Assembly: GCA_017883285.1 (NCBI GenBank)
Contig: JADGNV010000122.1
Span: 26,152 to 90,151 of the forward strand
Reading direction: 5' to 3'
DNA length: 64,000 nucleotides
Source of the DNA: Candidatus Aminicenantota bacterium
GTDB lineage: Bacteria > Acidobacteriota > Aminicenantia > Aminicenantales > UBA4085
The notes beneath the pieces were generated by a model. The model worked only from the letters and a program-made list of their open reading frames with translations. It ran no database searches and was not told the origin of the DNA. Each line of letters opens with the position of its first letter. Position 1 is the first letter of the stretch. Made by a program: the position numbers and the translations under genes. Below, piece by piece: positions 1 through 64,000 of this stretch.

Positions 1-36
1 GTCATGGTGTTTGATATCCCGTAAGGAGGACATCTC

Positions 37-1092
37 ATGAAAAAACAAATCGCCGCTCTCGGCGTTCTTCTCGCGCTTCTGGCGGCCCTCGCGCCGGCCC
101 TGGGGGCCGGGCAGGCCGTGAACTCGCTCAAGGCCGTCGCGTTCCAGAAGACCGGCAGGGGGCTCGACGTGACGATCGCCGTCGAAGGCGAATTTCTCTA
201 TCAAGTCCAGGCCCTCTCGAACCCGACCCGCCTGGCGATCGACCTCTCGTCCCTCTCGAAGATCGACGCCCAGCCGCTAACCGAGGTCAACCAGGCCGGC
301 CTGAGCAGCATCCGCACCGGACAGTTCACGCCGCTCATCGCCCGGGTCGTCATCGATTTCAGCGGGGCCATGCCCGGCTACGAGATCGCCAGGACCGATA
401 CGGGGCTCGTCATCCGCTTCGGCGGAGATGCGAAGCCCGCCGAAAAGCCGGTCGTCATTGCGCCGCCCGTCCGGGAACAGCCCGTGCAGATCGTGAAGCC
501 GATCGAAACGCCCGCCGAGACCGAGCCCGGCGAAACCCGCAAGGGGTTTATGAACACGATGATCGGGTTCAATATCGGAACCTATCAGATCCCTTCGGAC
601 CGGTTCAAGGAGATCTACGGCGGGGACGCGACCCCGACGTTCGGGCTGAGCCTGTCCCGGACGTTCGCTCAGTATAAGGACTTTTCCCTCGACGTCGAGT
701 GGGGGATCCGGTTCTATTCCAAGACCGGGGCCGCGACGCTCTCGCAGGAGCCGGCGACATTCAAGATGACGCCGATCTCCCTCGCGGCGCGGCTCAACTA
801 CCAGGCGAAGTTCTTCCAGATGTTCGTGGGCTACGGGCTCGACTGGTACAGCTACGCGGAGACGAGCACGATCGCGGATACGACGGGGAACGCGAACGGC
901 AACCACTTCATCGCCGGGATCTATCTGATTCCGCCGGTGCTCGACGGGATGATCCGGGTGAAGGCGTACTACAAGTTCACGAGAGTGACGGCGAGCTCGA
1001 ACGGGATCGACGTCGACCTCGGAGGGAACGAGTACGGCGTAGGTCTGAGCTTCGGGTTCAACGTCTTCCAGAAGGCCGTGTTCCTGTTCTGA
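37..1092 (+). CDS. AMIN-domain outer-membrane beta-barrel protein
   Basis: A 351-residue secreted protein. Residues 1-24 form a signal peptide (MKK start, Leu/Ala-rich core, ALGA cleavage site). Residues about 28-130 match the AMIN fold, a periplasmic peptidoglycan- or envelope-binding domain (repeated beta strands, 'TRLAIDL', 'ARVVIDFSG', 'GLVIRFGG'). A Pro/Glu-rich linker (about 133-168) leads to a beta-barrel-like C-terminal half of alternating hydrophobic/aromatic strands that ends in Phe, as outer-membrane proteins do. The Shine-Dalgarno AAGGAGGA lies 8 nt before ATG. The C-terminal half is related to the barrel protein at 18273-18857. The ligand is unknown. Monocistronic: a rho-independent terminator follows. 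Confidence 0.8.
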   Translation: MKKQIAALGVLLALLAALAPALGAGQAVNSLKAVAFQKTGRGLDVTIAVEGEFLYQVQALSNPTRLAIDLSSLSKIDAQPLTEVNQAGLSSIRTGQFTPLIARVVIDFSGAMPGYEIARTDTGLVIRFGGDAKPAEKPVVIAPPVREQPVQIVKPIETPAETEPGETRKGFMNTMIGFNIGTYQIPSDRFKEIYGGDATPTFGLSLSRTFAQYKDFSLDVEWGIRFYSKTGAATLSQEPATFKMTPISLAARLNYQAKFFQMFVGYGLDWYSYAETSTIADTTGNANGNHFIAGIYLIPPVLDGMIRVKAYYKFTRVTASSNGIDVDLGGNEYGVGLSFGFNVFQKAVFLF

Positions 1093-1120
1093 CGCCCCGG
1101 AAACACATTTGGGACCAGCC

Positions 1121-1161
1121 GCGGAGGAGGCCTCCTCGGGGCCTCCTCCGCGTTTGTTTTT
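1121..1161 (+). terminator. Rho-independent terminator after the AMIN/barrel gene
   Basis: An 11-bp perfect stem (GCGGAGGAGGC at 1121-1131 with GCCTCCTCCGC at 1141-1151) and a 9-nt loop are followed by a T-rich tract (1153-1161). It sits 28 nt after the stop codon at 1092 and isolates that gene from the radical SAM gene. Confidence 0.85.
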
Positions 1162-1169
1162 CATCGGCC

Positions 1170-2621
1170 ATGACCCAAGACGAAAATCGGAGCGGGACGA
1201 TCGGACGCGCGGACGCCGCCTTCGTCAATCCCGCCTTCGCCTATCCGATCATCAAGGACAGGGGCGTCTTCTATACCAAGAAATGGCCTCCCCTGTCCCT
1301 GGCCTACGGCGCCGCCCTCATGGAAGAGAGCGGTCGCCGGGCGATGATCGTCGACGCCCACGCCGAGCGGTTGGGGCCGGAGCGCGTCGCGGACCGGGTC
1401 CGGGGCGTCCCTTCGATCTTCATCTCGACGAGCCCCCTCGACCGCTGGCAGTGCCCGGTGAACAACATCGCCAACGTCTACGAGGTCATCTCCGCCGTCC
1501 GCGCCGCGTCGCCGGGAAGCCGCATTTTCCTGACGGGCCCGCACGGGACGACCCTTCCCGAAAAAATCCTGGCCGAGACCCCGGCCGACGTCGTGATCCT
1601 GGGCGAGCCCGAGATCACGGTTCGGGAGCTGGCCGCGGGTCGCGCGCCGGAGGAGCTCGAAGGCGTGGCCTTCCGCGACGGCGGCCGGGCCGTCGTCCGG
1701 CCCAAGACGAAGTTCATGAACCTGAACGAGCTGCCCCTGCCCGCGTTTCACCTCCTGCCGATGGACCGGTATTTCTTTGATTTCCTCGGGAAAAAGTTCG
1801 CCGTCCTGGAGGGCACGCGCGGCTGCCCCTACCGCTGCTCGTTCTGCTACAAGGACATGTACGGCCCCTTCCGGTCGAAGACGAGCGCCAAGCTCATCGT
1901 CGAGCTCGATCTCGCCGTCGAAAAATTCGGCGTGCGGAACCTCTACTTCGCCGACCTGTCCTTCACCCTGAACAAGAAGCTCGTGGCCGACCTGTGTGGG
2001 GCGATCGTCGAGCGGGGCACCAAGCTCCGCTGGGCCTGCCAGACGCGCCTCGACCTCATCGACGAAGAGATCCTGACGAAGATGGCCGAGGCCGGCTGCC
2101 GACTGATCGAGGTCGGCGTCGAATCCGGCACGGAGACGATCGTCCGCCGAACGAACAAGTACATCCCGCCCCGGACCATCACCGAAGGCCTGCGGATGAT
2201 CCGCCGCCTGGGAATGGAGAGCGCGGCCTTCATGATGTTCGGCCTGCCGAACGAGACCGAGGAGGACATGCGGCGGAGCATCCGCTTCGTCAAGAAGATC
2301 GCCCCGACGTATGTCGCCTTCAACATCACCGTCCCCTACACCGAGACGTGCAACGCCGAGCTTTTCGAACCGTCGGCCGAGAGGGCGGTGTTCTTCCCGG
2401 CCCGGTGGAAGGCCCATACCGAGAAATTCCTGGACGCCATGCTCCGCCGGGGGATGATGTCCTTCTACCTCCGCCCGCGAACGGTCCTGACGCTCGTCCG
2501 GAACCCCCGGGCCTTCCTCCACAAAGTCGGCCTGTTCTTCGCCGCCGTGCGCGCCCGCAAGTTTGATGAGCGGCGCACGCCCCCGCCCCCCAGGTCAGTT
2601 GACTCCGGCCGCCGTTCATAA
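1170..2621 (+). CDS. B12-binding-domain radical SAM protein
   Basis: A 483-residue class-B-like radical SAM enzyme. The N-terminal third (about 35-150) resembles the cobalamin-binding domain that precedes such enzymes. The [4Fe-4S] cluster motif CPYRCSFC gives Cys219, Cys223 and Cys226. Typical downstream elements follow ('LYFADLSFTLNKK', 'GCRLIEVGVESG', 'FMMFGLPNETEEDM'). ATG1170 is preferred; the reading frame extends further upstream only through the previous gene and its terminator. Family members catalyse methylations or rearrangements in lipid, hopanoid and antibiotic synthesis. Its substrate is unknown, but it sits next to a GT-C glycosyltransferase and faces a sugar cluster, so an envelope-lipid or sugar role is an inference. 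Confidence 0.85.
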   Translation: MTQDENRSGTIGRADAAFVNPAFAYPIIKDRGVFYTKKWPPLSLAYGAALMEESGRRAMIVDAHAERLGPERVADRVRGVPSIFISTSPLDRWQCPVNNIANVYEVISAVRAASPGSRIFLTGPHGTTLPEKILAETPADVVILGEPEITVRELAAGRAPEELEGVAFRDGGRAVVRPKTKFMNLNELPLPAFHLLPMDRYFFDFLGKKFAVLEGTRGCPYRCSFCYKDMYGPFRSKTSAKLIVELDLAVEKFGVRNLYFADLSFTLNKKLVADLCGAIVERGTKLRWACQTRLDLIDEEILTKMAEAGCRLIEVGVESGTETIVRRTNKYIPPRTITEGLRMIRRLGMESAAFMMFGLPNETEEDMRRSIRFVKKIAPTYVAFNITVPYTETCNAELFEPSAERAVFFPARWKAHTEKFLDAMLRRGMMSFYLRPRTVLTLVRNPRAFLHKVGLFFAAVRARKFDERRTPPPPRSVDSGRRS

Positions 2622-4824
2622 TAAGATTTTTTCCCGAACCGGGGACCGACATCCCGGAAAGAGGACGCTCATTCCCGACGCCAAGCCGCTCCTGCGAAAT
2701 GGGGCCATCTATTTTCTGCTGTTCGCCTTGTTTTTCGGACCGCGCCTCGTCAACCTGTCTGCAGACCCGCCCAACAATCTCAGCCTGGACAGCGGCAGCG
2801 AATACGGCGACCCCGGCAACTACGCCTTCAACGCCCGCAGCAAGGTCACGCTCGGAGATTGGAAAGTCGGGGAGCTCGGGGCGGCGGCCTTCTCCCCGAT
2901 CCCCCATGCCCTGACCTACCTTGTCTTCCTCATCTTCGGGACCGGGATCGGACAGATGAACCTCGTCCCGCTCCTATTCGCCATGCTGCTCTGGCTGGCC
3001 CTCTTCCGGCTGGCATCGGACTTCTTCCCCGAATACCGGCTTTTGTTTTTCCTTCTCCTCACCGCGAACTATGCCTTCGGGAGCTACGCCCGGATCAACG
3101 ACCAGGTCATGCCGATGGCCTTTTTCGCGGTGGTCGCTTTGATCTTCTTCCTCAAAGCCTGGGACAGGCCGGGGTATTTTTTCCTGACGGCGATCTTCTT
3201 CGGATTCTCCTTCCTTTCGAAAAACGTCAAGATTCTCTATTTCGCCGCGGCCGTCATCCCGCTGGCCTTCGTCCTCATCACGATCCAGAGGGGCGAGATC
3301 AAACGGGTCCGGCTTCATCTCGTCCGCCTCGGATATGCGCTGGCCGGAATCCTGGCCGTCTTCATTCCCTGGTATTTTCTGATTTACCTCCGTTATCCGG
3401 AAGTCTTCCAAAGCATCGCCGCGATAAATACCGGGGCGGCCGCTCCCGGAGTGATCGGCGCCTTGGTGAAAAATTGGCTGGTCCGGCCGCCGTTCACGTT
3501 CTTCCCCGCGAACCGGGCCCTCGCCGTCCCGCTCTTCCTCTATTTCCTCGGCCTGCTGGGGACCCTGACCGCCCGGCGATGGAAAGCGCGCTGCTCGCCC
3601 CTGGAAATCGTCGCCGCGCTCTGGTTCGTGGTCGGCGTGGGCATTAACTCGCTCATCGGCTACCGGCCCGTGCGGCACTACATCGACTTGACGATCCCCC
3701 TGCTCATCCTGGTCAGCCTGTTTCTCGGAAGATTCCTCCGCGGTTTCGAATGGTCGTTCGCGAAAAGCCGGAGCGCCGAGCTGTTCGCCGGGCTCTTCGC
3801 CTTGATCTGGGTTGCGCTGTCCTCCATGCGCAACGGCCCGCTGCCCTGGGGATGGATCGACCGGGACCCCGTCACGGTCCTCGAGCTCTCCCTTGTCCTG
3901 GCGCTCGGCCTGGCCGTCATCCTCGGCTTGGCCCTCCGCTATACCGGCGACAAGCCCCGGACCGTCCCGCGCGCTTGGGCAGCGCCCCTCGTCGTCATCC
4001 TGATCGGGATTTACGTTTATCAAAATGTGGTCGAGTACGTGACCTGGCGCCGGACGCTGAGCTACGAACTCCGGACCATCGGCCGGGATTTGGGCCAGGC
4101 GTTCCCCCAGGGCGTGTTCTCGGGACTGCTTGCGCCGAGCCTTTCGCTCGAAAACCGGAACCCGGCCCATACGATGTACCCCCACTACGCCAATGACGAC
4201 CCCGGCTTTCTCGAGCGCGAGCGGGTGACGCATCTCTTCCTGGGGACCTACAACAATGAACAGCAGCATTACGACAATCTGTTTCCGGACGTCATGAAGA
4301 GGGCCCGGCTCCTCGTCCTCTACCGGATGTGGCGGAGCTGGTGGACGCTCTTCGACATAGCCAAGGACCTGCCGCCGGAGGACCCGGCCGTCCACGAGGC
4401 CGAGACGATGGAGCGGAGCGCCGGAACGCCCCTCTTCGACCCGCCGGCGGGAGGCCGGTTCGCGGTCCGCATCGATTCGCCCGATTGGGAGACCATCGGC
4501 CGCGACCGAATCGCCCTGCCGGTCCGCGGGGCCGTCCGCGGTCGACTCTTCGTCCGGCCGGCGGGAAACGGCCCCCTGGGCCTGCGCCTCTACGTCCGGC
4601 TGGCCTTGAGAGGCCGAACCGTTTTCAAGAAATTGTTCGTCGTGCAGGAATCGGGGAGCTCCCAGGACTACATCGGGCTCCCCTTTCAGGCCTGGATCGA
4701 AACAGCCGGGCGCTATCTCCTCGAAGTTCGGGCCGTGGGAACGGGATCGTTCTTTTTCGACAAGATCGAAATCCGGCCGAAATCGCAGAGCTCACCCGCC
4801 GGGACCGCGGATTCGAAACGGTAG
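2566..4824 (+). CDS. GT-C (ArnT/PMT-like) membrane glycosyltransferase
   Basis: An integral membrane protein with about 10-12 hydrophobic segments in the first 480 residues, then a soluble periplasmic C-terminal domain. The first loop carries the acidic GT-C signature ('EYGDPGNYAFNAR'), as in ArnT-type enzymes that take a sugar from a polyprenyl-phosphate carrier. The start is uncertain. TTG2563/ATG2566 lie inside the upstream gene without a ribosome site and give a non-membrane N-terminal tail. An in-frame ATT at 2671, six bases after GGAAAGAGG, would give a 717-residue protein starting just before the first membrane helix. The gene converges on the minus-strand sugar operon. Function by family; sugar unknown. 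Confidence 0.75.
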   Translation: MSGARPRPPGQLTPAAVHNKIFSRTGDRHPGKRTLIPDAKPLLRNGAIYFLLFALFFGPRLVNLSADPPNNLSLDSGSEYGDPGNYAFNARSKVTLGDWKVGELGAAAFSPIPHALTYLVFLIFGTGIGQMNLVPLLFAMLLWLALFRLASDFFPEYRLLFFLLLTANYAFGSYARINDQVMPMAFFAVVALIFFLKAWDRPGYFFLTAIFFGFSFLSKNVKILYFAAAVIPLAFVLITIQRGEIKRVRLHLVRLGYALAGILAVFIPWYFLIYLRYPEVFQSIAAINTGAAAPGVIGALVKNWLVRPPFTFFPANRALAVPLFLYFLGLLGTLTARRWKARCSPLEIVAALWFVVGVGINSLIGYRPVRHYIDLTIPLLILVSLFLGRFLRGFEWSFAKSRSAELFAGLFALIWVALSSMRNGPLPWGWIDRDPVTVLELSLVLALGLAVILGLALRYTGDKPRTVPRAWAAPLVVILIGIYVYQNVVEYVTWRRTLSYELRTIGRDLGQAFPQGVFSGLLAPSLSLENRNPAHTMYPHYANDDPGFLERERVTHLFLGTYNNEQQHYDNLFPDVMKRARLLVLYRMWRSWWTLFDIAKDLPPEDPAVHEAETMERSAGTPLFDPPAGGRFAVRIDSPDWETIGRDRIALPVRGAVRGRLFVRPAGNGPLGLRLYVRLALRGRTVFKKLFVVQESGSSQDYIGLPFQAWIETAGRYLLEVRAVGTGSFFFDKIEIRPKSQSSPAGTADSKR

Positions 4825-4837
4825 CGATCGGACCGCG

Positions 4838-5713
4838 TCAACCCTTCAGCAGCGCCTTGGCCACCGAGAACGTGTGGTAGGCCTCGGGGACCGATCCGAC
4901 TCCCACGATCACGGACTCGATCTTCTTGTCGACGACGTACGCGAACGCCTCTTCGGGCGACAGCCGCCCCCCTGCCAGCACCTTCTTGGCGATGATCTGG
5001 TAGCCGGACTCCGCCACGAGCTTCTCGCACTCCGCCTGGGTCGGCTTCATCATGAACCCCTTGGAATTCATGGGGGCCATGATCGGGAGCTTAAGCTTCC
5101 ACTCGATCAGGTGCGGCAGGAGCGTGCCGAAGTTGTGCGTGGCGAGGACGGTGTCGAGGCCGTAGGAGTCCTTGATCATGTCCTGGAAAATCGAAAGGAG
5201 ATCGGGATTCTGAGACGCAAGGGCCAGGTCGGTCACCTGGCCGTGGAGGATCACGCCGCCGAGGTTCAGCTTCTCGAAGCTCGCCAGCTCGAAATGGATG
5301 AGCTCCAGGAGGAGGTCCATGACGTCCTTGGAGAGGACGCTCTTGATCTTGGTCAGCGCCCGGAGCCCGAGCCGCATCTTCTGATACATGCTGAAACCCT
5401 TGGCCTTGGACAGGACCGCGCCGAGCACGCCCCGCTCCGAGGCCTCCATGGCATACTCGTAGGCGTTCGGAATGACCGGCATGACCTTGAGCTCCCCGAC
5501 CTTGGGAAATTTCTTCAGGGCGGCCATGATGTTGTCGCAGTTCGAGCAGACGAACGTCCGGACGCCCAGCGTGTGGGCCGCTTCGAGGACGGCCACGATG
5601 TTGTCTTCCTTGGCGAAGTGTTCCTGGAAATGGAGGGCCTGGGTCCGCGAAGTATAGCTGACGCCTTCGAAGGCGTTCGAACCGAGGATGAGCTTGTCGA
5701 GTTGCATGGTCAT
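4838..5713 (-). CDS. TIM-barrel, aldo/keto reductase-like protein
   Basis: A 291-residue cytoplasmic protein of alternating beta/alpha units. It has features reminiscent of the aldo/keto reductase fold: 'LILGSNAFEG' near the N-terminus, 'ELIHFELASFEKLNLGGVILHG' in the middle, and a C-terminal 'VLAGGRLSPEEAFAYV...ESVIVGVGS' like the AKR NADP-binding end. The canonical catalytic Asp/Tyr/Lys/His set is not clearly recognisable, so activity is open. It is the last gene of the minus-strand sugar operon, coupled to the Gfo/Idh gene by an ATGA overlap. I infer a tailoring or epimerising role in the same sugar pathway. Confidence 0.55.
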   Translation of the reverse strand: MTMQLDKLILGSNAFEGVSYTSRTQALHFQEHFAKEDNIVAVLEAAHTLGVRTFVCSNCDNIMAALKKFPKVGELKVMPVIPNAYEYAMEASERGVLGAVLSKAKGFSMYQKMRLGLRALTKIKSVLSKDVMDLLLELIHFELASFEKLNLGGVILHGQVTDLALASQNPDLLSIFQDMIKDSYGLDTVLATHNFGTLLPHLIEWKLKLPIMAPMNSKGFMMKPTQAECEKLVAESGYQIIAKKVLAGGRLSPEEAFAYVVDKKIESVIVGVGSVPEAYHTFSVAKALLKG

Positions 5714-6768
5714 TTCACCTCGTCGAGAGTGACCGCCGCCTTCCGTTCGGCCGACCGGTAGATCGCCTCGATCATCCGCTGGACGGCGAACCCGTCGGCC
5801 CAGGTCACGGCCGGGGCCGTCCCGGCCCGGCAGGCCCGGACAAAGTCCTGGTCCTCCTCGTAGAGCCCCTCGGCCCCGAGCTCAAAGCGCGATGTGGAGG
5901 GCATATCGATCTTGTGAATCGTCGTGAAGTCCTTGGGGTATCCCTTGGCAGCCTTGTAGAGGTAGAGCTTGACGTAGTCGTTGTTCAGCTCGAGGGTGCC
6001 GTTGTCGCCCTCGACGATGAGCTCCATATAGGGCAGGCGATAGCCTGGCAGGCTCCAAGAGACATCGAACGTGCCGGTCATTCCGTCGGGATATTCGAAC
6101 AGGGCGGTCGCCGTGTCCTCGACGATCGAATAGGGAAAGCCGATCCGGGCGACGACGCTCGCCGGAAGGCCGAAATAGGCATAGAGGAGATAGAGCAGAT
6201 GCGAGCCGACATTGATGACGACTCCCCCGCCGGACTGGGCCTTGTCGTAGTACCAGCCTTTTTTCCGGGAGAAGACCTCGGTCGTGTAGAAGGAGGAGCG
6301 ATAGCGGAAGGGCCGGCCGACCACACCGTCGGCCAGCAGGGCTTTGGCCTTCTTGCAGAGGGCCATCTGGGAAAGCAGGTAGCCCGTGGCGTTGACGACC
6401 TTCTTCTCCGCGGCCAGGGCGACCATCCGCCGGGCCGCCTCGAGGGTGTGGGCTAGGGGCTTTTCGGCGAAGACGTGCAGGCCGTATTTCAAGCACTGTT
6501 CGGCGACGGGCAGGTTCGCGGCGGCCGGGGTGCAGATCAGGGCCGCATCGGGCTTGACCTCCGTCAGCATTTTGTCCACATCGGAATAGAACGGCGCCTT
6601 CAGGCCCGCCTGCCGGACGTAGGTGGCCAGCTGCTTATTGATGTCCGCCACCGCGGCCAGCCGCGACTCGGGGATCATGTTCACCAGGGCGGTGTGGATG
6701 ATCCCCATCTTCCCCAAGCCGATGACGGCAACCTTGAGCTTGTCTTGGAGCTTATCCTGTGTTTCCAA
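5710..6768 (-). CDS. Gfo/Idh/MocA-family sugar dehydrogenase
   Basis: A 352-residue NAD(P)-dependent oxidoreductase. The N-terminal Rossmann fold begins 'VAVIGLGKMG' (residues 13-22). The family signature 'AEKPLAHT' (101-108) supplies the Lys-Pro that positions substrate and cofactor. The C-terminal alpha/beta domain includes 'GGGVVINVGSHLLYLL', which contributes the usual His. The start is TTG at 6768, supported by AAGGAG 8 nt upstream. In nucleotide-sugar pathways such enzymes oxidise C3 (or C2/C4) before transamination. Its direct neighbour is a DegT aminotransferase, which supports a ketosugar-to-aminosugar route. Substrate inferred from context. Confidence 0.85.
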   Translation of the reverse strand: METQDKLQDKLKVAVIGLGKMGIIHTALVNMIPESRLAAVADINKQLATYVRQAGLKAPFYSDVDKMLTEVKPDAALICTPAAANLPVAEQCLKYGLHVFAEKPLAHTLEAARRMVALAAEKKVVNATGYLLSQMALCKKAKALLADGVVGRPFRYRSSFYTTEVFSRKKGWYYDKAQSGGGVVINVGSHLLYLLYAYFGLPASVVARIGFPYSIVEDTATALFEYPDGMTGTFDVSWSLPGYRLPYMELIVEGDNGTLELNNDYVKLYLYKAAKGYPKDFTTIHKIDMPSTSRFELGAEGLYEEDQDFVRACRAGTAPAVTWADGFAVQRMIEAIYRSAERKAAVTLDEVK

Positions 6769-6802
6769 CGTTCAATCTCCTTGGGCGCAGCGGCGCCGCT
6801 CG

Positions 6803-7771
6803 TCATTCCCCTTTGTAATACAGGGGGACGCACCAGTGGTTCTTGGCCGCCCAGTCGGAGTTGGGCAGCTCGCCGTCCCGGCCCATGATCCGATGGCAGG
6901 GCTGGTCGTAGACCTTTCCGGTCGATTTCTCGATCGGGTCGAAGACGATGTATTTGTAATAGCCCGAGGCCATCCCGGCCGGGAACTTCACCCGGTTCGG
7001 GAATTTCGGGTCGAAGTGCTTCTCGGCGTAGGCTTTCTTCCAGGCCACGATATCGGCCATCCGGTCCACCTGGACGACGCCCAGGGCCGCGCCGAACTCG
7101 TTGATCCGCTGGTTCTGGCCGGGGACGACGTAGTCGGGCTTCCCGTAGTTGCGGCTCCGCTTGGCGTATTCCAGGAGTCCCACGTCCGCCGTGGCGAGGA
7201 TGCCGCCCTCGCCGGTGGTGATCGTCTTGGTCGCGTAGAACGAATAGACGCCCGCCGCGCCCCAGGTGCCGGGCTTGCGTCCGTTCCAGGAGGCGCCATG
7301 GGCGTGGGCGCAGTCCTCGAGGAGGACGATGTCCCGCTCTTTGCAGAACCGGGCGATCTCCTCGATCTCGAAGGCGATGTGGCCTCCGATATGGACGACC
7401 CACACGGCCGCCGGCCGGAACTTCTCGGCCTTGCGCTTGAGGTCGGCGAACGAGAGGCAAAGGTCCTCGCGGTTGCAGTCCACGAACTCGAGCCGGGCCC
7501 CGGCCTTGACAACGCTCAGGGGGGTGGCCATGAAGGTGTTCGAAGGGCAGAGCACGGTCCGGCCCTGGACCTTGAAGTATTCGAGAGCGGCCAGGGCGGC
7601 GCCGCTCCAGCTCGAGAAGGCGAGAGAGGGCAGGCCGTTCCAGGCCGCCCATTTCTCCTCGAAGAGCGTCGTGAAGCGGCCCTCGGTCCACTGCTGGGTG
7701 GAGAAGATTTCGTCCCAGTATTCGTGCGCTTTCTTTCGGTCGTCCAAATCGAAGCCGATCGTGAATTTCAT
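6803..7771 (-). CDS. DegT/DnrJ/EryC1-family sugar aminotransferase
   Basis: A 322-residue PLP-dependent aminotransferase, slightly shorter than the usual 360-400. The PLP lysine is Lys182 in 'YATKTITTGEGG'. 'LLEDCAHAHGA' (about 150-160) carries the Asp that contacts the pyridine nitrogen. 'SWSGAALAALEYF' and 'PSNTFMAT' line the cofactor pocket. AAAGGAG 8 nt upstream fixes the ATG. The family adds an amino group to keto-sugar nucleotides. With the adjacent dehydrogenase it forms the same pair as WlbA/WlbE-type 3-aminosugar synthesis, although the position on the ring cannot be read from sequence. Confidence 0.88.
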   Translation of the reverse strand: MKFTIGFDLDDRKKAHEYWDEIFSTQQWTEGRFTTLFEEKWAAWNGLPSLAFSSWSGAALAALEYFKVQGRTVLCPSNTFMATPLSVVKAGARLEFVDCNREDLCLSFADLKRKAEKFRPAAVWVVHIGGHIAFEIEEIARFCKERDIVLLEDCAHAHGASWNGRKPGTWGAAGVYSFYATKTITTGEGGILATADVGLLEYAKRSRNYGKPDYVVPGQNQRINEFGAALGVVQVDRMADIVAWKKAYAEKHFDPKFPNRVKFPAGMASGYYKYIVFDPIEKSTGKVYDQPCHRIMGRDGELPNSDWAAKNHWCVPLYYKGE

Positions 7772-7802
7772 GCCGAGTTCTCCTTTGCCCGGGGCCGCCG
7801 CC

Positions 7803-8183
7803 CTATTTCCCGGTCACCAGGACCGCGATCCCGGCCGTGATCAGGAGCAGGGCCACGATCTTGGCCGGCGTGATCGCCTCCTTGAACAGGAGGGCGGCGA
7901 AGGCCATGGTCGCCACGAACAGCACGCCCTGGATGATGAGCGTCGTGGTGATGATCTCGGCTTTGCGGATGATGAACATGTAGATAAGATAGCCCGTCCC
8001 GCTGAAGAAAAGCGAGATGAGGACGTATTTCGAGGTGACGATTTCCTTGACGATGGCGAAGATCCCCCCGGAGAACTTGAAATCGACCGCGCCCTTCTTG
8101 AGGACCGTGCCGGCGAACCCATAGACCACGCCGCTCACGACGGCGAGTAGGAAATAGCCGAGGCTGTAATAATTGATTTTCAC
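7803..8183 (-). CDS. Four-helix SMR/EamA-type membrane protein (ArnE/F-like flippase subunit)
   Basis: A 126-residue protein made almost entirely of four membrane segments (roughly residues 8-27, 41-62, 70-92, 100-122), the size and layout of small multidrug-resistance proteins and of ArnE/ArnF. The membrane glutamate of EmrE-type drug pumps is not present in helix 1, which fits a lipid-carrier translocase better than a drug antiporter. The GTG start at 8183 is preceded by GAGG; longer in-frame extension runs through the GT2 gene and is rejected. It lies 10 nt downstream of the GT2 gene. I infer that it flips the polyprenyl-phosphate sugar made by GT2. Confidence 0.7.
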   Translation of the reverse strand: MKINYYSLGYFLLAVVSGVVYGFAGTVLKKGAVDFKFSGGIFAIVKEIVTSKYVLISLFFSGTGYLIYMFIIRKAEIITTTLIIQGVLFVATMAFAALLFKEAITPAKIVALLLITAGIAVLVTGK

Positions 8184-8193
8184 GGCACCGTCC

Positions 8194-8970
8194 TCAGCGA
8201 AAGATGTTCCGGAGCAGGGTCCGGAAGAAGAGCACCGGCCAGGACAGCACATAGACGAAGTCCTTGATCCGGACCGCTCCCCCCGAAAGGCCGTAATTGC
8301 CGTAGATCCGGGAGACATCGTCCGCCCGCTTGTAGAACCGGCCGGGGACTTCGACCACCTGGAAGCCCTTTTTGGCCATGATATAGAGCTCCTCGAGGTC
8401 GTTGATCCGGCCGTCATGGAGCTTGGTCGATGTTTTGTAAATGCCCGACAGGACGTCCATCACCCGCCGGTTCCAGCCTTTGAATCCCGAGCTCGAATCC
8501 GTGATCCGGGTCCGGAACTTGTGGTAGAAGAGCAGGCTCACGACGAAGGAATAGAGCCGCCGGCCGTATTTGTGGAGGAACGGGTCGCCGTGAGAGGCGC
8601 TGCCGAGAACGCGAGAGGCGATGACGTAATCGGGGCCGGACGCCAGGGCGTCGATGATCCGGCCGATGTCCTGGGGCTCGTGCTGCCCGTCCGCGTCGCA
8701 GAGAACGAGGTAGGCGTAGCCGTGCTCGAGGGCGTACTGCCGGGCGGACTGGAGGGCGCGGGCGTAGCCGTAGTTCCGATCGTGCTTTAACAGAAGCGCG
8801 CGCTTGGCCAGGGCGATGTCCGATGTCCGGTCCGAGCTCCCGTCATCCACGATAAGGATATCGGTTCCAGGAAAATAGCGTTTGATCTGGTCCAGGACCG
8901 GTCCAAGCTTCTTTTCCTCGTCCTTGGCCGGAAGGGAAATCAAGACGCTTTTTTTCATTTCGCGATTCAT
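8194..8970 (-). CDS. GT2 polyprenyl-phosphate glycosyltransferase (DPM1/ArnC-like)
   Basis: A GT-A-fold family 2 transferase of 254-258 residues. It shows 'VLISLPAKDEEK', the nucleotide-binding 'ILIVDDGSSDRT', and the metal-binding DXD-type motif 'CDADGQHE'. A basic hydrophobic C-terminus ('DFVYVLSWPVLFFRTLLRNIF') suggests membrane attachment. Such enzymes move a sugar from a nucleotide donor to polyprenyl phosphate on the inner face. Two starts are possible: ATG8970 (MNREMKK) or ATG8958 (MKKS). A near-consensus promoter ends only about 15 nt before 8970, so the message has almost no leader. It is the first gene of the five-gene minus-strand sugar operon. Confidence 0.82.
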   Translation of the reverse strand: MNREMKKSVLISLPAKDEEKKLGPVLDQIKRYFPGTDILIVDDGSSDRTSDIALAKRALLLKHDRNYGYARALQSARQYALEHGYAYLVLCDADGQHEPQDIGRIIDALASGPDYVIASRVLGSASHGDPFLHKYGRRLYSFVVSLLFYHKFRTRITDSSSGFKGWNRRVMDVLSGIYKTSTKLHDGRINDLEELYIMAKKGFQVVEVPGRFYKRADDVSRIYGNYGLSGGAVRIKDFVYVLSWPVLFFRTLLRNIFR

Positions 8971-8985
8971 CGGATTAAAGCGTAT

Positions 8986-9014
8986 ACTATAAAGCCCTGT
9001 GTCCGAAAAGTCAA
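8986..9014 (-). promoter_or_regulatory. Sigma70-type promoter of the sugar operon
   Basis: On the minus strand, TTGACT (9009-9014), exactly 17 bp, then TATAGT (8986-8991). The predicted transcript starts about 8 nt before ATG8970 or 20 nt before ATG8958. It drives the GT2-flippase-DegT-Gfo/Idh-TIM operon. Confidence 0.75.
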
Positions 9015-9088
9015 ATGAGGAGCGGCCCCGCAACCGCCGCAAAACCGTTGAAATAGAGTGGTTTCCGTAAATTTTCTTTTGTAATATG

Positions 9089-9097
9089 TGATATATT
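9089..9097 (+). promoter_or_regulatory. Extended -10 promoter of rsmA
   Basis: TG-A-TATATT (9089-9097) lies 11 nt before the rsmA ATG, giving a predicted leader of about 5 nt. No convincing -35 box is visible; extended -10 promoters do not need one. Confidence 0.5.
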
Positions 9098-9108
9098 AGC
9101 TTCCCAAA

Positions 9109-9930
9109 ATGAAGGAGCATCGAAACCGCAAACGAAGGGTCCTCGGCCAGCATTTCCTGGCGAGTCCCGGGGTCCTTCGTAAGATCGTCGAGGTCATAGA
9201 CCCCCGGGCGGACGAACTCGTGATCGAAATCGGTCCCGGGAAGGGAGTGCTGACGTTCCCCCTGGCCGAGAAAGCGGGAAAACTGGTGGCGGTTGAAAAG
9301 GACCCGGCGATGGTCCCTTTTCTCCAGGGAAAAGAGATCCCCAACCTGACCGTCATCGAGGGCGATATCCTCGATTGCGACTTCGGCCGGCTCCGGGCCG
9401 ACCACGGAGCCGAATTCGGCAAAGCTACGCTCGCCGGCAACCTTCCCTATTCGATCTCGACCCCGCTCCTCTTTAAAGTGCTCGAGGAGCGGGCCGCTTT
9501 CGACCGGTGCGTCTTCCTCGTCCAAAGAGAAGTCGCGGAGCGCATCTGCGCCGGCCCCGGCTCCAAGGCCTACGCGCCGCTTTCTATCCTCCTCCAACTC
9601 CATTTCGAGACGATTCTCCGTTTTGCCGTCCATCCCGGGTCCTTCTCGCCTCCGCCGAGAGTCGAATCCGCCCTGGTCTCCTTGGACCGGCGGCCCGTCC
9701 CCCTGTTCGCTTTCGCCGACCAGCGCCGGTTCGGGGAATTCGTCCGGGCGGCGTTCCGGCAGCGGAGAAAGACGCTGGCCAACAACCTCCTGGCCTCTGG
9801 ACGTTCAGAGCCGGCCATCGAAGAAGCTTGCCGGCGGGCGGAGCTCGATCAGCGGGCCCGGCCCGAGCAGGTGCCCATCGCCGGGTTCGCGGCCCTGTTC
9901 GCCGCTTTCCGCGGCGAGCCTGCGCCTTGA
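9109..9930 (+). CDS. rsmA: 16S rRNA (adenine1518/1519-N6) dimethyltransferase RsmA/KsgA
   Basis: 273 residues, the family's usual size. The N-terminal 'LGQHFLASP' precedes SAM motif I 'IEIGPGKGVLT' (39-49) and the catalytic motif IV 'NLPYSISTPLL' (111-121), which holds the two target adenines of helix 45. The C-terminal helical domain includes 'FRQRRKTLANNL', a conserved KsgA stretch. It dimethylates A1518/A1519 in 30S biogenesis. It is divergent from the sugar operon and 31 nt upstream of the GNAT gene, with which it may be co-transcribed. Confidence 0.95.
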   Translation: MKEHRNRKRRVLGQHFLASPGVLRKIVEVIDPRADELVIEIGPGKGVLTFPLAEKAGKLVAVEKDPAMVPFLQGKEIPNLTVIEGDILDCDFGRLRADHGAEFGKATLAGNLPYSISTPLLFKVLEERAAFDRCVFLVQREVAERICAGPGSKAYAPLSILLQLHFETILRFAVHPGSFSPPPRVESALVSLDRRPVPLFAFADQRRFGEFVRAAFRQRRKTLANNLLASGRSEPAIEEACRRAELDQRARPEQVPIAGFAALFAAFRGEPAP

Positions 9931-9961
9931 CAGGGGCCTTCCGCCTTTGAAGAATAAGCAC

Positions 9962-11122
9962 ATGAGCGAGCCCACGTCCGGCCGGTCCGCGACGGGAGAC
10001 CTTTCGCCGCGGGCCTTGGAGCGCGCCATCCGGATCCTGGGCGGCGAAATCCGGGAAGGGAGGCCCGATCCGGAAGGCCTGTCCGCCCTGGCCGAGATCA
10101 TCTTCCCCGGCGAAGATGTTTCGGATCCGCGTTTCGTTTGTTGGATGTATGAGCAGAACCCCTCGGGGAGGGCCCTCGAATACGTCACGCTGAACAAAGG
10201 TCTCGTTTCGGGACACATCGCCGCTCTCCCGCTGCGATATCAGTTGGGCTCCCGGACGGCGCTCGGCAGCGTGGCGGTCAACGCCATCACCCACCCCGAC
10301 TACCGGGGCAAGGGCGTTTTCATCATCCTCACCGATCTCCTCAACAAGCGCTCCGCCTCCGTCGGGATCGAGTTCTCGTTCGGTTTCGCCAACCTGAATT
10401 CGGAAAAAGCCTGTCTCCGGCACCTGTCCTACCGGGAGCTCGGCCGATTCCCGCTCTGGATCCTGCCGTTCCGCTTGCCGCCCATCATGGCTGCCCGGGA
10501 ATCCAAACGGGGGATCATTTGGCGCGCGGCTGCCCGCCTCGCCCAACCCGGCGCGCGCGCCTGGTCGGCCATCCTCCGGCCGCACCTTCACAAAGGCACC
10601 ACGGTCGAGCGCCTCACCAAAATCGGCCCCGAATTCGACGCCCTGTGGGAATCCGCGAAAGGCGCCTACGGCAACATCATCGTCCGGGACCGTGCTTTTC
10701 TGGATTGGAGGTTCGTCCGGCCGCCCACGCGCCGCTATGAGATCCTCGCCGCGCGCAAGGACGGCCGCCTCCTCGGATACCTCGTTTCGACGACGACGAC
10801 CGTCCAAGGGCTGAAATGGGCGATGATCATGGACATGTTCGTCGCCGATTCGCGGGAGGGGCGCTCCGCAGCCTCCGCCTTAGCGAAAGAGCATGTCCGC
10901 CGCTCCCGGGCCGCGGGCGCTGACCTCGCTGCGGGCCTGATGTTCAAGCACGCCCCGGCCGCCGCCGGCCTTCGGCACAACGGCTTCCTCGTTTGCCCTC
11001 CCGGCCTTCTGCCCCGCGAATTCCCCATCCTGCTCCATTGGAACATGCCGGGCCCGGAGCCGGCCGGATTCTACGACATCAAGTCCTGGTTCATCACCAT
11101 GGCCGATTACGACGCGGCTTGA
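9962..11122 (+). CDS. GNAT-family N-acetyltransferase
   Basis: A 386-residue protein with two GNAT-like halves. The clearest acetyl-CoA signature is in the first half: 'AVNAITHPDYRGKGVFIILTDLL' (about 103-125), matching the beta4-alpha3 loop R-G-x-G. The second half has a further beta-rich region ('LDWRFVRPPTRRYEILAA') and a terminal 'GFYDIKSWFITMADYDAA'. The layout resembles Eis-like or polysaccharide-biosynthesis acyltransferases. ATG9962 is chosen because upstream extension overlaps rsmA. Substrate unknown; proximity to surface-sugar genes makes a sugar acyl acceptor conceivable. Confidence 0.75.
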   Translation: MSEPTSGRSATGDLSPRALERAIRILGGEIREGRPDPEGLSALAEIIFPGEDVSDPRFVCWMYEQNPSGRALEYVTLNKGLVSGHIAALPLRYQLGSRTALGSVAVNAITHPDYRGKGVFIILTDLLNKRSASVGIEFSFGFANLNSEKACLRHLSYRELGRFPLWILPFRLPPIMAARESKRGIIWRAAARLAQPGARAWSAILRPHLHKGTTVERLTKIGPEFDALWESAKGAYGNIIVRDRAFLDWRFVRPPTRRYEILAARKDGRLLGYLVSTTTTVQGLKWAMIMDMFVADSREGRSAASALAKEHVRRSRAAGADLAAGLMFKHAPAAAGLRHNGFLVCPPGLLPREFPILLHWNMPGPEPAGFYDIKSWFITMADYDAA

Positions 11123-11270
11123 TCCCGTGAACATGTTTTTTGCTGAACTTTTACGCTTAGGTTATAACGTTAATACGTGGCCTCAACGAAAGTTTATATT
11201 TGACATCTTCGGAAATATCCGTAAAATGGGGGCTTATTTTTTGAATTGATTCAAGGAAAGGTGATCGGAT
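11123..11270 (+). promoter_or_regulatory. AT-rich leader with TTGACA promoter of propeller gene 1
   Basis: This 148-bp gap is distinctly AT-richer than its surroundings. It contains TTGACA (11200-11205), 16 bp, TAAAAT (11222-11227) and a leader of about 38 nt with an AAGGTG ribosome site. No gene or clear terminator was seen in the rest. Confidence 0.7.
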
Positions 11271-12908
11271 ATGAAAAAGAAATGGCTGTTCCTGGTCCTG
11301 TCGGCATCCGTATCCATAATGCTGGCCGCCGGAGCGCAGAATTCGAAAAAAACGCAGGCGGGCCCGAAGGCCGCGCCGCAGAAAAAGACGGCGGCGGCCC
11401 GGGTCAAGGCTGCCGGAACGCCCGTTCAAATCCAGATGCTCGACGGACTGCCGGCGGGCTGGGCATCCCTGAAGAACGTCTCGAATAACGCGACCGACAG
11501 CGAAGTCGCGGTCGGGGCCGTCGACGCCAAGGGCAACGCCTATTGCGTCTGGACGGAATGGTTCGGCGGGGTAGGCGCGCCGCGGAATATGACGTTCGCC
11601 ACGAACAAGTCGGGGACGTGGTCCACGCCCTTCGGCTGGGAGCTCGACTATCCCGACATCGACGACGTCGGATTCCCCGCCCTGGCCGTCACGACCGACG
11701 GCAACACCTCCGTCGTGGCCTATCATGACGGCGACTTGTCGCTAAACCTGATGGCCATCAAGGAACGGGAACTGGTGAACGGGACCTGGAGCGCGGTGAA
11801 GAACATCTCGGGCGCGGACGAGGCCTCATCCTACGTCACGCTCTCCACGAATCCGGTGGACAACACCATCTTCGCCGTCTGGATGGCCGACTTCGACCCC
11901 ATGAAATTGAAGTACAAATTCCGGGACCCGAGCTCGGGGCAGTGGAGCGGCGGGATGTTGGTCAACAGCGGGACGGTCGGGGGGCAATATCTCCCGAACC
12001 TCTATATCGACAAGAACGGCACGGCCCACCTCGTCTACATTGTCCGTAACGGCAACGCCTCGGTCTGGTACACAAAGAACACCAACCCGAGAGACAATTC
12101 CGGCTGGACGACGCCCCTCCAGGTTGCGGCCGACTCCGGCCTCGCCTGGACCTACCCCAAGGTGACGGCCGATTGGGACGGCGACGCTTATGTCTCCTGG
12201 CAGGGAGTCGATAAGGGCGTGAACTCGATCATGCTGCGCACCATGATCGACGGCTCATGGGGGACCGCCCAGAATTTATCGAACCTCCCCGATCTCTCCG
12301 AGACGGCCTATGTCGCCGTCAACGGGGCGACGAACGAAATGTTCGTCGTCTGGCAGACGGCCTTCGGGTATTCGACGGGGAACATCAACTGGGACATCTG
12401 CATGAAGACCTACGAAATCAACAAGACGACGGGCCAAAAGGAATGGTCGGACATCTACCGGCTGACACGATACCCCGGCCACGCGGGCGAACCGCAGATC
12501 AAGATCACGAAGGAGGGGGACCTGCACCTGTTCTTCTTCGACAACACCGTCGGGGACGGGGCGGCGGACATCTTCTATTCCTATAAAATGGCCCCCCGGC
12601 TCTACGCCGTCGGGGCGCCGACGGTGACGTCGCAGCTCAATAAGGTGCTTTTCGCCGCGGAGAAATGGAACACCGTCGCCTTCACCAAGAACCCGGACAA
12701 CGACGACACGAAGATCCAGGAATATCGCCTCTACCGGAAAAAGGTCGGCGAAAACGATGCCGCATTCGCCGTAATCGCGACGCTCAACATCTCGACGTTC
12801 CAGTATGTGGACAAGAAGTTGCCGGCCGGCCAACGCTACGCCTATCTGGTGAGCGTCGTGAACAAGGACGGGCTGGAACTCAAGTCGGGCGTCACGATCG
12901 AACCGTGA
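11271..12908 (+). CDS. Secreted beta-propeller/FN3 protein, paralogue 1
   Basis: 545 residues. Signal peptide at 1-21, then a Lys/Ala-rich linker to about 60, then repeated strands with 'AVDAKGNAYCVWTEW', 'AVTTDGNTSVVAY', 'LYIDKNGTAHLVYI' and 'VTADWDGDAYVSWQG', typical of BNR/sialidase-like propeller blades. From about residue 445 a fibronectin-III-like domain ('DTKIQEYRLYRKK', 'YAYLVSVVNKDGLELKS') closes the protein. No catalytic residues of sialidases can be assigned. It is about the same length and order as the protein at 16622-18202. Strong promoter and own leader. Probably an abundant periplasmic or surface protein; ligand unknown. Confidence 0.75.
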   Translation: MKKKWLFLVLSASVSIMLAAGAQNSKKTQAGPKAAPQKKTAAARVKAAGTPVQIQMLDGLPAGWASLKNVSNNATDSEVAVGAVDAKGNAYCVWTEWFGGVGAPRNMTFATNKSGTWSTPFGWELDYPDIDDVGFPALAVTTDGNTSVVAYHDGDLSLNLMAIKERELVNGTWSAVKNISGADEASSYVTLSTNPVDNTIFAVWMADFDPMKLKYKFRDPSSGQWSGGMLVNSGTVGGQYLPNLYIDKNGTAHLVYIVRNGNASVWYTKNTNPRDNSGWTTPLQVAADSGLAWTYPKVTADWDGDAYVSWQGVDKGVNSIMLRTMIDGSWGTAQNLSNLPDLSETAYVAVNGATNEMFVVWQTAFGYSTGNINWDICMKTYEINKTTGQKEWSDIYRLTRYPGHAGEPQIKITKEGDLHLFFFDNTVGDGAADIFYSYKMAPRLYAVGAPTVTSQLNKVLFAAEKWNTVAFTKNPDNDDTKIQEYRLYRKKVGENDAAFAVIATLNISTFQYVDKKLPAGQRYAYLVSVVNKDGLELKSGVTIEP

Positions 12909-12932
12909 CCGCTCTCTCAAGGAGGAACCGCT

Positions 12933-13676
12933 ATGGCCCCTGAAAAGCGCGATCCTCCCCAGGACGGCAACGTCCGGCGTTATTTTCAGAAAATCTACGC
13001 CAACTACCAATCGTCGGTGGAAAAAGCGCCGGTCGTGGACGTCCATCAGCGGATCAAACGGGCGATCGAGCCCCGGCTCGCCGGGATCGTCGTCGACATC
13101 GGTTCGGGCGGGGACACACGACACCGGAACCCGGCCATCACGCTCCTCGTCTCGGTCGACAACGTGTTGGAATTCCTCCGACACGCCAAAGACCCGGCCG
13201 CTTTCAACGCCGCGGGAGACGTCCGGGCGCTTCCCTTCAAAAAGGGCTCCGTGGACCGGATCGTCATCCAGTTCGTCGTCCATCACCTCACGGACGATCA
13301 CTTGGCTGGGACTCTCCGGAACGTGAGAGCGGCCGTCGCCGAATCCGCCCGGATCCTCAAGCCGGGCGGACGGATCTTTATCGTCGATTCGATGACTTGG
13401 CGGCCCCTCGACCTCATCCAGCGGGCTCTTTATCCCCTGTCCCGGGCGATCCTCCGCGGGTTCGGCCGGCCGATGGTCTTCATCCTGTCGGCCCCTTCTC
13501 TTGTCCGCATTTGCGCCGAATCCGGCCTGGCCGCGGAAAGGCCCGTCACCGTCGACTGGGGAGCGATGACCGACCTGAGCCAGGCCTTGTTCCCCAAGGT
13601 CCGGTTTCCCCTTCGATATACCCCCGCGAAGCTGACCATCCTCGAGGCCGTGAAACGGGGGGAAGGAAAGGGCTGA
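12933..13676 (+). CDS. Class I SAM-dependent methyltransferase
   Basis: 247 residues. SAM motif I is 'VVDIGSGGDTRH' (about 52-63). Then follow 'VSVDNVLEF', the 'GDVRALPFKKGSVDRIVIQFVVHH' region typical of Methyltransf_11, and 'SARILKPGGRIFIVDS'. AAGGAGG precedes the ATG. The stop overlaps the next start (TGATG), so it is translationally coupled to the GT-C gene. It may methylate the lipid or sugar handled by its neighbours; the acceptor is not deducible. Confidence 0.8.
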   Translation: MAPEKRDPPQDGNVRRYFQKIYANYQSSVEKAPVVDVHQRIKRAIEPRLAGIVVDIGSGGDTRHRNPAITLLVSVDNVLEFLRHAKDPAAFNAAGDVRALPFKKGSVDRIVIQFVVHHLTDDHLAGTLRNVRAAVAESARILKPGGRIFIVDSMTWRPLDLIQRALYPLSRAILRGFGRPMVFILSAPSLVRICAESGLAAERPVTVDWGAMTDLSQALFPKVRFPLRYTPAKLTILEAVKRGEGKG

Positions 13677-15748
13677 TGAGAAGCTCCCGGACCGCCGACG
13701 TTTCCACCCCGGCGGTCGTCGCGGCCCTGTCTTTGGTCTTTATCTCCTACGAAGTCGCCCGGGTCCTCCGCGTCTCCATCACCTTCGACGAGGCAGCCAC
13801 CTTCCTGGTCTATATCAAGGGCGGTTTCCTGGCCCTGTTCAACTTCAACGAAGCCAACAACCATTTCCTGAACACCGTCCTGGCGAAGATCTTCACCATG
13901 ATCGGCGGGAACCATGACTTCGTCCTCCGGCTTCCGAACCTCCTGGGCTATGCCATATATCTCGCCTTCGCCTGGCTCCTCCTCAAAAGATTCGTCCGGG
14001 GGACGGCGGCCGTCCTCGGATTCGTTCTTCTCAACACGAACCCCTATGTCCTCGATTTCTTCTCGCTTTGCCGGGGCTACGGATTGTCCCTCGCTTTCCT
14101 GATGGCCTCTCTCTATTTCTTCACCCTCTTCCTCTCCCGCTCGAGCGAACAGGGATCGGAGGCCGATCGACTCCGCTCCTTGACCCGGGGTTTAGGGATG
14201 GCCGGCGTGGCCGTCCTATGCAATTTCGCGCTGCTCGACGTCTATTGCAGCCTGCTGGTCGTGGCCGCCCTTGTCCTCATCCTTGGCCGCGGGAAGGGCA
14301 GGGACGGACTTCAGATCGATCCGGCCGGCCCGAGCCGGTTTCCGGGCAGAAAGGCGGTCGTGGGATTGATTTTTCTTGCCGCCGTTTTCAATATGCTCGT
14401 CATATCCCAGGATCTGGAGCTGTCCGATTCGCTCTTCGAACCGGTCAAGATCAGGATCCCCGGCCTGGCCCTGGCAGACGCCGGCCGGATCGTCGTCAAC
14501 GGCCTGGACGAGAAAAAGGCCGAAATCCCGTCGCTGTTTAAGAACGACGAGTGGACGATCGGCGGCAAGACCGAATTCGTGGCGGGACTCCATTTCGAGA
14601 TCCCGGCGGACGCTCTCCATGCCGTTCAAGGCCTCGAGATCCATATCGGCAGCCGGACGTTCCCCATCACCAGCCAGGATTTGCGGGCCCGGTTGAACGG
14701 CCGGAAAAACCTCATTTTTAACGGCGACGAGATGATCTCCTTGAAGAGGTCTGTCCTCCCCCTTTTCAAGCCGGCCATCAATTGGAAGGGAGACGCGAAC
14801 CACCTTCGGCTAATCGCTCTCCGGTTTATGCTTCTCGCAGCGGTCTTCGCCCTGGCCGTCCTCTTCGTTTACGGAGCCGGCCGATTCTGCGTTCGACTGA
14901 AGATCCTGGGCCGGGAAGCCTACTGGAGGCTCGCCCTCCCGACCTTGGTCCTGGGCGGGCTCGTCGCCTATCCGCTTTTTCTGCTCAAGGAGGAAGGAAG
15001 TCTCTATTGGGGCGGAAACCAGGGGCTCATCCACGACACGTGGACGACCCTTGTCGACAGCTCTTTTTACGGAACGCTCTATTCGTCGCGACAGAACCTT
15101 TGGGTCGGTCTCGTCGGCATGGTCGCGACGGTCCTCTTCGCCTGGGCGATGGCCGCTCACGCTCGGAAAAAAACGCTGGCGACACACCTGCCGGAAGCGT
15201 TGATCCCGGCCGTCATCGTTTTGGCCGTCCTAGCCATGATCCTTCAGAACATTCTCTTCAATACCCTCTTCCTGATCGGAAGAACGGCTCTGTTCTTCAT
15301 CCCGCTGTCCGCGCTCTTCCTCGTCATTTCGCTGTCCTCTTTTGGGAAATTGAGCCGGACGGCCAAAGGCGTCTCTCTGTCGCTTTTGGTTGTTATCACT
15401 CTCTTTTCGGCCTATCACTTTTTCCGGACGGCAAACACGGCCATCACCGTGGAATGGCGGTTCAATGCGGATACCAAGCAGGTGATTTCGGACTTGGAGC
15501 ATCTGAAAAACGAACGCACTCCTCGCCCCAAAACGATCCGATTGGGGGTCGATTGGATCTTTTTCCCACCCTTCGTGTATTACCAAAAACAGGCCGATCT
15601 GGCCTGGCTGGATGTTCGCTCGTACGCGAAGAGGGAAAAGAACGACGTGTACTATCTGGAACGGGCGTTCAACCCCGACCTGATGGTCCTGATCAAAAGC
15701 TATCCCGCGACCGGAAATATCCTGGTCCGGCCCAAGAACGACGAATGA
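13676..15748 (+). CDS. Polytopic GT-C-like glycosyltransferase (second copy type)
   Basis: 690 residues with about ten membrane helices. An acidic motif after helix 1 ('TFDEAATFLVYIKGG') and 'NEANNHFLNTVLAKIFTMIGG' resemble the first lumenal loop of PMT/ArnT GT-C enzymes. A soluble insertion (about 225-360) sits between the helix blocks. ATG13676 overlaps the methyltransferase stop. Not closely similar to the GT-C at 2566-4824. It is followed 47 nt later by a GT2 that could provide its polyprenyl-phosphate-sugar donor. Function by fold only. Confidence 0.65.
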   Translation: MRSSRTADVSTPAVVAALSLVFISYEVARVLRVSITFDEAATFLVYIKGGFLALFNFNEANNHFLNTVLAKIFTMIGGNHDFVLRLPNLLGYAIYLAFAWLLLKRFVRGTAAVLGFVLLNTNPYVLDFFSLCRGYGLSLAFLMASLYFFTLFLSRSSEQGSEADRLRSLTRGLGMAGVAVLCNFALLDVYCSLLVVAALVLILGRGKGRDGLQIDPAGPSRFPGRKAVVGLIFLAAVFNMLVISQDLELSDSLFEPVKIRIPGLALADAGRIVVNGLDEKKAEIPSLFKNDEWTIGGKTEFVAGLHFEIPADALHAVQGLEIHIGSRTFPITSQDLRARLNGRKNLIFNGDEMISLKRSVLPLFKPAINWKGDANHLRLIALRFMLLAAVFALAVLFVYGAGRFCVRLKILGREAYWRLALPTLVLGGLVAYPLFLLKEEGSLYWGGNQGLIHDTWTTLVDSSFYGTLYSSRQNLWVGLVGMVATVLFAWAMAAHARKKTLATHLPEALIPAVIVLAVLAMILQNILFNTLFLIGRTALFFIPLSALFLVISLSSFGKLSRTAKGVSLSLLVVITLFSAYHFFRTANTAITVEWRFNADTKQVISDLEHLKNERTPRPKTIRLGVDWIFFPPFVYYQKQADLAWLDVRSYAKREKNDVYYLERAFNPDLMVLIKSYPATGNILVRPKNDE

Positions 15749-15780
15749 TCCCTTCGAGCCTCTTTTTCAATATGAAGAAT

Positions 15781-15788
15781 GCTATAAT
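15781..15788 (+). promoter_or_regulatory. Extended -10 promoter, near-leaderless GT2
   Basis: A TGC upstream of TATAAT (TATAAT at 15783-15788) lies 7 nt before the ATG of the GT2 gene. Transcription would start at or within two bases of the A of ATG. The immediate -35 region has no clear hexamer. Confidence 0.6.
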
Positions 15789-15795
15789 TTAAACC

Positions 15796-16482
15796 ATGAA
15801 ATTATCCGTTGTCATTCCCGTCTATAACGAGAAGAATACAATTGCGGACATTATCGGGTTTGTCAAAGCCGTAGAAGATTTGGATAAGGAAATTATTGTC
15901 GTCGACGATGGCAGCAAAGATGGAACCGTAAAAATCCTGAAAGATCTTGAAAAAGTTCATCCCGATGTGAAGTTTTATTATAAAGAAAAAAACGTAGGCA
16001 AAGGCGATACTTTGCGCATCGGTTTCAGCCATACGACCGGTGATTATGTCATCGTCCAGGATGCCGATTTGGAATACGATCCCCAGGACTACAAAAAGCT
16101 TCTCCGGGCTTTAACTGAAGAAAAGGCTGACGTCGTTTACGGATCCAGATTTTCCGGAACTCGCAAAGATATGTCAACGGTTCAATATTTCGGAAATAAA
16201 CTCTTAACGATAATTACGAATCTGCTTTTTGGGATCATGCTGACCGATATGGAGACGTGCTATAAACTTATACCGGGGGATTTTGTCAGAAAGCTTCAGA
16301 TAAAATCGCCGAGGTTCGATTTTGAACCCGAAATCACGGCAAAAATACTAAAATCAGGTTTAAAATTGAAAGAAGTGCCCATTCACTACAAAGGCCGCAA
16401 ATATTCCGAAGGCAAGAAAATAACCTGGAAAGATGGTTTTGCCGCTTTATGGACCTTGTTTAAGTTTAGATTTTTCGACTGA
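15796..16482 (+). CDS. GT2 glycosyltransferase, dolichyl/polyprenyl-phosphate type, AT-rich
   Basis: 228 residues with 'LSVVIPVYNEKNTI', 'EIIVVDDGSKDGT', 'VIVQDADLEYDP' (DXD) and 'VYGSRF'. These are classic DPM1/GtrB-family signatures without the extra C-terminal membrane domains. Codon use is strikingly AT-rich (many AAA, GAA, TTT, ATA codons) compared with the GC-rich third positions of the neighbours, which suggests recent acquisition. It has its own leaderless-type promoter, so it need not depend on the upstream GT-C gene. Probably makes a polyprenyl-phosphate sugar. Confidence 0.85.
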   Translation: MKLSVVIPVYNEKNTIADIIGFVKAVEDLDKEIIVVDDGSKDGTVKILKDLEKVHPDVKFYYKEKNVGKGDTLRIGFSHTTGDYVIVQDADLEYDPQDYKKLLRALTEEKADVVYGSRFSGTRKDMSTVQYFGNKLLTIITNLLFGIMLTDMETCYKLIPGDFVRKLQIKSPRFDFEPEITAKILKSGLKLKEVPIHYKGRKYSEGKKITWKDGFAALWTLFKFRFFD

Positions 16483-16566
16483 TTCAAAACGGCCACCGAC
16501 CGGAGCGTAGCGACGCGGGATGGTCATTATACTTCTTTGTCGCCGGACTCGAGTCCCCCGGCCTTG

Positions 16567-16595
16567 TTGACAAGGAGACTTGGTCGGGGTAAAAT
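16567..16595 (+). promoter_or_regulatory. Near-consensus promoter of propeller gene 2
   Basis: TTGACA (16567-16572), 17 bp, TAAAAT (16590-16595). The leader is about 20 nt and contains GGAGGAG six bases before ATG16622. The arrangement matches the promoter of the paralogue at 11271. Confidence 0.8.
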
Positions 16596-16621
16596 CTTTC
16601 TTTAAAATGGAGGAGTATGCT

Positions 16622-18202
16622 ATGAAGAGAACATCTTTTTTGTTTATAATCTGCGTGTTGGCCTTGGCCTTGATCTCCTCAGGGTCCGCGGGCCCTCAGA
16701 AGAAATCAACGGTGGCGGCCAAGGCCGTTGTCGTTAAAGCCCCGGATGTCCCGGGAACCCCGGTCGGCCTGCCCTCCGGCTGGTCCACGCCGGAAAACGT
16801 GTCGAACAATTCGGCTTACAGCGAAGGTCCGTATGCCGCGCTGGACGCCAAGGGCAACGTCTATATCAGCTGGGTCGACTGGTACGGCGGCGTCGGCGGC
16901 GGCCGGGAAATGATGTTCAACACCAACAAGCCCGGCCAATGGAATGCGGTCCGGTCCAACCAGTTGATATACACCGCCATCGACGATTCCGGGTTCCCCC
17001 AGGTCGCCGTCACCCAGGACGGCAACAATGCCATCTACGCCTGGATGGATGGCGATTTCTCGGCCGGACACATGAGCGTTTTCGGGGAGGAGCTGGTCAA
17101 TAGCACATGGAGTGGGGCTGGAGTGATCACGACACAAGTTCCGGGACCGGCCACGTACCCGACCATCGCCGCCTCTCCCGTCGATAGCACATTCTGTTTC
17201 GTCTGGCAACAGGATGTGGGTAACGGCTTCAACCTCGCCTATCAATACCGGGACGGCGCCTCGGGCCGGATGAGCTCGCCCGGATTGATGACGACCGGCC
17301 AGGTCCTTCAATATCTTCCGAATATTTTTGTCGACGCCACGGGAACGATCCATTGTGCCTATATTGTCCGCGTAGGCGAGGCCGCCATCTGGTATACAAA
17401 GAACGCCAACCCGAAAAGCCTCACGGGCTGGACAACGCCCATCGCCCTTTCGGGCGGAACGGGCCTCGACTGGTCGTATCCGATGGTGGCGGCCGCCGCC
17501 GACGGCGACGCCTATGTCGTCTGGCAGGAAGACCACAATGGGAACGAAGAGATCTATCTCAGGTACCAGGTAAACGGCGTCTGGCAATCGACGATCACCC
17601 TCTCCCAGACCGCGGCCCCCTCGGAACATCCCTCGATCGCCGTCAACCCGGTATCCAAGGAGGTCTTTGTCTCGTGGGCGGAGCTCACGGGAAGCGGGCT
17701 TGGCAATATCTATATAAAGACCTATGAGCTCAACAAAGCCACGGGCAACCTGGCCTGGTCCGACAACATCCAGGTGACGTCGTCCGGGCGGGCCCTGAAG
17801 TCGGCCATCCGAGTGACCAAGGAAGGCGATATCCACCTCATCTATGCCAACGATGGTGAGATCTGGCATACCCAAAAGCTCGCCCCGCGGCTGAGCGGCA
17901 TCCAGCCGCCCACGGTCGCATCCAAGATCAACCGGGTCCTGTTCGCCTCGGAAAAAACCCTGACCATCGATTTCGCCAAGAACCCCGAGAACGACGACGC
18001 CACCCTCCAGGAATACCGTCTTTATTACAAGAAGGCCGAGGACCCCGACACCGCGTACATTATCCTCTCGACCTTCGCCCCGACGGCCACGCTCGAATAC
18101 GTCATGAAGAAGATCCCCGTCAGCCAGAAATACAATTTCCTGGCCAGCGTCGTGAACAAGGACGGCCTCGAGCTCAAGACCACCTCGGTGCTTTCGGACT
18201 GA
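16622..18202 (+). CDS. Secreted beta-propeller/FN3 protein, paralogue 2
   Basis: 526 residues from ATG16622. The longer in-frame extension would make the ribosome site coding, so it is rejected. Signal peptide with 'LFIICVLALALISSGSAG', then propeller-like blades ('ALDAKGNVYISWVDWYGG', 'AAADGDAYVVWQEDHNGNE'). The C-terminal FN3-like domain is nearly superimposable on paralogue 1 ('DATLQEYRLYYKKAED', 'VVNKDGLELKTTS'). Extensive shared phrases, such as 'GWSTPENVSNNSAYSE' against 'GWASLKNVSNNATDSE', show duplication. Secreted or periplasmic; molecular role unknown. Confidence 0.75.
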   Translation: MKRTSFLFIICVLALALISSGSAGPQKKSTVAAKAVVVKAPDVPGTPVGLPSGWSTPENVSNNSAYSEGPYAALDAKGNVYISWVDWYGGVGGGREMMFNTNKPGQWNAVRSNQLIYTAIDDSGFPQVAVTQDGNNAIYAWMDGDFSAGHMSVFGEELVNSTWSGAGVITTQVPGPATYPTIAASPVDSTFCFVWQQDVGNGFNLAYQYRDGASGRMSSPGLMTTGQVLQYLPNIFVDATGTIHCAYIVRVGEAAIWYTKNANPKSLTGWTTPIALSGGTGLDWSYPMVAAAADGDAYVVWQEDHNGNEEIYLRYQVNGVWQSTITLSQTAAPSEHPSIAVNPVSKEVFVSWAELTGSGLGNIYIKTYELNKATGNLAWSDNIQVTSSGRALKSAIRVTKEGDIHLIYANDGEIWHTQKLAPRLSGIQPPTVASKINRVLFASEKTLTIDFAKNPENDDATLQEYRLYYKKAEDPDTAYIILSTFAPTATLEYVMKKIPVSQKYNFLASVVNKDGLELKTTSVLSD

Positions 18203-18222
18203 CCGGACTCCGCGGGACGGGC

Positions 18223-18264
18223 GCAGGGCGGGGTTTCGTGCCCCGCCCGAGAAGGGGAGGCAGG
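18223..18264. repeat. 42-bp hairpin repeat, copy 1
   Basis: This 42-bp unit contains the inverted repeat GGGCGGGG / CCCCGCCC. It recurs with one mismatch at 18988-19029. It lies between convergent genes and could act as a bidirectional transcription barrier, but it has no T tract. Confidence 0.8.
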
Positions 18265-18272
18265 ACAGCCGA

Positions 18273-18857
18273 TCAGAAAACGATGGCGATCCCGCCGCCG
18301 TATTCGAATCCGCCGAGCCGAATCGTCTGGCCGCTCTCCGTGGCGTTGACCCATGTGTATTTGAGCATGCCGTTGAGGCGGAGGGGGAAGCTCTTGCCGA
18401 ATTCGATATAGATCCCGCCGAGGACGTGCGTCCCCGTGGCCACGTTCAAAGTCGTTCCGATGGGGTTGGATTCGTAATAGAAATAGAAATCGGCCCCGCC
18501 GCCCAAGTACGGAATGATATAGTTCGTCGGGAGCTCGTAGCGCAGGCCGAGCGAGAGGGGGATCATCAGGAAGTTCGTCACCTCCTGCGTGTAGGTCAGC
18601 GCCCCGGTCTTGGAGAAGGCCTTGATCTGGGCGTAGAAGTCGATCCCGGCGGCGATCGACGAGGAGAGGAGGATGCCCCGGATGGTGTTCGATCCCTGGG
18701 GATAGACCGCCTTAAAGAGGGTGTCGGTGACGGTGTAAGGCCCGAGGAAAAACTCGAACGTCCCCTGTTTTCGGCCGTTCTCGACGGCGAACGTCGAAAG
18801 GGACGTGGCGAGAATCAGGGCCGCCACCGCCGCCGTGCGTCGCGCGTGCGTTCTCAT
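18273..18857 (-). CDS. Outer-membrane beta-barrel protein, paralogue of the AMIN-barrel C-terminus
   Basis: 194 residues. Signal peptide at about 1-24 (RRTAAVAALILATSLSTFA), then alternating amphipathic strands ending '...GGGIAIVF' with the C-terminal Phe expected of barrels. Segments line up with residues about 185-351 of the protein at 37-1092 ('FKAVYPQG' with 'FKEIYGGD', 'FYAQIKAFSKTGALTYTQE' with 'FYSKTGAATLSQE', 'IPLSLGLRYEL' with 'TPISLAARLNY', 'RLGGFEYGGGIA' with 'DLGGNEYGVGLS'). It lacks the AMIN domain. GGGGAG precedes the ATG. Confidence 0.75.
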   Translation of the reverse strand: MRTHARRTAAVAALILATSLSTFAVENGRKQGTFEFFLGPYTVTDTLFKAVYPQGSNTIRGILLSSSIAAGIDFYAQIKAFSKTGALTYTQEVTNFLMIPLSLGLRYELPTNYIIPYLGGGADFYFYYESNPIGTTLNVATGTHVLGGIYIEFGKSFPLRLNGMLKYTWVNATESGQTIRLGGFEYGGGIAIVF

Positions 18858-18871
18858 GTCGCTCCCCGAAA

Positions 18872-18901
18872 GTTATAACATCCGGCCCGCGGCGCTGTCA
18901 A
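18872..18901 (-). promoter_or_regulatory. Promoter of the barrel gene
   Basis: On the minus strand, TTGACA (18896-18901), 18 bp, TATAAC (18872-18877), about 15 nt before the ATG. A 24-bp perfect hairpin begins two bases upstream of the -35 box. Confidence 0.75.
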
Positions 18902-18902
18902 A

Positions 18903-18956
18903 TGACGAGCGGCGCTATGCCCCGGGTCAAGGCCCGGGGCATAGCGCCGCTCGTCA
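18903..18956. repeat. 24-bp perfect inverted repeat in a divergent promoter region
   Basis: Arms 18903-18926 and 18933-18956 are exact reverse complements around the loop TCAAGG. It lies between the divergent barrel and ftsK genes, directly upstream of the barrel -35 box, where an intrinsic terminator would have no gene to terminate. Confidence 0.9.
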
Positions 18957-18962
18957 AGGGTT

Positions 18963-18985
18963 CCAAGGGGGAGTCGCCCCCTTGG
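18963..18985. repeat. 9-bp G/C hairpin
   Basis: CCAAGGGGG and CCCCCTTGG around AGTCG, the second of three consecutive hairpins in the 264-bp divergent gap. Confidence 0.8.
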
Positions 18986-18987
18986 TC

Positions 18988-19029
18988 GCAGGGCGGGGTT
19001 TCATGCCCCGCCCGAGAAGGGGAGGCAGG
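18988..19029. repeat. 42-bp hairpin repeat, copy 2
   Basis: 41 of 42 positions are identical to 18223-18264, in the same orientation. The two copies flank the barrel gene as a direct repeat pair. Confidence 0.85.
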
Positions 19030-19104
19030 GCGGCCGGCTCTTCCCGGCGCCCGTTGGAAGGGGTCTTCCCCTCCAAATTGACCGCCCCTGACGCGCGCCG
19101 ATTG

Positions 19105-19113
19105 TGATATAAT
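19105..19113 (+). promoter_or_regulatory. Extended -10 promoter, near-leaderless ftsK
   Basis: TG-A-TATAAT ends 8 nt before the ftsK ATG at 19122. TTGACC at 19078 is too far (24 bp) to be a normal -35 box. Confidence 0.55.
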
Positions 19114-19121
19114 TTTGCGCG

Positions 19122-21479
19122 ATGGCTACGACTAAAAGGAAGCCCCCGCCCGCCGCGGTCAGGAAAGCGCCGGCCCGGAGCCGGATCATCGCCTCCGAGA
19201 TCGCCGGCGTCCTGCTGATGTTCCTCGCCGCCTACCTGCTCGTGAGCCTCGTCGGGTTCGACGCCCGCGACCCGTCGCTCTTCAGCGCCGTCGCGCCCGG
19301 CGCCGGGATCCACAACTACGGCGGCCGCCTCGGCGCCTGGCTTTCCGACATGACCCTCCAGACGTTCGGCTTTCCGGCTTTCCTCCTGCCGTTCATGATC
19401 GGCTTCCTCGGCCTGCGCGCGGTCCTGACCGGCGAGCGGAAGCGCATCCTCCGCAAGGCGGGGACGTTCGCCCTGCTGCTCGCCATCCTCTGCCCGCTGC
19501 TCATCCTGTTCTTCCAGAGCGCCTCCTGGCGGGGGACGAAGATCCCGGCCGGCGGCCTCTTCGGCGACCTCCTGAACTCGCTGCTCAACGGCGTCCTGAA
19601 CAGCACCGGGACACTGATCTTCCTCCTCGCCGCCGCGGCGCTCTTCGTCGCCTTCGCCACCGCGTTCTCCTTCCGGAAGCTCTTCGTAGCCCTGGGCCGG
19701 ATGTTCGTCTTCGCCTTCAAGGAGGTCCGGATCAAGATCTGGGAACGGCCCAAGCCCGAACCCGCGCCCCGGGAGTCCCGGCCGAAAAAGGCGCCCGCCG
19801 CCCCCGTCCCGGCGGCCGCCGCAGGACGGGGCGAAGAGGACGAGGAGGAATCGCCGCGGTCCCCGGCCCGCAAGGAGCCGGCCGGCATCCCCGGCCGGCC
19901 GCGGCCCTCCGAGCTGAAGCGGAGCACGATCAAGCCGCCCGAGATCAAGCTCCTGCGGGGCGAGGAGGAGCCGCTCCTCTTCCCGGTCACGGAAGGCTAC
20001 AATTTCCCGCCGCTCAGCCTGCTCGATCTCGGCAAGCCCGCCGAAAAAATCGACAAGGCCGAGCTCGCCGAGAACAAGGTCCGCATCGAGGAGAAGCTCC
20101 GCGAATTCGACGTCGACGGCGAGGTCAAGGAATACCACCCCGGGCCGGTCATCACGACCTACGAGTACTATCCCAGTCCCGGGGTCAAGATCAGCCAAGT
20201 GGCGAACCTGGCCGAGGACCTGTCCCTGGCCCTGAGCGTGGAGTCGGTCCGGATCCAGCGCATCCCGGGCAAGTCCTCGCTCGGCGTCGAGATCCCGAAC
20301 AAGAAGCGCGAAATCATCAAGCTCCGCGACATCCTCGAGTCCGAGGTTTTCCAGAAGTCGCCCTCCAAGCTGACCTTCGCCCTGGGGAAGACCGTCCACG
20401 ACGAGGTCTACGTGACCGACCTGGCCATCATGCCCCATCTCCTCATCGCGGGGGCCACGGGGACGGGGAAGAGCGTCTGCCTGAACGCCCTGATCGCGAG
20501 CATCCTCTACAAGGCCTCGCCCCGGGAGGTCAAGCTCATCCTCATCGACCCCAAGCGCCTCGAGTTCACCCTCTACGAGGGCATCCCCCATCTGCTCAGC
20601 CCGATCATCAACGACTCGAAAAAGGCCGGCGTCGTCCTCATGGACGCCGTCAAGAAGATGGAGAACCGCTACCATCTCCTCAGCCAGCGCAAGGTCCGGA
20701 ACATCGACCAGTACAACCACCTCGTCGCCCAGGACCTCGCCGACAAAAAGAGCAAGCTGACCGACGAGGAGCGGGCCGCCCTCAAGCCGCTGCCCTACAT
20801 CGTCATCATCATCGACGAGCTGGCCGAGCTGATGATGGTCAGCGCCCAGGACGTGGACTACGCCATCGCCCGGCTGGCCCAGCTCGCGCGCGCGGTCGGC
20901 ATCCATCTCGTCCTGGCCACCCAGCGGCCGTCGATCGACGTCATCACCGGCACGATCAAGAACAACTTCTCCAGCCGGATCGCCTTCCGCGTCCCGTCCA
21001 AAATCGACTCCCGGGTCATCCTCGACACGGGCGGCGCCGACAAGCTGCTCGGCATGGGCGACATGCTCTTCATGCCGCCGAACTACCCGCGCCTGCTCCG
21101 CCTCCATTGCTCCTACGTCTCCATCCCGGAGATCCGGCGCCTGGTCAAGTTCGTCAAGGAGCAGGGCGCGCCCGAATACGACGAGCGGCTGGTCAACGTC
21201 ATCAAGAGCCCGGGCGGCAACCTGCCTTGGGAGGACGACGGGGAGAAGGACGAGAACTATGACAAGGCGGTGGAGCTCATCCTCCACACCGGCCAGGCTT
21301 CGGCCTCCTACCTTCAGCGCAAGCTCAAGCTGGGCTACGCGCGCGCCTCTCGGATCATCGACCAGATGGAGCAGGAGGGCATCCTCGCCGCGTCGGAAGG
21401 AAGCAAGCCCCGGGAGATCCTGATCGACGTCAAGCAGTACATGGACGAGCAGAGGAAGAAAGCGCGCGAGGGCGAGTAG
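19122..21479 (+). CDS. ftsK: DNA translocase FtsK/SpoIIIE
   Basis: 785 residues. Four N-terminal membrane helices (about 23-45, 78-100, 112-135, 155-178) anchor it at the septum. A charged linker (about 200-270) leads to the motor: Walker A 'GATGTGKS' at 444-451, Walker B 'YIVIIIDELAEL', 'LATQRPS'. The C-terminal gamma winged helix ('AVELILHTGQASASYLQRKLKLGYARASRIID') reads polar DNA motifs. It pumps chromosome ends apart and activates XerCD at dif. The short linker makes it closer to SpoIIIE/short FtsK. A sigma factor gene starts 16 nt downstream. Confidence 0.95.
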   Translation: MATTKRKPPPAAVRKAPARSRIIASEIAGVLLMFLAAYLLVSLVGFDARDPSLFSAVAPGAGIHNYGGRLGAWLSDMTLQTFGFPAFLLPFMIGFLGLRAVLTGERKRILRKAGTFALLLAILCPLLILFFQSASWRGTKIPAGGLFGDLLNSLLNGVLNSTGTLIFLLAAAALFVAFATAFSFRKLFVALGRMFVFAFKEVRIKIWERPKPEPAPRESRPKKAPAAPVPAAAAGRGEEDEEESPRSPARKEPAGIPGRPRPSELKRSTIKPPEIKLLRGEEEPLLFPVTEGYNFPPLSLLDLGKPAEKIDKAELAENKVRIEEKLREFDVDGEVKEYHPGPVITTYEYYPSPGVKISQVANLAEDLSLALSVESVRIQRIPGKSSLGVEIPNKKREIIKLRDILESEVFQKSPSKLTFALGKTVHDEVYVTDLAIMPHLLIAGATGTGKSVCLNALIASILYKASPREVKLILIDPKRLEFTLYEGIPHLLSPIINDSKKAGVVLMDAVKKMENRYHLLSQRKVRNIDQYNHLVAQDLADKKSKLTDEERAALKPLPYIVIIIDELAELMMVSAQDVDYAIARLAQLARAVGIHLVLATQRPSIDVITGTIKNNFSSRIAFRVPSKIDSRVILDTGGADKLLGMGDMLFMPPNYPRLLRLHCSYVSIPEIRRLVKFVKEQGAPEYDERLVNVIKSPGGNLPWEDDGEKDENYDKAVELILHTGQASASYLQRKLKLGYARASRIIDQMEQEGILAASEGSKPREILIDVKQYMDEQRKKAREGE

Positions 21480-21495
21480 GGGACGTCGGCCGCTC

Positions 21496-22020
21496 ATGGG
21501 GGACACCACAGACCGGACGGGCGGGACGGTCCCGGCGGGCGACGAGCTCGACCGGATCCTGGCCAAGCTTCGGCCCCTCGTCGGCTATAAAGTCAAGAAG
21601 GCCCTGGGGGCCGCGACCCCCGATTGGGAGGACATCGTCAACGAAGTCCTCATGCAGGCCAGCGAAAAGATCGCCTCCGGGGCATTCCGGGGGGAATCCT
21701 CGATCGGGACGTTCGTCTACACCATCACCAGCCGCCGGATCGTCGACCACATCCGCCGCAAGAGCCGGGTCCTGCGCGACGCGCCGGAGGCCGCCCTTCT
21801 CCCCGATCCGCACGAGCAGGTCGAGCGGAACGAGCAGGTCGGGCTCCTGCTCGAGGCGATCCGGAAGCTCAAGCCGCGCCACCGCGAGGCGTTGGAGCTG
21901 TTCTATCTCAAGGAGCTGTCCCGGGAGGAAGTCGCCCGCCGAATGGGGACCTCGCCGGCCAAGATCAGCGAGTGGGCGAACTACGCCAAGAAAGCCCTCC
22001 GGAGGATTATGGCCGGATGA
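21496..22020 (+). CDS. ECF-like sigma-70 family factor
   Basis: 174 residues. Region 2 covers about 25-90 ('WEDIVNEVLMQASEKIASG', 'GTFVYTITSRRIVDHIRRKSR'), with core-binding and -10-recognition helices. Region 4 covers about 115-172 ('KPRHREALELFYLKELSREEVARRMGTSPAKISEW'), a helix-turn-helix for the -35. No region 1 or 3. Close behind ftsK and followed by a zinc-finger anti-sigma, so it forms a sigma/anti-sigma pair. The regulon is unknown. Confidence 0.88.
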   Translation: MGDTTDRTGGTVPAGDELDRILAKLRPLVGYKVKKALGAATPDWEDIVNEVLMQASEKIASGAFRGESSIGTFVYTITSRRIVDHIRRKSRVLRDAPEAALLPDPHEQVERNEQVGLLLEAIRKLKPRHREALELFYLKELSREEVARRMGTSPAKISEWANYAKKALRRIMAG

Positions 22021-22089
22021 TCATTCCAACTCGCGGCGGCGGCGCCGACTAAACGGATGAAATCATCGGGGGAGATTCGAGGTTTAGCC

Positions 22090-22722
22090 ATGACGAATTG
22101 CTGGGAAGAACGACGGATTGACCGCTATATCCTGGGTCGGTTCTCCGAGGCCGAGACCCGGGAATTCGAAGAGCACTATTTCAACTGCCCCGCCTGTTTC
22201 GAGAGGATGCGCGAGCGCGAAGCGACGATCGAGGCGGTCGTCCGGAAGAAGGACGACCTGCTGGCTCCGGACAGCGCCGCGCCATCGCTCGGCGGCCGAA
22301 TTCGGGCGGCCTTCGCCCTCCGTCCGTGGGCGGCGGCCGCCGCGGCGGCGGGACTCGTCCTCGTGATCGCCGCGGGCCTTCTCGTTCTCGGCCGGGGTCC
22401 CCAGGCCGGGCCGGCGGCGGCCGGCGACGAAATCGTCCGGGGGACGGCCATCGTCGCTCTGGAGCCCGCGGGCGGCCTTAAGTCTGCCCCGGCCGCGCTG
22501 GCCTGGAAGCCGGCGGCGTCCGGACGGGAATACCAGGCCGAGATTTCGGGGCCGGACATGAGCTGGACCGGCCCGGCGACCGAGACGGGAGTCGTCCTGC
22601 CCGAGGACGTGCGGGCCAAGCTCCGACCAGGCGTCGCTTACGTGTGGCAGGTCAAGGCCTACGCCCCGGACGGGACGCTGATGGAGAAATCGAACAAGAT
22701 CGCCTTTAAAATAGCGAACTGA
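22090..22722 (+). CDS. Membrane anti-sigma factor with zf-HC2-like domain
   Basis: 210 residues from ATG22090, which has GAGG 8 nt upstream; the alternative ATG22057 has none. The N-terminal H-x3-C-x2-C ('HYFNCPACFERM') is the zinc-binding anti-sigma signature. One membrane helix follows (about 82-102, 'AAAAAAGLVLVIAAGLLVLG'), then a periplasmic tail with an FN3-like strand pattern ('YVWQVKAYAPDGTLMEKSNKIAFKI'). It should hold the sigma factor encoded 69 nt upstream and release it on an envelope signal. Confidence 0.8.
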   Translation: MTNCWEERRIDRYILGRFSEAETREFEEHYFNCPACFERMREREATIEAVVRKKDDLLAPDSAAPSLGGRIRAAFALRPWAAAAAAAGLVLVIAAGLLVLGRGPQAGPAAAGDEIVRGTAIVALEPAGGLKSAPAALAWKPAASGREYQAEISGPDMSWTGPATETGVVLPEDVRAKLRPGVAYVWQVKAYAPDGTLMEKSNKIAFKIAN

Positions 22723-22735
22723 AGAGCTGCCTCAA

Positions 22736-22784
22736 CGTCGTTGCGAGGAGCCCCGCTCTTGCGGGGCGACGAAGCAATCCCCTC
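22736..22784. repeat. Dispersed 'TTGCGAGGAG...CGACGAAGCAATC' repeat
   Basis: An imperfect palindrome around CCCCGC / GCGGGG, with the ends TTGCGAGGAG and GAAGCAATC. A diverged relative is at 60238-60320. Repeats of this general form occur widely in bacterial intergenic DNA. Confidence 0.7.
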
Positions 22785-22806
22785 AGAACAAGCGTAAGTT
22801 TCTTGC

Positions 22807-22893
22807 GGCGCGGCTTTTGCCCTCATCGCTCTCGCGGCTCACCCATCTTCGAAGGGTCCCCGCCGCTTCGAGCGACAAGGGCACCGCCGCGCC
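22807..22893. repeat. 87-bp imperfect palindrome, copy R1
   Basis: Left arm GGCGCGGC...CGCTCTCGCGGC, centre CACCCATCTTCGAAGGGT, right arm CCGCCGCTTCGAGCGA...CCGCGCC. It has the same 87-bp length as the copies at 29988, 51644 and (inverted) 60041, and is the most diverged in its outer arms. Confidence 0.85.
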
Positions 22894-23263
22894 GGCCCTC
22901 GCTCAATATCGTGCGGCTGCTCTTTTATCCAGGCGAGGGGGAAGAGAGCGAGCGGACCGGAGGAGATCTCGCCGCTGCGTTTCGGCTTTTTGGGGAACCC
23001 CGCGCAGCGGGGCGGCGTGAAGACCCGAGCCTGAATCAGCCGCGGGGAGGAACCGATAGAAGGCGAGATCTGAAATACGGAGGGACGATAAGGCGGCGAG
23101 ATACGCGCCGCCCATAAAGCCGAAACCCACAGGGCGTTAAGATCTCCGGGGGAGCGAGCCTCTTCCCCGAGCCCCCCGCCCGGGAGCCCCCTTCCATTAT
23201 CAATTTTGGGCGGATTGAGCCGCGAGAGCGACTGGGGCGGGAGCCGCACCGCCCGTGACCTCA
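22894..23263. repeat. Structured intergenic island 1
   Basis: No gene is visible here. A long-range perfect 11-bp stem pairs 22979-22989 (GTTTCGGCTTT) with 23116-23126 (AAAGCCGAAAC). It encloses a CCCCGC-GCA-GCGGGG hairpin near 23003-23017. 23169-23201 is a 33-bp block repeated at 30338-30370 with one change. 23216-23250 is an inverted partial copy of the left arm of the 87-bp palindrome, so the island has inverted ends. Confidence 0.75.
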
Positions 23264-23947
23264 TCAATCCTCGACGAGCGTGTACTCTTCCTCGTGGTAG
23301 ATCCGGCCGCCGGTTTCCTCTTCGAAAGCCAGGCAGCACATCAGCCGTCCGCAGAGGCCGGAAATCTTGGTCGGGTTGATGACGATCTGCTGCTTGCGCG
23401 CCTTCTGGATGGTCACGGGCTCGAACGTCTTCATGAACGAGGCGCAGCAGAGCGGCCGGCCGCAGACGCCCAGCCCGCCGATGATCTTCGCCTCGTCGCG
23501 GACGCCGACCTGGCGCATCTCGATCCGCATCTTGAGCTCCTTGGCCAGGTCCTTGACCAGCAGGCGGAAGTCGATCCGGCCGTCGGCCGTATATAAGAAG
23601 ACGCCCTTCTTCTCGTTGAAGAAATAGCGGACCGCGGTCAGCTTCATGGCCAGGCCGTGGGCCTTGATCCGCTCCTGGCAGAGCACGACGGCCCGGGCCT
23701 CCTTGTCGCACAGCCAGTTGAACTTGCTCTTGTCGTCCTCGGTCGCCAGGCGGAGGATCTTGGGCGCGTTCTGCGCGTCCCGGCCGTGGCGGCAGACCTC
23801 GCTCGACACGTCGACGACCGTCGCCAGGTCGCCGCCGAACTCGGACTCGATGAGGCAGACGTCGTTCATCTGGACGTCGACCCCGTTCCTCACGGCGCGG
23901 ACCGTCTTGCCCGTCCGCGCGGAAATCAGACAAACGAAATCGGACAT
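23264..23947 (-). CDS. PSP1/YaaT (RicT)-family protein
   Basis: 227 residues. PSP1 domain with 'VVLCQERIKAHGLAMKLTAVRYFF'. Cysteine-rich signature 'GLGVCGRPLCCASFM...GLCGRLMCCLAFE', which in Bacillus RicT/YaaT helps bind an Fe-S cluster in the RicAFT complex controlling RNase Y cleavage and development. Five conserved cysteines are present. It lies immediately downstream of holB, the same order seen in many genomes. A role in RNA maturation is inferred; no RicA/RicF partners are in the window. Confidence 0.88.
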   Translation of the reverse strand: MSDFVCLISARTGKTVRAVRNGVDVQMNDVCLIESEFGGDLATVVDVSSEVCRHGRDAQNAPKILRLATEDDKSKFNWLCDKEARAVVLCQERIKAHGLAMKLTAVRYFFNEKKGVFLYTADGRIDFRLLVKDLAKELKMRIEMRQVGVRDEAKIIGGLGVCGRPLCCASFMKTFEPVTIQKARKQQIVINPTKISGLCGRLMCCLAFEEETGGRIYHEEEYTLVED

Positions 23948-23951
23948 GGGT

Positions 23952-24950
23952 TCATCCTTGGACTTGGGAATAGAGGGACGTGATGAGCAGCCCGGTGTTC
24001 AGGTTCCGGCCGAGGTCGGCGAAAGCCGTGTCGATCGCGTCGAGGAAGCGCATCGCCCGGCCGAAGCCGGGCCCGCCGCCGATCTCGCGCATCCGGGGCT
24101 CGTAGTCCGGGTTGAGGAGCAGGCGCGGATCGCCGCCGTCACGGAGGAGGACCAGGTCCCGGCAGAAGGAGGCGAACAGCTCGAGCGTGCCCTCGAGGTC
24201 GTCCTTGACCTCGGCCTTCTTCTGGAAAGCGAACCGCCGCAGGAAGCGCGACGCCTCCTCGCCCGAGACCATCGCCCGGAACAGGTCCCAGGTCTCCTCG
24301 CGGCGGCCCTGAATCTCGTCCCAATCCAGGTTCAGGGCCTGCTCCAGGTTGCCGTGGACGAGGAGGGCCAGGATGCGGGCCTTCTCCTCCTCGAACCCCC
24401 GGTCGCGGAGGGCCTGCTCGATCTCCTCCGTGGCCACCGGCTGGAAGGCCAGGGTCTGGCAGCGCGATTGGATGGTGGACAGAATACGGGACGGATTGTC
24501 GGTGACAAGGACAAAATGCGACCAGAGGGGCGGCTCCTCAAGGACTTTGAGCAGGCAATTGCCAGATTCGTCGTTCATCCGCTCGGCCTCGTCGATGAGA
24601 AAGACCCTCTTCCGCCCGACGATCGGCTTCATATAGGCGATCGCCCTCACTTCCTGCATCTGCTCGATCTTGATCACTTCGGTTGCGGCCTCGATCTCGA
24701 TGAAATCGGGGAAGGCGCGGGCCGGGTTCTCGAGGCCGCGGTTGACCGCCTCGCAGTTGGCGCAGGCGTCGCAGGCGTCGTCCGAAAGCGTCAGGCAGTT
24801 CAGAGCCTTGGCCAAGACGCGGGCGGTCTTGCGCTTTCCGATGCCCCGCGGGCCGCAGAAGAGGAGGGAGTTGGGCACGCGGTTCCGGGCCAGGGAGAGC
24901 TGGAGGATCTTCTTGACCCGCCCGTTGCCGGGGATATCGCTGAAGGGCAT
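23952..24950 (-). CDS. holB: DNA polymerase III delta' subunit
   Basis: 332 residues. AAA+ clamp-loader fold with Walker A 'GPRGIGKRKTA', a zinc module ('CLTLSDDACDACANCEA' supplies four Cys), Walker B-like 'RVFLIDEAERM', and 'FVLVTDNPSRILSTIQSRCQ' with the sensor-1/SRC motif. The SRC arginine is retained. It loads the beta clamp with tau/gamma and HolA, whose gene is at 52222. It is 4 nt from uvrA and 4 nt from yaaT on the same strand, so an operon uvrA-holB-yaaT is likely. Confidence 0.9.
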   Translation of the reverse strand: MPFSDIPGNGRVKKILQLSLARNRVPNSLLFCGPRGIGKRKTARVLAKALNCLTLSDDACDACANCEAVNRGLENPARAFPDFIEIEAATEVIKIEQMQEVRAIAYMKPIVGRKRVFLIDEAERMNDESGNCLLKVLEEPPLWSHFVLVTDNPSRILSTIQSRCQTLAFQPVATEEIEQALRDRGFEEEKARILALLVHGNLEQALNLDWDEIQGRREETWDLFRAMVSGEEASRFLRRFAFQKKAEVKDDLEGTLELFASFCRDLVLLRDGGDPRLLLNPDYEPRMREIGGGPGFGRAMRFLDAIDTAFADLGRNLNTGLLITSLYSQVQG

Positions 24951-24954
24951 GGGA

Positions 24955-27453
24955 TCAGTCCAGGACCTCTTTCAAATAGCGCCCCGTGTGCGAGGCCGGC
25001 GCGGCGGCCACGGCCTCGGGCGTTCCGGCGGCCACGATGCGCCCCCCGTCCTCGCCGCCCTCGGGGCCCAAGTCAATAATATAGTCGCAATACTTGATGA
25101 CTTCAAGGTTGTGCTCGATGATGACCGCCGTGTTGCCGAGCTTGACCAGCTCCGTCAGGAGCTCGAGAAGCTTCCGGACGTCGTCGAAATGGAGGCCCGT
25201 CGTGGGCTCGTCGAGGAGGTAGAGCGTCCGGCCCGTGGCCCGGCGGCCGAGCTCCTTGGTCAGCTTGATCCGCTGGGCCTCGCCGCCCGAGAGCGTCGGG
25301 GCGGGCTGGCCGAGGCGGATGTAGCCCAGGCCGACCTTCCGAAGCGTGGCCAGCTTGCGCTTGAGCTGGGGGTGGGCCTTCAGGTCGTTGGTGGCCTCGT
25401 CCACGGTCATGGCCAGGAAATCGGCGATCGACTTGCCCTTGTAGCGGACGGCGAGCGTCTCCTTGTTGTATCGCATCCCGCCGCACCGGTCGCAGGTTAC
25501 GAAGACGTCGGGCAGGAAGTGCATCTCGACCCGGGTCACGCCCGCGCCCTGGCACTGCTCGCACCGGCCGCCGGCAATGTTGAAGCTGAAGCGGCTCGCG
25601 GTGTAGCCCCGGACCTGGGCCTCCTGCGTCCGGGCGAAGAGCGTCCGCAGGTCCTGGAAGAGGCCCGTGTACGTGGCCGGGTTGGAGCGCGGGGTCCGGC
25701 CGATCGCCTTCTGGTCGACGCTGACGACCTTGTCGAGGGCCTCCGCCCCGCGGATGGCCTCGTGCGCGCCGACGCGGAACTTCGCGTCATAGAGCCGGTT
25801 CTGGAGGCTGCGGAAGAGAATGTCGTAGACGAGCGTACTCTTGCCCGACCCCGAGACGCCGGTGACCGCCGTCATGCAGCCGAGCGGCACGCGGACGTCG
25901 ATCTCCTTGAGGTTGTGCTCCCGGGCCTTGAGGATCGTCAGCCAGGCCTGCGGCCGGCGCCGGCCGGCGGGCAGGTCGATCCGCATTTCGCGCCGGAGGT
26001 ATTTGGCCGTCAGCGAGTCGGGCGACTCGAGGATGCGGGCCGGCGGGCCTTCGGCCACGACGTAGCCGCCGTGCTCGCCCGCCCCGGGGCCGAGGTCCAG
26101 GACGAAGTCCGCCGCCCGGATGGTCTGCTCGTCGTGCTCGACGACCAGGACCGTGTTGCCGTCGTCGCGGATCTTGCGGAGGAGGCCGATGAGCCGCTCG
26201 TTGTCGCGCTGATGGAGTCCGATCGTCGGCTCGTCGAGGACGTAGAGGATGCCGCGCAGCCGCGCCCCGACCTGGGCGGCCAGCCGGACGCGCTGGGCCT
26301 CGCCGCCCGAGAGCGACCCGGTCGTCCGGTTGAGATGGAGGTAGGCCAGGCCGAGCTCGGCCATGACCGCCAGGCGGGTCAGGAGCTCCTTCCGGATTTT
26401 CGAGGCGACGAGCTCCTGGGCGGCGGTGTAGCGGAAGGCGGCAAGCTCGGTCTGGAGCCGGCTCACCGGGAGCGAGCTCAGATCGAAGATGTTCCGGTCA
26501 CCGATCCGGACCGAGAGGACCTCGGGCTTGAGGCGGCTGCCCCGGCAGGCCGGGCAGACGTCCTCGGTCAGGACGACGTCGCCGTCCTCGTCGGTCGCGG
26601 TTGCGTGGCCCAGGCCGTTGCAGCGCGGGCAGGCCCCGTAAGGGGTGTTGAACGAGAAGTTCCGCGGTTCCAGCTCGGGGATGTTGATGTCGCAGAAGGG
26701 GCAGAGGAGCCGGAGCGAGTAGTAGGTCTCGGCGCCGCCGGACCGGAGGACGAGGGCCTCGCCGTCGGCGAGGGCCAGGGCCTTGTCCACGGCCTCCCGG
26801 AGGCGCTTTTCGGCGTGGGGCGAGACGCGGACCTCGTCGACGAGGACCTCGGCCGTGTGCTTTTTCGTCTTTTCGAGGACGATCGGGCCGTCGAGGTCGC
26901 GGAAGCGGCCGTCGACCCGGATCTGGATGAACCCCTTGCGGAGGAGCCGCTCGAAGAGCTTGTGGTATTCGCCCTTGCGGCCCTTGACGACCGGGGCGAG
27001 GACCTTCACTTTTTCGCCCGGGGCGGTCTCGGCGATGCGCCGGACGATCTGGTCGGGCGTCTGCTGGCTGACTTCGCGGCCGCAGCTCGGGCAGTGCGGG
27101 ACGCCGAGCCGGGCGAAGAGCAGGCGGAGAAGGTCGTAGATCTCGGTGACCGTGCCGACCGTGGAGCGCGGGTTCGAGGAGATCGTCTTCTGGTCGATGG
27201 AGATCGCCGGCGAGAGGCCGGCGATGGACTCGACCTCGGGCTTCTCCATCATCTCCATGTACTGGCGGGCGTAGGCCGACATGCATTCGATGTAGCGGCG
27301 CTGGCCCTCGGCGAAGAGCGTGTCGAAGGCGAACGACGACTTGCCCGAGCCGCTCGGGCCGGTGACGACGATCAGCCGGTTGCGCGGCAGGCGGACGTCG
27401 ATCCGCTTCAAGTTGTGCTGCGCCGCCTTCTTGACGACAATTTCGTTCAACAT
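24955..27453 (-). CDS. uvrA: Excinuclease ABC subunit A, short form
   Basis: 832 residues, about 100 shorter than usual UvrA. Two ABC modules: Walker A 'TGPSGSGKSSFAF' and 'TGVSGSGKSTLVYD', both with 'LSGGEAQRV/I'. The UvrB-interaction region follows the first Walker A ('CPSCGREV...APVVKGRKGEYHKLFE'). The C-terminal zinc finger 'CEQCQGAG...CDRCGG' is intact. The first zinc element survives as 'CPFC...CPRCNGLG' then 'CPACRGSRLKPEV', but the roughly 100-residue segment normally between them is reduced to about 20. ATG27453 follows an extended -10 by 8 nt; the upstream TTG is rejected. Senses DNA lesions with UvrB. Confidence 0.92.
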   Translation of the reverse strand: MLNEIVVKKAAQHNLKRIDVRLPRNRLIVVTGPSGSGKSSFAFDTLFAEGQRRYIECMSAYARQYMEMMEKPEVESIAGLSPAISIDQKTISSNPRSTVGTVTEIYDLLRLLFARLGVPHCPSCGREVSQQTPDQIVRRIAETAPGEKVKVLAPVVKGRKGEYHKLFERLLRKGFIQIRVDGRFRDLDGPIVLEKTKKHTAEVLVDEVRVSPHAEKRLREAVDKALALADGEALVLRSGGAETYYSLRLLCPFCDINIPELEPRNFSFNTPYGACPRCNGLGHATATDEDGDVVLTEDVCPACRGSRLKPEVLSVRIGDRNIFDLSSLPVSRLQTELAAFRYTAAQELVASKIRKELLTRLAVMAELGLAYLHLNRTTGSLSGGEAQRVRLAAQVGARLRGILYVLDEPTIGLHQRDNERLIGLLRKIRDDGNTVLVVEHDEQTIRAADFVLDLGPGAGEHGGYVVAEGPPARILESPDSLTAKYLRREMRIDLPAGRRRPQAWLTILKAREHNLKEIDVRVPLGCMTAVTGVSGSGKSTLVYDILFRSLQNRLYDAKFRVGAHEAIRGAEALDKVVSVDQKAIGRTPRSNPATYTGLFQDLRTLFARTQEAQVRGYTASRFSFNIAGGRCEQCQGAGVTRVEMHFLPDVFVTCDRCGGMRYNKETLAVRYKGKSIADFLAMTVDEATNDLKAHPQLKRKLATLRKVGLGYIRLGQPAPTLSGGEAQRIKLTKELGRRATGRTLYLLDEPTTGLHFDDVRKLLELLTELVKLGNTAVIIEHNLEVIKYCDYIIDLGPEGGEDGGRIVAAGTPEAVAAAPASHTGRYLKEVLD

Positions 27454-27461
27454 AACCCCAT

Positions 27462-27470
27462 ATTTTAACA
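27462..27470 (-). promoter_or_regulatory. Extended -10 promoter, near-leaderless uvrA
   Basis: On the minus strand, TG-T-TAAAAT ends 8 nt before ATG27453. It is back-to-back with the mrfA promoter in a gap of about 70 bp. Confidence 0.6.
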
Positions 27471-27482
27471 CAAGTTCAGCCC

Positions 27483-27512
27483 TTGGTGAACCGTCGCCGA
27501 ATCTGTTAGAAT
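27483..27512 (+). promoter_or_regulatory. Promoter of mrfA-type helicase
   Basis: TTGGTG (27483-27488), 18 bp, TAGAAT (27507-27512), with TGT before the -10. The box overlaps the first in-frame ATG (27511), so translation from ATG27523, 10 nt downstream, is favoured. Confidence 0.55.
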
Positions 27513-27522
27513 GGGGCCGATC

Positions 27523-29868
27523 ATGGGCCGGCAGGAAAATCTACTCAAAGCGCTCGACCTCCTCCAGGACGCCGCCCTGAAAACCGACTCGCTTCGGACG
27601 ATCAAGCACCTCCCCGCGCAGGAGGGGCGCTACGTCGACTATCCCGCCGACGTCCATCCCTCTCTGGTGAAGGCCCTCCGCGAAAAAGGCTACGAGCGCC
27701 TCTACACCCACCAGCACTCGTGCTGGGAGGCCGTCCGCCAGGGCCAAAACGCAGTCGTGGTGACGCCCACCGCCTCCGGCAAGACCCTCTGCTACAATCT
27801 CCCCGTCCTCGACGCCATGCTCAAGGACACCTCGGCCCGGGCCCTCTACCTCTTCCCGACCAAGGCCCTGGCCAACGACCAGCGGGTCGAGCTCGACGAG
27901 ACGATCAAGCTCCTGCCCGAGGAGATCCGGATCTTCACCTACGACGGCGATACCCCGCAAGACGCGCGCAAAGCCATCCGGGCGCGCGGCCATATCGTCC
28001 TCACCAACCCCGATATGCTCCACGCCGGGATCCTGCCCCACCACACGAAGTGGATCAAGCTCTTCGAGAACCTGCGCTACATCGTCCTCGATGAGCTCCA
28101 CAACTACCGCGGGATCTTCGGCAGCCACCTGGCCAATGTCCTCCGCCGCCTGAAGCGCATCGCCGCCTTCTACGGGGCCCACCCCCAATTCATCCTCTGC
28201 ACGGCGACAATCGCCAACCCCTCGGAGATGGCCGAGAAGATGATCGAGGCGCCCGTAACCCTCGTCGACGACAACGGGGCCCCGCGCGGCGATAAGTACA
28301 TCGTCTTCACCACGCCGCCGATCGTGAACAAGTTCCTCGGCATCCGCCGCTCCTACGTCAACGAATCACGGCGCATCGCCGCGCTCTTCCTCAAGCACAA
28401 CCTCCAGACCATCGTCTTCGCCCAGAGCCGCCTGATCACCGAGGTCCTGCTGACCTACCTCAAGGAGGACATCGAAAAGACGATCAAGGACGAGGGTCTC
28501 ATCCGCGGCTACCGGGGCGGCTACCTGCCCATCCGGCGCCGCGAGATCGAGAAGGGCCTGCGCGAGGGCAAGATCCTGGGCGTCGTCTCGACGAACGCCC
28601 TCGAACTCGGGATCGACATCGGCACCCTCGACGTCGCCGTCCTGGCCGGCTACCCCGGCTCGATCGCCAGCACCTGGCAGCGCGCCGGCCGGGCCGGCCG
28701 CAAGACCGGCACCTCGGCCGCGGTCCTCGTCGGCTCGAGCGCGCCCCTCGACCAGTTCATCGTCAACCACCCCGACTACTTCTTCTCCCAGTCGCCCGAG
28801 AAGGCGCTCATCAACCCCGACAACCTAACCATCCTCATCAACCACATCGAGTGCGCGGCCTTCGAGCTGCCCTTCCAGGACGGCGAGACGTTCGGCCGGG
28901 CGGACATCGGCGAGATCCTAAAATATTTGGAGGAGGAGAAGATCCTCCACCATTCCAAGGAAAAGTGGTACTGGACCTCGGAGGCCTACCCGGCCGACGG
29001 CGTCAGCCTGCGGAGCATCAGCTCGGACAACTTCGTAGTCGTCGACCAGACCGGACCGGCCAAGGTCATCGCCGAGGTCGACTTCACCGCGGCCCTGACG
29101 ACACTCCATCCCAAGGCCATCTACCTCTGCGAGGGCGAGCAGTATTACGTCGAGAGCCTCGACTACGAGCAGCGCAAGGCCTACGTCAAGAAGACCGACA
29201 TCGACTATTACACCGACGCCATCGACTATACCAAGATCAAGATCCTCGACACGTTCGACACGAAGCGGCTCGACCGCTACGACGCCCGCCACGGCGAGGT
29301 CCACGTGGCGACCCAGGTCGTGGGCTTCAAGAAGATCAAGTTCCACACCATGGAGAACGTCGGCGCCGGCGACCTGAGTCTGCCCACGAACGAGATGCAC
29401 ACCACGGCCTATTGGGTCACGGTCCCGGCGGCCCTCCTCCAGGACCTGCCCTTCACCCCGGAGCAGAAGATCAACGGTCTCTACGGCCTGTCCTACATCA
29501 TGCACGGCGTCGCCCCGCTCTTCCTCATGTGCGACATTCACGACATCGGAGTCTCGCTCGGCGACAACTCCACGGGCGAGTCCATCCCCCCGAAAGACCT
29601 CCTAGCCAAGATTCAGCCCCTCCAGGGTCCGGTCTACCTCGACGCCGACTTCGAGCCGAACATCTTCATCTACGACAACTACCCGGGCGGCATCGGCCTC
29701 AGCCCGTCGCTCTTCGACCTGGACAAAACGCTCCTCGCCACCTGCCTCAAGACGATCTCCGACTGCCCCTGCTCGGAGGGCTGCCCATCGTGCGTCGGCC
29801 CGACCAAGGAGAGCGGGGAGCAGGCCAAGGACGTCGCCCTTGAAATCCTGACCCGTCTTCTCGCTTAA
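27523..29868 (+). CDS. DEAD/DEAH helicase with DUF1998 zinc domain (MrfA/YprA type)
   Basis: 781 residues from ATG27523. Helicase motifs: Q-like 'YTHQHSCWEAVRQGQN', Walker A 'TPTASGKT', 'VLTNPDMLH', DExH-type 'VLDELHNY', 'LCTATIANP', 'STNALELGIDIG', and motif VI 'QRAGRAGR'. The C-terminal DUF1998 ends with the four-Cys cluster 'CPCSEGCPSC'. Bacillus MrfA (YprA) of this build unwinds 3'-5' and repairs mitomycin-C damage with exonuclease MrfB. No mrfB-like gene is adjacent. Divergent from uvrA, which supports a DNA-repair role. Confidence 0.88.
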   Translation: MGRQENLLKALDLLQDAALKTDSLRTIKHLPAQEGRYVDYPADVHPSLVKALREKGYERLYTHQHSCWEAVRQGQNAVVVTPTASGKTLCYNLPVLDAMLKDTSARALYLFPTKALANDQRVELDETIKLLPEEIRIFTYDGDTPQDARKAIRARGHIVLTNPDMLHAGILPHHTKWIKLFENLRYIVLDELHNYRGIFGSHLANVLRRLKRIAAFYGAHPQFILCTATIANPSEMAEKMIEAPVTLVDDNGAPRGDKYIVFTTPPIVNKFLGIRRSYVNESRRIAALFLKHNLQTIVFAQSRLITEVLLTYLKEDIEKTIKDEGLIRGYRGGYLPIRRREIEKGLREGKILGVVSTNALELGIDIGTLDVAVLAGYPGSIASTWQRAGRAGRKTGTSAAVLVGSSAPLDQFIVNHPDYFFSQSPEKALINPDNLTILINHIECAAFELPFQDGETFGRADIGEILKYLEEEKILHHSKEKWYWTSEAYPADGVSLRSISSDNFVVVDQTGPAKVIAEVDFTAALTTLHPKAIYLCEGEQYYVESLDYEQRKAYVKKTDIDYYTDAIDYTKIKILDTFDTKRLDRYDARHGEVHVATQVVGFKKIKFHTMENVGAGDLSLPTNEMHTTAYWVTVPAALLQDLPFTPEQKINGLYGLSYIMHGVAPLFLMCDIHDIGVSLGDNSTGESIPPKDLLAKIQPLQGPVYLDADFEPNIFIYDNYPGGIGLSPSLFDLDKTLLATCLKTISDCPCSEGCPSCVGPTKESGEQAKDVALEILTRLLA

Positions 29869-29987
29869 ATCTCAGAGGACTACAAGTTCTTCACCGTCGA
29901 GACGAACATCGACATCAAGCGGCCGTGAACGCGAAAGGGAGCTGATTAGCGCGGCCGCTCTTTTCCCCAGGCTCGGAGGGGCGGTTC
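29869..29987 (+). other. Coding-like tail after mrfA and short gap
   Basis: After the TAA at 29866-29868 the same frame continues for 19 sense codons to TGA (29926-29928), reading 'ISEDYKFFTVETNIDIKRP' with GC-rich codon use like a gene. There is no start or ribosome site. It may be a remnant of a longer C-terminus or of a lost downstream gene. The rest of the gap is featureless. Confidence 0.35.
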
Positions 29988-30074
29988 GGCGCGGCTCCCG
30001 CCCCAGTCGCTCTCGCGGCTCACCCCCAAACCGTGGGCCCCCGCCGCTTCGAGCGACCGGGGCTCGCGCCGCGC
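29988..30074. repeat. 87-bp imperfect palindrome, copy R2
   Basis: Arms GGCGCGGCTCCCGCCCC and GACCGGGGCTCGCGCCGCGC around the variable centre CACCCCCAAACCGTGGG. Same length and orientation as R1 and R3. Confidence 0.88.
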
Positions 30075-30407
30075 TCACGCCAGGAGACTGGGCCGAAGAT
30101 CGGTTTTCGAACCGTGCCCTCCTCGCCCAGCTAAAAGATTAGCCGAAGTCCCTTATGTTATTTGATTAGGGCCGCGCGGCTGTACATTAAATTAATCGGG
30201 GGCGCGAGGGCGGTGGGGCGGAGAAAGGCATACCGAGGCGCAGCGGGCATGGACCGCGATCCGTCGAAGGCGGATCGCGAGAGCAAGCCGAGGGAACGAG
30301 CCGATTTTCCTCGCCGGGGAAAATCGGCGTACTTTCGGAGCCCCCCGCCCGGGAGCCCCCTTCCTTTATCGAATGAGGGTGACGAGGCGGGAGCCGCGCC
30401 GCTTCGT
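30075..30407. repeat. Structured intergenic island 2
   Basis: No gene is visible. Hairpin A is at 30255-30279: CGCGATCCG/CGGATCGCG, loop TCGAAGG. A 20-nt spacer beginning AGAGC follows. Hairpin B is at 30300-30328: 11-bp stem GCCGATTTTCC/GGAAAATCGGC, loop TCGCCGG. 30338-30370 is the 33-bp block shared with 23169-23201, and 30374-30400 a degenerate inverted arm of the 87-bp palindrome. Spacing and loop of hairpin B are identical to island 3. Confidence 0.75.
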
Positions 30408-30437
30408 TTGAATTCCTCCGCCCCCCTATGCTAAGAT
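30408..30437 (+). promoter_or_regulatory. Promoter of the tol-pal operon
   Basis: TTGAAT (30408-30413), 18 bp, TG-C-TAAGAT (-10 at 30432-30437). It is 13 nt before the tolQ ATG, giving a leader of about 6 nt. Confidence 0.6.
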
Positions 30438-30450
30438 TTAACGTACTAAC

Positions 30451-31122
30451 ATGAACATTTTCAAGCTGATCACCGACGCGAGCCTGGTCGTCCAGCTCAT
30501 CCTCCTGATTCTCCTGTTTTTCTCCGTGTTCTCTTGGACGATCATTATTTTCAAGAGGAAGGCCCTGAAGTCGGCCGCGGCCCAGTCCCAGAAGTTCCTG
30601 GTCGTTTTCAAGAAAAGCCGGAACCTGACCGACGTCTTCGATGCGGCCAAGACTTTCCCGGCGAGCCCTCAAGCGTCCATTTTCCTCGCCGGCTACAAGG
30701 AAATGGCCTATTTGGCCAAGAAAGAGACCCCTCCGGCCGCGCTGAGCGGCGGCGCGAGCCTCGACAACCTGAGCCGGGCCCTGACCAAGGCCTCGAACGC
30801 CGAAGTGGCGAAGATGGAGAAGATGATGTCCTTCCTGGCCACGACCGGGAGCGTTTCGCCGTTCATCGGCCTGTTCGGGACGGTCTGGGGCATCATGGAC
30901 GCCTTCTTCAAGATCAACATGACGAAATCGGCCTCCCTGCTTTCGGTCTCAGGGGGGATCGCCGAGGCCCTCATCGCCACGGCCGTCGGCCTGTTCGCCG
31001 CCATCCCGGCGGTTATCGCCTACAACACCTTCCTCCATCGGATCAAAGATTTCATCACCGACATGGAGGACTTCTCCCTCGAGCTCTTGAGCATCGCCGA
31101 GAGGCTCTATGGTACTCCCTAA
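30451..31122 (+). CDS. tolQ: TolQ/ExbB-family proton channel subunit
   Basis: 223 residues with three membrane helices: about 13-33, then two in the second half around 'LATTGSVSPFIGLFGTVWGIMDAF' (family signature) and 'GLFAAIPAVIAYNTF'. It forms the inner-membrane motor with TolR that powers TolA for outer-membrane invagination at division. First gene of a complete tolQRAB-pal-cpoB operon; overlaps tolR by 14 nt. Named Tol rather than Exb because of its neighbours. Confidence 0.92.
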   Translation: MNIFKLITDASLVVQLILLILLFFSVFSWTIIIFKRKALKSAAAQSQKFLVVFKKSRNLTDVFDAAKTFPASPQASIFLAGYKEMAYLAKKETPPAALSGGASLDNLSRALTKASNAEVAKMEKMMSFLATTGSVSPFIGLFGTVWGIMDAFFKINMTKSASLLSVSGGIAEALIATAVGLFAAIPAVIAYNTFLHRIKDFITDMEDFSLELLSIAERLYGTP

Positions 31123-31567
31123 GCTGTCCTCGATCCGGTCCAAGCGGGACATCGGGACGTCGCTGTCCGAGATCAACGTCACGCCCTTCGTCGACGTCAT
31201 GCTCGTCCTGCTCGTCATCTTCATGGTCACCACCCCTATGATGCAGTCGGGCATGGCCGTGAACCTCCCTCAGGCCGAGACCGACACCGCCCCGGCCGAA
31301 ACCGGCATGAAGCTCACGGTCACGGCGGACAAGTTCATCAACATCGATGAAGGAAAAGGCACGATATCGGTCATCAATATCAACCTCCTCGAGAACCGGA
31401 TCCGTTCCTATTACCAGGGAAAGACAAAAAAAGTCATTTACATCAACGGCGACGAACTCGTCCCCTACGGTTTCGTCGTCGGCATCATGGACATCGCCAA
31501 AAAGTGCGGCGTCGAGACCGTCGGCCTGGGGACCGCCCCGCCCGACGACAAGCCCAAAAACAAATGA
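31109..31567 (+). CDS. tolR: TolR/ExbD-family protein
   Basis: 152 residues. '[25 protein letters not shown]' holds the single membrane helix with the proton-conducting Asp. A periplasmic domain follows ('[22 protein letters not shown]'). It overlaps tolQ upstream, and its TGA overlaps the tolA ATG (ATGA at 31564). Confidence 0.92.
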
Positions 31568-32394
31568 CCTTTCGGCTGGGGATGGACGAGCGGCCTTTCA
31601 AGCGGGCCATGATCTTCTCCGCCGTGGTCCATTCCGTCCTCCTGGTCCTCATCATCGTCAATCCCAGCCTGCCGACGTCGCGCAAGTCCGGCCCGGTCTA
31701 CTACATCAACTTCGGCGGGATGCCGGGCGGCGGGAGCGGAGGCGGCGGACGGGGCGGCGTCACGACGGCGCCGGCCTTGGTAGAGACGAACATCGCCCCG
31801 ACCGAGGTCAAGCCCCAAACCCTCCGCGACCTGGCCGCGCTCCAAAAGGCCCAACCCGAAACGCCCGGGTCCACGCTCCGCTACCCGGTCGACAAGCCCA
31901 ATCGCGAGGTAAAGCCCAAGCCCGCGAAGAAAACCGAGATCAGCAAGGTCGATCCCTCAGCGAAGGGGGCTGCCGCCAAGACGAACGCGGCGGCCGGGCC
32001 GCCGGGGGCCGGAGCGGGCCTGTCGATCGGCGGCGGAAAACCGGGGTTCGGCGAGGGAGGAGGGTCGGGCCTGGGCGGCCTGGCCGACCAGATCGGTCAA
32101 TCCGATTTTCCGTTCAACTGGTACCTCCAGGCCATCCGCGACAAGATCTCGTCCAACTGGTTCCAGTCGCTCGTCGACCCCGGCGTGAGCGGGACGTTCC
32201 AGGTGGCGGTCTATTTCCGGATCTTCAAGGACGGGTCGATCTCGACCGTCGACATCAAGGAATCGAGCGGCCTCAAGACGCTCGACCAGTCCGCGGTCCG
32301 GGCGATCATGCGCTCGGCCGCCTTCCCACCCCTGCCGGACGGCTACGACGAGAGCTATCTCGGCATCATCCTGATTTTCGAGCACAGCAAATGA
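31564..32394 (+). CDS. tolA: TolA/TonB-like energy transducer
   Basis: 276 residues. One N-terminal membrane helix (about 17-35, '[17 protein letters not shown]'), a Gly-rich segment, a Pro/Lys-rich middle and a TonB-type C-terminal domain ('[29 protein letters not shown]', '[16 protein letters not shown]'). It lacks the long Ala-rich helix of enteric TolA, so it is a compact TolA or TonB-like form. The assignment rests on its place between tolR and tolB. ATG31564 is coupled to tolR. Confidence 0.82.
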
Positions 32395-33704
32395 AAACAT
32401 CCCAGATCATCGCGACCGTCATCCTGGGCGCGGCGGCCGCTCTGGCCTCGGCCGCGGCCCCCGCCCCCCAGAAGGACGTCACCATGACGATCCGGGAGGG
32501 CATGCCGGCCATCAACCTCGCCCTGCCCAAGTTCACCGCCCCGGCCTCGGCCCAGGCGGCGGCCGACGAAATCCGCCAGATCCTCTCGGCCGACATAAAA
32601 TACAGCCGGATCTTCTCCCTTCTTCCCGAGAGCTACTACAGCTACATCCGGGCGCTCGACCCGTCCGCCATCCTCTTCAAGGAATGGGAGTCCATCAACG
32701 CCAACGTCCTCCTCGTAGGCGACGTGTCCGAGGCGGCGAACGGCGACGTCGTCTTCGAATGGAAGCTCTATGACGTCAAGCCCGGCCAGCCGATGAAAGG
32801 CAAGCGCTACCAGGCCAAGCGGAACGACCTCCGCTTCATGGTCCACAAGATCGCCGACGACCTGGCGGCCATCTACGGCAACAAGCCCGTGTTCGCGACC
32901 AAGGTCGCGTTCCTCTCCAATCGGGACGGCAACGACGAGCTCTACCTGATGGATTACGACGGTGCGGGGCAGACGCGCCTGACGTTCAACGCCGTCACCG
33001 ACTATTCGCCATCCCTCTCGCCCGACGGCAGGATGATCGCCTACACGTCTTACCAGGACCTGGCCGCCGGGCTGTACATCCTCCAGGTCTATGAGGGGCG
33101 ACGGATCCCGGTGTCGCTCAAGGGGGGCAACTTCTCCCCGGCCTGGTCGGTCGACGGCCGGAAGCTGGCCTTCAGCTCGTCGATGGACGGCAACCAGGAG
33201 ATCTATGTCGCCGAGACCGATGAAGACGCCCTAAAGCGCGGCTCCTTTCGGATCAAGCGCCTGACGTTCAATCAGGGCATCGACACCTCGCCGACCTGGT
33301 CGCCGACGGGACGTCAGCTCGCCTTCGTCTCCGACCGGGGCGGCACGCCCCAGATCTACACCATGGACGCCGAAGGCTCGAACGTCCAGCGGGTGAGCTT
33401 CGGCGGCTCGACCTGGCACGACGCGCCCGCCTGGTCGCCGGCGGGGGACCGGATCGTCTACGTCGCCCGCGTGGACGAGATCTTCGACCTCTATGTCCTG
33501 GACCTCATGTCGAAGCGGATCTCGAAGCTCACCGAGAGCAACGCCCGGAACGAATCGCCCTCCTGGTCGCCCGACGGCCGGCACATCCTCTTCACCTCGA
33601 ACATGAAGGGCGAGCTCCAGATCTTCACCATCGACTACGACGGCGCCAACCTCCGCCAGCTCACGACCAAGGGGCAGAACAAGTTCCCCGCCTGGGCGAA
33701 TTAG
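32391..33704 (+). CDS. tolB: Tol-Pal translocation protein TolB
   Basis: 437 residues. Signal peptide at 1-24, an N-terminal alpha/beta domain (about 30-170) and a six-bladed propeller of WD40-like '[13 protein letters not shown]', '[21 protein letters not shown]', '[16 protein letters not shown]' and '[13 protein letters not shown]' repeats. It is periplasmic, binding Pal and TolA in turn. ATGA overlap with tolA. A 294-bp gap with a separate promoter follows before pal. Confidence 0.95.
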
Positions 33705-33998
33705 GTCTGGTCAAGGGACGAGCCTTCGCGGCGGGTCATGTCGCCGACCGACCCCATCGGCCTCGCTCCTCGAATGAGAAATTCATCTCCCCCGAGCGTC
33801 CAATCCCCCGGAGGTGATGAGAGGAAAAAAGCCGCGGTCGGACCGCGGCCGCGACATGCGCCGGAGGGCGGGAAAAATGCGAATTCACCCGAGAAAACGA
33901 GCGCGCTCCCGATTGACACGTTTCCCCTTTCGATGTATAAGAGGGGCGACAATGCCATTGTTGTCCGCTGAGTTTCAGACCAAGAAAGAGGAGGAGTC
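33705..33998. other. tolB-pal spacer with an opposite-strand terminator
   Basis: No gene was found. 33825-33849 is AAAAAA followed by the inverted repeat GCCGCGGTC/GACCGCGGC. Read on the minus strand this is a stem followed by six T, i.e. an intrinsic terminator, although no minus-strand gene lies upstream of it. The pal promoter is near the 3' end of the gap. Confidence 0.55.
33913..33941 (+). promoter_or_regulatory. Promoter of pal
   Basis: TTGACA (33913-33918), 17 bp, TATAAG (33936-33941), about 57 nt before the pal ATG, which has the ribosome site GAGGAGGAG. It gives pal-cpoB-ssb expression independent of tolQRAB. Confidence 0.8.
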
Positions 33999-34553
33999 AT
34001 GAAAAAGGTCATCGTCCTGTCGCTCGTCTGTCTCCTAGCCTTCGCCTTCACCATAGCCTGCAAGCCGAAGGTCAAGGATATCCCCCCGCCCCCACCGCCG
34101 CAGGCCAAGGAACAGCCCAAGGTCGAACGCGTCACCCCCGCCGCCCCCGTCCAGAAGCCGCAGCTCAGCGAAGAAGAGATCTTCCTGGCGAAGGCCCTCG
34201 ACCAGATCAACAAAGAAAAGCCCCTCCGCATCATCAACTTCGACTACGACAAATTCTCCATCCGCGAAGACGCCAAGTCCATCCTCGAAGCGAACGCCGC
34301 CTGGATGAAGAACTTCCGCACGGCCAAGATTTTGATCGAAGGCCACTGCGACGAGCGCGGCACCGAGGACTACAACCTCGCCCTGGGCGAGAAGCGGGCC
34401 AAGGCCGCCTACGACTACCTCATCTCGCTCGGCGTCTCCGCCGACCGGATGAAGACCATCTCCTACGGCAAGAGCCAGCCGCTCGACATGGGCCACGACG
34501 AAGGCGCCTGGCAGAGGAACCGCCGCGACCAGTTCCTGGTCATCGAAAAATAA
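33999..34553 (+). CDS. pal: Peptidoglycan-associated lipoprotein Pal
   Basis: 184 residues. Signal peptide with lipobox 'TIAC' (Cys21) for lipidation. The OmpA-like domain (about 70-184) has 'NFDYDKFSIREDAKSILEANAAWM', 'IEGHCDERGTEDYNLALGEKRA' and 'ISYGKSQP', including the Asp and Arg that grip diaminopimelate. An outer-membrane lipoprotein tying the membrane to peptidoglycan and binding TolB. Confidence 0.95.
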   Translation: MKKVIVLSLVCLLAFAFTIACKPKVKDIPPPPPPQAKEQPKVERVTPAAPVQKPQLSEEEIFLAKALDQINKEKPLRIINFDYDKFSIREDAKSILEANAAWMKNFRTAKILIEGHCDERGTEDYNLALGEKRAKAAYDYLISLGVSADRMKTISYGKSQPLDMGHDEGAWQRNRRDQFLVIEK

Positions 34554-34565
34554 TCGCCGGTCCCG

Positions 34566-35435
34566 ATGAAGAAGGCCCTCGGGGTTTGGCTGATCGTCGT
34601 CCTGGCGCTCCTCGCGGCCGGGCAGGACAAGAGCAAGAAGGCCTATGAGCTCATGTACGACGACATCCAGCAGCTCAAGTTGCAGGTCCAGCGCCTCGAG
34701 AAGAAGGCCGACGCCGCCGCGGACGACCTCAAAGCCGTCCGCGAGGTCCTCCGCGACCTGACGGCCCAGTTCAAGTCCTTCCAGGCCGGGCAGGCGCGGA
34801 GCGACGAGAACCTCAAGAGCCTCCCTGCCCAGCTGCAGGTCTTCCTCGAAAAGTTCGGCCAGCTCGAATCGCAGATCCAGAAGATCTCCGAGGACCTCAT
34901 CGACCTCAAGTCGAGGCCGCCCGGCGAGGCCCCCCCCGATACGGCCAAACCGGGCGAAAAGACCCCGGCCGACAAGAAGCCGGCCCCGAGCAAGAAGGAA
35001 CCCGCCCCCAAGGAGAAACCCGCCTCGGGGGGGGCTCCCCTTCAAACCAACCTCTCCCCTCAGGACGTCTATAAGACCGCATACGCGGACTATCAGAAAG
35101 GCACCTACGACCTGGCCATCGACGGGTTCCAGACGTTCATTGAGCAGTTCCCCGCCAACCCCCTGGCCGACGACGCCCTGTACATGATCGGGGAATGCTA
35201 CTACAGCCAGAAAAAGTTCGCCCGGGCGATTGAGCAGCTCGACGAGCTCATCATCAATTACCCCGACAGCAATAAACTCGCCGCGACCTATCTCAAGAAG
35301 GGCTATTGCCTGGCCGAGCTCAAGCGCAAGGACGAGGCGATCGCCGTCCTGCGGTTCCTGGTGTCCAAATACTCATTCGGCGAGGAAGCGAAAAGCGCCC
35401 AACAGAAGATCAAGGAGCTCCTGGAGGAAAAATGA
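34566..35435 (+). CDS. cpoB: CpoB/YbgF-like coiled-coil TPR protein
   Basis: 289 residues. Signal peptide at about 1-18, a coiled coil (about 25-115, 'QQLKLQVQRLEKKADAAADD'), a Pro/Lys-rich linker and three C-terminal TPR units (from about 163: 'YKTAYADYQKGTYDLAIDGFQTFIEQFPANPLADDALYMIG'). CpoB couples Tol-Pal with septal peptidoglycan synthesis. 12 nt after pal; its stop overlaps the ssb start. Confidence 0.88.
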   Translation: MKKALGVWLIVVLALLAAGQDKSKKAYELMYDDIQQLKLQVQRLEKKADAAADDLKAVREVLRDLTAQFKSFQAGQARSDENLKSLPAQLQVFLEKFGQLESQIQKISEDLIDLKSRPPGEAPPDTAKPGEKTPADKKPAPSKKEPAPKEKPASGGAPLQTNLSPQDVYKTAYADYQKGTYDLAIDGFQTFIEQFPANPLADDALYMIGECYYSQKKFARAIEQLDELIINYPDSNKLAATYLKKGYCLAELKRKDEAIAVLRFLVSKYSFGEEAKSAQQKIKELLEEK

Positions 35436-35917
35436 GAGACGTCAACAGCCTGAACAGGGTCATCCTGCTGGGACGGCTCGGGCAGAAGCCCGAGCTGCGG
35501 GCGCTTCCGCAGACGGACAACAGCCTCGCCCGGTTTTCCCTGGCCACGAACGAAAAGGTGTTCAACCGCAACACCAACGAATCGAGCGACCGCACGGAAT
35601 GGCACAAGATCGTCGTCTGGGGCAAGCTCGCCGAATTCTGCGACAAGTACCTCGACAAGGGCCGCCAGATCCTCATCGAGGGCAAGCTCCGCACCCGGAG
35701 CTGGCAGGACAAGGACGGCAACAAGCGCTCGACCACCGAGGTCGAGGCCCAGAACATCATCCTCGTCGGCAGCGGCCCGCGTCGCGAGGGCGAGGGCGAT
35801 TCCGGCGGCGGCGGCCGGCCGCAACCCCGCGACACCGGCCCGATCGCGGAGTTCCCGGCCGAAGGCGACGCCGCCGGCTCCGGCGAGGGCGAGGGTGAGG
35901 ATGAAGTCCCCTTCTGA
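35432..35917 (+). CDS. ssb: Single-stranded DNA-binding protein
   Basis: 161 residues. OB fold at about 5-108 ('LNRVILLGRLGQKPELRA', 'ARFSLATNEK', 'EWHKIVVWGKLAEFC', 'YLDKGRQILIEGKLRTRSWQD'), then a Gly-rich flexible tail and an acidic tip ending 'EDEVPF', which recruits repair and replication partners. ATG35432 is coupled to cpoB (ATGA) and has GGAGG upstream. Confidence 0.95.
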   Translation: MRDVNSLNRVILLGRLGQKPELRALPQTDNSLARFSLATNEKVFNRNTNESSDRTEWHKIVVWGKLAEFCDKYLDKGRQILIEGKLRTRSWQDKDGNKRSTTEVEAQNIILVGSGPRREGEGDSGGGGRPQPRDTGPIAEFPAEGDAAGSGEGEGEDEVPF

Positions 35918-36278
35918 CGACGAGAAGGACTTCCGCGCCCGCATCCTCGAAGACATCCGCCCCTGGGGCAAGTTCCGCGTCTATCCCCACGAGAACGCGG
36001 GGGGCCTGAAGATCATCACCGTCAACCCCGGCGCGTCGCTGTCCCTCCAATACCACCGCAAGCGCGCGGAATTCTGGATTGCGCTGGACGAAGGCCTGGA
36101 AATCACGGTCGGCGAGCGCACATGGCGGCCGCGCCGGAACGAGGAGATCTACATCCCCCGCGAAGCGGCGCACCGCCTCCGCTGCACGGGCCCCGAACCC
36201 GCCCGGGTGATGGAGATCTGGCTTGGCGATTCAGCCGAGGACGACATCGTCCGCCTGGCCGACGACTACGGCCGATGA
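35901..36278 (+). CDS. Cupin, type II mannose-6-phosphate isomerase-like
   Basis: A 125-residue single cupin: 'RPWGKFRVYPHENAGGLKIITVNPGASLSLQYHRKRAEFWIALDEG' (metal-binding motif 1 with His/His/Glu) and 'IPREAAHRLRCTGPEPARVMEIW' (motif 2). It matches the cupin half of bifunctional ManC/PMI proteins. Starts inside the 3' end of ssb. Possible mannose-phosphate isomerase for GDP-mannose supply, or a sugar-binding cupin. Confidence 0.8.
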   Translation: MKSPSDDEKDFRARILEDIRPWGKFRVYPHENAGGLKIITVNPGASLSLQYHRKRAEFWIALDEGLEITVGERTWRPRRNEEIYIPREAAHRLRCTGPEPARVMEIWLGDSAEDDIVRLADDYGR

Positions 36279-36296
36279 AGGGGACCGTTCCCCGGA

Positions 36297-38054
36297 TCAG
36301 TGACCCATGAGAAACGCCCCGGGATGCTTCGCCATGAGCGTTTCGATCAAATACTCCTCGACCTCCTGCGCCGACCGCATGTCCAGGACCCGGGCCACGG
36401 CCTTCCGGACCGTCCGCAGGTCCACGGCCCGGAGGGCGTTCTTGACCCGCGGAATGTAGATCGGGTTCATGCTGAATTTCCGGAGGCCCAGGCCGAGGAG
36501 GACCATGGCCGACAGGGGGTCGGCCGCCATCTCGCCGCAGACCGCGACGTCTTTGCCCGCCTTGAGGGCGGCCTCGATGACCGTCTTAAGCAGGCGGAGC
36601 ACCGCGGGGTGGAGGGGCTTGTAGAGATAGGAGACGAATTCGTTCGACCGGTCTACCGCCAGGTAGTATTGGATGAGGTCGTTCGTTCCGATGCTGAAAT
36701 AATCCACATCTTTGATGAGGACGTTGGCCAGGGCCGCGGCCGCCGGCACCTCGATCATGATCCCCAGCGGGATGGACGGATCAAAGGGGATGTTCTCCGC
36801 GGCAAGCTCGGCCTGGGCCTCGCGCAAGAGGATCTTCACCTCGCCGATCTCCTCGACCTCGGTGATCATCGGAATCAGGATCCGGACGTTCTTGAGGACG
36901 CTCGCCCGGAGGATGGCTCGTAGCTGCGTCCGAAACAGCTCCCGGTTCTGGAGGGAGAAGCGGATCGCCCGCAGGCCGAGGGCGGGATTCGGCTCCTTCT
37001 GAATCGAGAGCTGCGGAAGCGTCTTCTCGCCCCCGATGTCGATCGTCCGGATGTAGACCGGCCGCGGATGCACCCCCCGGGCGAGCCGGGCGTAGATCTC
37101 GTAGTGGTCCTGTTCGCTCGGGAGCGTCGGCCGCTGGAGGTAGATGAATTCCGAGCGGAAGAGCCCGATCCCCTCGGCCCCATACGACAGGGCGTGGGCG
37201 ATCTCCTCGGGCAGCTCGATGTTGGCCAGCGGGGTGAAGCGCACGCCGTCGAGCGTCTCGGCCTTCCAGGAGGCGGCCTTTTTCAGCTCGCGGCGGTAGG
37301 CCTCGTATTTTGCCTTCTTGCCCAGGAACTCCTTCTGGAGCGTCGGCGGCGGGTTGATGATGACCTCGCCGTCCGTCCCGTCCACGATGAGGAGGTCGCC
37401 GGCCTTGACCGTCTCGGTGATCGCGTGGAGGCCGACGACGGTCGGGATGTTGAGCGAGCGGGCCAGGATGGCCGTGTGCGAGGTCTGGCCGCCCATGTCC
37501 AGGGCGACGGCCAAGATGTTGCCCTGGCTGAGGCGGAGCGCGGCCTCGGAGGGCAGGAGGTCGTGGGCGACCAGGATCTTCTCCCGGACGTCGTCCGCCG
37601 CCTCGTCCGCCGTGGGCGCGAGGTTCCGGTGGACCTTGGCCAGCACGTCCGCGACGTCGGCCTGGCGCTGCTTGAAATACTCGTCGTCCAGGCCGTCGAA
37701 GATCTTCCGGTAGTGCTCGTAGACGTCCGCCAGGGCGCTCTCCGCCCGGACGTTCTCCTCGCGGATCAGCTTGTCGAAGCCGCCCGAGAGGGCGAGGTCG
37801 TCGAGGATGAGGAGGTGGGCGTCGAAGATAAAGGCGTGCTCCTCGCCGACCTTCCGGCGGACCGTGTCCTTGATCTCGACGAGATCGGCCCGCGTCGCGG
37901 CGATCGCCTCATTGAGGCGCCGGAGCTCGTCCTCGACCCGGTGGGGCGGGATATACTCCTTGCGCGATGGAAACAGGACCCGGCCGGCGAGGACCGCCCG
38001 GCCCAGGGCGATGCCCGGCGAAACGCCGACGCCACGCAGGCGGGTGAAGTCCAT
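36297..38054 (-). CDS. ptsI: PTS enzyme I (phosphoenolpyruvate-protein phosphotransferase)
   Basis: 585 residues, full length. The phospho-histidine domain has 'DMGGQTSHTAILARSLNIP' with the active His. The PEP-binding barrel has 'GAEGIGLFRSEFIYLQR', 'PVYIRTIDIGGEK' and 'SIGTNDLIQYYLAVDR', and the catalytic 'VCGEMAADP' Cys is present. It takes phosphate from PEP to HPr. Last gene of the recJ-to-ptsI run; no sugar permease (EIIB/EIIC) is in the window. Confidence 0.96.
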   Translation of the reverse strand: MDFTRLRGVGVSPGIALGRAVLAGRVLFPSRKEYIPPHRVEDELRRLNEAIAATRADLVEIKDTVRRKVGEEHAFIFDAHLLILDDLALSGGFDKLIREENVRAESALADVYEHYRKIFDGLDDEYFKQRQADVADVLAKVHRNLAPTADEAADDVREKILVAHDLLPSEAALRLSQGNILAVALDMGGQTSHTAILARSLNIPTVVGLHAITETVKAGDLLIVDGTDGEVIINPPPTLQKEFLGKKAKYEAYRRELKKAASWKAETLDGVRFTPLANIELPEEIAHALSYGAEGIGLFRSEFIYLQRPTLPSEQDHYEIYARLARGVHPRPVYIRTIDIGGEKTLPQLSIQKEPNPALGLRAIRFSLQNRELFRTQLRAILRASVLKNVRILIPMITEVEEIGEVKILLREAQAELAAENIPFDPSIPLGIMIEVPAAAALANVLIKDVDYFSIGTNDLIQYYLAVDRSNEFVSYLYKPLHPAVLRLLKTVIEAALKAGKDVAVCGEMAADPLSAMVLLGLGLRKFSMNPIYIPRVKNALRAVDLRTVRKAVARVLDMRSAQEVEEYLIETLMAKHPGAFLMGH

Positions 38055-38060
38055 GAACGT

Positions 38061-38330
38061 CTATTCTTTCTCGCCGAACCGCCCGTCGATCAGCTCGAAC
38101 AGGGCGGCCCAGGCCTCCGTCTCGTCCGGGCCGTCGATCCGGAGGACGATATCCGAACCCTGGGTCGCGGCCAGGGTCAGGATGCCGAGGATGCTCTTGC
38201 CGTCGATCTCGCTCCCGTCCTTGACGATGTGGACGTCCGCCCCGAAGCGGTTGGCCATGTTGACGAACTTGACGGCCGCCCGGGCGTGGAGGCCGAGTTT
38301 GTTCTTGATGGTGATGGCCCGTTCGAGCAT
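38061..38330 (-). CDS. ptsH: Phosphocarrier HPr
   Basis: 89 residues. His15 in 'GLHARAA' accepts phosphate from EI. Ser46 in 'GKSILGI' is the regulatory site phosphorylated by HPr kinase, and it is kept, matching the hprK gene in the same operon. 6 nt from ptsI and 9 nt from the EIIA gene. Confidence 0.95.
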   Translation of the reverse strand: MLERAITIKNKLGLHARAAVKFVNMANRFGADVHIVKDGSEIDGKSILGILTLAATQGSDIVLRIDGPDETEAWAALFELIDGRFGEKE

Positions 38331-38339
38331 GCGGTCCGC

Positions 38340-38750
38340 CTAGGAGGAGGGTTTCGAGCCGAGGAGGGCGCTGGCAAGGTGGATGTTCTTCCTGCCCTGT
38401 TCGACGACCTTCTTGGCCACGTCCTTCAGGGTGTTCGAACGCTGGAGCGAAACGAACTTGATGAGCATCGGCAGGTTGACCCCGGTGATGATCTCCACAT
38501 GGCCGTCCTTCTGGAAGGTGAAGCTCAGGTTGGAGGGCGTGCCGCCGAACATGTCGGTGAAGATGACCACGCCGCTCTTCTGGTCGACCCGCTTCAGGCT
38601 CTGGCTGATCTTGCGCTTGGACTCCTCGACGTCGTCGTACCAGCCGAGGGAGATAGTCTCGATGTTGGGCGCTTCGCCGAGGATGATCGTCAGAGCGTTG
38701 AGGAGCTCCTCGCCGAGCTTGCCATGCGAAACGATGATCCCTCCGATCAT
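38340..38750 (-). CDS. PTS EIIA component, mannose family
   Basis: 136 residues. The N-terminal 'MIGGIIVSHGKLGEELL' holds the phospho-His (His9). 'VVIFTDMFGGTPSNLS' is the EIIA-Man signature. It is a free-standing EIIA with no EIIB/C/D partners nearby, as in regulatory PTS systems. Overlaps the rapZ stop by 4 nt. Confidence 0.93.
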   Translation of the reverse strand: MIGGIIVSHGKLGEELLNALTIILGEAPNIETISLGWYDDVEESKRKISQSLKRVDQKSGVVIFTDMFGGTPSNLSFTFQKDGHVEIITGVNLPMLIKFVSLQRSNTLKDVAKKVVEQGRKNIHLASALLGSKPSS

Positions 38751-39604
38751 TTGTACACGTCCCTGTGGAAAATCTTTATACCATATTTCAGGCCGCGAAG
38801 GTAATCCCGGAGGGCGTCGGCCACGACGACCGACCGGTGCCGGCCGCCGGTGCAGCCGATCGCGATCACGAGCTGGCTCTTGCCTTCGGCCGCGAAACGC
38901 GGCATCAGGAAGGCGATGAACCGATAGAGTTCAGCCAGGAAGGCCTGCGTCTCCGGGGCCCCGAGGACGAACTCCCGCACGCTCCGGGCCTTTCCGCTCT
39001 TCGTCCGGAGGCCGTCGACGTAGAACGGGTTCGGGAGGAACCGGGTGTCGAAGATGAGGTCGGCGTCGACCGGGACGCCGTACTTGTAGCCGAAGCTGAC
39101 GACGATCACATGGAGCCGGGGCAGGGCCGTGGTCACGAAGCGCTGGGCGAACAGATCCTTGAGCTGGGAGATGTTCGTCCCCGAGGTGTCGATGACCTCG
39201 TCGGCCATTTTCTTGATGGGCGCCAGGCGCTGGCGCTCGAGCCGCACGCCGTGGAGGACGGACTTCCCCCCGAGCGGATGGGGCCGCCGGGTCTCGCTGA
39301 ACCGCTTGACGAGCGTCTCGTCGGAGGCGTCGAGGAAGATGAGCTTCGGCGAGATCGTCTTGCGGATGCTGTCCCAGACCTTCGGGAAGTTGACGATGAA
39401 GTCGCGCTCGCGGATGTCCACGACCAAGGCGACCTTGTCGATCTCGACCTCGCGGCGCCGCCAGAGGTCGACCAGGATGGGAATCATCTGGACCGGGAGG
39501 TTGTCGACGCAGTAGTAGCCGAGGTCCTCGAGGAAGCGGCTGACCACCGTTTTCCCCGACCCGGACAGCCCGGTGATGATCAGGAACCGGTCTTCGCGCG
39601 TCAT
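38747..39604 (-). CDS. rapZ: RNase adapter/nucleotide-binding protein RapZ
   Basis: 285 residues. Walker A 'GLSGSGKT' (12-19), 'LGYYCVDNLPV', Walker B-like 'LIFLDASDETLVKRF', and the C-terminal 'VIAIGCTGGRHRSVVVAD' with the conserved ligand-binding stretch. In E. coli it senses glucosamine-6-phosphate and guides RNase E to sRNA GlmZ. The 1-nt-offset ATGA overlap with hprK fixes ATG39604 and rejects the longer frame. Placed with hprK and rpoN as in proteobacterial rpoN operons. Confidence 0.93.
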   Translation of the reverse strand: MTREDRFLIITGLSGSGKTVVSRFLEDLGYYCVDNLPVQMIPILVDLWRRREVEIDKVALVVDIRERDFIVNFPKVWDSIRKTISPKLIFLDASDETLVKRFSETRRPHPLGGKSVLHGVRLERQRLAPIKKMADEVIDTSGTNISQLKDLFAQRFVTTALPRLHVIVVSFGYKYGVPVDADLIFDTRFLPNPFYVDGLRTKSGKARSVREFVLGAPETQAFLAELYRFIAFLMPRFAAEGKSQLVIAIGCTGGRHRSVVVADALRDYLRGLKYGIKIFHRDVYK

Positions 39605-40149
39605 CGGCCATCCGCGATCGCCCGGTCGAGCCGCCCGGCGATCTCCCGCGAGGCCAGGTAGCCGCGCTTCCGGCAGAGGTGGACCTTGCAGGCGACCTCG
39701 ATCAGGGTGGCGATGTTCCGGCCGGGCGCGACGGGGATGTTGAGCTGGGGAATGCGCTTGTTCAGGATGACGCTGTCCTCGGGGAATCGGAGGCCGAGCC
39801 GGTCGAATTCCTTTCTCCGGTGCCATTTCTTCAGGCGGATGACGAGGTCGATCGGGGACTGGAGGCGGATGGACTTCGGTCCGAAGATCTCCCGGATGTT
39901 GATGATCCCCAGGCCGCGGAGCTCCATGAAGTAGCGGCTCAGGGACGGGGCCTTGCCGATCACCCGGCCGCCCGCCAACGTGCGGACGTGGACCACGTCG
40001 TCCGAGATGAATCGGTGGCCGCGGGCGATGAGCTCCAGGGCGCTCTCGCTCTTGCCGATGCCGCTGTCGCCGACGATGAGGACGCCCAGGCCGTACATGT
40101 GGAGGAGCCCGCCCGAGATCACGGCCTGGCGCGGAGGGGCCGCCTTCAT
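39601..40149 (-). CDS. hprK: HPr kinase/phosphorylase, catalytic domain only
   Basis: 182 residues rather than about 310. Walker A 'GDSGIGKS' (27-34), 'ISDDVVHV', 'ELRGLGIINIREIFG' (family signature) and 'PVAPGRNIATLIEVA' are intact, so the kinase domain is complete. The N-terminal regulatory domain is absent, and the 70 bp upstream do not encode it in any frame. Comparable short forms are known in alphaproteobacteria. It should phosphorylate HPr Ser46. Confidence 0.9.
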   Translation of the reverse strand: MKAAPPRQAVISGGLLHMYGLGVLIVGDSGIGKSESALELIARGHRFISDDVVHVRTLAGGRVIGKAPSLSRYFMELRGLGIINIREIFGPKSIRLQSPIDLVIRLKKWHRRKEFDRLGLRFPEDSVILNKRIPQLNIPVAPGRNIATLIEVACKVHLCRKRGYLASREIAGRLDRAIADGR

Positions 40150-40223
40150 GGGAGCCGCTCCTCTTCCTCGCGGACGACGGCCAGGAGGCCGTGGAGCTTG
40201 CGCGGCGGGGCGGGGAACATCAT
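40146..40223 (-). CDS. 25-codon coupling ORF between hpf and hprK
   Basis: A tiny frame starting ATGATG, overlapping the hpf stop, and ending in TGA that overlaps the hprK ATG. The product would begin MMFPAPPRKLHGLLAVVR and end in an acidic stretch EEEERLP. Stop/start overlaps on both sides suggest that ribosomes pass through it to reach hprK. No homologue recognised; it could be a leader peptide or chance. Confidence 0.4.
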   Translation of the reverse strand: MMFPAPPRKLHGLLAVVREEEERLP

Positions 40224-40744
40224 TCGGGCTGGACGAGGCCGTAGTTGCCGTCCTTCCGGCGGAACAGCACGGCCCACTTCTCCGTCGCCTCCGTCCGGAA
40301 GACGAAGACTTCCTTCTTCTTGATCTCGAGCTGGATCATGGCCTCCTCGACCGACATCGGTTTGGAGCCGAAGTAGTCGGCCCGGAGGATTTTCGGCCCG
40401 GTCTCGCCGGGTTCGGCCGGCAGGGCGAGCTTCTTGCGCTCGCGCCCCCCGCGCCGCTTCTTCTCGCGGAATTTCTCCTTTTCCTTCTTGACCTTCTTTT
40501 CGAGGGCATCGAAGGCCAGGGCCAGGGAAGCGAGCATGTCGGCGCTTTCCTCGATCACGACCAGGCCCGCGCCCTTGGTCTTGACGTGGATCTCGGCCTT
40601 CTGGCGGTTCTTCTCGTGGGACAGGATGACATCCACGTCGGTCGCCGGGCCGAGCAGCCGCTCCAGGCCGCCGAGCCGCTCCTCGCAGTACTCCCGGACC
40701 TCGGGAGTGAGGTGGGCCTGACGGGCCGTGTAGTGCGTTCTCAT
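40220..40744 (-). CDS. hpf: Long-form ribosome hibernation promoting factor
   Basis: 174 residues. The N-terminal S30AE domain (1-100, 'DVDVILSHEKNRQKAEIHVKTKG', 'DMLASLALAFDALEKKVKKEKEK') blocks the decoding centre. The linker joins a C-terminal dimerisation domain (about 116-174, 'SVEEAMIQLEIKKKEVFVFRTEATEKWAVLFRRKDGNYGLVQP') typical of long HPF that forms 100S ribosomes. ATGA overlap with rpoN fixes the start. Confidence 0.93.
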   Translation of the reverse strand: MRTHYTARQAHLTPEVREYCEERLGGLERLLGPATDVDVILSHEKNRQKAEIHVKTKGAGLVVIEESADMLASLALAFDALEKKVKKEKEKFREKKRRGGRERKKLALPAEPGETGPKILRADYFGSKPMSVEEAMIQLEIKKKEVFVFRTEATEKWAVLFRRKDGNYGLVQPE

Positions 40745-42231
40745 GCGGTCCCCTCCATGACGGATTTCCGTTTGCGAATATGCGACGGCAGGATCTTCAG
40801 CTGCTTGCGATACTTGGCCACGGTCCGCCGGGCGATCTTGAAGTTCTCCCGGGCAAGGATCTCCTCGATCTCGATGTCGCTCAGCGGGTTCGCCTTGTCC
40901 TCGGACTCGACGAGCTTCTTCAGGCGCTCCTTGATCCGAAGCGAGGAGACGTCCTCGCCGAAGTCGCCGTGGAGGGCCTTGTGGAAGAAGTATTTCAGAG
41001 AATAGACGCCGCGGGGCGTGAGCATGTACTTGTTGGCCACGACCCGACCCACGGTCGATTCGTGGACACCGACGGCCTGGGCGATTTCCATGAGGGTCAG
41101 GGGCTTGATGAAGTCGATCCCCTTCTCGAGGTACTCGCCCTGCTTGTCGACGATGTACTTCGCGACCTTGTAGATCGTCTGGTCGCGCTGGTCGAGGCTC
41201 CGCAGGAACCAGAGGGCCTTCTTCAACTTGTCCTTGAGGTAGCGGTAGGCCTCGGGGTTTTCCTTGAAGGCCTTGGCCAGGAGCGTCTTGTAATAGGCGT
41301 TGATCCGCAGCCGGGGCAGGCCCTCGTCGTTGAGCGAGATCTTGAGGTCGGAGCCTTCCTTCGTGACGATGATGTCGGGCACGACGTAGGTCGTCCGGTC
41401 CTCGCCGTACTTCCGGCCGGGCGCGGGATCGAGCCGCTTGATGATCTCGATGTGGATCCGGATCGAGGCCGGCGCCACGTTGAGCGCCCGGGCCAGCTGG
41501 GCATAATCCGATTTCTCCAGGAGTGGGAGGTGTTCCTGGATGATCGCCCGGGCGATCTCGTCCTTGACCTGAAGCTGGTCCATCTGGACGAGCAGGCATT
41601 CCTTGAGATCGAGGCTCCCGCAGCCGACCGGGTCGAAAATCCTGATTTTGGCCCGGACCGCCTCCACCGCCTCGAGCGGCGCCCCGCAAACCTCCGCGAT
41701 CTCCTCGGGCGGCGAGGCCAGGTATCCGTCCTTGTTGATGTTCCCGATGATCCGCTCGGCGATGTCCCGCTCGAAGGGCTCAAAGAAGGTCAGGTTGGCC
41801 TGCCAGGACAGGTGGTCCCCCAGGGACGCGGCCTGGGCCAGGGTGTTTTCGAGAGAGGGAACCTCGCGCCGCTCCTGGGGGAACGCCCGGAAGCCGTCGT
41901 CAATGTATTCCTGGAAATAGGATTCGAAGTCCCGGTCCTCGGGGTTCTCGCCCCCGTCCTCCATGTCGGACGGGCCCGCTTCCGCGGGCTCGGCCTTGGC
42001 CGCTTCGGCCGCGGGTTCGACCGCGCCCGCCTCGGGCTCGATTTCGGATTCGGGCTTCTTTTCGGCCGTCTCCTCCTCGACTTCGAGGAGGGGGTTCCCG
42101 GACAGCTCCTCGTCGATGACCTCGATGAGCTCCAGGCTCGTCAGGGGAAGGAGCTTAATGGCCTGCTGCAGGGCGGGGGCGAGGATGAGCCTCTGGACCT
42201 GCCGCTGGTCGAGGCGCTGTTTCATGATCAT
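40741..42231 (-). CDS. rpoN: RNA polymerase sigma-54 factor
   Basis: 496 residues from ATG42231 (ATG42225 also possible). Region I is Gln/Leu-rich ('LAPALQQAIKLLPLTSLELIEVI'), region II is acidic (about 45-90), then the core-binding domain, helix-turn-helix and the RpoN box 'ARRTVAKYR' near the C-terminus. The longer GTG frame overlaps lptB and is not favoured. It needs enhancer-binding ATPases to open promoters; none is encoded here. Sits between lptB and hpf, the classical order. Confidence 0.95.
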   Translation of the reverse strand: MIMKQRLDQRQVQRLILAPALQQAIKLLPLTSLELIEVIDEELSGNPLLEVEEETAEKKPESEIEPEAGAVEPAAEAAKAEPAEAGPSDMEDGGENPEDRDFESYFQEYIDDGFRAFPQERREVPSLENTLAQAASLGDHLSWQANLTFFEPFERDIAERIIGNINKDGYLASPPEEIAEVCGAPLEAVEAVRAKIRIFDPVGCGSLDLKECLLVQMDQLQVKDEIARAIIQEHLPLLEKSDYAQLARALNVAPASIRIHIEIIKRLDPAPGRKYGEDRTTYVVPDIIVTKEGSDLKISLNDEGLPRLRINAYYKTLLAKAFKENPEAYRYLKDKLKKALWFLRSLDQRDQTIYKVAKYIVDKQGEYLEKGIDFIKPLTLMEIAQAVGVHESTVGRVVANKYMLTPRGVYSLKYFFHKALHGDFGEDVSSLRIKERLKKLVESEDKANPLSDIEIEEILARENFKIARRTVAKYRKQLKILPSHIRKRKSVMEGTA

Positions 42232-42265
42232 GGGAATGGTCGGAGTCCTCTTCTCCCGGACGGCT

Positions 42266-42991
42266 TCACAGGCGGAAATCCGCACCGAGATAGCTCCGCC
42301 GCACGTCTTCGGAGGCGACGAGGTCCCGGGGCGCGCCCTGGTCGAGGATCTTGCCCTTGTCGATGATATACGCCCGGTCGACGATGCGCAGGGTCTCGCG
42401 GACGCTGTGGTCGGTGATGAGGACGCCGAGGCCGCGGGCTTTCAGGCCGCGGATGATCTTCTGCAGGTCCTGGACGGCGAGCGGGTCGATGCCGGTGAAC
42501 GGCTCGTCGAGGAGGATGAACTCCGGGCCGGAGATCATGGCCCGGGCAATCTCGAGCCGCCGCCGCTCCCCTCCCGAGAGGGTGTAAGCCTTGGCCCGGG
42601 CGAGCCGGGCCAGGCCGAACTCGTCGAGCGTATCGGCGACCGCCGCCGGCCCGCCTCCCGCGCCGGCAGGGAGGGTCTCCAGGATGGCCATGAGGTTGTC
42701 CTCGACGCTCAGCTTCCGGAAGGCCGACGGGTCCTGCGGAAGGAGGCAGATACCCTTCTGGGCCCGGAGGTACATGGGGTAATCGGTAATGTCCTCGTCG
42801 TCGAGGAAGATGCGGCCCGAGTCCCGGGCGATGAGCCCCAGGATCAGAGAGAACGTGGTCGTCTTGCCGGCGCCGTTCGGCCCCAGCAACCCCACAATCT
42901 CGCCCCTCCGGATCTCAACGGAGACATCATCCACGACCTTCTTCCGGTGGTAGCTTTTGGCGAGGTGGACGGCCTTCAGGCACGATCTCAT
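42266..42991 (-). CDS. lptB: LPS export ABC transporter ATPase LptB
   Basis: 241 residues. Walker A 'GPNGAGKTT', Q-loop, signature 'LSGGERRRLEIARAM', Walker B 'FILLDEPFTGID' and 'GVLITDHSVRETLRI' typical of LptB. It powers lipopolysaccharide extraction with LptF/G (not in the window). 3 nt after the LptC/A gene. Confidence 0.95.
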   Translation of the reverse strand: MRSCLKAVHLAKSYHRKKVVDDVSVEIRRGEIVGLLGPNGAGKTTTFSLILGLIARDSGRIFLDDEDITDYPMYLRAQKGICLLPQDPSAFRKLSVEDNLMAILETLPAGAGGGPAAVADTLDEFGLARLARAKAYTLSGGERRRLEIARAMISGPEFILLDEPFTGIDPLAVQDLQKIIRGLKARGLGVLITDHSVRETLRIVDRAYIIDKGKILDQGAPRDLVASEDVRRSYLGADFRL

Positions 42992-42994
42992 GGC

Positions 42995-44965
42995 TCACTT
43001 GATGACGGAAGTCACGGGCCGATTTTGATCCCGGCTTTCCACGAGGATACTACCATCGGCCAGACGGAATGTCAATTTGTCCCCCTGGATGGTCCCCTTG
43101 TCCTTGTCCTTCAGGACGGGCCGTCCGGTGAGGGCGATCGTGTCTTTTCCGACGTCGTAGTCGGCAATTTCGCCCGTCGCCTCCCGGGGCGGGAAGACGA
43201 TCGCGACTTTACCCGACGCTCGCATCGACCGGGGCTCCCCGCCGGCCTCGCCGGAGTCCACGGTGATCGACCGGCAGGTCAGGTCGGCCGCCCCGGTCTT
43301 CAAGGAAACCCCGTTCTCGTAGAGGATCTGGTTGGCCTTGGCGTCGTAGCTCATCTTGTCCGCTCCGATCTCGACCCGCCGCTCCGCTCTGCCGTCCTTG
43401 GGCTGATGGGGAAACGACGACCGCACCCGGCCCTGGCAGGCGACGTCGCCCGACTCCTCGCCGACCCCGATCTCCTGGGCGGACAAGACCCGCTTGCCCT
43501 GCCAGGCCCGGGCCGATCCCGTCTCGTTCCATAACAAGAAACGCTTGTGCTCGCTCGAATATCTCACGGTCTGGGCGTCGATGAAAACCGGCTCGCCCGG
43601 GGCGAAAAACCCCCGGCGGGCGCCGGCTTGGGGAGCGGGATGGTAGATCATCCGCACGCCGCCCTTGACCTCGAAGTCGTCCATCTTGATCAGGACCGTG
43701 ACCTCGTCGCCCGAAAGCTCGCCCGTCCCCGCCTTGATCCGCGCTCTTTCCGGGCCTTCGCCCGTGACCTTGAGGATGTTGGTCTCGGCCTGGAGGAACA
43801 TCGACGGCCCCTCGATCAGCCGGACGACCGTCCGGCCCTTGTCGAGGCTGGCCACACGGGCGTATCCCGACGCGGCCATGTCGCGGAACGTCCCGTTCTT
43901 GTTGAAGTTGACCTCGACCGACTCCCCGCCGACCTCGGTCGAGGTCCCGGATTCGTAGAAGAATTTGAAGGCGCAGCGGCCCCGGCCCTCGACCGTCCGG
44001 ATGACGGGATCGTCCTGGTAGGCCCGGAACCGGATCTCGTCGGCCTCGATCTCCTGGCGAATGCTCATGTCGAACAGGAAGTCGCGTCTGATCGTCATAT
44101 CCTCGGGCAGGGCCGCGGCTCCGGACTTGCCGACCGCGGGCTTCGCCCGGGGGCCGACCTCCCCATCCACGGAGATCTTAACACCGCCGTCGAACCAGAG
44201 AAGGGCGATGTCGTCGACCTTCTCGAACTGGTCAAAGCCCATCCGGCCGGCGGCCCCGCGGCTCCGGCCGTGGCCGAAATCGACCCCCCCTTCGACGATC
44301 CCCTGCCGCCGCGGAGGGCTGTATTTGAGCCGGGCCCGGGTCCCGCCGAGGACGAGGGGCACGGTCGACTCGCGGGGGAGGACGTTGAGCCGCAGATCGC
44401 CCTCGAGGACGAGGTCCTCGTCGCGCAGAGAATACGATCCGCTCCGCGAGGATCCGGAGAAGCGGGGAGCGGTGATCGTGATTCCGTTCGAGGTCCGGAC
44501 GACGTCGTCCTTTTTTTCGTAGACGAAGTCCGACGCTTCGACCGTGATCTCCCCGTTCCGGATGCGGACGTGGCCTTTGAGGACGAAGCGCGACCAGTCC
44601 TTGGCATAGGTGACCGAATCGCCGAAGAACCGGATCTCGCGGCCGCCCCGCTTCCCGTGGTCGACGATGGCCACGTGGCCTTCCAGGCGGCCGGTCTTGT
44701 CGTCGACCTCGACGTTCCGGTCGGCCCGGGCCTCCATCCGGCCCACGGCGAAGTTGAACCGGACGATGCTGACGTTCTCCCTGACGTTCGCCGTCTCCGG
44801 CGCGCCGGTCTTCTGTTCGGGCACGAGGCGGTCGGACGGCCGGATGTGGCGGGCGAGGTAGACGACGATGATCAGGACGAGGCCGGCGAACAGGACGGCG
44901 ACGAGCGGCCGGAGCGCGTTGGCCGCGCGGAATTTGGCGCCGCCCCGCCGGTCGGCCAGGCTCAT
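42995..44965 (-). CDS. LptC-LptA fusion-like LPS transport protein
   Basis: 656 residues. A single membrane helix at about 19-42 is followed by an LptC-like periplasmic region ('DRNVEVDDKTGRLEGHVAIVDHG'). Then come many OstA/LptA-type jelly-roll strands, including 'SDFVYEKKDDVVRTSNGITITAPRFSG', 'ADKMSYDAKANQILYENGVSLKTG' and 'GDKLTFRLADGSILVES'. LptC alone is about 190 and LptA about 180 residues, so this is a membrane-anchored long bridge. ATGA overlap with recJ fixes ATG44965; lptB follows directly. Confidence 0.8.
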   Translation of the reverse strand: MSLADRRGGAKFRAANALRPLVAVLFAGLVLIIVVYLARHIRPSDRLVPEQKTGAPETANVRENVSIVRFNFAVGRMEARADRNVEVDDKTGRLEGHVAIVDHGKRGGREIRFFGDSVTYAKDWSRFVLKGHVRIRNGEITVEASDFVYEKKDDVVRTSNGITITAPRFSGSSRSGSYSLRDEDLVLEGDLRLNVLPRESTVPLVLGGTRARLKYSPPRRQGIVEGGVDFGHGRSRGAAGRMGFDQFEKVDDIALLWFDGGVKISVDGEVGPRAKPAVGKSGAAALPEDMTIRRDFLFDMSIRQEIEADEIRFRAYQDDPVIRTVEGRGRCAFKFFYESGTSTEVGGESVEVNFNKNGTFRDMAASGYARVASLDKGRTVVRLIEGPSMFLQAETNILKVTGEGPERARIKAGTGELSGDEVTVLIKMDDFEVKGGVRMIYHPAPQAGARRGFFAPGEPVFIDAQTVRYSSEHKRFLLWNETGSARAWQGKRVLSAQEIGVGEESGDVACQGRVRSSFPHQPKDGRAERRVEIGADKMSYDAKANQILYENGVSLKTGAADLTCRSITVDSGEAGGEPRSMRASGKVAIVFPPREATGEIADYDVGKDTIALTGRPVLKDKDKGTIQGDKLTFRLADGSILVESRDQNRPVTSVIK

Positions 44966-46653
44966 CGCCGCACGCCCTCCAGGGAGAGATACATCCGCTC
45001 CTCGCCGAGGTAGGTCGAGGTCTGGAGCGAGTAGGCCGCATCGAGCCGGTCCCCTTTCCGGATCTCCCGCGCCCAGGCGGCCTGGCCCCAGCCGATCGCC
45101 TCGAACGTCCGGCCGTCCCGGCGGAGGAGCATCTTCGTGTGCTTGCCTTGAAGGCTCTGCGGCGGCGCGATCACCTCGGCGCCCCGCGTCAGGAAGATCG
45201 GCCGGGGGTTCCCGACGCCGAACGGATCGAGCTGGGCGTGGCATTCGAGGAAGGCAGTGGTGATTTCGGAGAAGACGAGGTCGGCGTCGATCTTGATCTT
45301 CCGCTTGAGCTGCTCGTCCGGGATCCGGCTGGCGGCCGCCGCGTTCAGCGCCCGCTTGAGGTCCGGAAGGTCCTCGCAGCGGAGCGTGCAGCCGACGGCG
45401 TAGGGATGCCCGCCGTAGGACAGGAAGAATTGCCGGCATTCGTCCAGGCATTCGATGAGCGACACGTCGGAGATGCTCCGCCCCGAGCCGAAGGCCTTGC
45501 CGTCGGCGGTGGCGAAGAGGAGGACCGGCCGGCAGAACGCGTCCTTGAGACGCGAGGCCACGATCCCGATGATGCCCCGGTGCCAATCGTCGCTGCCGAG
45601 GATGAGGAGCTTGTACTTCTCGGCCAAGGCGCCGGCCTTGACCCGCTCGGCCGCCTGCTCGAAGATCCGCGCCTCCATCGCCTGCCGCGCGGCATTGAGC
45701 TCGTCGAGGCGCTTGGCCAAGGCCCTCGTCTCGTCGGGCGCGGTGGCGAAAAAGAGGCGGACGGCGAGCTCGGTATGGCCCATCCGGCCGGCGGCGTTGA
45801 TCCGGGGGCCGATCCGGAACCCGACGTCGCCTTCCGTGATCCGCTTCCCCTGGAGGCCGCAGACCTCGATGAGGCTTTTCAGGCCGGGGTTCGCCACGTC
45901 GTCGAGCTCCCGCAGCCCGAACTTGACGAAGATCCGGTTTTCACCCTTGAGCTCGGCAATGTCGGCGATGGTGCCGATGGACACGAGCTTGAGATAGTGC
46001 CGGAGAAGGGAGGCCCGGCCGTTCCGGGCGAGCAGGGCCTGGACGAGCTTGAGAACGACCCCCACACCGGCCAGGTTCCGCTCAGGGTAATTGGCCCCGG
46101 GGGCCACCGGGTCGAGGACGGCCAGGGCGTCGGGAAGCTCGGGCCCGGGCAGGTGATGATCGGTGATGATGACGTCGATCCCGAGGTCCTTGGCCCGGCG
46201 GACGAACCCGACCGCCTTGATGCCGCAGTCGACGCTGATGACGAGTTTGGCGCCCCGCTCCGCGACGACGCCGATGTGCTCGTCCTTGATGCCGTACCCC
46301 TCTTTGAGGCGCTCGGGGATGAAATAGTCGACCTGGCCCCCCATCGAGGAGAGCGCCCGGTGGAGCATCACCATCGACAGGATGCCGTCCACATCGTAGT
46401 CGCCGAAGATCAGGATCTTCTCCCCGCGCTCCACCGCCCGGACGATCCGGTCCACGGCCGCGGCCATGCCGGTCATGAGGAACGGGTCGTGGAGGTCGGC
46501 GAGCGACCCGCGCAGGAACCGCTCGGCGCCCGCCGGATCGAGGATGTTCCGATTGGCGAGCACCTGGGCGATGGGCAGGGGGAGGCCCAGCGCGGCGGCC
46601 AGGCCGGCGGCCTCGGGCCGCGGCTCGAGCAGGTGCCAAGCGTATTCTTCCAT
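44962..46653 (-). CDS. recJ: Single-stranded-DNA-specific exonuclease RecJ
   Basis: 563 residues. DHH phosphoesterase motifs: 'IFGDYDVDGILSMVML' (I), 'VISVDCGIKAV' (II), 'VIITDHHLPG' (III), and DHHA1-side 'RIGPRINAAGRMGH' and 'SYGGHPYAVGCTL'. A C-terminal OB-like domain is present. ATG46653 is supported by conservation ('EYAWHLLEPRP') and an extended -10 box ten bases upstream; the much longer upstream frame is antisense to ftsY and rejected. First gene of the minus-strand operon. Confidence 0.94.
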   Translation of the reverse strand: MEEYAWHLLEPRPEAAGLAAALGLPLPIAQVLANRNILDPAGAERFLRGSLADLHDPFLMTGMAAAVDRIVRAVERGEKILIFGDYDVDGILSMVMLHRALSSMGGQVDYFIPERLKEGYGIKDEHIGVVAERGAKLVISVDCGIKAVGFVRRAKDLGIDVIITDHHLPGPELPDALAVLDPVAPGANYPERNLAGVGVVLKLVQALLARNGRASLLRHYLKLVSIGTIADIAELKGENRIFVKFGLRELDDVANPGLKSLIEVCGLQGKRITEGDVGFRIGPRINAAGRMGHTELAVRLFFATAPDETRALAKRLDELNAARQAMEARIFEQAAERVKAGALAEKYKLLILGSDDWHRGIIGIVASRLKDAFCRPVLLFATADGKAFGSGRSISDVSLIECLDECRQFFLSYGGHPYAVGCTLRCEDLPDLKRALNAAAASRIPDEQLKRKIKIDADLVFSEITTAFLECHAQLDPFGVGNPRPIFLTRGAEVIAPPQSLQGKHTKMLLRRDGRTFEAIGWGQAAWAREIRKGDRLDAAYSLQTSTYLGEERMYLSLEGVRR

Positions 46654-46663
46654 GACGGTCCCA

Positions 46664-46672
46664 AATTTATCA
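46664..46672 (-). promoter_or_regulatory. Extended -10 promoter, near-leaderless recJ
   Basis: On the minus strand, TG-A-TAAATT ends 10 nt before ATG46653. It is opposed by the ftsY promoter in a 106-bp divergent gap. Confidence 0.5.
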
Positions 46673-46724
46673 CATTCGCCCTGAAAAAAATACGGACTCT
46701 CCGCCGCGGGGGTGTCCCTGTTCG

Positions 46725-46753
46725 TTGACAGGCGGGGAAGGGGAAAATATAAT
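46725..46753 (+). promoter_or_regulatory. Perfect-consensus promoter, leaderless ftsY
   Basis: TTGACA (46725-46730), 17 bp, TATAAT (46748-46753), then only six bases before ATG46760. The expected start point falls on the ATG itself. Confidence 0.85.
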
Positions 46754-46759
46754 CGATTC

Positions 46760-47656
46760 ATGGTGATAGCATCCTTGCGCGAAAAACTGAGTCGGACGCG
46801 GCAGGTGTTCCGGCAGAGATTCGAGGATATTCTGAAGAGCGGCCGAAGCCGCGAGGAGATCCTCGAAGAGCTGACCGAGACCCTGATCCTCGCCGACGTC
46901 GGGGTCCCGACGGCCGAAAAGATCATGGAAGCCGTCGGCCGAATCGTCCGGAAAAGCGACGGCTTCGACGCGGTCCGCGAGGCGCTGAAAGGCGAGATCC
47001 TGGCCATCCTCGGCCGCCACCCCGGCCGCCTGAACCTCGACCCGAAGACCGGGGTGCTGATGATGGTCGGCGTGAACGGCGGCGGCAAGACGACCTCGCT
47101 GGCCAAGCTCGCCCGCCGGCTCCAGGGCGAAGGCCGGAACTGCCTCCTCGTGGCGGGCGACACGTTCCGGGCCGCCGCCCAGGAGCAACTCGCGGTCTGG
47201 GGCCGGAAGCTCGGGATGCCGGTGATCAAGGGCCCGTACGGGGCCGATCCCGCGGCCGTGGCCTTCGATGCGGCCCGTTCCCTCAAGACGCAGGGCTTCG
47301 ACACCATGCTCGTCGACACCGCCGGCCGCATCCACACGAACTCCAACCTGATGAACGAGCTCGAGAAGGTGAAGCGGGTCATCGCCCGGGAGATCCCCGG
47401 CGCGCCGCAGGAAATTCTCCTCGTCCTCGACGCGAGCATCGGCCAGAACTCGCTCCCCCAGGCCCGGGAGTTCCTGAAATTCGCCGGCCTGACCGGCGTC
47501 TTCCTGAGCAAGCTCGACGGGACGGCCAAGGGCGGTTCCGTCGTCACCATCGCCGACGAACTCGGCCTGCCCATCAAGTTCGTCGGCACGGGCGAGGGCG
47601 AGGACGACCTCCTCGAGTTCTCCGCCTCCTCGTTCGTGGACGCGCTGTTCGCATGA
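46760..47656 (+). CDS. ftsY: Signal recognition particle receptor FtsY
   Basis: 298 residues: the NG GTPase core without the acidic A domain of E. coli. G1 'GVNGGGKTTSLAKLA', G2/insertion 'VAGDTFRAAAQEQL', G3 'DTAGRIHTNSNLM', G4 'SKLDGTAKGG'. The N-terminal helix 'MVIASLREKLSRTRQVF' probably gives membrane contact. Docks SRP-ribosome complexes on the translocon. The stop overlaps the ribD start. Confidence 0.95.
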   Translation: MVIASLREKLSRTRQVFRQRFEDILKSGRSREEILEELTETLILADVGVPTAEKIMEAVGRIVRKSDGFDAVREALKGEILAILGRHPGRLNLDPKTGVLMMVGVNGGGKTTSLAKLARRLQGEGRNCLLVAGDTFRAAAQEQLAVWGRKLGMPVIKGPYGADPAAVAFDAARSLKTQGFDTMLVDTAGRIHTNSNLMNELEKVKRVIAREIPGAPQEILLVLDASIGQNSLPQAREFLKFAGLTGVFLSKLDGTAKGGSVVTIADELGLPIKFVGTGEGEDDLLEFSASSFVDALFA

Positions 47657-48753
47657 TCGACCGGACCGACGCCGCCTACATGGAAATGGCCTATGGCCTC
47701 GCCGAAAAGGCCGTCGGCCGGGCCAGCCCGAACCCGTGCGTCGGGGCGGTGATCGTCCGCGGCGGGAGGATTGTCGGCCACGGCCACCACGAGGCGGCGG
47801 GGGAGCCGCACGCCGAGATCGTCGCCCTGCGGCGCGCCGGCGCCCGGGCGAAGGGGGCCACGCTCTACGTGACGCTCGAGCCCTGCGTCCACTGGGGCCG
47901 GACCCCGCCCTGCGCGGACGCCGTTCTTACGGCCGGCTTCCGGCGGATCGTGATCTCGGCCCTCGACCCCAATCCCCTCGTCTTCGGGAAGGGCGTCCGC
48001 CGCCTCCGCCGCGCCGGCCTGGACGTCTCGGTCGGCCTCCTCGCCGAACGCAACCGCCGCCTGAACGAGGCCCCATCCAAATATGTCACCCGCGGGATTC
48101 CCTTCGTCACGCTGAAGGCGGCTTTGAGCCTCGACGGGAGGATGGCCACCCGGTCGCGGGACGCGCGCTGGATCTCCTCGGCCGCGGCCCGGGACTATAT
48201 CCATCTCCTCCGGGCCGAGCACGACGCCCTGCTCGTGGGCATCGGCACGGTCCTGGCGGACGATCCCCGGCTCACCGTCCGCCATGCGCTCTGGCCGCGC
48301 AAGGCGCTGACCCGCGTCGTCCTCGACGCGAACCTCCGCCTTCCGCTCCGGGCGCGTCTTCTCTCGACCCTCGACCGGGGGCCGGTGCTGGTGTTCGCCC
48401 GCGCGGGCGCCCGGGGCGGCAAACGGGACGCCCTGCTACGGAAAGGCGTGGAGATCATCACCATCCCGGGGCATGGTCCGGATCTCGATCTGGCCCGGGT
48501 CCTCGCCCGCCTGGGGGAGCGCGGAATCGCGAGCGTCCTGGTCGAGGGCGGCGGGCGGGTCGCCACGTCGCTCCTCGAAGCGCGTCTCGCGGACAAGGCG
48601 TTTTTCACCCTCTCGCCGCTCCTCATCGGCGGCCGGGAGGCCGTCTCGGTGTTCGGAGGCGAGGGCGCGGCCAAGGTCAAGGACGCCTTCGCCCTGAGGT
48701 CGGTTTCCGCGTTCCGGATCGGGCCGGACACCGTCCTGGAAGGATATTTCTGA
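47653..48753 (+). CDS. ribD: Bifunctional riboflavin deaminase/reductase RibD
   Basis: 366 residues. The deaminase domain (1-150) has zinc ligands in 'GEPHAEIVAL' and 'TLEPCVHWGRTPPCADA'. The reductase domain (about 150-366) has 'LKAALSLDGRMATR', 'DALLVGIGTVLADDPRLT' and 'SVLVEGGGRVATSLLEA'. Catalyses the second and third steps of riboflavin synthesis. Coupled at both ends (ATGA with ftsY; shared A with ribE). No FMN riboswitch, since there is no room. Confidence 0.95.
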   Translation: MIDRTDAAYMEMAYGLAEKAVGRASPNPCVGAVIVRGGRIVGHGHHEAAGEPHAEIVALRRAGARAKGATLYVTLEPCVHWGRTPPCADAVLTAGFRRIVISALDPNPLVFGKGVRRLRRAGLDVSVGLLAERNRRLNEAPSKYVTRGIPFVTLKAALSLDGRMATRSRDARWISSAAARDYIHLLRAEHDALLVGIGTVLADDPRLTVRHALWPRKALTRVVLDANLRLPLRARLLSTLDRGPVLVFARAGARGGKRDALLRKGVEIITIPGHGPDLDLARVLARLGERGIASVLVEGGGRVATSLLEARLADKAFFTLSPLLIGGREAVSVFGGEGAAKVKDAFALRSVSAFRIGPDTVLEGYF

Positions 48754-49349
48754 TGTTCACAGGCATCATCACCCACAAGGGGCTGTTCCGGGGATACCGC
48801 AAGGGGCGGGCCGAGCTGGCGCTCGAAGCGCCCGGCCTCGTCGGGCGCGTGGCGATCGGAGACAGCGTCGCCGTCGACGGCGTCTGCCTGACCGTCATCC
48901 GCCGGGACGCCCGCCTGGTCTTCTTCAATCTCTCCCGGGAGACCCTCGACTGTTCGACCCTGGGCACGCTCCGGGCGGGCAGCGCCGTGAACCTGGAGCT
49001 TCCCCTGACCCTGGCCGCGCCCCTCGGCGGGCATCTCGTCTCGGGGCACGTCGACTTCAGGGCGAAGCTCCTCAAGTCGACGCCCCGGAAGCCGGGCCGG
49101 CGCCTGGAATTCTCCCTCGCCCGCGAATTCCGGCCCTATTTCATCTCGAAAGGCTCGGCGGCCGTGAACGGCGTCAGCCTGACCGTGGCCGCCCTCGGCC
49201 CATCGTCCTTCGAAGTGGAGGTCATCCCGGTCACCCTCGAGAAGACGAACCTCGGCCGGCTCAAGCCCGGGGGCGCGGCGAACGTCGAGTGTGACATGGT
49301 CGGGAAATACGTGTATAATTGGATAACTTCAAGAAACAACGAGGATTAG
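48753..49349 (+). CDS. ribE: Riboflavin synthase alpha subunit
   Basis: 198 residues with two lumazine-binding repeats: '[12 protein letters not shown]' and '[14 protein letters not shown]', repeated as 'HVDFRAKLL' and '[13 protein letters not shown]'. Forms the trimer that dismutates two lumazines. ATG48753 shares its A with the ribD stop. Lumazine synthase (ribH) is not in the window. Confidence 0.94.
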
Positions 49350-49363
49350 AAGGATAAGCCTGC

Positions 49364-50581
49364 ATGGAAACGAAGCGCGCGACAGCCCCGGCGGAAGACG
49401 CGATCCGGGCCGTCCGGAACGGACAGTTGATCATCATCGTCGACGACGAGGACCGCGAAAACGAGGGCGACTTCATGGTCGCCGCCGAGAAGACGACCCC
49501 CGAGATCATCAATTTCATGGCCAAATACGGGCGGGGGCTCATCTGCCTGCCGCTCACCGGGAAGCGCCTCGAAGAGCTCCAGCTCCCGCTCATGGTCTCC
49601 GACAACACGGCCCGGTTCCAGACCGCGTTCACGGTCTCGATCGATGCCAAGGACGGGATCTCGACCGGCATTTCCGCTTATGACCGGGCCCGGACGGTCC
49701 TCGCCGCCATCGACCCCAAGACAAGTCCCGCGGACCTCGCCCGGCCGGGCCACATCTTTCCCCTGCAGGCCAAGGAGGGCGGCGTGCTCGCCCGGGTGGG
49801 CCAGACCGAGGCGGCCGTGGACCTGGCGCGCCTCGCGGGCCTCGAGGCCGCGGGCGTGATCTGCGAGATCATGAACGAGGATGGGACCATGGCCCGCATG
49901 CCCGAGCTCGAGAAGATCGGCCGGGAGCACGGCATTCCGATCCTGACCATCGAAGAGCTGATCAAATACCGGATGCACAACGAGTGCTTCGTCCGAAAGA
50001 TCGAGGAGGCCGACCTCCCGACGCGCTTCGGCCATTTCCGGATCGCGATCTTCGAGGACGTCATCCACCACGAGGACCACGTCGCCCTGATCAAGGGGGA
50101 GATCCGCGGGGACGAGCCGACCCTCGTCCGGGCCCACTCCCAATGCCTGACCGGCGACACATTCGGGTCGTGCCGCTGCGACTGCGGCGAACAGCTCCAC
50201 CGGGCGCTCGAGATGGTCGAGCAGGCGGGGACGGGGGTGGTCCTTTACATCCAAAACCACGAGGGACGGGGCATCGGCCTGACGAACAAGATCCGGGCCT
50301 ACGCCATCCAGGAGCAGGGCGTCGACACGGTCGAGGCCAACCTCCGGCTCGGCTTCAAGCCCGACCAGCGGGATTACGGGATCGGGGCGCAGATCCTCGT
50401 CTCGCTCGGGATCAAGAAGATCCGGCTCCTGACCAACAATCCCCGGAAGTTCATCGGCCTCACGGGCTACGGCCTCGAGATCGTCGAACGGGTGGCGATC
50501 GAAGTCCCGCCCAACACGGCCAACTTCCAATACCTGAAGACGAAGAAAGAGAAGATGGGGCATATCCTCGAGATGGTTTGA
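49364..50581 (+). CDS. ribBA: DHBP synthase/GTP cyclohydrolase II RibBA
   Basis: 405 residues. RibB half: '[19 protein letters not shown]' acidic loop and '[28 protein letters not shown]'. RibA half: zinc site '[11 protein letters not shown]', '[13 protein letters not shown]' and '[13 protein letters not shown]'. Supplies both precursors of riboflavin. It may also be transcribed from GTGACA-17-TATAAT inside the end of ribE (about 49290-49318). Confidence 0.95.
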
Positions 50582-50586
50582 CGCAC

Positions 50587-51177
50587 GTGGTCAAATTCTT
50601 ACGGCGCACTTCGCGGGACGACGCCGCGGCGCTCGATGAGCAGGCGATGGATCTCATCGCGGGCCTCGCGCCCGCCGCGGGGCCCGCGCCCGGCGTCGAA
50701 GCCATCGCCCGGGCCGTCCTGCGAAAGCTGAACATTCTCCAGAGCCGCGACAAGAAAATGAAGATGCTCCGGAGCATCGGGCGGCTCGATTCCGCCTGGG
50801 CCTGCGCCGTCCTCTTCGAGCTCCTCTCCGACCCCAGCGAAGACGCCCGGGACGCCGCGGTCCGCGAGCTCGCGCACCGCGACGACTGCCCCTGCGGGAA
50901 GCTCTACGAGCGCCTCAAGCGGCCGCCCTGGTACGTCAAGAGCTCCATCCTCCGCATCCTCTGCCTTCGCAAGGACGCAGCGGCGGTGGACGCCATCAAG
51001 GGCGTCATCGAGGACCCGAACGTCGAAGTGCGGCGCTGGGCCGCCCTGGCCCTGGGCCGGATCGGGGGGGAAGAAGCGCGTGCGCTTCTCCTCCGGTTGG
51101 CGAAGGACAAGAACGCCTACGTGAAACAGGCGGCGACGGACGCGCTCGACAAGCTCTGCGAGTTCAAATTCAGTTAG
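50587..51177 (+). CDS. HEAT-repeat protein
   Basis: 196 residues from GTG50587, just after the ribBA stop. Tandem alpha-helical hairpins with the HEAT/PBS-lyase pattern ('LDSAWACAVLFELLSDPSEDARDAAVREL', 'VDAIKGVIEDPNVEVRRWAALALGRIG', 'ARALLLRLAKDKNAYVKQAATDALD'). A protein-binding scaffold; partner unknown. Its 3' end overlaps dtd by 4 bp on the opposite strand. Confidence 0.7.
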   Translation: MVKFLRRTSRDDAAALDEQAMDLIAGLAPAAGPAPGVEAIARAVLRKLNILQSRDKKMKMLRSIGRLDSAWACAVLFELLSDPSEDARDAAVRELAHRDDCPCGKLYERLKRPPWYVKSSILRILCLRKDAAAVDAIKGVIEDPNVEVRRWAALALGRIGGEEARALLLRLAKDKNAYVKQAATDALDKLCEFKFS

Positions 51178-51617
51178 GCCCGCGAATCGAGGATGAACGT
51201 CACCGGGCCGTCGTTCAGGATGTGGACGTCCATATGGGCCTGGAAGACGCCGGTCGCGACCCGGGCGCCCGCTTCGGTGAGACGGCGAACGAAGTCCTCA
51301 AACAGCTCGGCCGCGCGGTCCGGGGCCTCGGCCGTGTCGAAGCTCGGCCGGCGCCCTTTCTTGACCGAAGCGGCCAAGGTGAACTGGGACACGGCCAGGA
51401 CACCCCCCGCGACGTCGGCCAGCGACAGGTTCATTTTCCCTTCGGAATCCGGAAAGATCCGCAGCTCGAGGGCTTTCCGGGCTAGCGCCTCGGCGTCGGC
51501 CGGCGTGTCGCCTTTCTCGATTCCGATCAGGAGGCAAATCCCGCGCCCGATCTCCCCGACGGTCCGGCCGCCTGTCTCCACGGACGCCTTTTTAACGCGC
51601 TGCAATACGATCTTCAT
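51174..51617 (-). CDS. dtd: D-aminoacyl-tRNA deacylase
   Basis: 147 residues, standard length. 'MKIVLQRVKKASVE', the catalytic-loop 'AVSQFTLAA' (SQxT) and the C-terminal 'NDGPVTFILDS' (NxGPxT) motifs are all present. Removes D-amino acids (and Gly from tRNA-Ala) from charged tRNA. Convergent with the HEAT gene. Confidence 0.95.
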   Translation of the reverse strand: MKIVLQRVKKASVETGGRTVGEIGRGICLLIGIEKGDTPADAEALARKALELRIFPDSEGKMNLSLADVAGGVLAVSQFTLAASVKKGRRPSFDTAEAPDRAAELFEDFVRRLTEAGARVATGVFQAHMDVHILNDGPVTFILDSRA

Positions 51618-51643
51618 GTTCTTCCTTCTAATTCATATTGATT

Positions 51644-51730
51644 GGCGCGGCTCCCGCCCCAATCGCTCTCGCGGCTCACCCATCTTCGAAGGGTCCCCGC
51701 CGCTTCGAGCGACCGGGGCTCGCGCCGCGC
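51644..51730. repeat. 87-bp imperfect palindrome, copy R3
   Basis: Arms GGCGCGGCTCCCGCCCC and GACCGGGGCTCGCGCCGCGC around CACCCATCTTCGAAGGGT. Nearly identical to R2 outside the centre and to R1 at the centre. Confidence 0.9.
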
Positions 51731-51931
51731 TGCCCTACTCAAACTAGAACACTATGCATCGGTTAATCCTTTAGCCGGGCGAGGGGCATGCCGCTCAAAA
51801 ACCGGTCTTCGGACGGAGCGGGCAGGGTTCGCCGCCCGACAGGGCGGCGAGAGCGACGGACGAAGAAGAGCGGAATTTCCTCGCCGGGGAAATTCCGCGC
51901 GTTTTTGAGCGGCTGCCCCGAGCCCCCCCCG
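51731..51931. repeat. Structured intergenic island 3
   Basis: No gene. An outer 13-bp perfect stem (51790-51802 with 51901-51913) encloses two hairpins. Hairpin A is at 51830-51849: CGCCGCCC/GGGCGGCG, loop GACA. Hairpin B is at 51870-51898: GCGGAATTTCC/GGAAATTCCGC, loop TCGCCGG. They are separated by 20 nt starting AGAGC. The layout matches island 2. Confidence 0.8.
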
Positions 51932-51932
51932 T

Positions 51933-51961
51933 TTGACTTTGCGGGCGCGATAATCTATCAT
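51933..51961 (+). promoter_or_regulatory. Promoter of rpsT
   Basis: TTGACT (51933-51938), 17 bp, TATCAT (51956-51961). A leader of about 18 nt carries GAGGAG seven bases before ATG51987. Confidence 0.75.
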
Positions 51962-51986
51962 ATCACGGCGTTAGAGGAGAATATTT

Positions 51987-52265
51987 ATGGCTCATCATCA
52001 ATCCGCGATCCGGCAGGAACACCGCAGCGTGCGCAGAAACGCGATCAACAAGAAGAACAAGTCCGCCCTCCGCTCCCAGGTCAAGAAGCTGAAGGAAATC
52101 ATCGAGGCCAAGGACAAGGACGGCGCCAAGAAGCTGCTCCCCGAGGTGTTTTCGTCCATAGACCGGACCGTCAAGAAGGGCACGATCCACAAGAACAAGG
52201 GGTCGCGCGCCAAGTCCCGGCTCAGCCGCCAGATCGAACAGATCGCCCCCGCCCCGGCGAAATAA
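51987..52265 (+). CDS. rpsT: 30S ribosomal protein S20
   Basis: 92 residues, Lys/Arg-rich and all helical. 'SAIRQEHRSVRRNAINKKNKS', 'VFSSIDRTVKKGTIHKNKGSRAKSRLSRQI' are the conserved S20 stretches. Binds 16S rRNA early in 30S assembly. Its 3' end overlaps the holA 3' end by 44 bp on opposite strands. Confidence 0.95.
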   Translation: MAHHQSAIRQEHRSVRRNAINKKNKSALRSQVKKLKEIIEAKDKDGAKKLLPEVFSSIDRTVKKGTIHKNKGSRAKSRLSRQIEQIAPAPAK

Positions 52266-53325
52266 TCCCCCCCGCTTTTCGCAGTCGGCAGTATTCCGCG
52301 ACGAAGGATTCGATGAGAATCCGTCCGGAGACGTCCGTCGTCTTGATCTTCAAATCGGCGCTTCGCAGCTCCGCGATCAGCTGGCTGAGGTCGCGGGACG
52401 ACAGGCTGTCGACCGCGGCGAAGAATTCACGGAATGTCTCCTGGAAAAAATTGTAATTTTGGTGGATCGTGGGCTTGGCGATCTTGAAGATCTCCCTCCG
52501 GTCCTGGTTCTCGCGGAGCAACGCTTTGGCCAGGAGCAGGTTTTTCAGGACCGCGGCGACGGAACCCAGCACCATCGGGGCTTCCGCCCCTTCAGCGAAA
52601 TCTGCGGCGATCACTTCGAGCGCTGTTGCTAGATCGCCCTTCTCCAACGCGTTCGAAAGCGCCCAGAACTTGAATTCCTTGGCGCCGACCGTGACGGCCT
52701 CGACGTCGGCCATATCGATCGCCTTCTTGTCCCCGACATAAGTCGCCAGCTTCTCGATCTCGTTCGCCAGTCCCGCCCGGTCGCCGCCCGCGGATTCGAG
52801 GAGACGCTTTACCACGTCCGTGCCGGCCCGTTTTCCGAGGACGGCCAGTCTTTCGTCCAGCCATGCGCCGAGATTCTTGCCCGTGAGGGCCTCCGTCTCC
52901 TTGATGAGGACGGCGGATCCCGGCAGGGCGGAGAAGGTCTTATAGAGAGCCGAGGTCTTGCGGACCTTGCCCGCGGCAATGACGATCACGAGGGTCCGGT
53001 CCGTCGGCGCGGCGAAGTATTCGCCGAGCATCCGGGCCTCGACCTTGGTCAGGTCTTCGTGCTCTGCGCTGTCGATCTCGACGACGAGGAGCCGCCAGGG
53101 AGAAAAGATAAATGGCATCGTCCGGGCGACGTCGAGGATGTCCCGCCACGGGGTTTCGTCAAGGTCGAACCGCTCGAGGGTGACGCCGGGAGAGTCAGGA
53201 GGCGAGAGGGCGACGCGGAGCTCGCGCAGGAACTCGCGGGCCAGGGAGCCGTCCTCCCCGAAGAGGAGGAACCCGGCGGGCAGGCTCTCCTCCCGGATCT
53301 CGCGGCCGAGCAAGAGGCTGCGCAC
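52222..53325 (-). CDS. holA: DNA polymerase III delta subunit
   Basis: 367 residues. Delta fold with an N-terminal domain ('FLLFGEDGSLAREFLRELR', 'DVARTMPFIFSPWRLLVVE'), no Walker A as usual for delta, 'TLVIVIAAGKVRKTSALYKTF' and 'LLESAGGDRAGLANEIEKLATYVG'. A C-terminal collar helix bundle follows. Opens the clamp in the loader with HolB (23952). Last gene of leuS-lptE-holA; 2 nt after lptE. Confidence 0.9.
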   Translation of the reverse strand: MRSLLLGREIREESLPAGFLLFGEDGSLAREFLRELRVALSPPDSPGVTLERFDLDETPWRDILDVARTMPFIFSPWRLLVVEIDSAEHEDLTKVEARMLGEYFAAPTDRTLVIVIAAGKVRKTSALYKTFSALPGSAVLIKETEALTGKNLGAWLDERLAVLGKRAGTDVVKRLLESAGGDRAGLANEIEKLATYVGDKKAIDMADVEAVTVGAKEFKFWALSNALEKGDLATALEVIAADFAEGAEAPMVLGSVAAVLKNLLLAKALLRENQDRREIFKIAKPTIHQNYNFFQETFREFFAAVDSLSSRDLSQLIAELRSADLKIKTTDVSGRILIESFVAEYCRLRKAGGIISPGRGRSVRSGG

Positions 53326-53327
53326 GC

Positions 53328-53852
53328 CTAGAAGCCCTCGAGGATCGTGATGACCAGTTGCCGGGCGAACTTGCCGGCGATCTTTTTGATCGCCTCGGTC
53401 TGCACGGAATCGAAATCCTTCCCCTGCGGGACCTCATAGTCTTCCGTATAGGCGAACGAAGGGTTGGCGTAGATGACCGCCTGGGACTTGGAATCCTTGA
53501 GCTCGATCTTGACCACGACCGTGATCGTATAGCGGTCGGCCGTTCCCTTCCCGGGCGTGAACGCCGTAGGGGAGGCGGTGAAGGCCGTGATCTCGCCCGT
53601 GAGGACGGCGTCAGCCGCCGCGGTCGTCGTGATTTCGACCTTGCCGCGGGCCACGAACTCGTCGATGACCCCCGCGGTGAGGTTCTTGTCGAGCTCGAAG
53701 CGCGTCGTCAGGTTCTTGAACAGGGGGATGGCGATCTTCTTGACGTAGGCCGGGAGGACGTCCCGGAGATTACCCGTCCCGCGCAGCCGATAGCCGCAGG
53801 CGGCGAGGGCGAGGACCGCGAGGACGAGGCCGAAGTATTTCACCGATCTCAT
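53328..53852 (-). CDS. lptE: LPS-assembly lipoprotein LptE
   Basis: 174 residues. Lipobox 'LAAC' with Cys19, then 'GYRLRGTG' and the LptE alpha/beta fold ('VKKIAIPLFKNLTTRFELDKNLTAGVIDEF', 'AVLTGEITAFTASPTAF'). The outer-membrane plug of LptD, which is not in the window. ATGA overlap with leuS; GAGGAGG sits 4-5 nt before the start. The leuS-lptE-holA order is widespread in Gram-negatives. Confidence 0.9.
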   Translation of the reverse strand: MRSVKYFGLVLAVLALAACGYRLRGTGNLRDVLPAYVKKIAIPLFKNLTTRFELDKNLTAGVIDEFVARGKVEITTTAAADAVLTGEITAFTASPTAFTPGKGTADRYTITVVVKIELKDSKSQAVIYANPSFAYTEDYEVPQGKDFDSVQTEAIKKIAGKFARQLVITILEGF

Positions 53853-56344
53853 CGCACCTCCTCTTGCCCCATGACGATATTCACGATCTTGTTCTTGATG
53901 CAGACCACTTTGCGGACGGCCTTTTCCCCGATGAGGGCCTGGATGCGGGGCAAGGCCAGCGCCTGGGCCTTCATCTCGTCCACGGCGATGTCGAGCGCGG
54001 CCTCGAACTTGTCCCGGATCTTGCCGTTGATCTCGACGACGATCGTCGCCTTCTCCTCCTGGGCGAGGGCGGGATCGAATGCCGGCCAGGGGGCTCGGCA
54101 GACCAGCCCCGTCTCCCCCATCCGGCTCCACATCTCTTCGCAGACGTGGGGGGTGAACGGCGCGAGCAGGAGGACGAGGTTCCGCTGGGTCTCCCGGAGC
54201 AGGGCCCGGCCCGCCGCGGACATTTTGAGGGCGTCCCGCTCCCGCCGGAGGGCGTTCGTAAGCTCCATGATCGAGCTGATGGCCGTGTTGAGGTGGAACC
54301 TCTTCCCGATGTCCTCGCCGACCTTCCGGACGGTCTGGTGCATCTTCTTCTGGAGGCGGGCGAAGCTCTCTGCGACAACCAGGCCGGCGGGTGTTCCCCA
54401 CTCCTCCTCGACGGCCTGCCAGACGCGGCCGAGGAACCGGTAGCTGCCTTCGATGCCGTCCTCGTTCCAGGCGAACTCCTTCTCGGGCGGGGCGGCGAAG
54501 AGGATAAAGAGGCGCAGGGCGTCCGCGCCGTAGGACTTGATCATCTCGTCCGGGTCGACGGCGTTGCCCTTCGACTTGGACATGGCCGAGCCGTCCTTGG
54601 TGACCATGCCCTGGGCCAGGTAGTGCGGAAACGGCTCGTCGAGCCCGGTCAGTCCGAGGTCGCGGAGGAGCTTGGTGAAGAAGCGGGCGTAGATGAGGTG
54701 CAGGATGGCGTGCTCGACGCCGCCGATGTACAGGTCGACCGGCAGCCAGTAGTCGGCCGCGTCGCGCGCGAAGGGCAGAGCGTCGTTCCCGGGCGACGTG
54801 TAGCGGAAGAAATACCAGGACGAATCGACGAACGTGTCCATGGTGTCGGTCTCGCGCCGCGCCGGGCCGCCGCATTTCGGGCAGGCGACGTTGACGAAGG
54901 CCGGGATCTTTTCGAGCGGCGAGCCGGCCTCCCCGGTGAACTCGGCCTCATAGGGGATGCGCACCGGCAGGTCCTCGTACGGCACCGGCACGATCCCGCA
55001 TTTCGGGCAGTGGATCATGGGAATGGGCGTGCCCCAGTAGCGCTGGCGGGAGATGCCCCAGTCGCGGAGGCGGAACGTGACCGCCTTCTCGCCGAAGCCG
55101 TTGGCCCGGGCGTGGGCGGCCATTTTGTCCATGGCCTCTTCCGAGGTCAGGCCGGTGAACGGACCGGAATGGACCAGGACGCCGAGGTCTTCGAAGAGCG
55201 CCGGGCCGTCACCCTTGTCGGGTGCGGGGGCGGCGCCCTCCGCCGGGACGATCACCTCGGGGATGGGCAGGCCGTACTTGCGGGCGAATTCGTGGTCGCG
55301 GGCGTCGTGGGCCGGGACGGCCATGATGGCCCCGGTCCCGTATTCCATGAGAACATAGTTGGCCAGAAAGATGGGGATCGGGCGGCCGGTGAAGGGATTG
55401 ATCGCAGTGGCGCCGGTGTCCACGCCTTCCTTCTCGGCCTCGCCGATTTCGCGCTTCAGGCGGGCGGCGGCCGCGGTTCGGACGATCCAGGCCCGGAGCT
55501 CGGCCTCGCGCCCGCCCCGGATGAGGTCCGGACTGAAGGGATGCTCGGGCGAGAGCACGAGGAACGTCGCCCCGTAGATCGTGTCGATGCGGGTGGTGAA
55601 GACCCGGACGGACCGGCCGAGCGCGGGGACGGGAAAATCGACATAGGCCCCTTCGCTCCGGCCGATCCAGTTCTTCTGCATGAGCAGGACGTGCTCGGGC
55701 CATTTCGCGAGCTGGCTGTGGCCGGCCAGAAGCTCCTCGGCGTAATCGGTGATCTTGAGGAACCATTGCTCCATCTTCTTCTGCTCGACGCTGTTCGAGC
55801 ACCGCCAGCATGCGCCGTCGGCCGCCTGCTCGTTGGCCAGGACGGTGCGGCAGGTCGGGCACCAGTTGACCCAGCTCTCACGGCGGTAGGCCAGCCCGCG
55901 CTCGTACATCTTCAGGAAGATCCACTGATTCCACTTGTAGTAGTCCGGCCGGCAGGAATTGACCTCCCGCGACCAGTCGTAGGCGAAGCCCATCCTCCGG
56001 AGCTGGGTCTTCATGTGGGCGATGTTGTCGAGCGTCCATTTCTGGGGATGGATGCCGAACTTGATGGCCGCGTTCTCGGCCGGCATCCCGAGGGCGTCCC
56101 AGCCGATGGGGTGGAGGACGTTGAGGCCCCGCATGGCCTGATAGCGGGCGATGACGTCGCCGATGGAATAGTTGCGGACGTGACCCATATGGATGCGGCC
56201 TGAGGGGTAGGGGTACATCTCCAGGCAGTAGAATTTCGGCCGGCCGGGTTCCTCGCGCACTTCGAACGTCTTCTGCGCGGCCCAGACCTTCTGCCACTTT
56301 TCCTCGATCTCCGCGAAATTGTACTCGGCGTGGTCTTGGCTCAT
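53849..56344 (-). CDS. leuS: Leucyl-tRNA synthetase
   Basis: 831 residues. HIGH motif 'PYPSGRIHMGHVRNY', CP1 editing domain with 'YGTGAIMAVPAHDARDHEFA', zinc-ribbon Cys pairs ('CPTCRTVLANEQAADGACWRC' and 'CPKCGIV', 'CPKCGGPA') and the KMSKS loop 'AMSKSKGNAVDP'. Complete. First gene of leuS-lptE-holA. Confidence 0.97.
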   Translation of the reverse strand: MSQDHAEYNFAEIEEKWQKVWAAQKTFEVREEPGRPKFYCLEMYPYPSGRIHMGHVRNYSIGDVIARYQAMRGLNVLHPIGWDALGMPAENAAIKFGIHPQKWTLDNIAHMKTQLRRMGFAYDWSREVNSCRPDYYKWNQWIFLKMYERGLAYRRESWVNWCPTCRTVLANEQAADGACWRCSNSVEQKKMEQWFLKITDYAEELLAGHSQLAKWPEHVLLMQKNWIGRSEGAYVDFPVPALGRSVRVFTTRIDTIYGATFLVLSPEHPFSPDLIRGGREAELRAWIVRTAAAARLKREIGEAEKEGVDTGATAINPFTGRPIPIFLANYVLMEYGTGAIMAVPAHDARDHEFARKYGLPIPEVIVPAEGAAPAPDKGDGPALFEDLGVLVHSGPFTGLTSEEAMDKMAAHARANGFGEKAVTFRLRDWGISRQRYWGTPIPMIHCPKCGIVPVPYEDLPVRIPYEAEFTGEAGSPLEKIPAFVNVACPKCGGPARRETDTMDTFVDSSWYFFRYTSPGNDALPFARDAADYWLPVDLYIGGVEHAILHLIYARFFTKLLRDLGLTGLDEPFPHYLAQGMVTKDGSAMSKSKGNAVDPDEMIKSYGADALRLFILFAAPPEKEFAWNEDGIEGSYRFLGRVWQAVEEEWGTPAGLVVAESFARLQKKMHQTVRKVGEDIGKRFHLNTAISSIMELTNALRRERDALKMSAAGRALLRETQRNLVLLLAPFTPHVCEEMWSRMGETGLVCRAPWPAFDPALAQEEKATIVVEINGKIRDKFEAALDIAVDEMKAQALALPRIQALIGEKAVRKVVCIKNKIVNIVMGQEEVR

Positions 56345-56442
56345 GGGTCGACCGATCCTCGTTTTTCCGTGACCCTGGTTGGAGGCGGACGAACAGGCTT
56401 AAATCAGGCTCAATGATAGGGGGAACACGGGAAAAAGTCAAT

Positions 56443-56471
56443 TTGATGAGGGGCGGGAGGCGTAGTATAAT
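56443..56471 (+). promoter_or_regulatory. Strong promoter, leaderless, of the decayed TA-like pair
   Basis: TTGATG (56443-56448), 17 bp, TATAAT (56466-56471), then six bases to ATG56478. Same geometry as the ftsY promoter. Confidence 0.75.
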
Positions 56472-56477
56472 AATTTC

Positions 56478-56681
56478 ATGAATCGCGGAGAAAGCTCTCG
56501 GGGAATCCTCCTTCTCAAGAAATCGGATGAGAACCGCGAGATCGAATTCGAATTGAATTATTTGCGCGCTTTGACTCCGCGCCAGCGTTTTATTCCCATG
56601 AATCGGAAGAGCCGGGAGATGCGGATTTTGCTCCGACAACATGGCCACGGAACAGCTCCTTCAATTTCTAAACGAAAATAG
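56478..56681 (+). CDS. Small protein partner of a nucleotidyltransferase (TA-like)
   Basis: 67 residues. 'LLLKKSDENREIEFELNYLRALTPRQRF...NRKSREMRILLRQHGH' resembles the small helical proteins that are encoded just before minimal nucleotidyltransferases in toxin-antitoxin-like pairs. It has a strong promoter and appears intact, though the last 11 residues overlap the broken partner in another frame. AT-richer than the neighbourhood. Confidence 0.55.
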   Translation: MNRGESSRGILLLKKSDENREIEFELNYLRALTPRQRFIPMNRKSREMRILLRQHGHGTAPSISKRK

Positions 56682-56844
56682 GGCGATATTCGACTAGTAA
56701 AACAAGATCTCGGGCAGGATTGGAAAAGCACCCGTTTTTTTCCCGTCGCTCGAGGATATGATCCGGATGAAAAGAGCCGCCGGACGGTCGAAAGATCGCG
56801 AGGATCTGAAATTCCTAAAAAAATTGTTGAAAGCGAAGTCCTGA
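56641..56844 (+). pseudogene. Nucleotidyltransferase remnant with internal deletion
   Basis: The N-terminus 'MATEQLLQFLNENR' is followed after 18 codons by TAG TAA (56695-56700). In the same frame the typical C-terminus of the family appears, 'FFPSLEDMIRMKRAAGR...DREDLKFLKKLLKAKS', to TGA at 56842-56844. The catalytic middle (the G-S-x-D region, roughly 100 residues) is missing. Both ends are recognisable and in frame, so this is a deleted gene rather than a novel short one. Confidence 0.6.
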
Positions 56845-56943
56845 CCAGGCGACTTTGCAGGCTTGAACAGCATGGCTTACTCGGAGCGCGGATTCTGATT
56901 GTTAATCAGATTGAATCTTCCCTCAACACGGGCTGCTATTAAG

Positions 56944-57468
56944 CTATTTAATTTGGCCGGACTTAACCGCGTCGTAACGCTTTATGACGTCAACTGTTAA
57001 ATCGATCGTCGGGCTAAACCAGGCGACCCCTGCTCTCGGAAGTTCAAGAATGATATCCAATCCTTTTTCCTTGCCGATTTGTTCAATGAGGGGAGCAAGT
57101 TCGTCTGTAGCTTTCTTAAGAAGCCTTTTCTGGAGCTCATCCATATAGGAGTATGCATCCTCGGCTAATCGCTTGCGCTCGGTCTGCTTCTTATCCGAGT
57201 CTGAAGTCATCTGAGCGATAGTTTCCTCTGTCAATGTCAAACGCTGCAGATTGAGTTTGGTCTGAATCTGCCGGATGTCCTCGTCCAATTTAGCGATGCT
57301 CGCCTGATATTGCTTATCGCGATCCTGAATCTGGGCGATGACTCGTTTGCCTTCAACCGACTTCTCCAAGAGAGCTGGAGAATTGACGACGCCGATTTTG
57401 GCTTGGGCCAAGAGCGTCGCTCCGCCAATGAAAAGGAAAGTTACAAAGAGCAGCATCCCTTTACGCAT
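56944..57468 (-). CDS. OmpH/Skp-family periplasmic chaperone
   Basis: 174 residues. Signal peptide at 1-22, then 'KIGVVNSPALLEKSVEGKRV', a long coiled-coil middle (about 45-120) that forms Skp's tentacles, and the C-terminal 'APLIEQIGKEKGLDIILE...VAWFSPTIDLTVDVIKRYD' trimer core. Holds unfolded outer-membrane proteins. AAGGAG precedes the ATG. Last gene of the ECF sigma operon, which is unusual because skp normally sits by bamA/lpxD. Confidence 0.85.
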   Translation of the reverse strand: MRKGMLLFVTFLFIGGATLLAQAKIGVVNSPALLEKSVEGKRVIAQIQDRDKQYQASIAKLDEDIRQIQTKLNLQRLTLTEETIAQMTSDSDKKQTERKRLAEDAYSYMDELQKRLLKKATDELAPLIEQIGKEKGLDIILELPRAGVAWFSPTIDLTVDVIKRYDAVKSGQIK

Positions 57469-57533
57469 GATTTAATCTCCTTGTTAAGGTTTAGCCGGCA
57501 ATCAGAGTCGTTTAGAATCGATTACTTCATTGT

Positions 57534-58721
57534 CTAGTTCTTTTCGCTCGATGATCCCAATTTCAAGAAACATTTAACAAACCGAAGGCGAATTCCTGAA
57601 GCGTCTTTCTTTTCTGCAAGCGCATACAAATCGCCTTTGTAGAAAACGATCCCCTCGGCGGCAGGCGTAAGAAGGAGTTCGAGCTCACCCGAATCGAGAA
57701 CGACTTCCTGGGCGAGATTGCCGTCCAGCGAATAGGTTTGATAAACCGGATTATCGCCTTCGGCGGGAAAATAGAAAACCAGCATTTTCCTTTCGTCATT
57801 GATAATGAGATTGTAGTAATAAGGATTATTTTGGGAGAAGATAGGAAATCGGGAGCTAATAATGACCCCCTTATATAGGAATTTAGGCTTCCCGATATCT
57901 TCCATGGTCTTGTAGGCGTCTATGACCCTCTTTTCGAAAACGGCCCGCTCCGTCTTGAGCATGATGATGCGAAGCTGTTTCCCGGCTTTGTCATAGATCT
58001 CGATTTCCGGCCAATTGGAGAATCCGGCCAGGAAGCCTCCCTCCGGAGTCTTGCGGACAAAACCTCGTATTTCGGCATAGGGGTAATCGACAGACATCGT
58101 TTTATTCCCATCCGCTGTCATGGGAACGGCCTTCTTCCGAGGGCGGCTCTCGATGCTATCCATGACGATGGTCTCTTTCCCCGTTTCGAGATCAATAAGC
58201 CCTGCGACGTATCTTTTCGGAAGGTTGGTCCTCTCCATGGAACCGGCGATAGCCACCGTTCGCTCGTCCAACGCTTCGAAGCACTGGACGGGGTGACCTA
58301 TCGCCGTCGAACGGATCTCCTTTCCTTCCAGATCGAATACCCGGATTCGACCCGGCTCGGAGACAAAGAGGTATTTGTCCGCCAGGAGGGAAATCCATTC
58401 CGGCCGGTTCACGGTCGAGGACGATTCGGCTTTGCGCAATCCGGTTTTCCAGAGCATTTTCAGGAAACGACCGTTCTCATCGAAAACGAGAAAATTATAG
58501 GTGCGGGAGTCTGCTACGATCCATCGGCCGTCCGACATTCTTACGAGATTCTTGTAGGTCCCGCGGCCTTGGTATCCGGAAAAAACTTCCCCCCAATCCA
58601 CGCCGACCCCAAAATTGGGCGCGACGGTGAGCTTGACCATCGTTTTTTCGAGATCGGCGCGAAGGATCGGCCAAATCAACGCCAGCATCAAAACTCCAAT
58701 AGCTGACTTCTTATTTCTCAT
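57534..58721 (-). CDS. Secreted six-bladed beta-propeller protein
   Basis: 395 residues from ATG58721, which overlaps the anti-sigma stop (ATGA) and has AAGGGGAAA upstream. Signal peptide at 1-22. Blades show the TolB-like six-bladed pattern ('MSDGRWIVADSRTYNFLVFDENGRFLKML', 'YLFVSEPGRIRVFDLEGKEI', 'TPEGGFLAGFSNWPEIEIYDKAGKQL'). No catalytic signature. Lower GC than most of the window. It could be the extracytoplasmic ligand or effector of the sigma switch; inferred only from position. Confidence 0.7.
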   Translation of the reverse strand: MRNKKSAIGVLMLALIWPILRADLEKTMVKLTVAPNFGVGVDWGEVFSGYQGRGTYKNLVRMSDGRWIVADSRTYNFLVFDENGRFLKMLWKTGLRKAESSSTVNRPEWISLLADKYLFVSEPGRIRVFDLEGKEIRSTAIGHPVQCFEALDERTVAIAGSMERTNLPKRYVAGLIDLETGKETIVMDSIESRPRKKAVPMTADGNKTMSVDYPYAEIRGFVRKTPEGGFLAGFSNWPEIEIYDKAGKQLRIIMLKTERAVFEKRVIDAYKTMEDIGKPKFLYKGVIISSRFPIFSQNNPYYYNLIINDERKMLVFYFPAEGDNPVYQTYSLDGNLAQEVVLDSGELELLLTPAAEGIVFYKGDLYALAEKKDASGIRLRFVKCFLKLGSSSEKN

Positions 58722-59248
58722 CGATTTCCCCTTGTTTCGGTGGACCGGGCGATAATACCGTGCCGGTTCGTCTCGATTCTCTCGAATGATCCTGTCGCCT
58801 TGTCTTCGATGATAATGATCATTCGCCTCTCGATCCAATCGCGGAAAGGATCCGGAAGGTCATCTGAAACAAAAGAGGCTTTCAGGTCATGAGGATCTTG
58901 TGCATGCCTGAACGGCCGAAATAACAAAATGGACGCGAGAACAAGCGCTATGCCCAGCGAGATCGGCACAAGAACACGGAGGAATCGTTTCCTGTTAACT
59001 GTGGGGATAGCTTGATCCGCTTGATTCTCGGAGGACGGGAAGCGTATCGCCTCGGCTTGGAAACGATGGGCCCGCCTTCTTTCCGCGAAGGCCGCCCTGT
59101 ACATCTCTGCGAATCTTGCTTCGTCCTCAAGAAATTCACGGCAGGATACGCATGTCGCCAAATGACATTCGATGTCTTTTCGATTCTGTGCCGAGAGTGA
59201 TCCATCATGGAAATCGAAAATGATAGAATGGATGTCTTTACAATTCAT
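58718..59248 (-). CDS. Membrane anti-sigma factor, zf-HC2 type
   Basis: 176 residues. 'CHLATCVSCREFLED' within 'DIECHLATCVSC' gives the zinc H-x3-C-x2-C. One membrane helix (about 91-111, 'LVPISLGIALVLASILLF') precedes a short periplasmic tail. Overlaps the sigma gene by 11 nt and the propeller gene by 4. Second anti-sigma in the window and unrelated in its periplasmic part to the one at 22090. Confidence 0.82.
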   Translation of the reverse strand: MNCKDIHSIIFDFHDGSLSAQNRKDIECHLATCVSCREFLEDEARFAEMYRAAFAERRRAHRFQAEAIRFPSSENQADQAIPTVNRKRFLRVLVPISLGIALVLASILLFRPFRHAQDPHDLKASFVSDDLPDPFRDWIERRMIIIIEDKATGSFERIETNRHGIIARSTETRGNR

Positions 59249-59804
59249 CGATTTTCTCCACGGCCGGAAGCCCCGCGCGATCGGGCTCGGATCCGATGAT
59301 CGTCTTCAGGCGACGACGCGCATAGTGAAGCCGCGATTTTACGGTTCCTTCGGGAACGGCTGTCAGCGCGGCGATTTCAGCCACGCTTTGGATTTCTATA
59401 TATCGGAGAAACAGGACTTCCCGATATTTTGCCGGGAGCCTCATCACGGCAGCCATCAACGGATCTAGCGAATGAAACGCTTCGCTGATCTCCTCCGATT
59501 TCGACGTCCGCGTCTCTCGGCCTACCAAGGGAAGGATACGAAGAAATCGCCGTTTTTTTCTGTACGAGAGAAGAAAACGCCGGCGCAGGATCCCATAAAG
59601 CCACGTATAGGGGGCTGACCGTCCCTCGAATCGCGAAGCCGACCGAAGCGCTTCGGCGAACGTTTCCTGTACGAGGTCTTGGGCGTCGAAATGATCCCGG
59701 CAAAGAGCCAGTCCCGCGTTATAAAGCCGCTCACCATATTGGTCGGCGAGCATGCGAAAAGTATCCTGATCCCCTTTTTGTATGGACTCCCTTAAATCAT
59801 TCAA
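59238..59804 (-). CDS. ECF sigma factor
   Basis: 188 residues. Region 2 is at about 14-85 ('FRMLADQYGERLYNAGLALCRDHFDAQDLVQETFAEALR', 'PYTWLYGILRRRFL'). Region 4 is at about 115-172 ('LPAKYREVLFLRYIEIQSVAEIAALTAVPEGTVKSRLHYARRRL'). Heads an operon with anti-sigma, propeller and OmpH genes. Upstream on the minus strand TTGAAC, 17 bp, TACATA could be its promoter. Confidence 0.9.
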   Translation of the reverse strand: MNDLRESIQKGDQDTFRMLADQYGERLYNAGLALCRDHFDAQDLVQETFAEALRSASRFEGRSAPYTWLYGILRRRFLLSYRKKRRFLRILPLVGRETRTSKSEEISEAFHSLDPLMAAVMRLPAKYREVLFLRYIEIQSVAEIAALTAVPEGTVKSRLHYARRRLKTIIGSEPDRAGLPAVEKIDEL

Positions 59805-60040
59805 TCGAGATCACCTACGATATTATGTATCCGGAACAGCAAGAACGTTCAATTCTTACGGAATTGAAATGCCGATGCAGGGATTTTCAGTCCCTCGCTC
59901 CACCCCCCTGAAGAAGCTACGGCAATCTCGAACACCTAAGACTAAAAGAACGCCACTTGTGCGAGAAAACAGCAAGCCTCCCACGTCTATATCTAACGGG
60001 GTCAAAAACGGTAGTCCGCTCCGAATGTTTTAATCGAAAT
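59805..60040. other. AT-rich upstream region of the ECF operon
   Basis: No gene. It contains a possible minus-strand promoter (TTGAAC about 50 nt before the sigma start) and otherwise low-complexity AT-rich DNA up to the repeat R4. Confidence 0.4.
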
Positions 60041-60127
60041 GGCGCGGCGCGAGCCCCGGTCGCTCGAAGCGGCGGGGACCCGCCCAAAGTGGGTGAGCCG
60101 CAAGAGCGACTGGGACGGAAGCCGCGC
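60041..60127. repeat. 87-bp imperfect palindrome, copy R4 (inverted)
   Basis: Reverse-orientation copy: starts GGCGCGGCGCGAGCCCCGG and ends GACGGAAGCCGCGCC, centre ACCCGCCCAAAGTGGGT. It stands alone, without the hairpin island seen after R1-R3. Confidence 0.88.
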
Positions 60128-60133
60128 CCTCCT

Positions 60134-60229
60134 GCGTCATCCCGGACGCGGTGAGGGATCCCCCCGCCGTCCGAGCGGAGGACCCCGGGTTCCATCAGAG
60201 GAGATCCCTCGCAAAGCCTCGGGATGACG
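60134..60229. repeat. Long inverted repeat CGTCATCCCG...CGGGATGACG
   Basis: Outer ends CGTCATCCCG and CGGGATGACG, inner GAGGGATC and GATCCCTC. It is of the dispersed 'TCATCCCGAGCGAAG...GGGATC' type common between genes of many bacteria. Confidence 0.7.
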
Positions 60230-60237
60230 GCAAGTTG

Positions 60238-60320
60238 TCGTTGCGAGCGAAGCGAAGCAACCGCCTCAGGCCGAACGCGATTGCTTCGTCGTTACGCAAG
60301 AGCGTGCCTCCTCGCAATGA
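60238..60320. repeat. Dispersed 'GTTGCGAGCGAAG...CTCGCAATGAC' repeat
   Basis: TTGCGAGCGAAGCGAAGCAA at one end and CCTCCTCGCAATGAC at the other, with GATTGCTTCGTCG between. Related to 22736-22784. Confidence 0.65.
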
Positions 60321-60330
60321 CTTCTCCACC

Positions 60331-60359
60331 TTGAATTTCGGCCCCGATTCGGCTATAAT
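60331..60359 (+). promoter_or_regulatory. Promoter of the EF-G gene
   Basis: TTGAAT (60331-60336), 17 bp, TATAAT (60354-60359). The leader is about 100 nt, the longest in the window. It can pair CTTGCCG (60368-60374) with CGGCAAG (60426-60432), followed by GATTTTT, a possible attenuator-like fold. Confidence 0.75.
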
Positions 60360-60467
60360 ACGACCTCACTTGCCGATCCCCTGATCGAATAGAGCCTCAA
60401 CGCCCCTCACCCCATCATCGGTTCCCGGCAAGGATTTTTGAGGATGATCGCAAAGGTGTAGACCGCC

Positions 60468-62558
<2,091 letters not shown>

Positions 62559-62575
62559 CCGAGGAGGATCGAACG

Positions 62576-63283
62576 ATGGTCAAAGCCGAGCTGATCAAGC
62601 GGAGCCCGCTGCGGGTCTTCGAGAAATCCATCCACGGCGGGCTGGGCCCGGGCAACATCGGGGTCCTCGCCTCGCCGAAGGGCGTGGGGAAGACGGCCTG
62701 TCTGGTCCACATCGCCACGGACAAGCTCTTCCAGGGCAAACCCGTCATTCACGTCTCGTATTCGAGCCGGGTGGACTACATCATCACCTGGTACGAGGAC
62801 ATCTTCAAGGAGATCGCCAAAAACCGGAGGCTCCGGGCGGCGGTGGACATCCATGACGAGATCATCAAGAACCGGGTCATCATGAACTTCAAGCAGGAGG
62901 GCGCACGCACCGAGCAGGTCCTCAAGAGCGTGGAGGCCATGGTCACCTTCGGCAAGTTCGCCGCCCAATCCGTCATCGTCGACGGATACGATTTCACTCA
63001 GGGGACGTGCGGGGACCTGGCGAAATTCAAGGAGTTCGCGGCGAAGCTCGGCCTCGAGGTCTGGTTCAGCGCCTCGCTCAAGGAGGCCGAGGCCGAGGCC
63101 GGCCTCTACGACGCGGCCGGAATCCCGGTCGTCCTGACCCCTCTCTGCGCATCGATCGACGTCCTCATCACCCTCCACGCCACGGGTGACCACGTCGAAC
63201 TCAAGGTCGTCAAGGACCACGGCCATCCGGCGGCCGGGCTCCTCCCGTTGAAACTCGACCCCAAGACGCTGTTGATTATATAA
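62576..63283 (+). CDS. RecA/KaiC-fold P-loop ATPase of unknown function
   Basis: 235 residues. Walker A 'ASPKGVGKTA' (about 32-41) and Walker B-like 'AAQSVIVDGYDF' give a RecA-type core similar to KaiC/RadA-like proteins. No zinc finger, and no second domain. GAGGAGG 8 nt before ATG. It follows EF-G by 17 nt, so it is probably co-transcribed. Partner and substrate are not recognised. Confidence 0.65.
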   Translation: MVKAELIKRSPLRVFEKSIHGGLGPGNIGVLASPKGVGKTACLVHIATDKLFQGKPVIHVSYSSRVDYIITWYEDIFKEIAKNRRLRAAVDIHDEIIKNRVIMNFKQEGARTEQVLKSVEAMVTFGKFAAQSVIVDGYDFTQGTCGDLAKFKEFAAKLGLEVWFSASLKEAEAEAGLYDAAGIPVVLTPLCASIDVLITLHATGDHVELKVVKDHGHPAAGLLPLKLDPKTLLII

Positions 63284-63304
63284 TCGGGGGCCAAGGAGAC
63301 CCGC

Positions 63305-64000
63305 ATCCGCCCCTTCATCGCCCTCGCGCTCGCCGCCGCCTTGGCCGCGTCCGGCGGACAAGACCGAGTTGTCTGCGACGACGCGGGAACGGTCTTCGCG
63401 CCCGCGGAAACGCCGCGGCGCATCGTTTCGCTCGCCCCGAACATCACCGAGATCTTGTTCGCCCTCGGCCTCGGGGACCGGGTCGTGGGCGTCACCCGCT
63501 ATTGCGATTATCCGCCGGACGCCCTCGAGCGGGAGAAGGTCGGCGGCCTCCTCGACCCCGACCTTGAAAAGATCCGGGCCCTCCGGCCCGACCTCGTCAT
63601 CGCCTTCCGCGGAAACCCCTGGAGCGCCGTCGACCGGCTCCGGGGCCTCGGATTGAAGGTCTTCGTCCTCGATATCGGGAGAACGCTCGAATCCGTCCCC
63701 CGGACGATCGGCCTCATCGGCCGGGTCACGCTCCGGGAGGAGGCGGCCGGGGCCCTCATCCGCTCGCTCGAGGCCAAGGCCCGGACGCTCGCCGGCCTCC
63801 TTGCCAGGGGGGCGGCCGGGAAGCCCAAGGTGTTCATCCAACTCCAAGGCTTGGGCCTCTCGACCTGCGGCGGAGAGAGCTACCTCAACGACCTCCTCGA
63901 GCGGGTCGGCGGGGCCAACATCGCCGGCCGCATGAAGCGGGACTGGCTGGAGTACAGCCGGGAGCAGCTGTTGCAAGACGACCCCGACGTCATCATCGTC
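63305..64000 (+). CDS. BtuF-like ABC periplasmic binding protein (3' truncated)
   Basis: 232 codons to the window end with no stop. Signal peptide 'RPFIALALAAALAASGG', then the class III binding-protein N-lobe: 'RIVSLAPNITEILFALGLGDRVVGVTRYCDYPP', 'IRALRPDLVIAF', 'LNDLLERVGGANI'. This is a vitamin-B12/Fe-siderophore type. No ATG/GTG/TTG lies between the previous in-frame stop (63281-63283) and the signal peptide. The only ribosome site, AAGGAG, sits six bases before ATC63305, so an ATC start is proposed. Transporter partners would lie downstream. Confidence 0.8.
   Translation, partial: MRPFIALALAAALAASGGQDRVVCDDAGTVFAPAETPRRIVSLAPNITEILFALGLGDRVVGVTRYCDYPPDALEREKVGGLLDPDLEKIRALRPDLVIAFRGNPWSAVDRLRGLGLKVFVLDIGRTLESVPRTIGLIGRVTLREEAAGALIRSLEAKARTLAGLLARGAAGKPKVFIQLQGLGLSTCGGESYLNDLLERVGGANIAGRMKRDWLEYSREQLLQDDPDVIIV

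Follow-up and report, generated by a model that had tools for sequence, protein, structure and literature searches.

Which product does a small operon of an Aminicenantes bacterium make, and which pathway does it belong to? The locus lies in a window of 64,000 nucleotides, the whole stretch of DNA analysed here, which comes from a metagenome-assembled genome of 3.09 Mb in 227 contigs. The initial annotation had seen in it a minus-strand operon with its own promoter, encoding a GT2 glycosyltransferase, an SMR-like protein, a DegT aminotransferase, a Gfo/Idh dehydrogenase and a TIM-barrel protein, and all these genes are indeed found where it had placed them (Table 1). They are closely packed, with 10, 31 and 34 nt separating successive genes from GT2 to Gfo/Idh and an overlap of 4 nt between the Gfo/Idh and barrel genes. 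The promoter-like site is sigma-70-like (10 of 12 matches, with 0.2 expected by chance) and is the only such site found; rsmA is divergent from the operon. At the other end, 13 nt separate the barrel gene from the GT-C gene.

Table 1. Features of the locus, in window coordinates.
Feature	Coordinates	Strand	Remarks
B12-binding radical SAM gene	1170..2621	+	upstream of GT-C; neighbour, non-core
GT-C (PMT_2) with C-terminal soluble domain	2566..4824	+	tail-to-tail with operon; start codon putative
AKR-fold TIM barrel, 291 aa	4838..5713	-	AKR catalytic tetrad absent; Gfo/Idh partner
Gfo/Idh/MocA dehydrogenase	5710..6768	-	TTG start; Pfam 85 bits
DegT/DnrJ/EryC1/StrS aminotransferase	6803..7771	-	322 aa, short C-terminus
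SMR/TMEM234-like 4-TM small membrane protein	7803..8183	-	GTG start; 126 aa; predicted flippase
GT2	8194..8970	-	first gene of the operon; predicted DPM/PpgS-type polyprenyl-phosphate sugar synthase
Promoter-like site TTGACT-17-TATAGT	8986..9014	-	just upstream of GT2

The five genes are found in the identical order, facing the GT-C, in a genome of the same genus (L011) and in one of another genus of the same family (L012), so that the arrangement is not fortuitous. Identities to L011 and L012 are respectively 90 and 84% for DegT, 89 and 81% for GT2, 75 and 78% for the SMR-like protein, 73 and 74% for the barrel, 62 and 64% for Gfo, and 66 and 52% for the GT-C. Among the 94 genomes of the order, the barrel is present in seven and strong DegT matches in four, three of which are the genomes having the full module; in a phylum sample of 297, a GT2 of high similarity occurs in the module's genus only. 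The genes of the module are inherited as one unit, present or absent together, with a single exception: in genome G304 the barrel and the DegT orthologue (65%) stand apart, the latter at locus L037 together with a UDP-GlcNAc 2-epimerase-like gene. Scattered homologues in relatives were the outcome that the initial annotation had set against its own proposal; the order is held in all three full-set genomes, and the pieces are jointly missing from most relatives. A literature search returned nothing on this module in Aminicenantes.

The GT2 matches Glycos_transf_2 of Pfam (69 bits) and possesses a DADGQH motif. Its best NCBIfam model is PpgS, a polyprenyl-phospho-GalNAc synthase (NF058614; 72 bits, below the cut-off of 370), and its nearest relative in the PDB is the dolichol-P-mannose synthase 5mlz (E 3e-9). 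The SMR-like protein has four hydrophobic helices and scores 26.3 bits for TMEM234 and 20.5 bits for EamA, both under the Pfam threshold; its AF2 model is poor (pLDDT 52). DegT (Pfam, 187 bits) contains the PLP lysine in the motif SFYATK, K182 being invariant in four orthologues, and its closest solved relatives are 2-deoxy-scyllo-inosose aminotransferases, with NtdA also among the matches. For Gfo/Idh the best PDB match is 6nor (E 1e-23), which we take to be GenD2, and the catalytic residues are kept: the EKP lysine K103 and the GSH histidine H190. Against the equivalog models of NCBIfam, every score of Gfo and DegT is far below cut-off.

The initial annotation called this set Arn-like. We compared 13 proteins of the window with those of the arn operon of E. 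coli K-12 by blastp and phmmer. DegT resembles ArnB at 27% over 206 aa (E 1e-16; 71.7 bits for the NCBIfam ArnB model, cut-off 631), and GT2 resembles ArnC at 21% (E 1.6e-7; NCBIfam 21.6 bits, cut-off 529): by sequence these two are related to their Arn counterparts at the superfamily level only. The SMR-like protein matches neither ArnE nor ArnF in these searches; EamA is matched on both sides, by ArnE above the cut-off and by the SMR-like protein and ArnF below it. The GT-C does face the operon, as had been described, but its likeness to ArnT stops at the broad PMT_2/GT-C level: the blastp match is not significant (E 1.4), and PF02366, which ArnT itself matches with 211 bits, does not recognise the GT-C. 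ArnA and ArnD have no significant counterpart among the 13 proteins. A polysaccharide deacetylase is found only in the related cluster L015. With the direct comparisons and the NCBIfam scores so far from the cut-offs, membership in Arn is rejected, and “Arn-like” is valid as an analogy only. The idea that a dehydrogenase and an aminotransferase stand in place of ArnA is nevertheless retained, the conserved unit having both and no ArnA.

What the initial annotation missed concerns the TIM barrel: it has an AKR fold without the tetrad, and it accompanies Gfo/Idh in several phyla. Its sequence has no match in Pfam, NCBIfam or the PDB, and a profile made from its alignment found only chance-level matches in the PDB. 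An AF2 model built from 14 homologues (pLDDT 82.7) has as best Foldseek hit the aldo-keto reductase PA4992 (4exa; E 1.4e-6, probability 1.00, TM 0.54). The barrel shares with aldo-keto reductases the fold and an AKR-like C-terminal motif, and differs from them by the missing Asp-Tyr-Lys-His tetrad. As read from the alignment at the strand ends, not from a superposition, the catalytic Asp, Tyr and Lys positions are occupied by C56 (C/L/F), N61 (N/S/K/R) and P82 (invariant), and the His position, on the same kind of reading, by H157, which is H or Q in homologues with one L. The conserved residues N13, T192, N194, N216 and D162 are located at or near the C-terminal ends of the modelled strands, which suggests that the barrel has a ligand pocket.

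Homologues of the barrel are found in Aminicenantes, Geothrix, Prevotellaceae and other Bacteroidales, Planctomycetota and Fibrobacterota, and also on plasmids of Bacteroides and Alphaproteobacteria, where three annotated copies are labelled “hypothetical protein”. In 17 of 18 loci, over five phyla, the barrel gene directly adjoins one for Gfo/Idh; in the remaining locus the two are about 1 kb apart. The distance matrices of the two proteins are correlated (r 0.92, with none of 2000 permutations as high, shared ancestry being uncorrected), which is consistent with co-evolution. Elsewhere the Gfo-barrel pair has as neighbours WecG/TagA transferases, a UDP-GlcNAc 2-epimerase or a formyltransferase, and this company points to nucleotide amino sugars. 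Most barrel loci are devoid of DegT, so that amination is not the general role of the barrel. We tentatively propose that these barrels form a new class of non-redox AKR-fold enzymes, possibly keto-sugar isomerases or epimerases, which would act on nucleotide sugars as obligate partners of a Gfo/Idh dehydrogenase. The pair would then be a two-gene cassette plugged into varied pathways, its companions being DegT, SMR, GT2 and GT-C in the present module, a SPASM radical SAM in other Aminicenantes, and WecG-type transferases in Bacteroidota and Alphaproteobacteria. This cassette, still unnamed, is the most interesting component of the module. On one Planctomycetota contig (L026, 1795-2571), a protein with a formyltransferase-N domain is encoded directly upstream of the pair.

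A second arrangement exists in another Aminicenantes family (L013, L014 and L015), with a SPASM radical SAM gene and a degenerate copy of Gfo (L013 9339-10391, L014 2675-3694, L015 10046-11062) ahead of the barrel. In these copies the EKP lysine and the histidine are lost, replaced by T/N and P/S, and this sequence pattern suggests that they are pseudo-enzymes or structural partners. L014 and L015 have in addition an intact Gfo, 46-47% identical to that of the window and convergent with the barrel. In L015, a cluster of 7 kb brings together GT-C (33%), GT2 (30%), Gfo (47%), barrel (57%), a polysaccharide deacetylase and the SPASM radical SAM, the latter two taking the place of DegT and SMR. 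With GT-C, GT2, Gfo and barrel grouped a second time, L015 offers the best argument that the chemistry of the carrier and that of the sugar form one system.

The GT-C scores 39 bits for PMT_2 in Pfam and has about 12 TM segments; a PDB profile search with its alignment gave no match at E 0.01. Its profile finds matches in 22 of the 94 members of the order, and some ten or more further Aminicenantes genomes, devoid of the module, have homologues of it beside other GT2 genes. A DPM-like GT2 is nearby in 10 of 13 GT-C loci. The partners vary: GT2 goes with DUF2304 in L075, L076 and, at a distance of about 5 kb, L079 (in L076 and L079 the small DUF2304 protein being recognised only by its similarity to that of L075); L078, L080 and L082 carry GT2b-type and B12-radical SAM genes; and deacetylases are found in L076, L077 and L082. 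From this context the GT-C appears as a general carrier-sugar-dependent transferase, which may use more than one donor. GT2b itself is a second DPM/AglJ-like GT2 of the window (15796-16482), with 40% GC against 63% for the window, in a local GC dip at 15500-16500; it was possibly acquired recently. Its relatives in L078, L080 and L082 (40-43%) adjoin the GT-C and B12-radical SAM genes. Two further observations concern the surroundings: a protein resembling AMIN-domain and outer-membrane-barrel proteins (window 37-1092) recurs beside the GT-C in L011, L012, L075-L077, L079, L081 and L082, and a family of large proteins predicted to be secreted (about 545 aa and longer; window 11271-12908) is repeated near such loci, in L011, L012 and many Aminicenantes genomes.

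The B12-radical SAM gene upstream of the GT-C has two Pfam matches (89 and 41 bits), and its best NCBIfam model is HpnJ (150 bits, cut-off 578). It is present in L011 and missing from L012 beside a full copy of the module; it is thus not core, and the suggestion that radical SAM methylation belongs to the set has to be dropped. A hopanoid link, on account of HpnJ/HpnA-like scores in this protein and in L015, was considered and rejected: the N-domain of squalene-hopene cyclase is absent from the five genomes searched, which makes hopanoids unlikely.

We turn to what the module may do, and regard as rather probable that it is a system for the supply and transfer of a lipid-linked amino sugar. 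In the cytoplasm, Gfo/Idh would oxidise a ring hydroxyl of a nucleotide sugar, probably a UDP-HexNAc and most likely at C3, to a ketone. The barrel, devoid of the redox tetrad, would bind this keto sugar and probably isomerise or epimerise it, or else stabilise it beside the dehydrogenase, and DegT would transaminate the ketone. The amino sugar would then be put onto polyprenyl phosphate by GT2, flipped across the membrane by the SMR-like protein, and passed to an envelope acceptor by the facing GT-C. Gene content and order, co-inheritance, fold and active-site residues are the observations from which we infer all the reactions, on which substrate they act, in which direction the sugar is flipped and what accepts it.

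Because homologues of the GT-C occur without the five-gene module, the GT-C here could use a different donor: the five genes would still make a lipid-linked amino sugar, beside a GT-C that takes its sugar from elsewhere, for example from GT2b, and is just a conserved neighbour. Unrelated donors of GT-C and GT2 are the other outcome that the initial annotation had set against its own proposal. Its transcription from the opposite strand goes in this direction, as do the roughly ten other Aminicenantes genomes where it stands beside GT2 and DUF2304 or beside GT2b-type and B12-radical SAM genes. However, the tail-to-tail placement is kept in three genomes, with GT-C identities of 52-66%, and GT-C, GT2, Gfo and barrel meet again in L015; we hold this separation to be improbable. 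An ordinary cassette for a polysaccharide or O-antigen sugar appears to us about equally improbable. GT2 would then be a plain glycosyltransferase, the SMR-like protein unrelated and the sugar destined for a cytoplasmic repeat unit, as might be expected from the presence of the Gfo-barrel pair in polysaccharide clusters elsewhere and from the epimerase-like gene next to the DegT orthologue of G304; but the inspected neighbours of the operon include no polymerase, Wzx or priming transferase, the best matches of GT2 are polyprenyl-P synthases, and the GT-C faces the operon.

There remains lipid A, which the initial annotation had named, beside another envelope lipid, as acceptor. LpxC is present in the five genomes tested out of five, that of the window included, so that lipid A is a plausible acceptor. 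The modification would be of Arn or Gnn type, either periplasmic as with ArnT or through UDP-GlcNAc3N as with GnnA/GnnB. The chemistry of Gfo plus DegT corresponds to that described for GnnA/GnnB (PMC5644692), and GT2, a 4-TM protein and a GT-C fit the logic of the Arn route (PMC12748117). Against it, no Arn family score comes near its cut-off, ArnA and ArnD are lacking and the GT-C is unlike ArnT; relatives of Gfo and DegT are not found beside lpxC in the three relatives L043-L045; and the module is missing from most Aminicenantes, although LpxC is in all genomes tested. Nothing found here links the module to lipid A, and we judge this reading unlikely. From the earlier interpretation as a whole, a co-inherited unit most likely making a lipid-linked amino sugar is what persists, without Arn membership, the radical SAM gene, lipid A as acceptor or the novelty of the Gfo plus DegT step. 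If our preferred reading of a supply and transfer system is right, it would provide a new sugar-supply route for the three-part systems of carrier, flippase and GT-C by which bacterial envelopes are decorated; the lineage concerned is known in this analysis from metagenome-assembled genomes only. An unannotated barrel family, linked to sugar dehydrogenases in several phyla and present in Bacteroides of the human gut, would moreover receive a first role open to testing.

How does the module compare with known systems? With ArnBCADTEF, which puts L-Ara4N on lipid A in E. coli, it has in common a logic of DegT, polyprenyl-P GT2, 4-TM proteins and GT-C; it differs by having neither ArnA nor ArnD, the keto sugar being presumably supplied by Gfo/Idh and the barrel, and one SMR gene instead of two. 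The exchange of OH for NH2 by a dehydrogenase and a PLP aminotransferase, predicted here, is also the work of GenD2/GenS2 (gentamicin), NtdC/NtdA (kanosamine) and WlbA/WlbE, which serve the synthesis of antibiotics or NDP-sugars and are not known to involve a lipid carrier or a partner of the barrel kind. GnnA and GnnB, of the Gfo/Idh and DegT families, feed LpxA and are not known to work with a GT2, a flippase, a GT-C or an AKR-fold partner. Like them, as compared by description and not by alignment, the module pairs an adjacent Gfo/Idh and DegT with intact catalytic residues. In the Gnn route the 3-OH of UDP-GlcNAc undergoes NAD-dependent oxidation, then transamination, giving UDP-GlcNAc3N for lipid A (PMC5644692). 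Gfo-type oxidation being already coupled there to transamination for lipid A, this step alone is not new, contrary to what had been claimed for the present locus.

On the side of the carrier, the mycobacterial PpgS (Rv3631)-Rv3779 pair of arabinogalactan works, as proposed for the module, through an amino sugar on polyprenyl-P and a transferase dedicated to it (PMC5964476). Its GalN derives from UDP-GalNAc with a later deacylation, instead of the dehydrogenase and transaminase of the module. In the Francisella route adding GalN to lipid A (undecaprenyl-P-GalN, NaxD), compared by description, a polyprenyl-P amino sugar again modifies the envelope, and a deacetylase intervenes, as one is present in L015; to our knowledge this route has no Gfo/Idh, DegT or barrel. 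By our comparisons a member of none of them, the module resembles Arn, PpgS-Rv3779 and the Francisella GalN route by analogy, in the way it would work.
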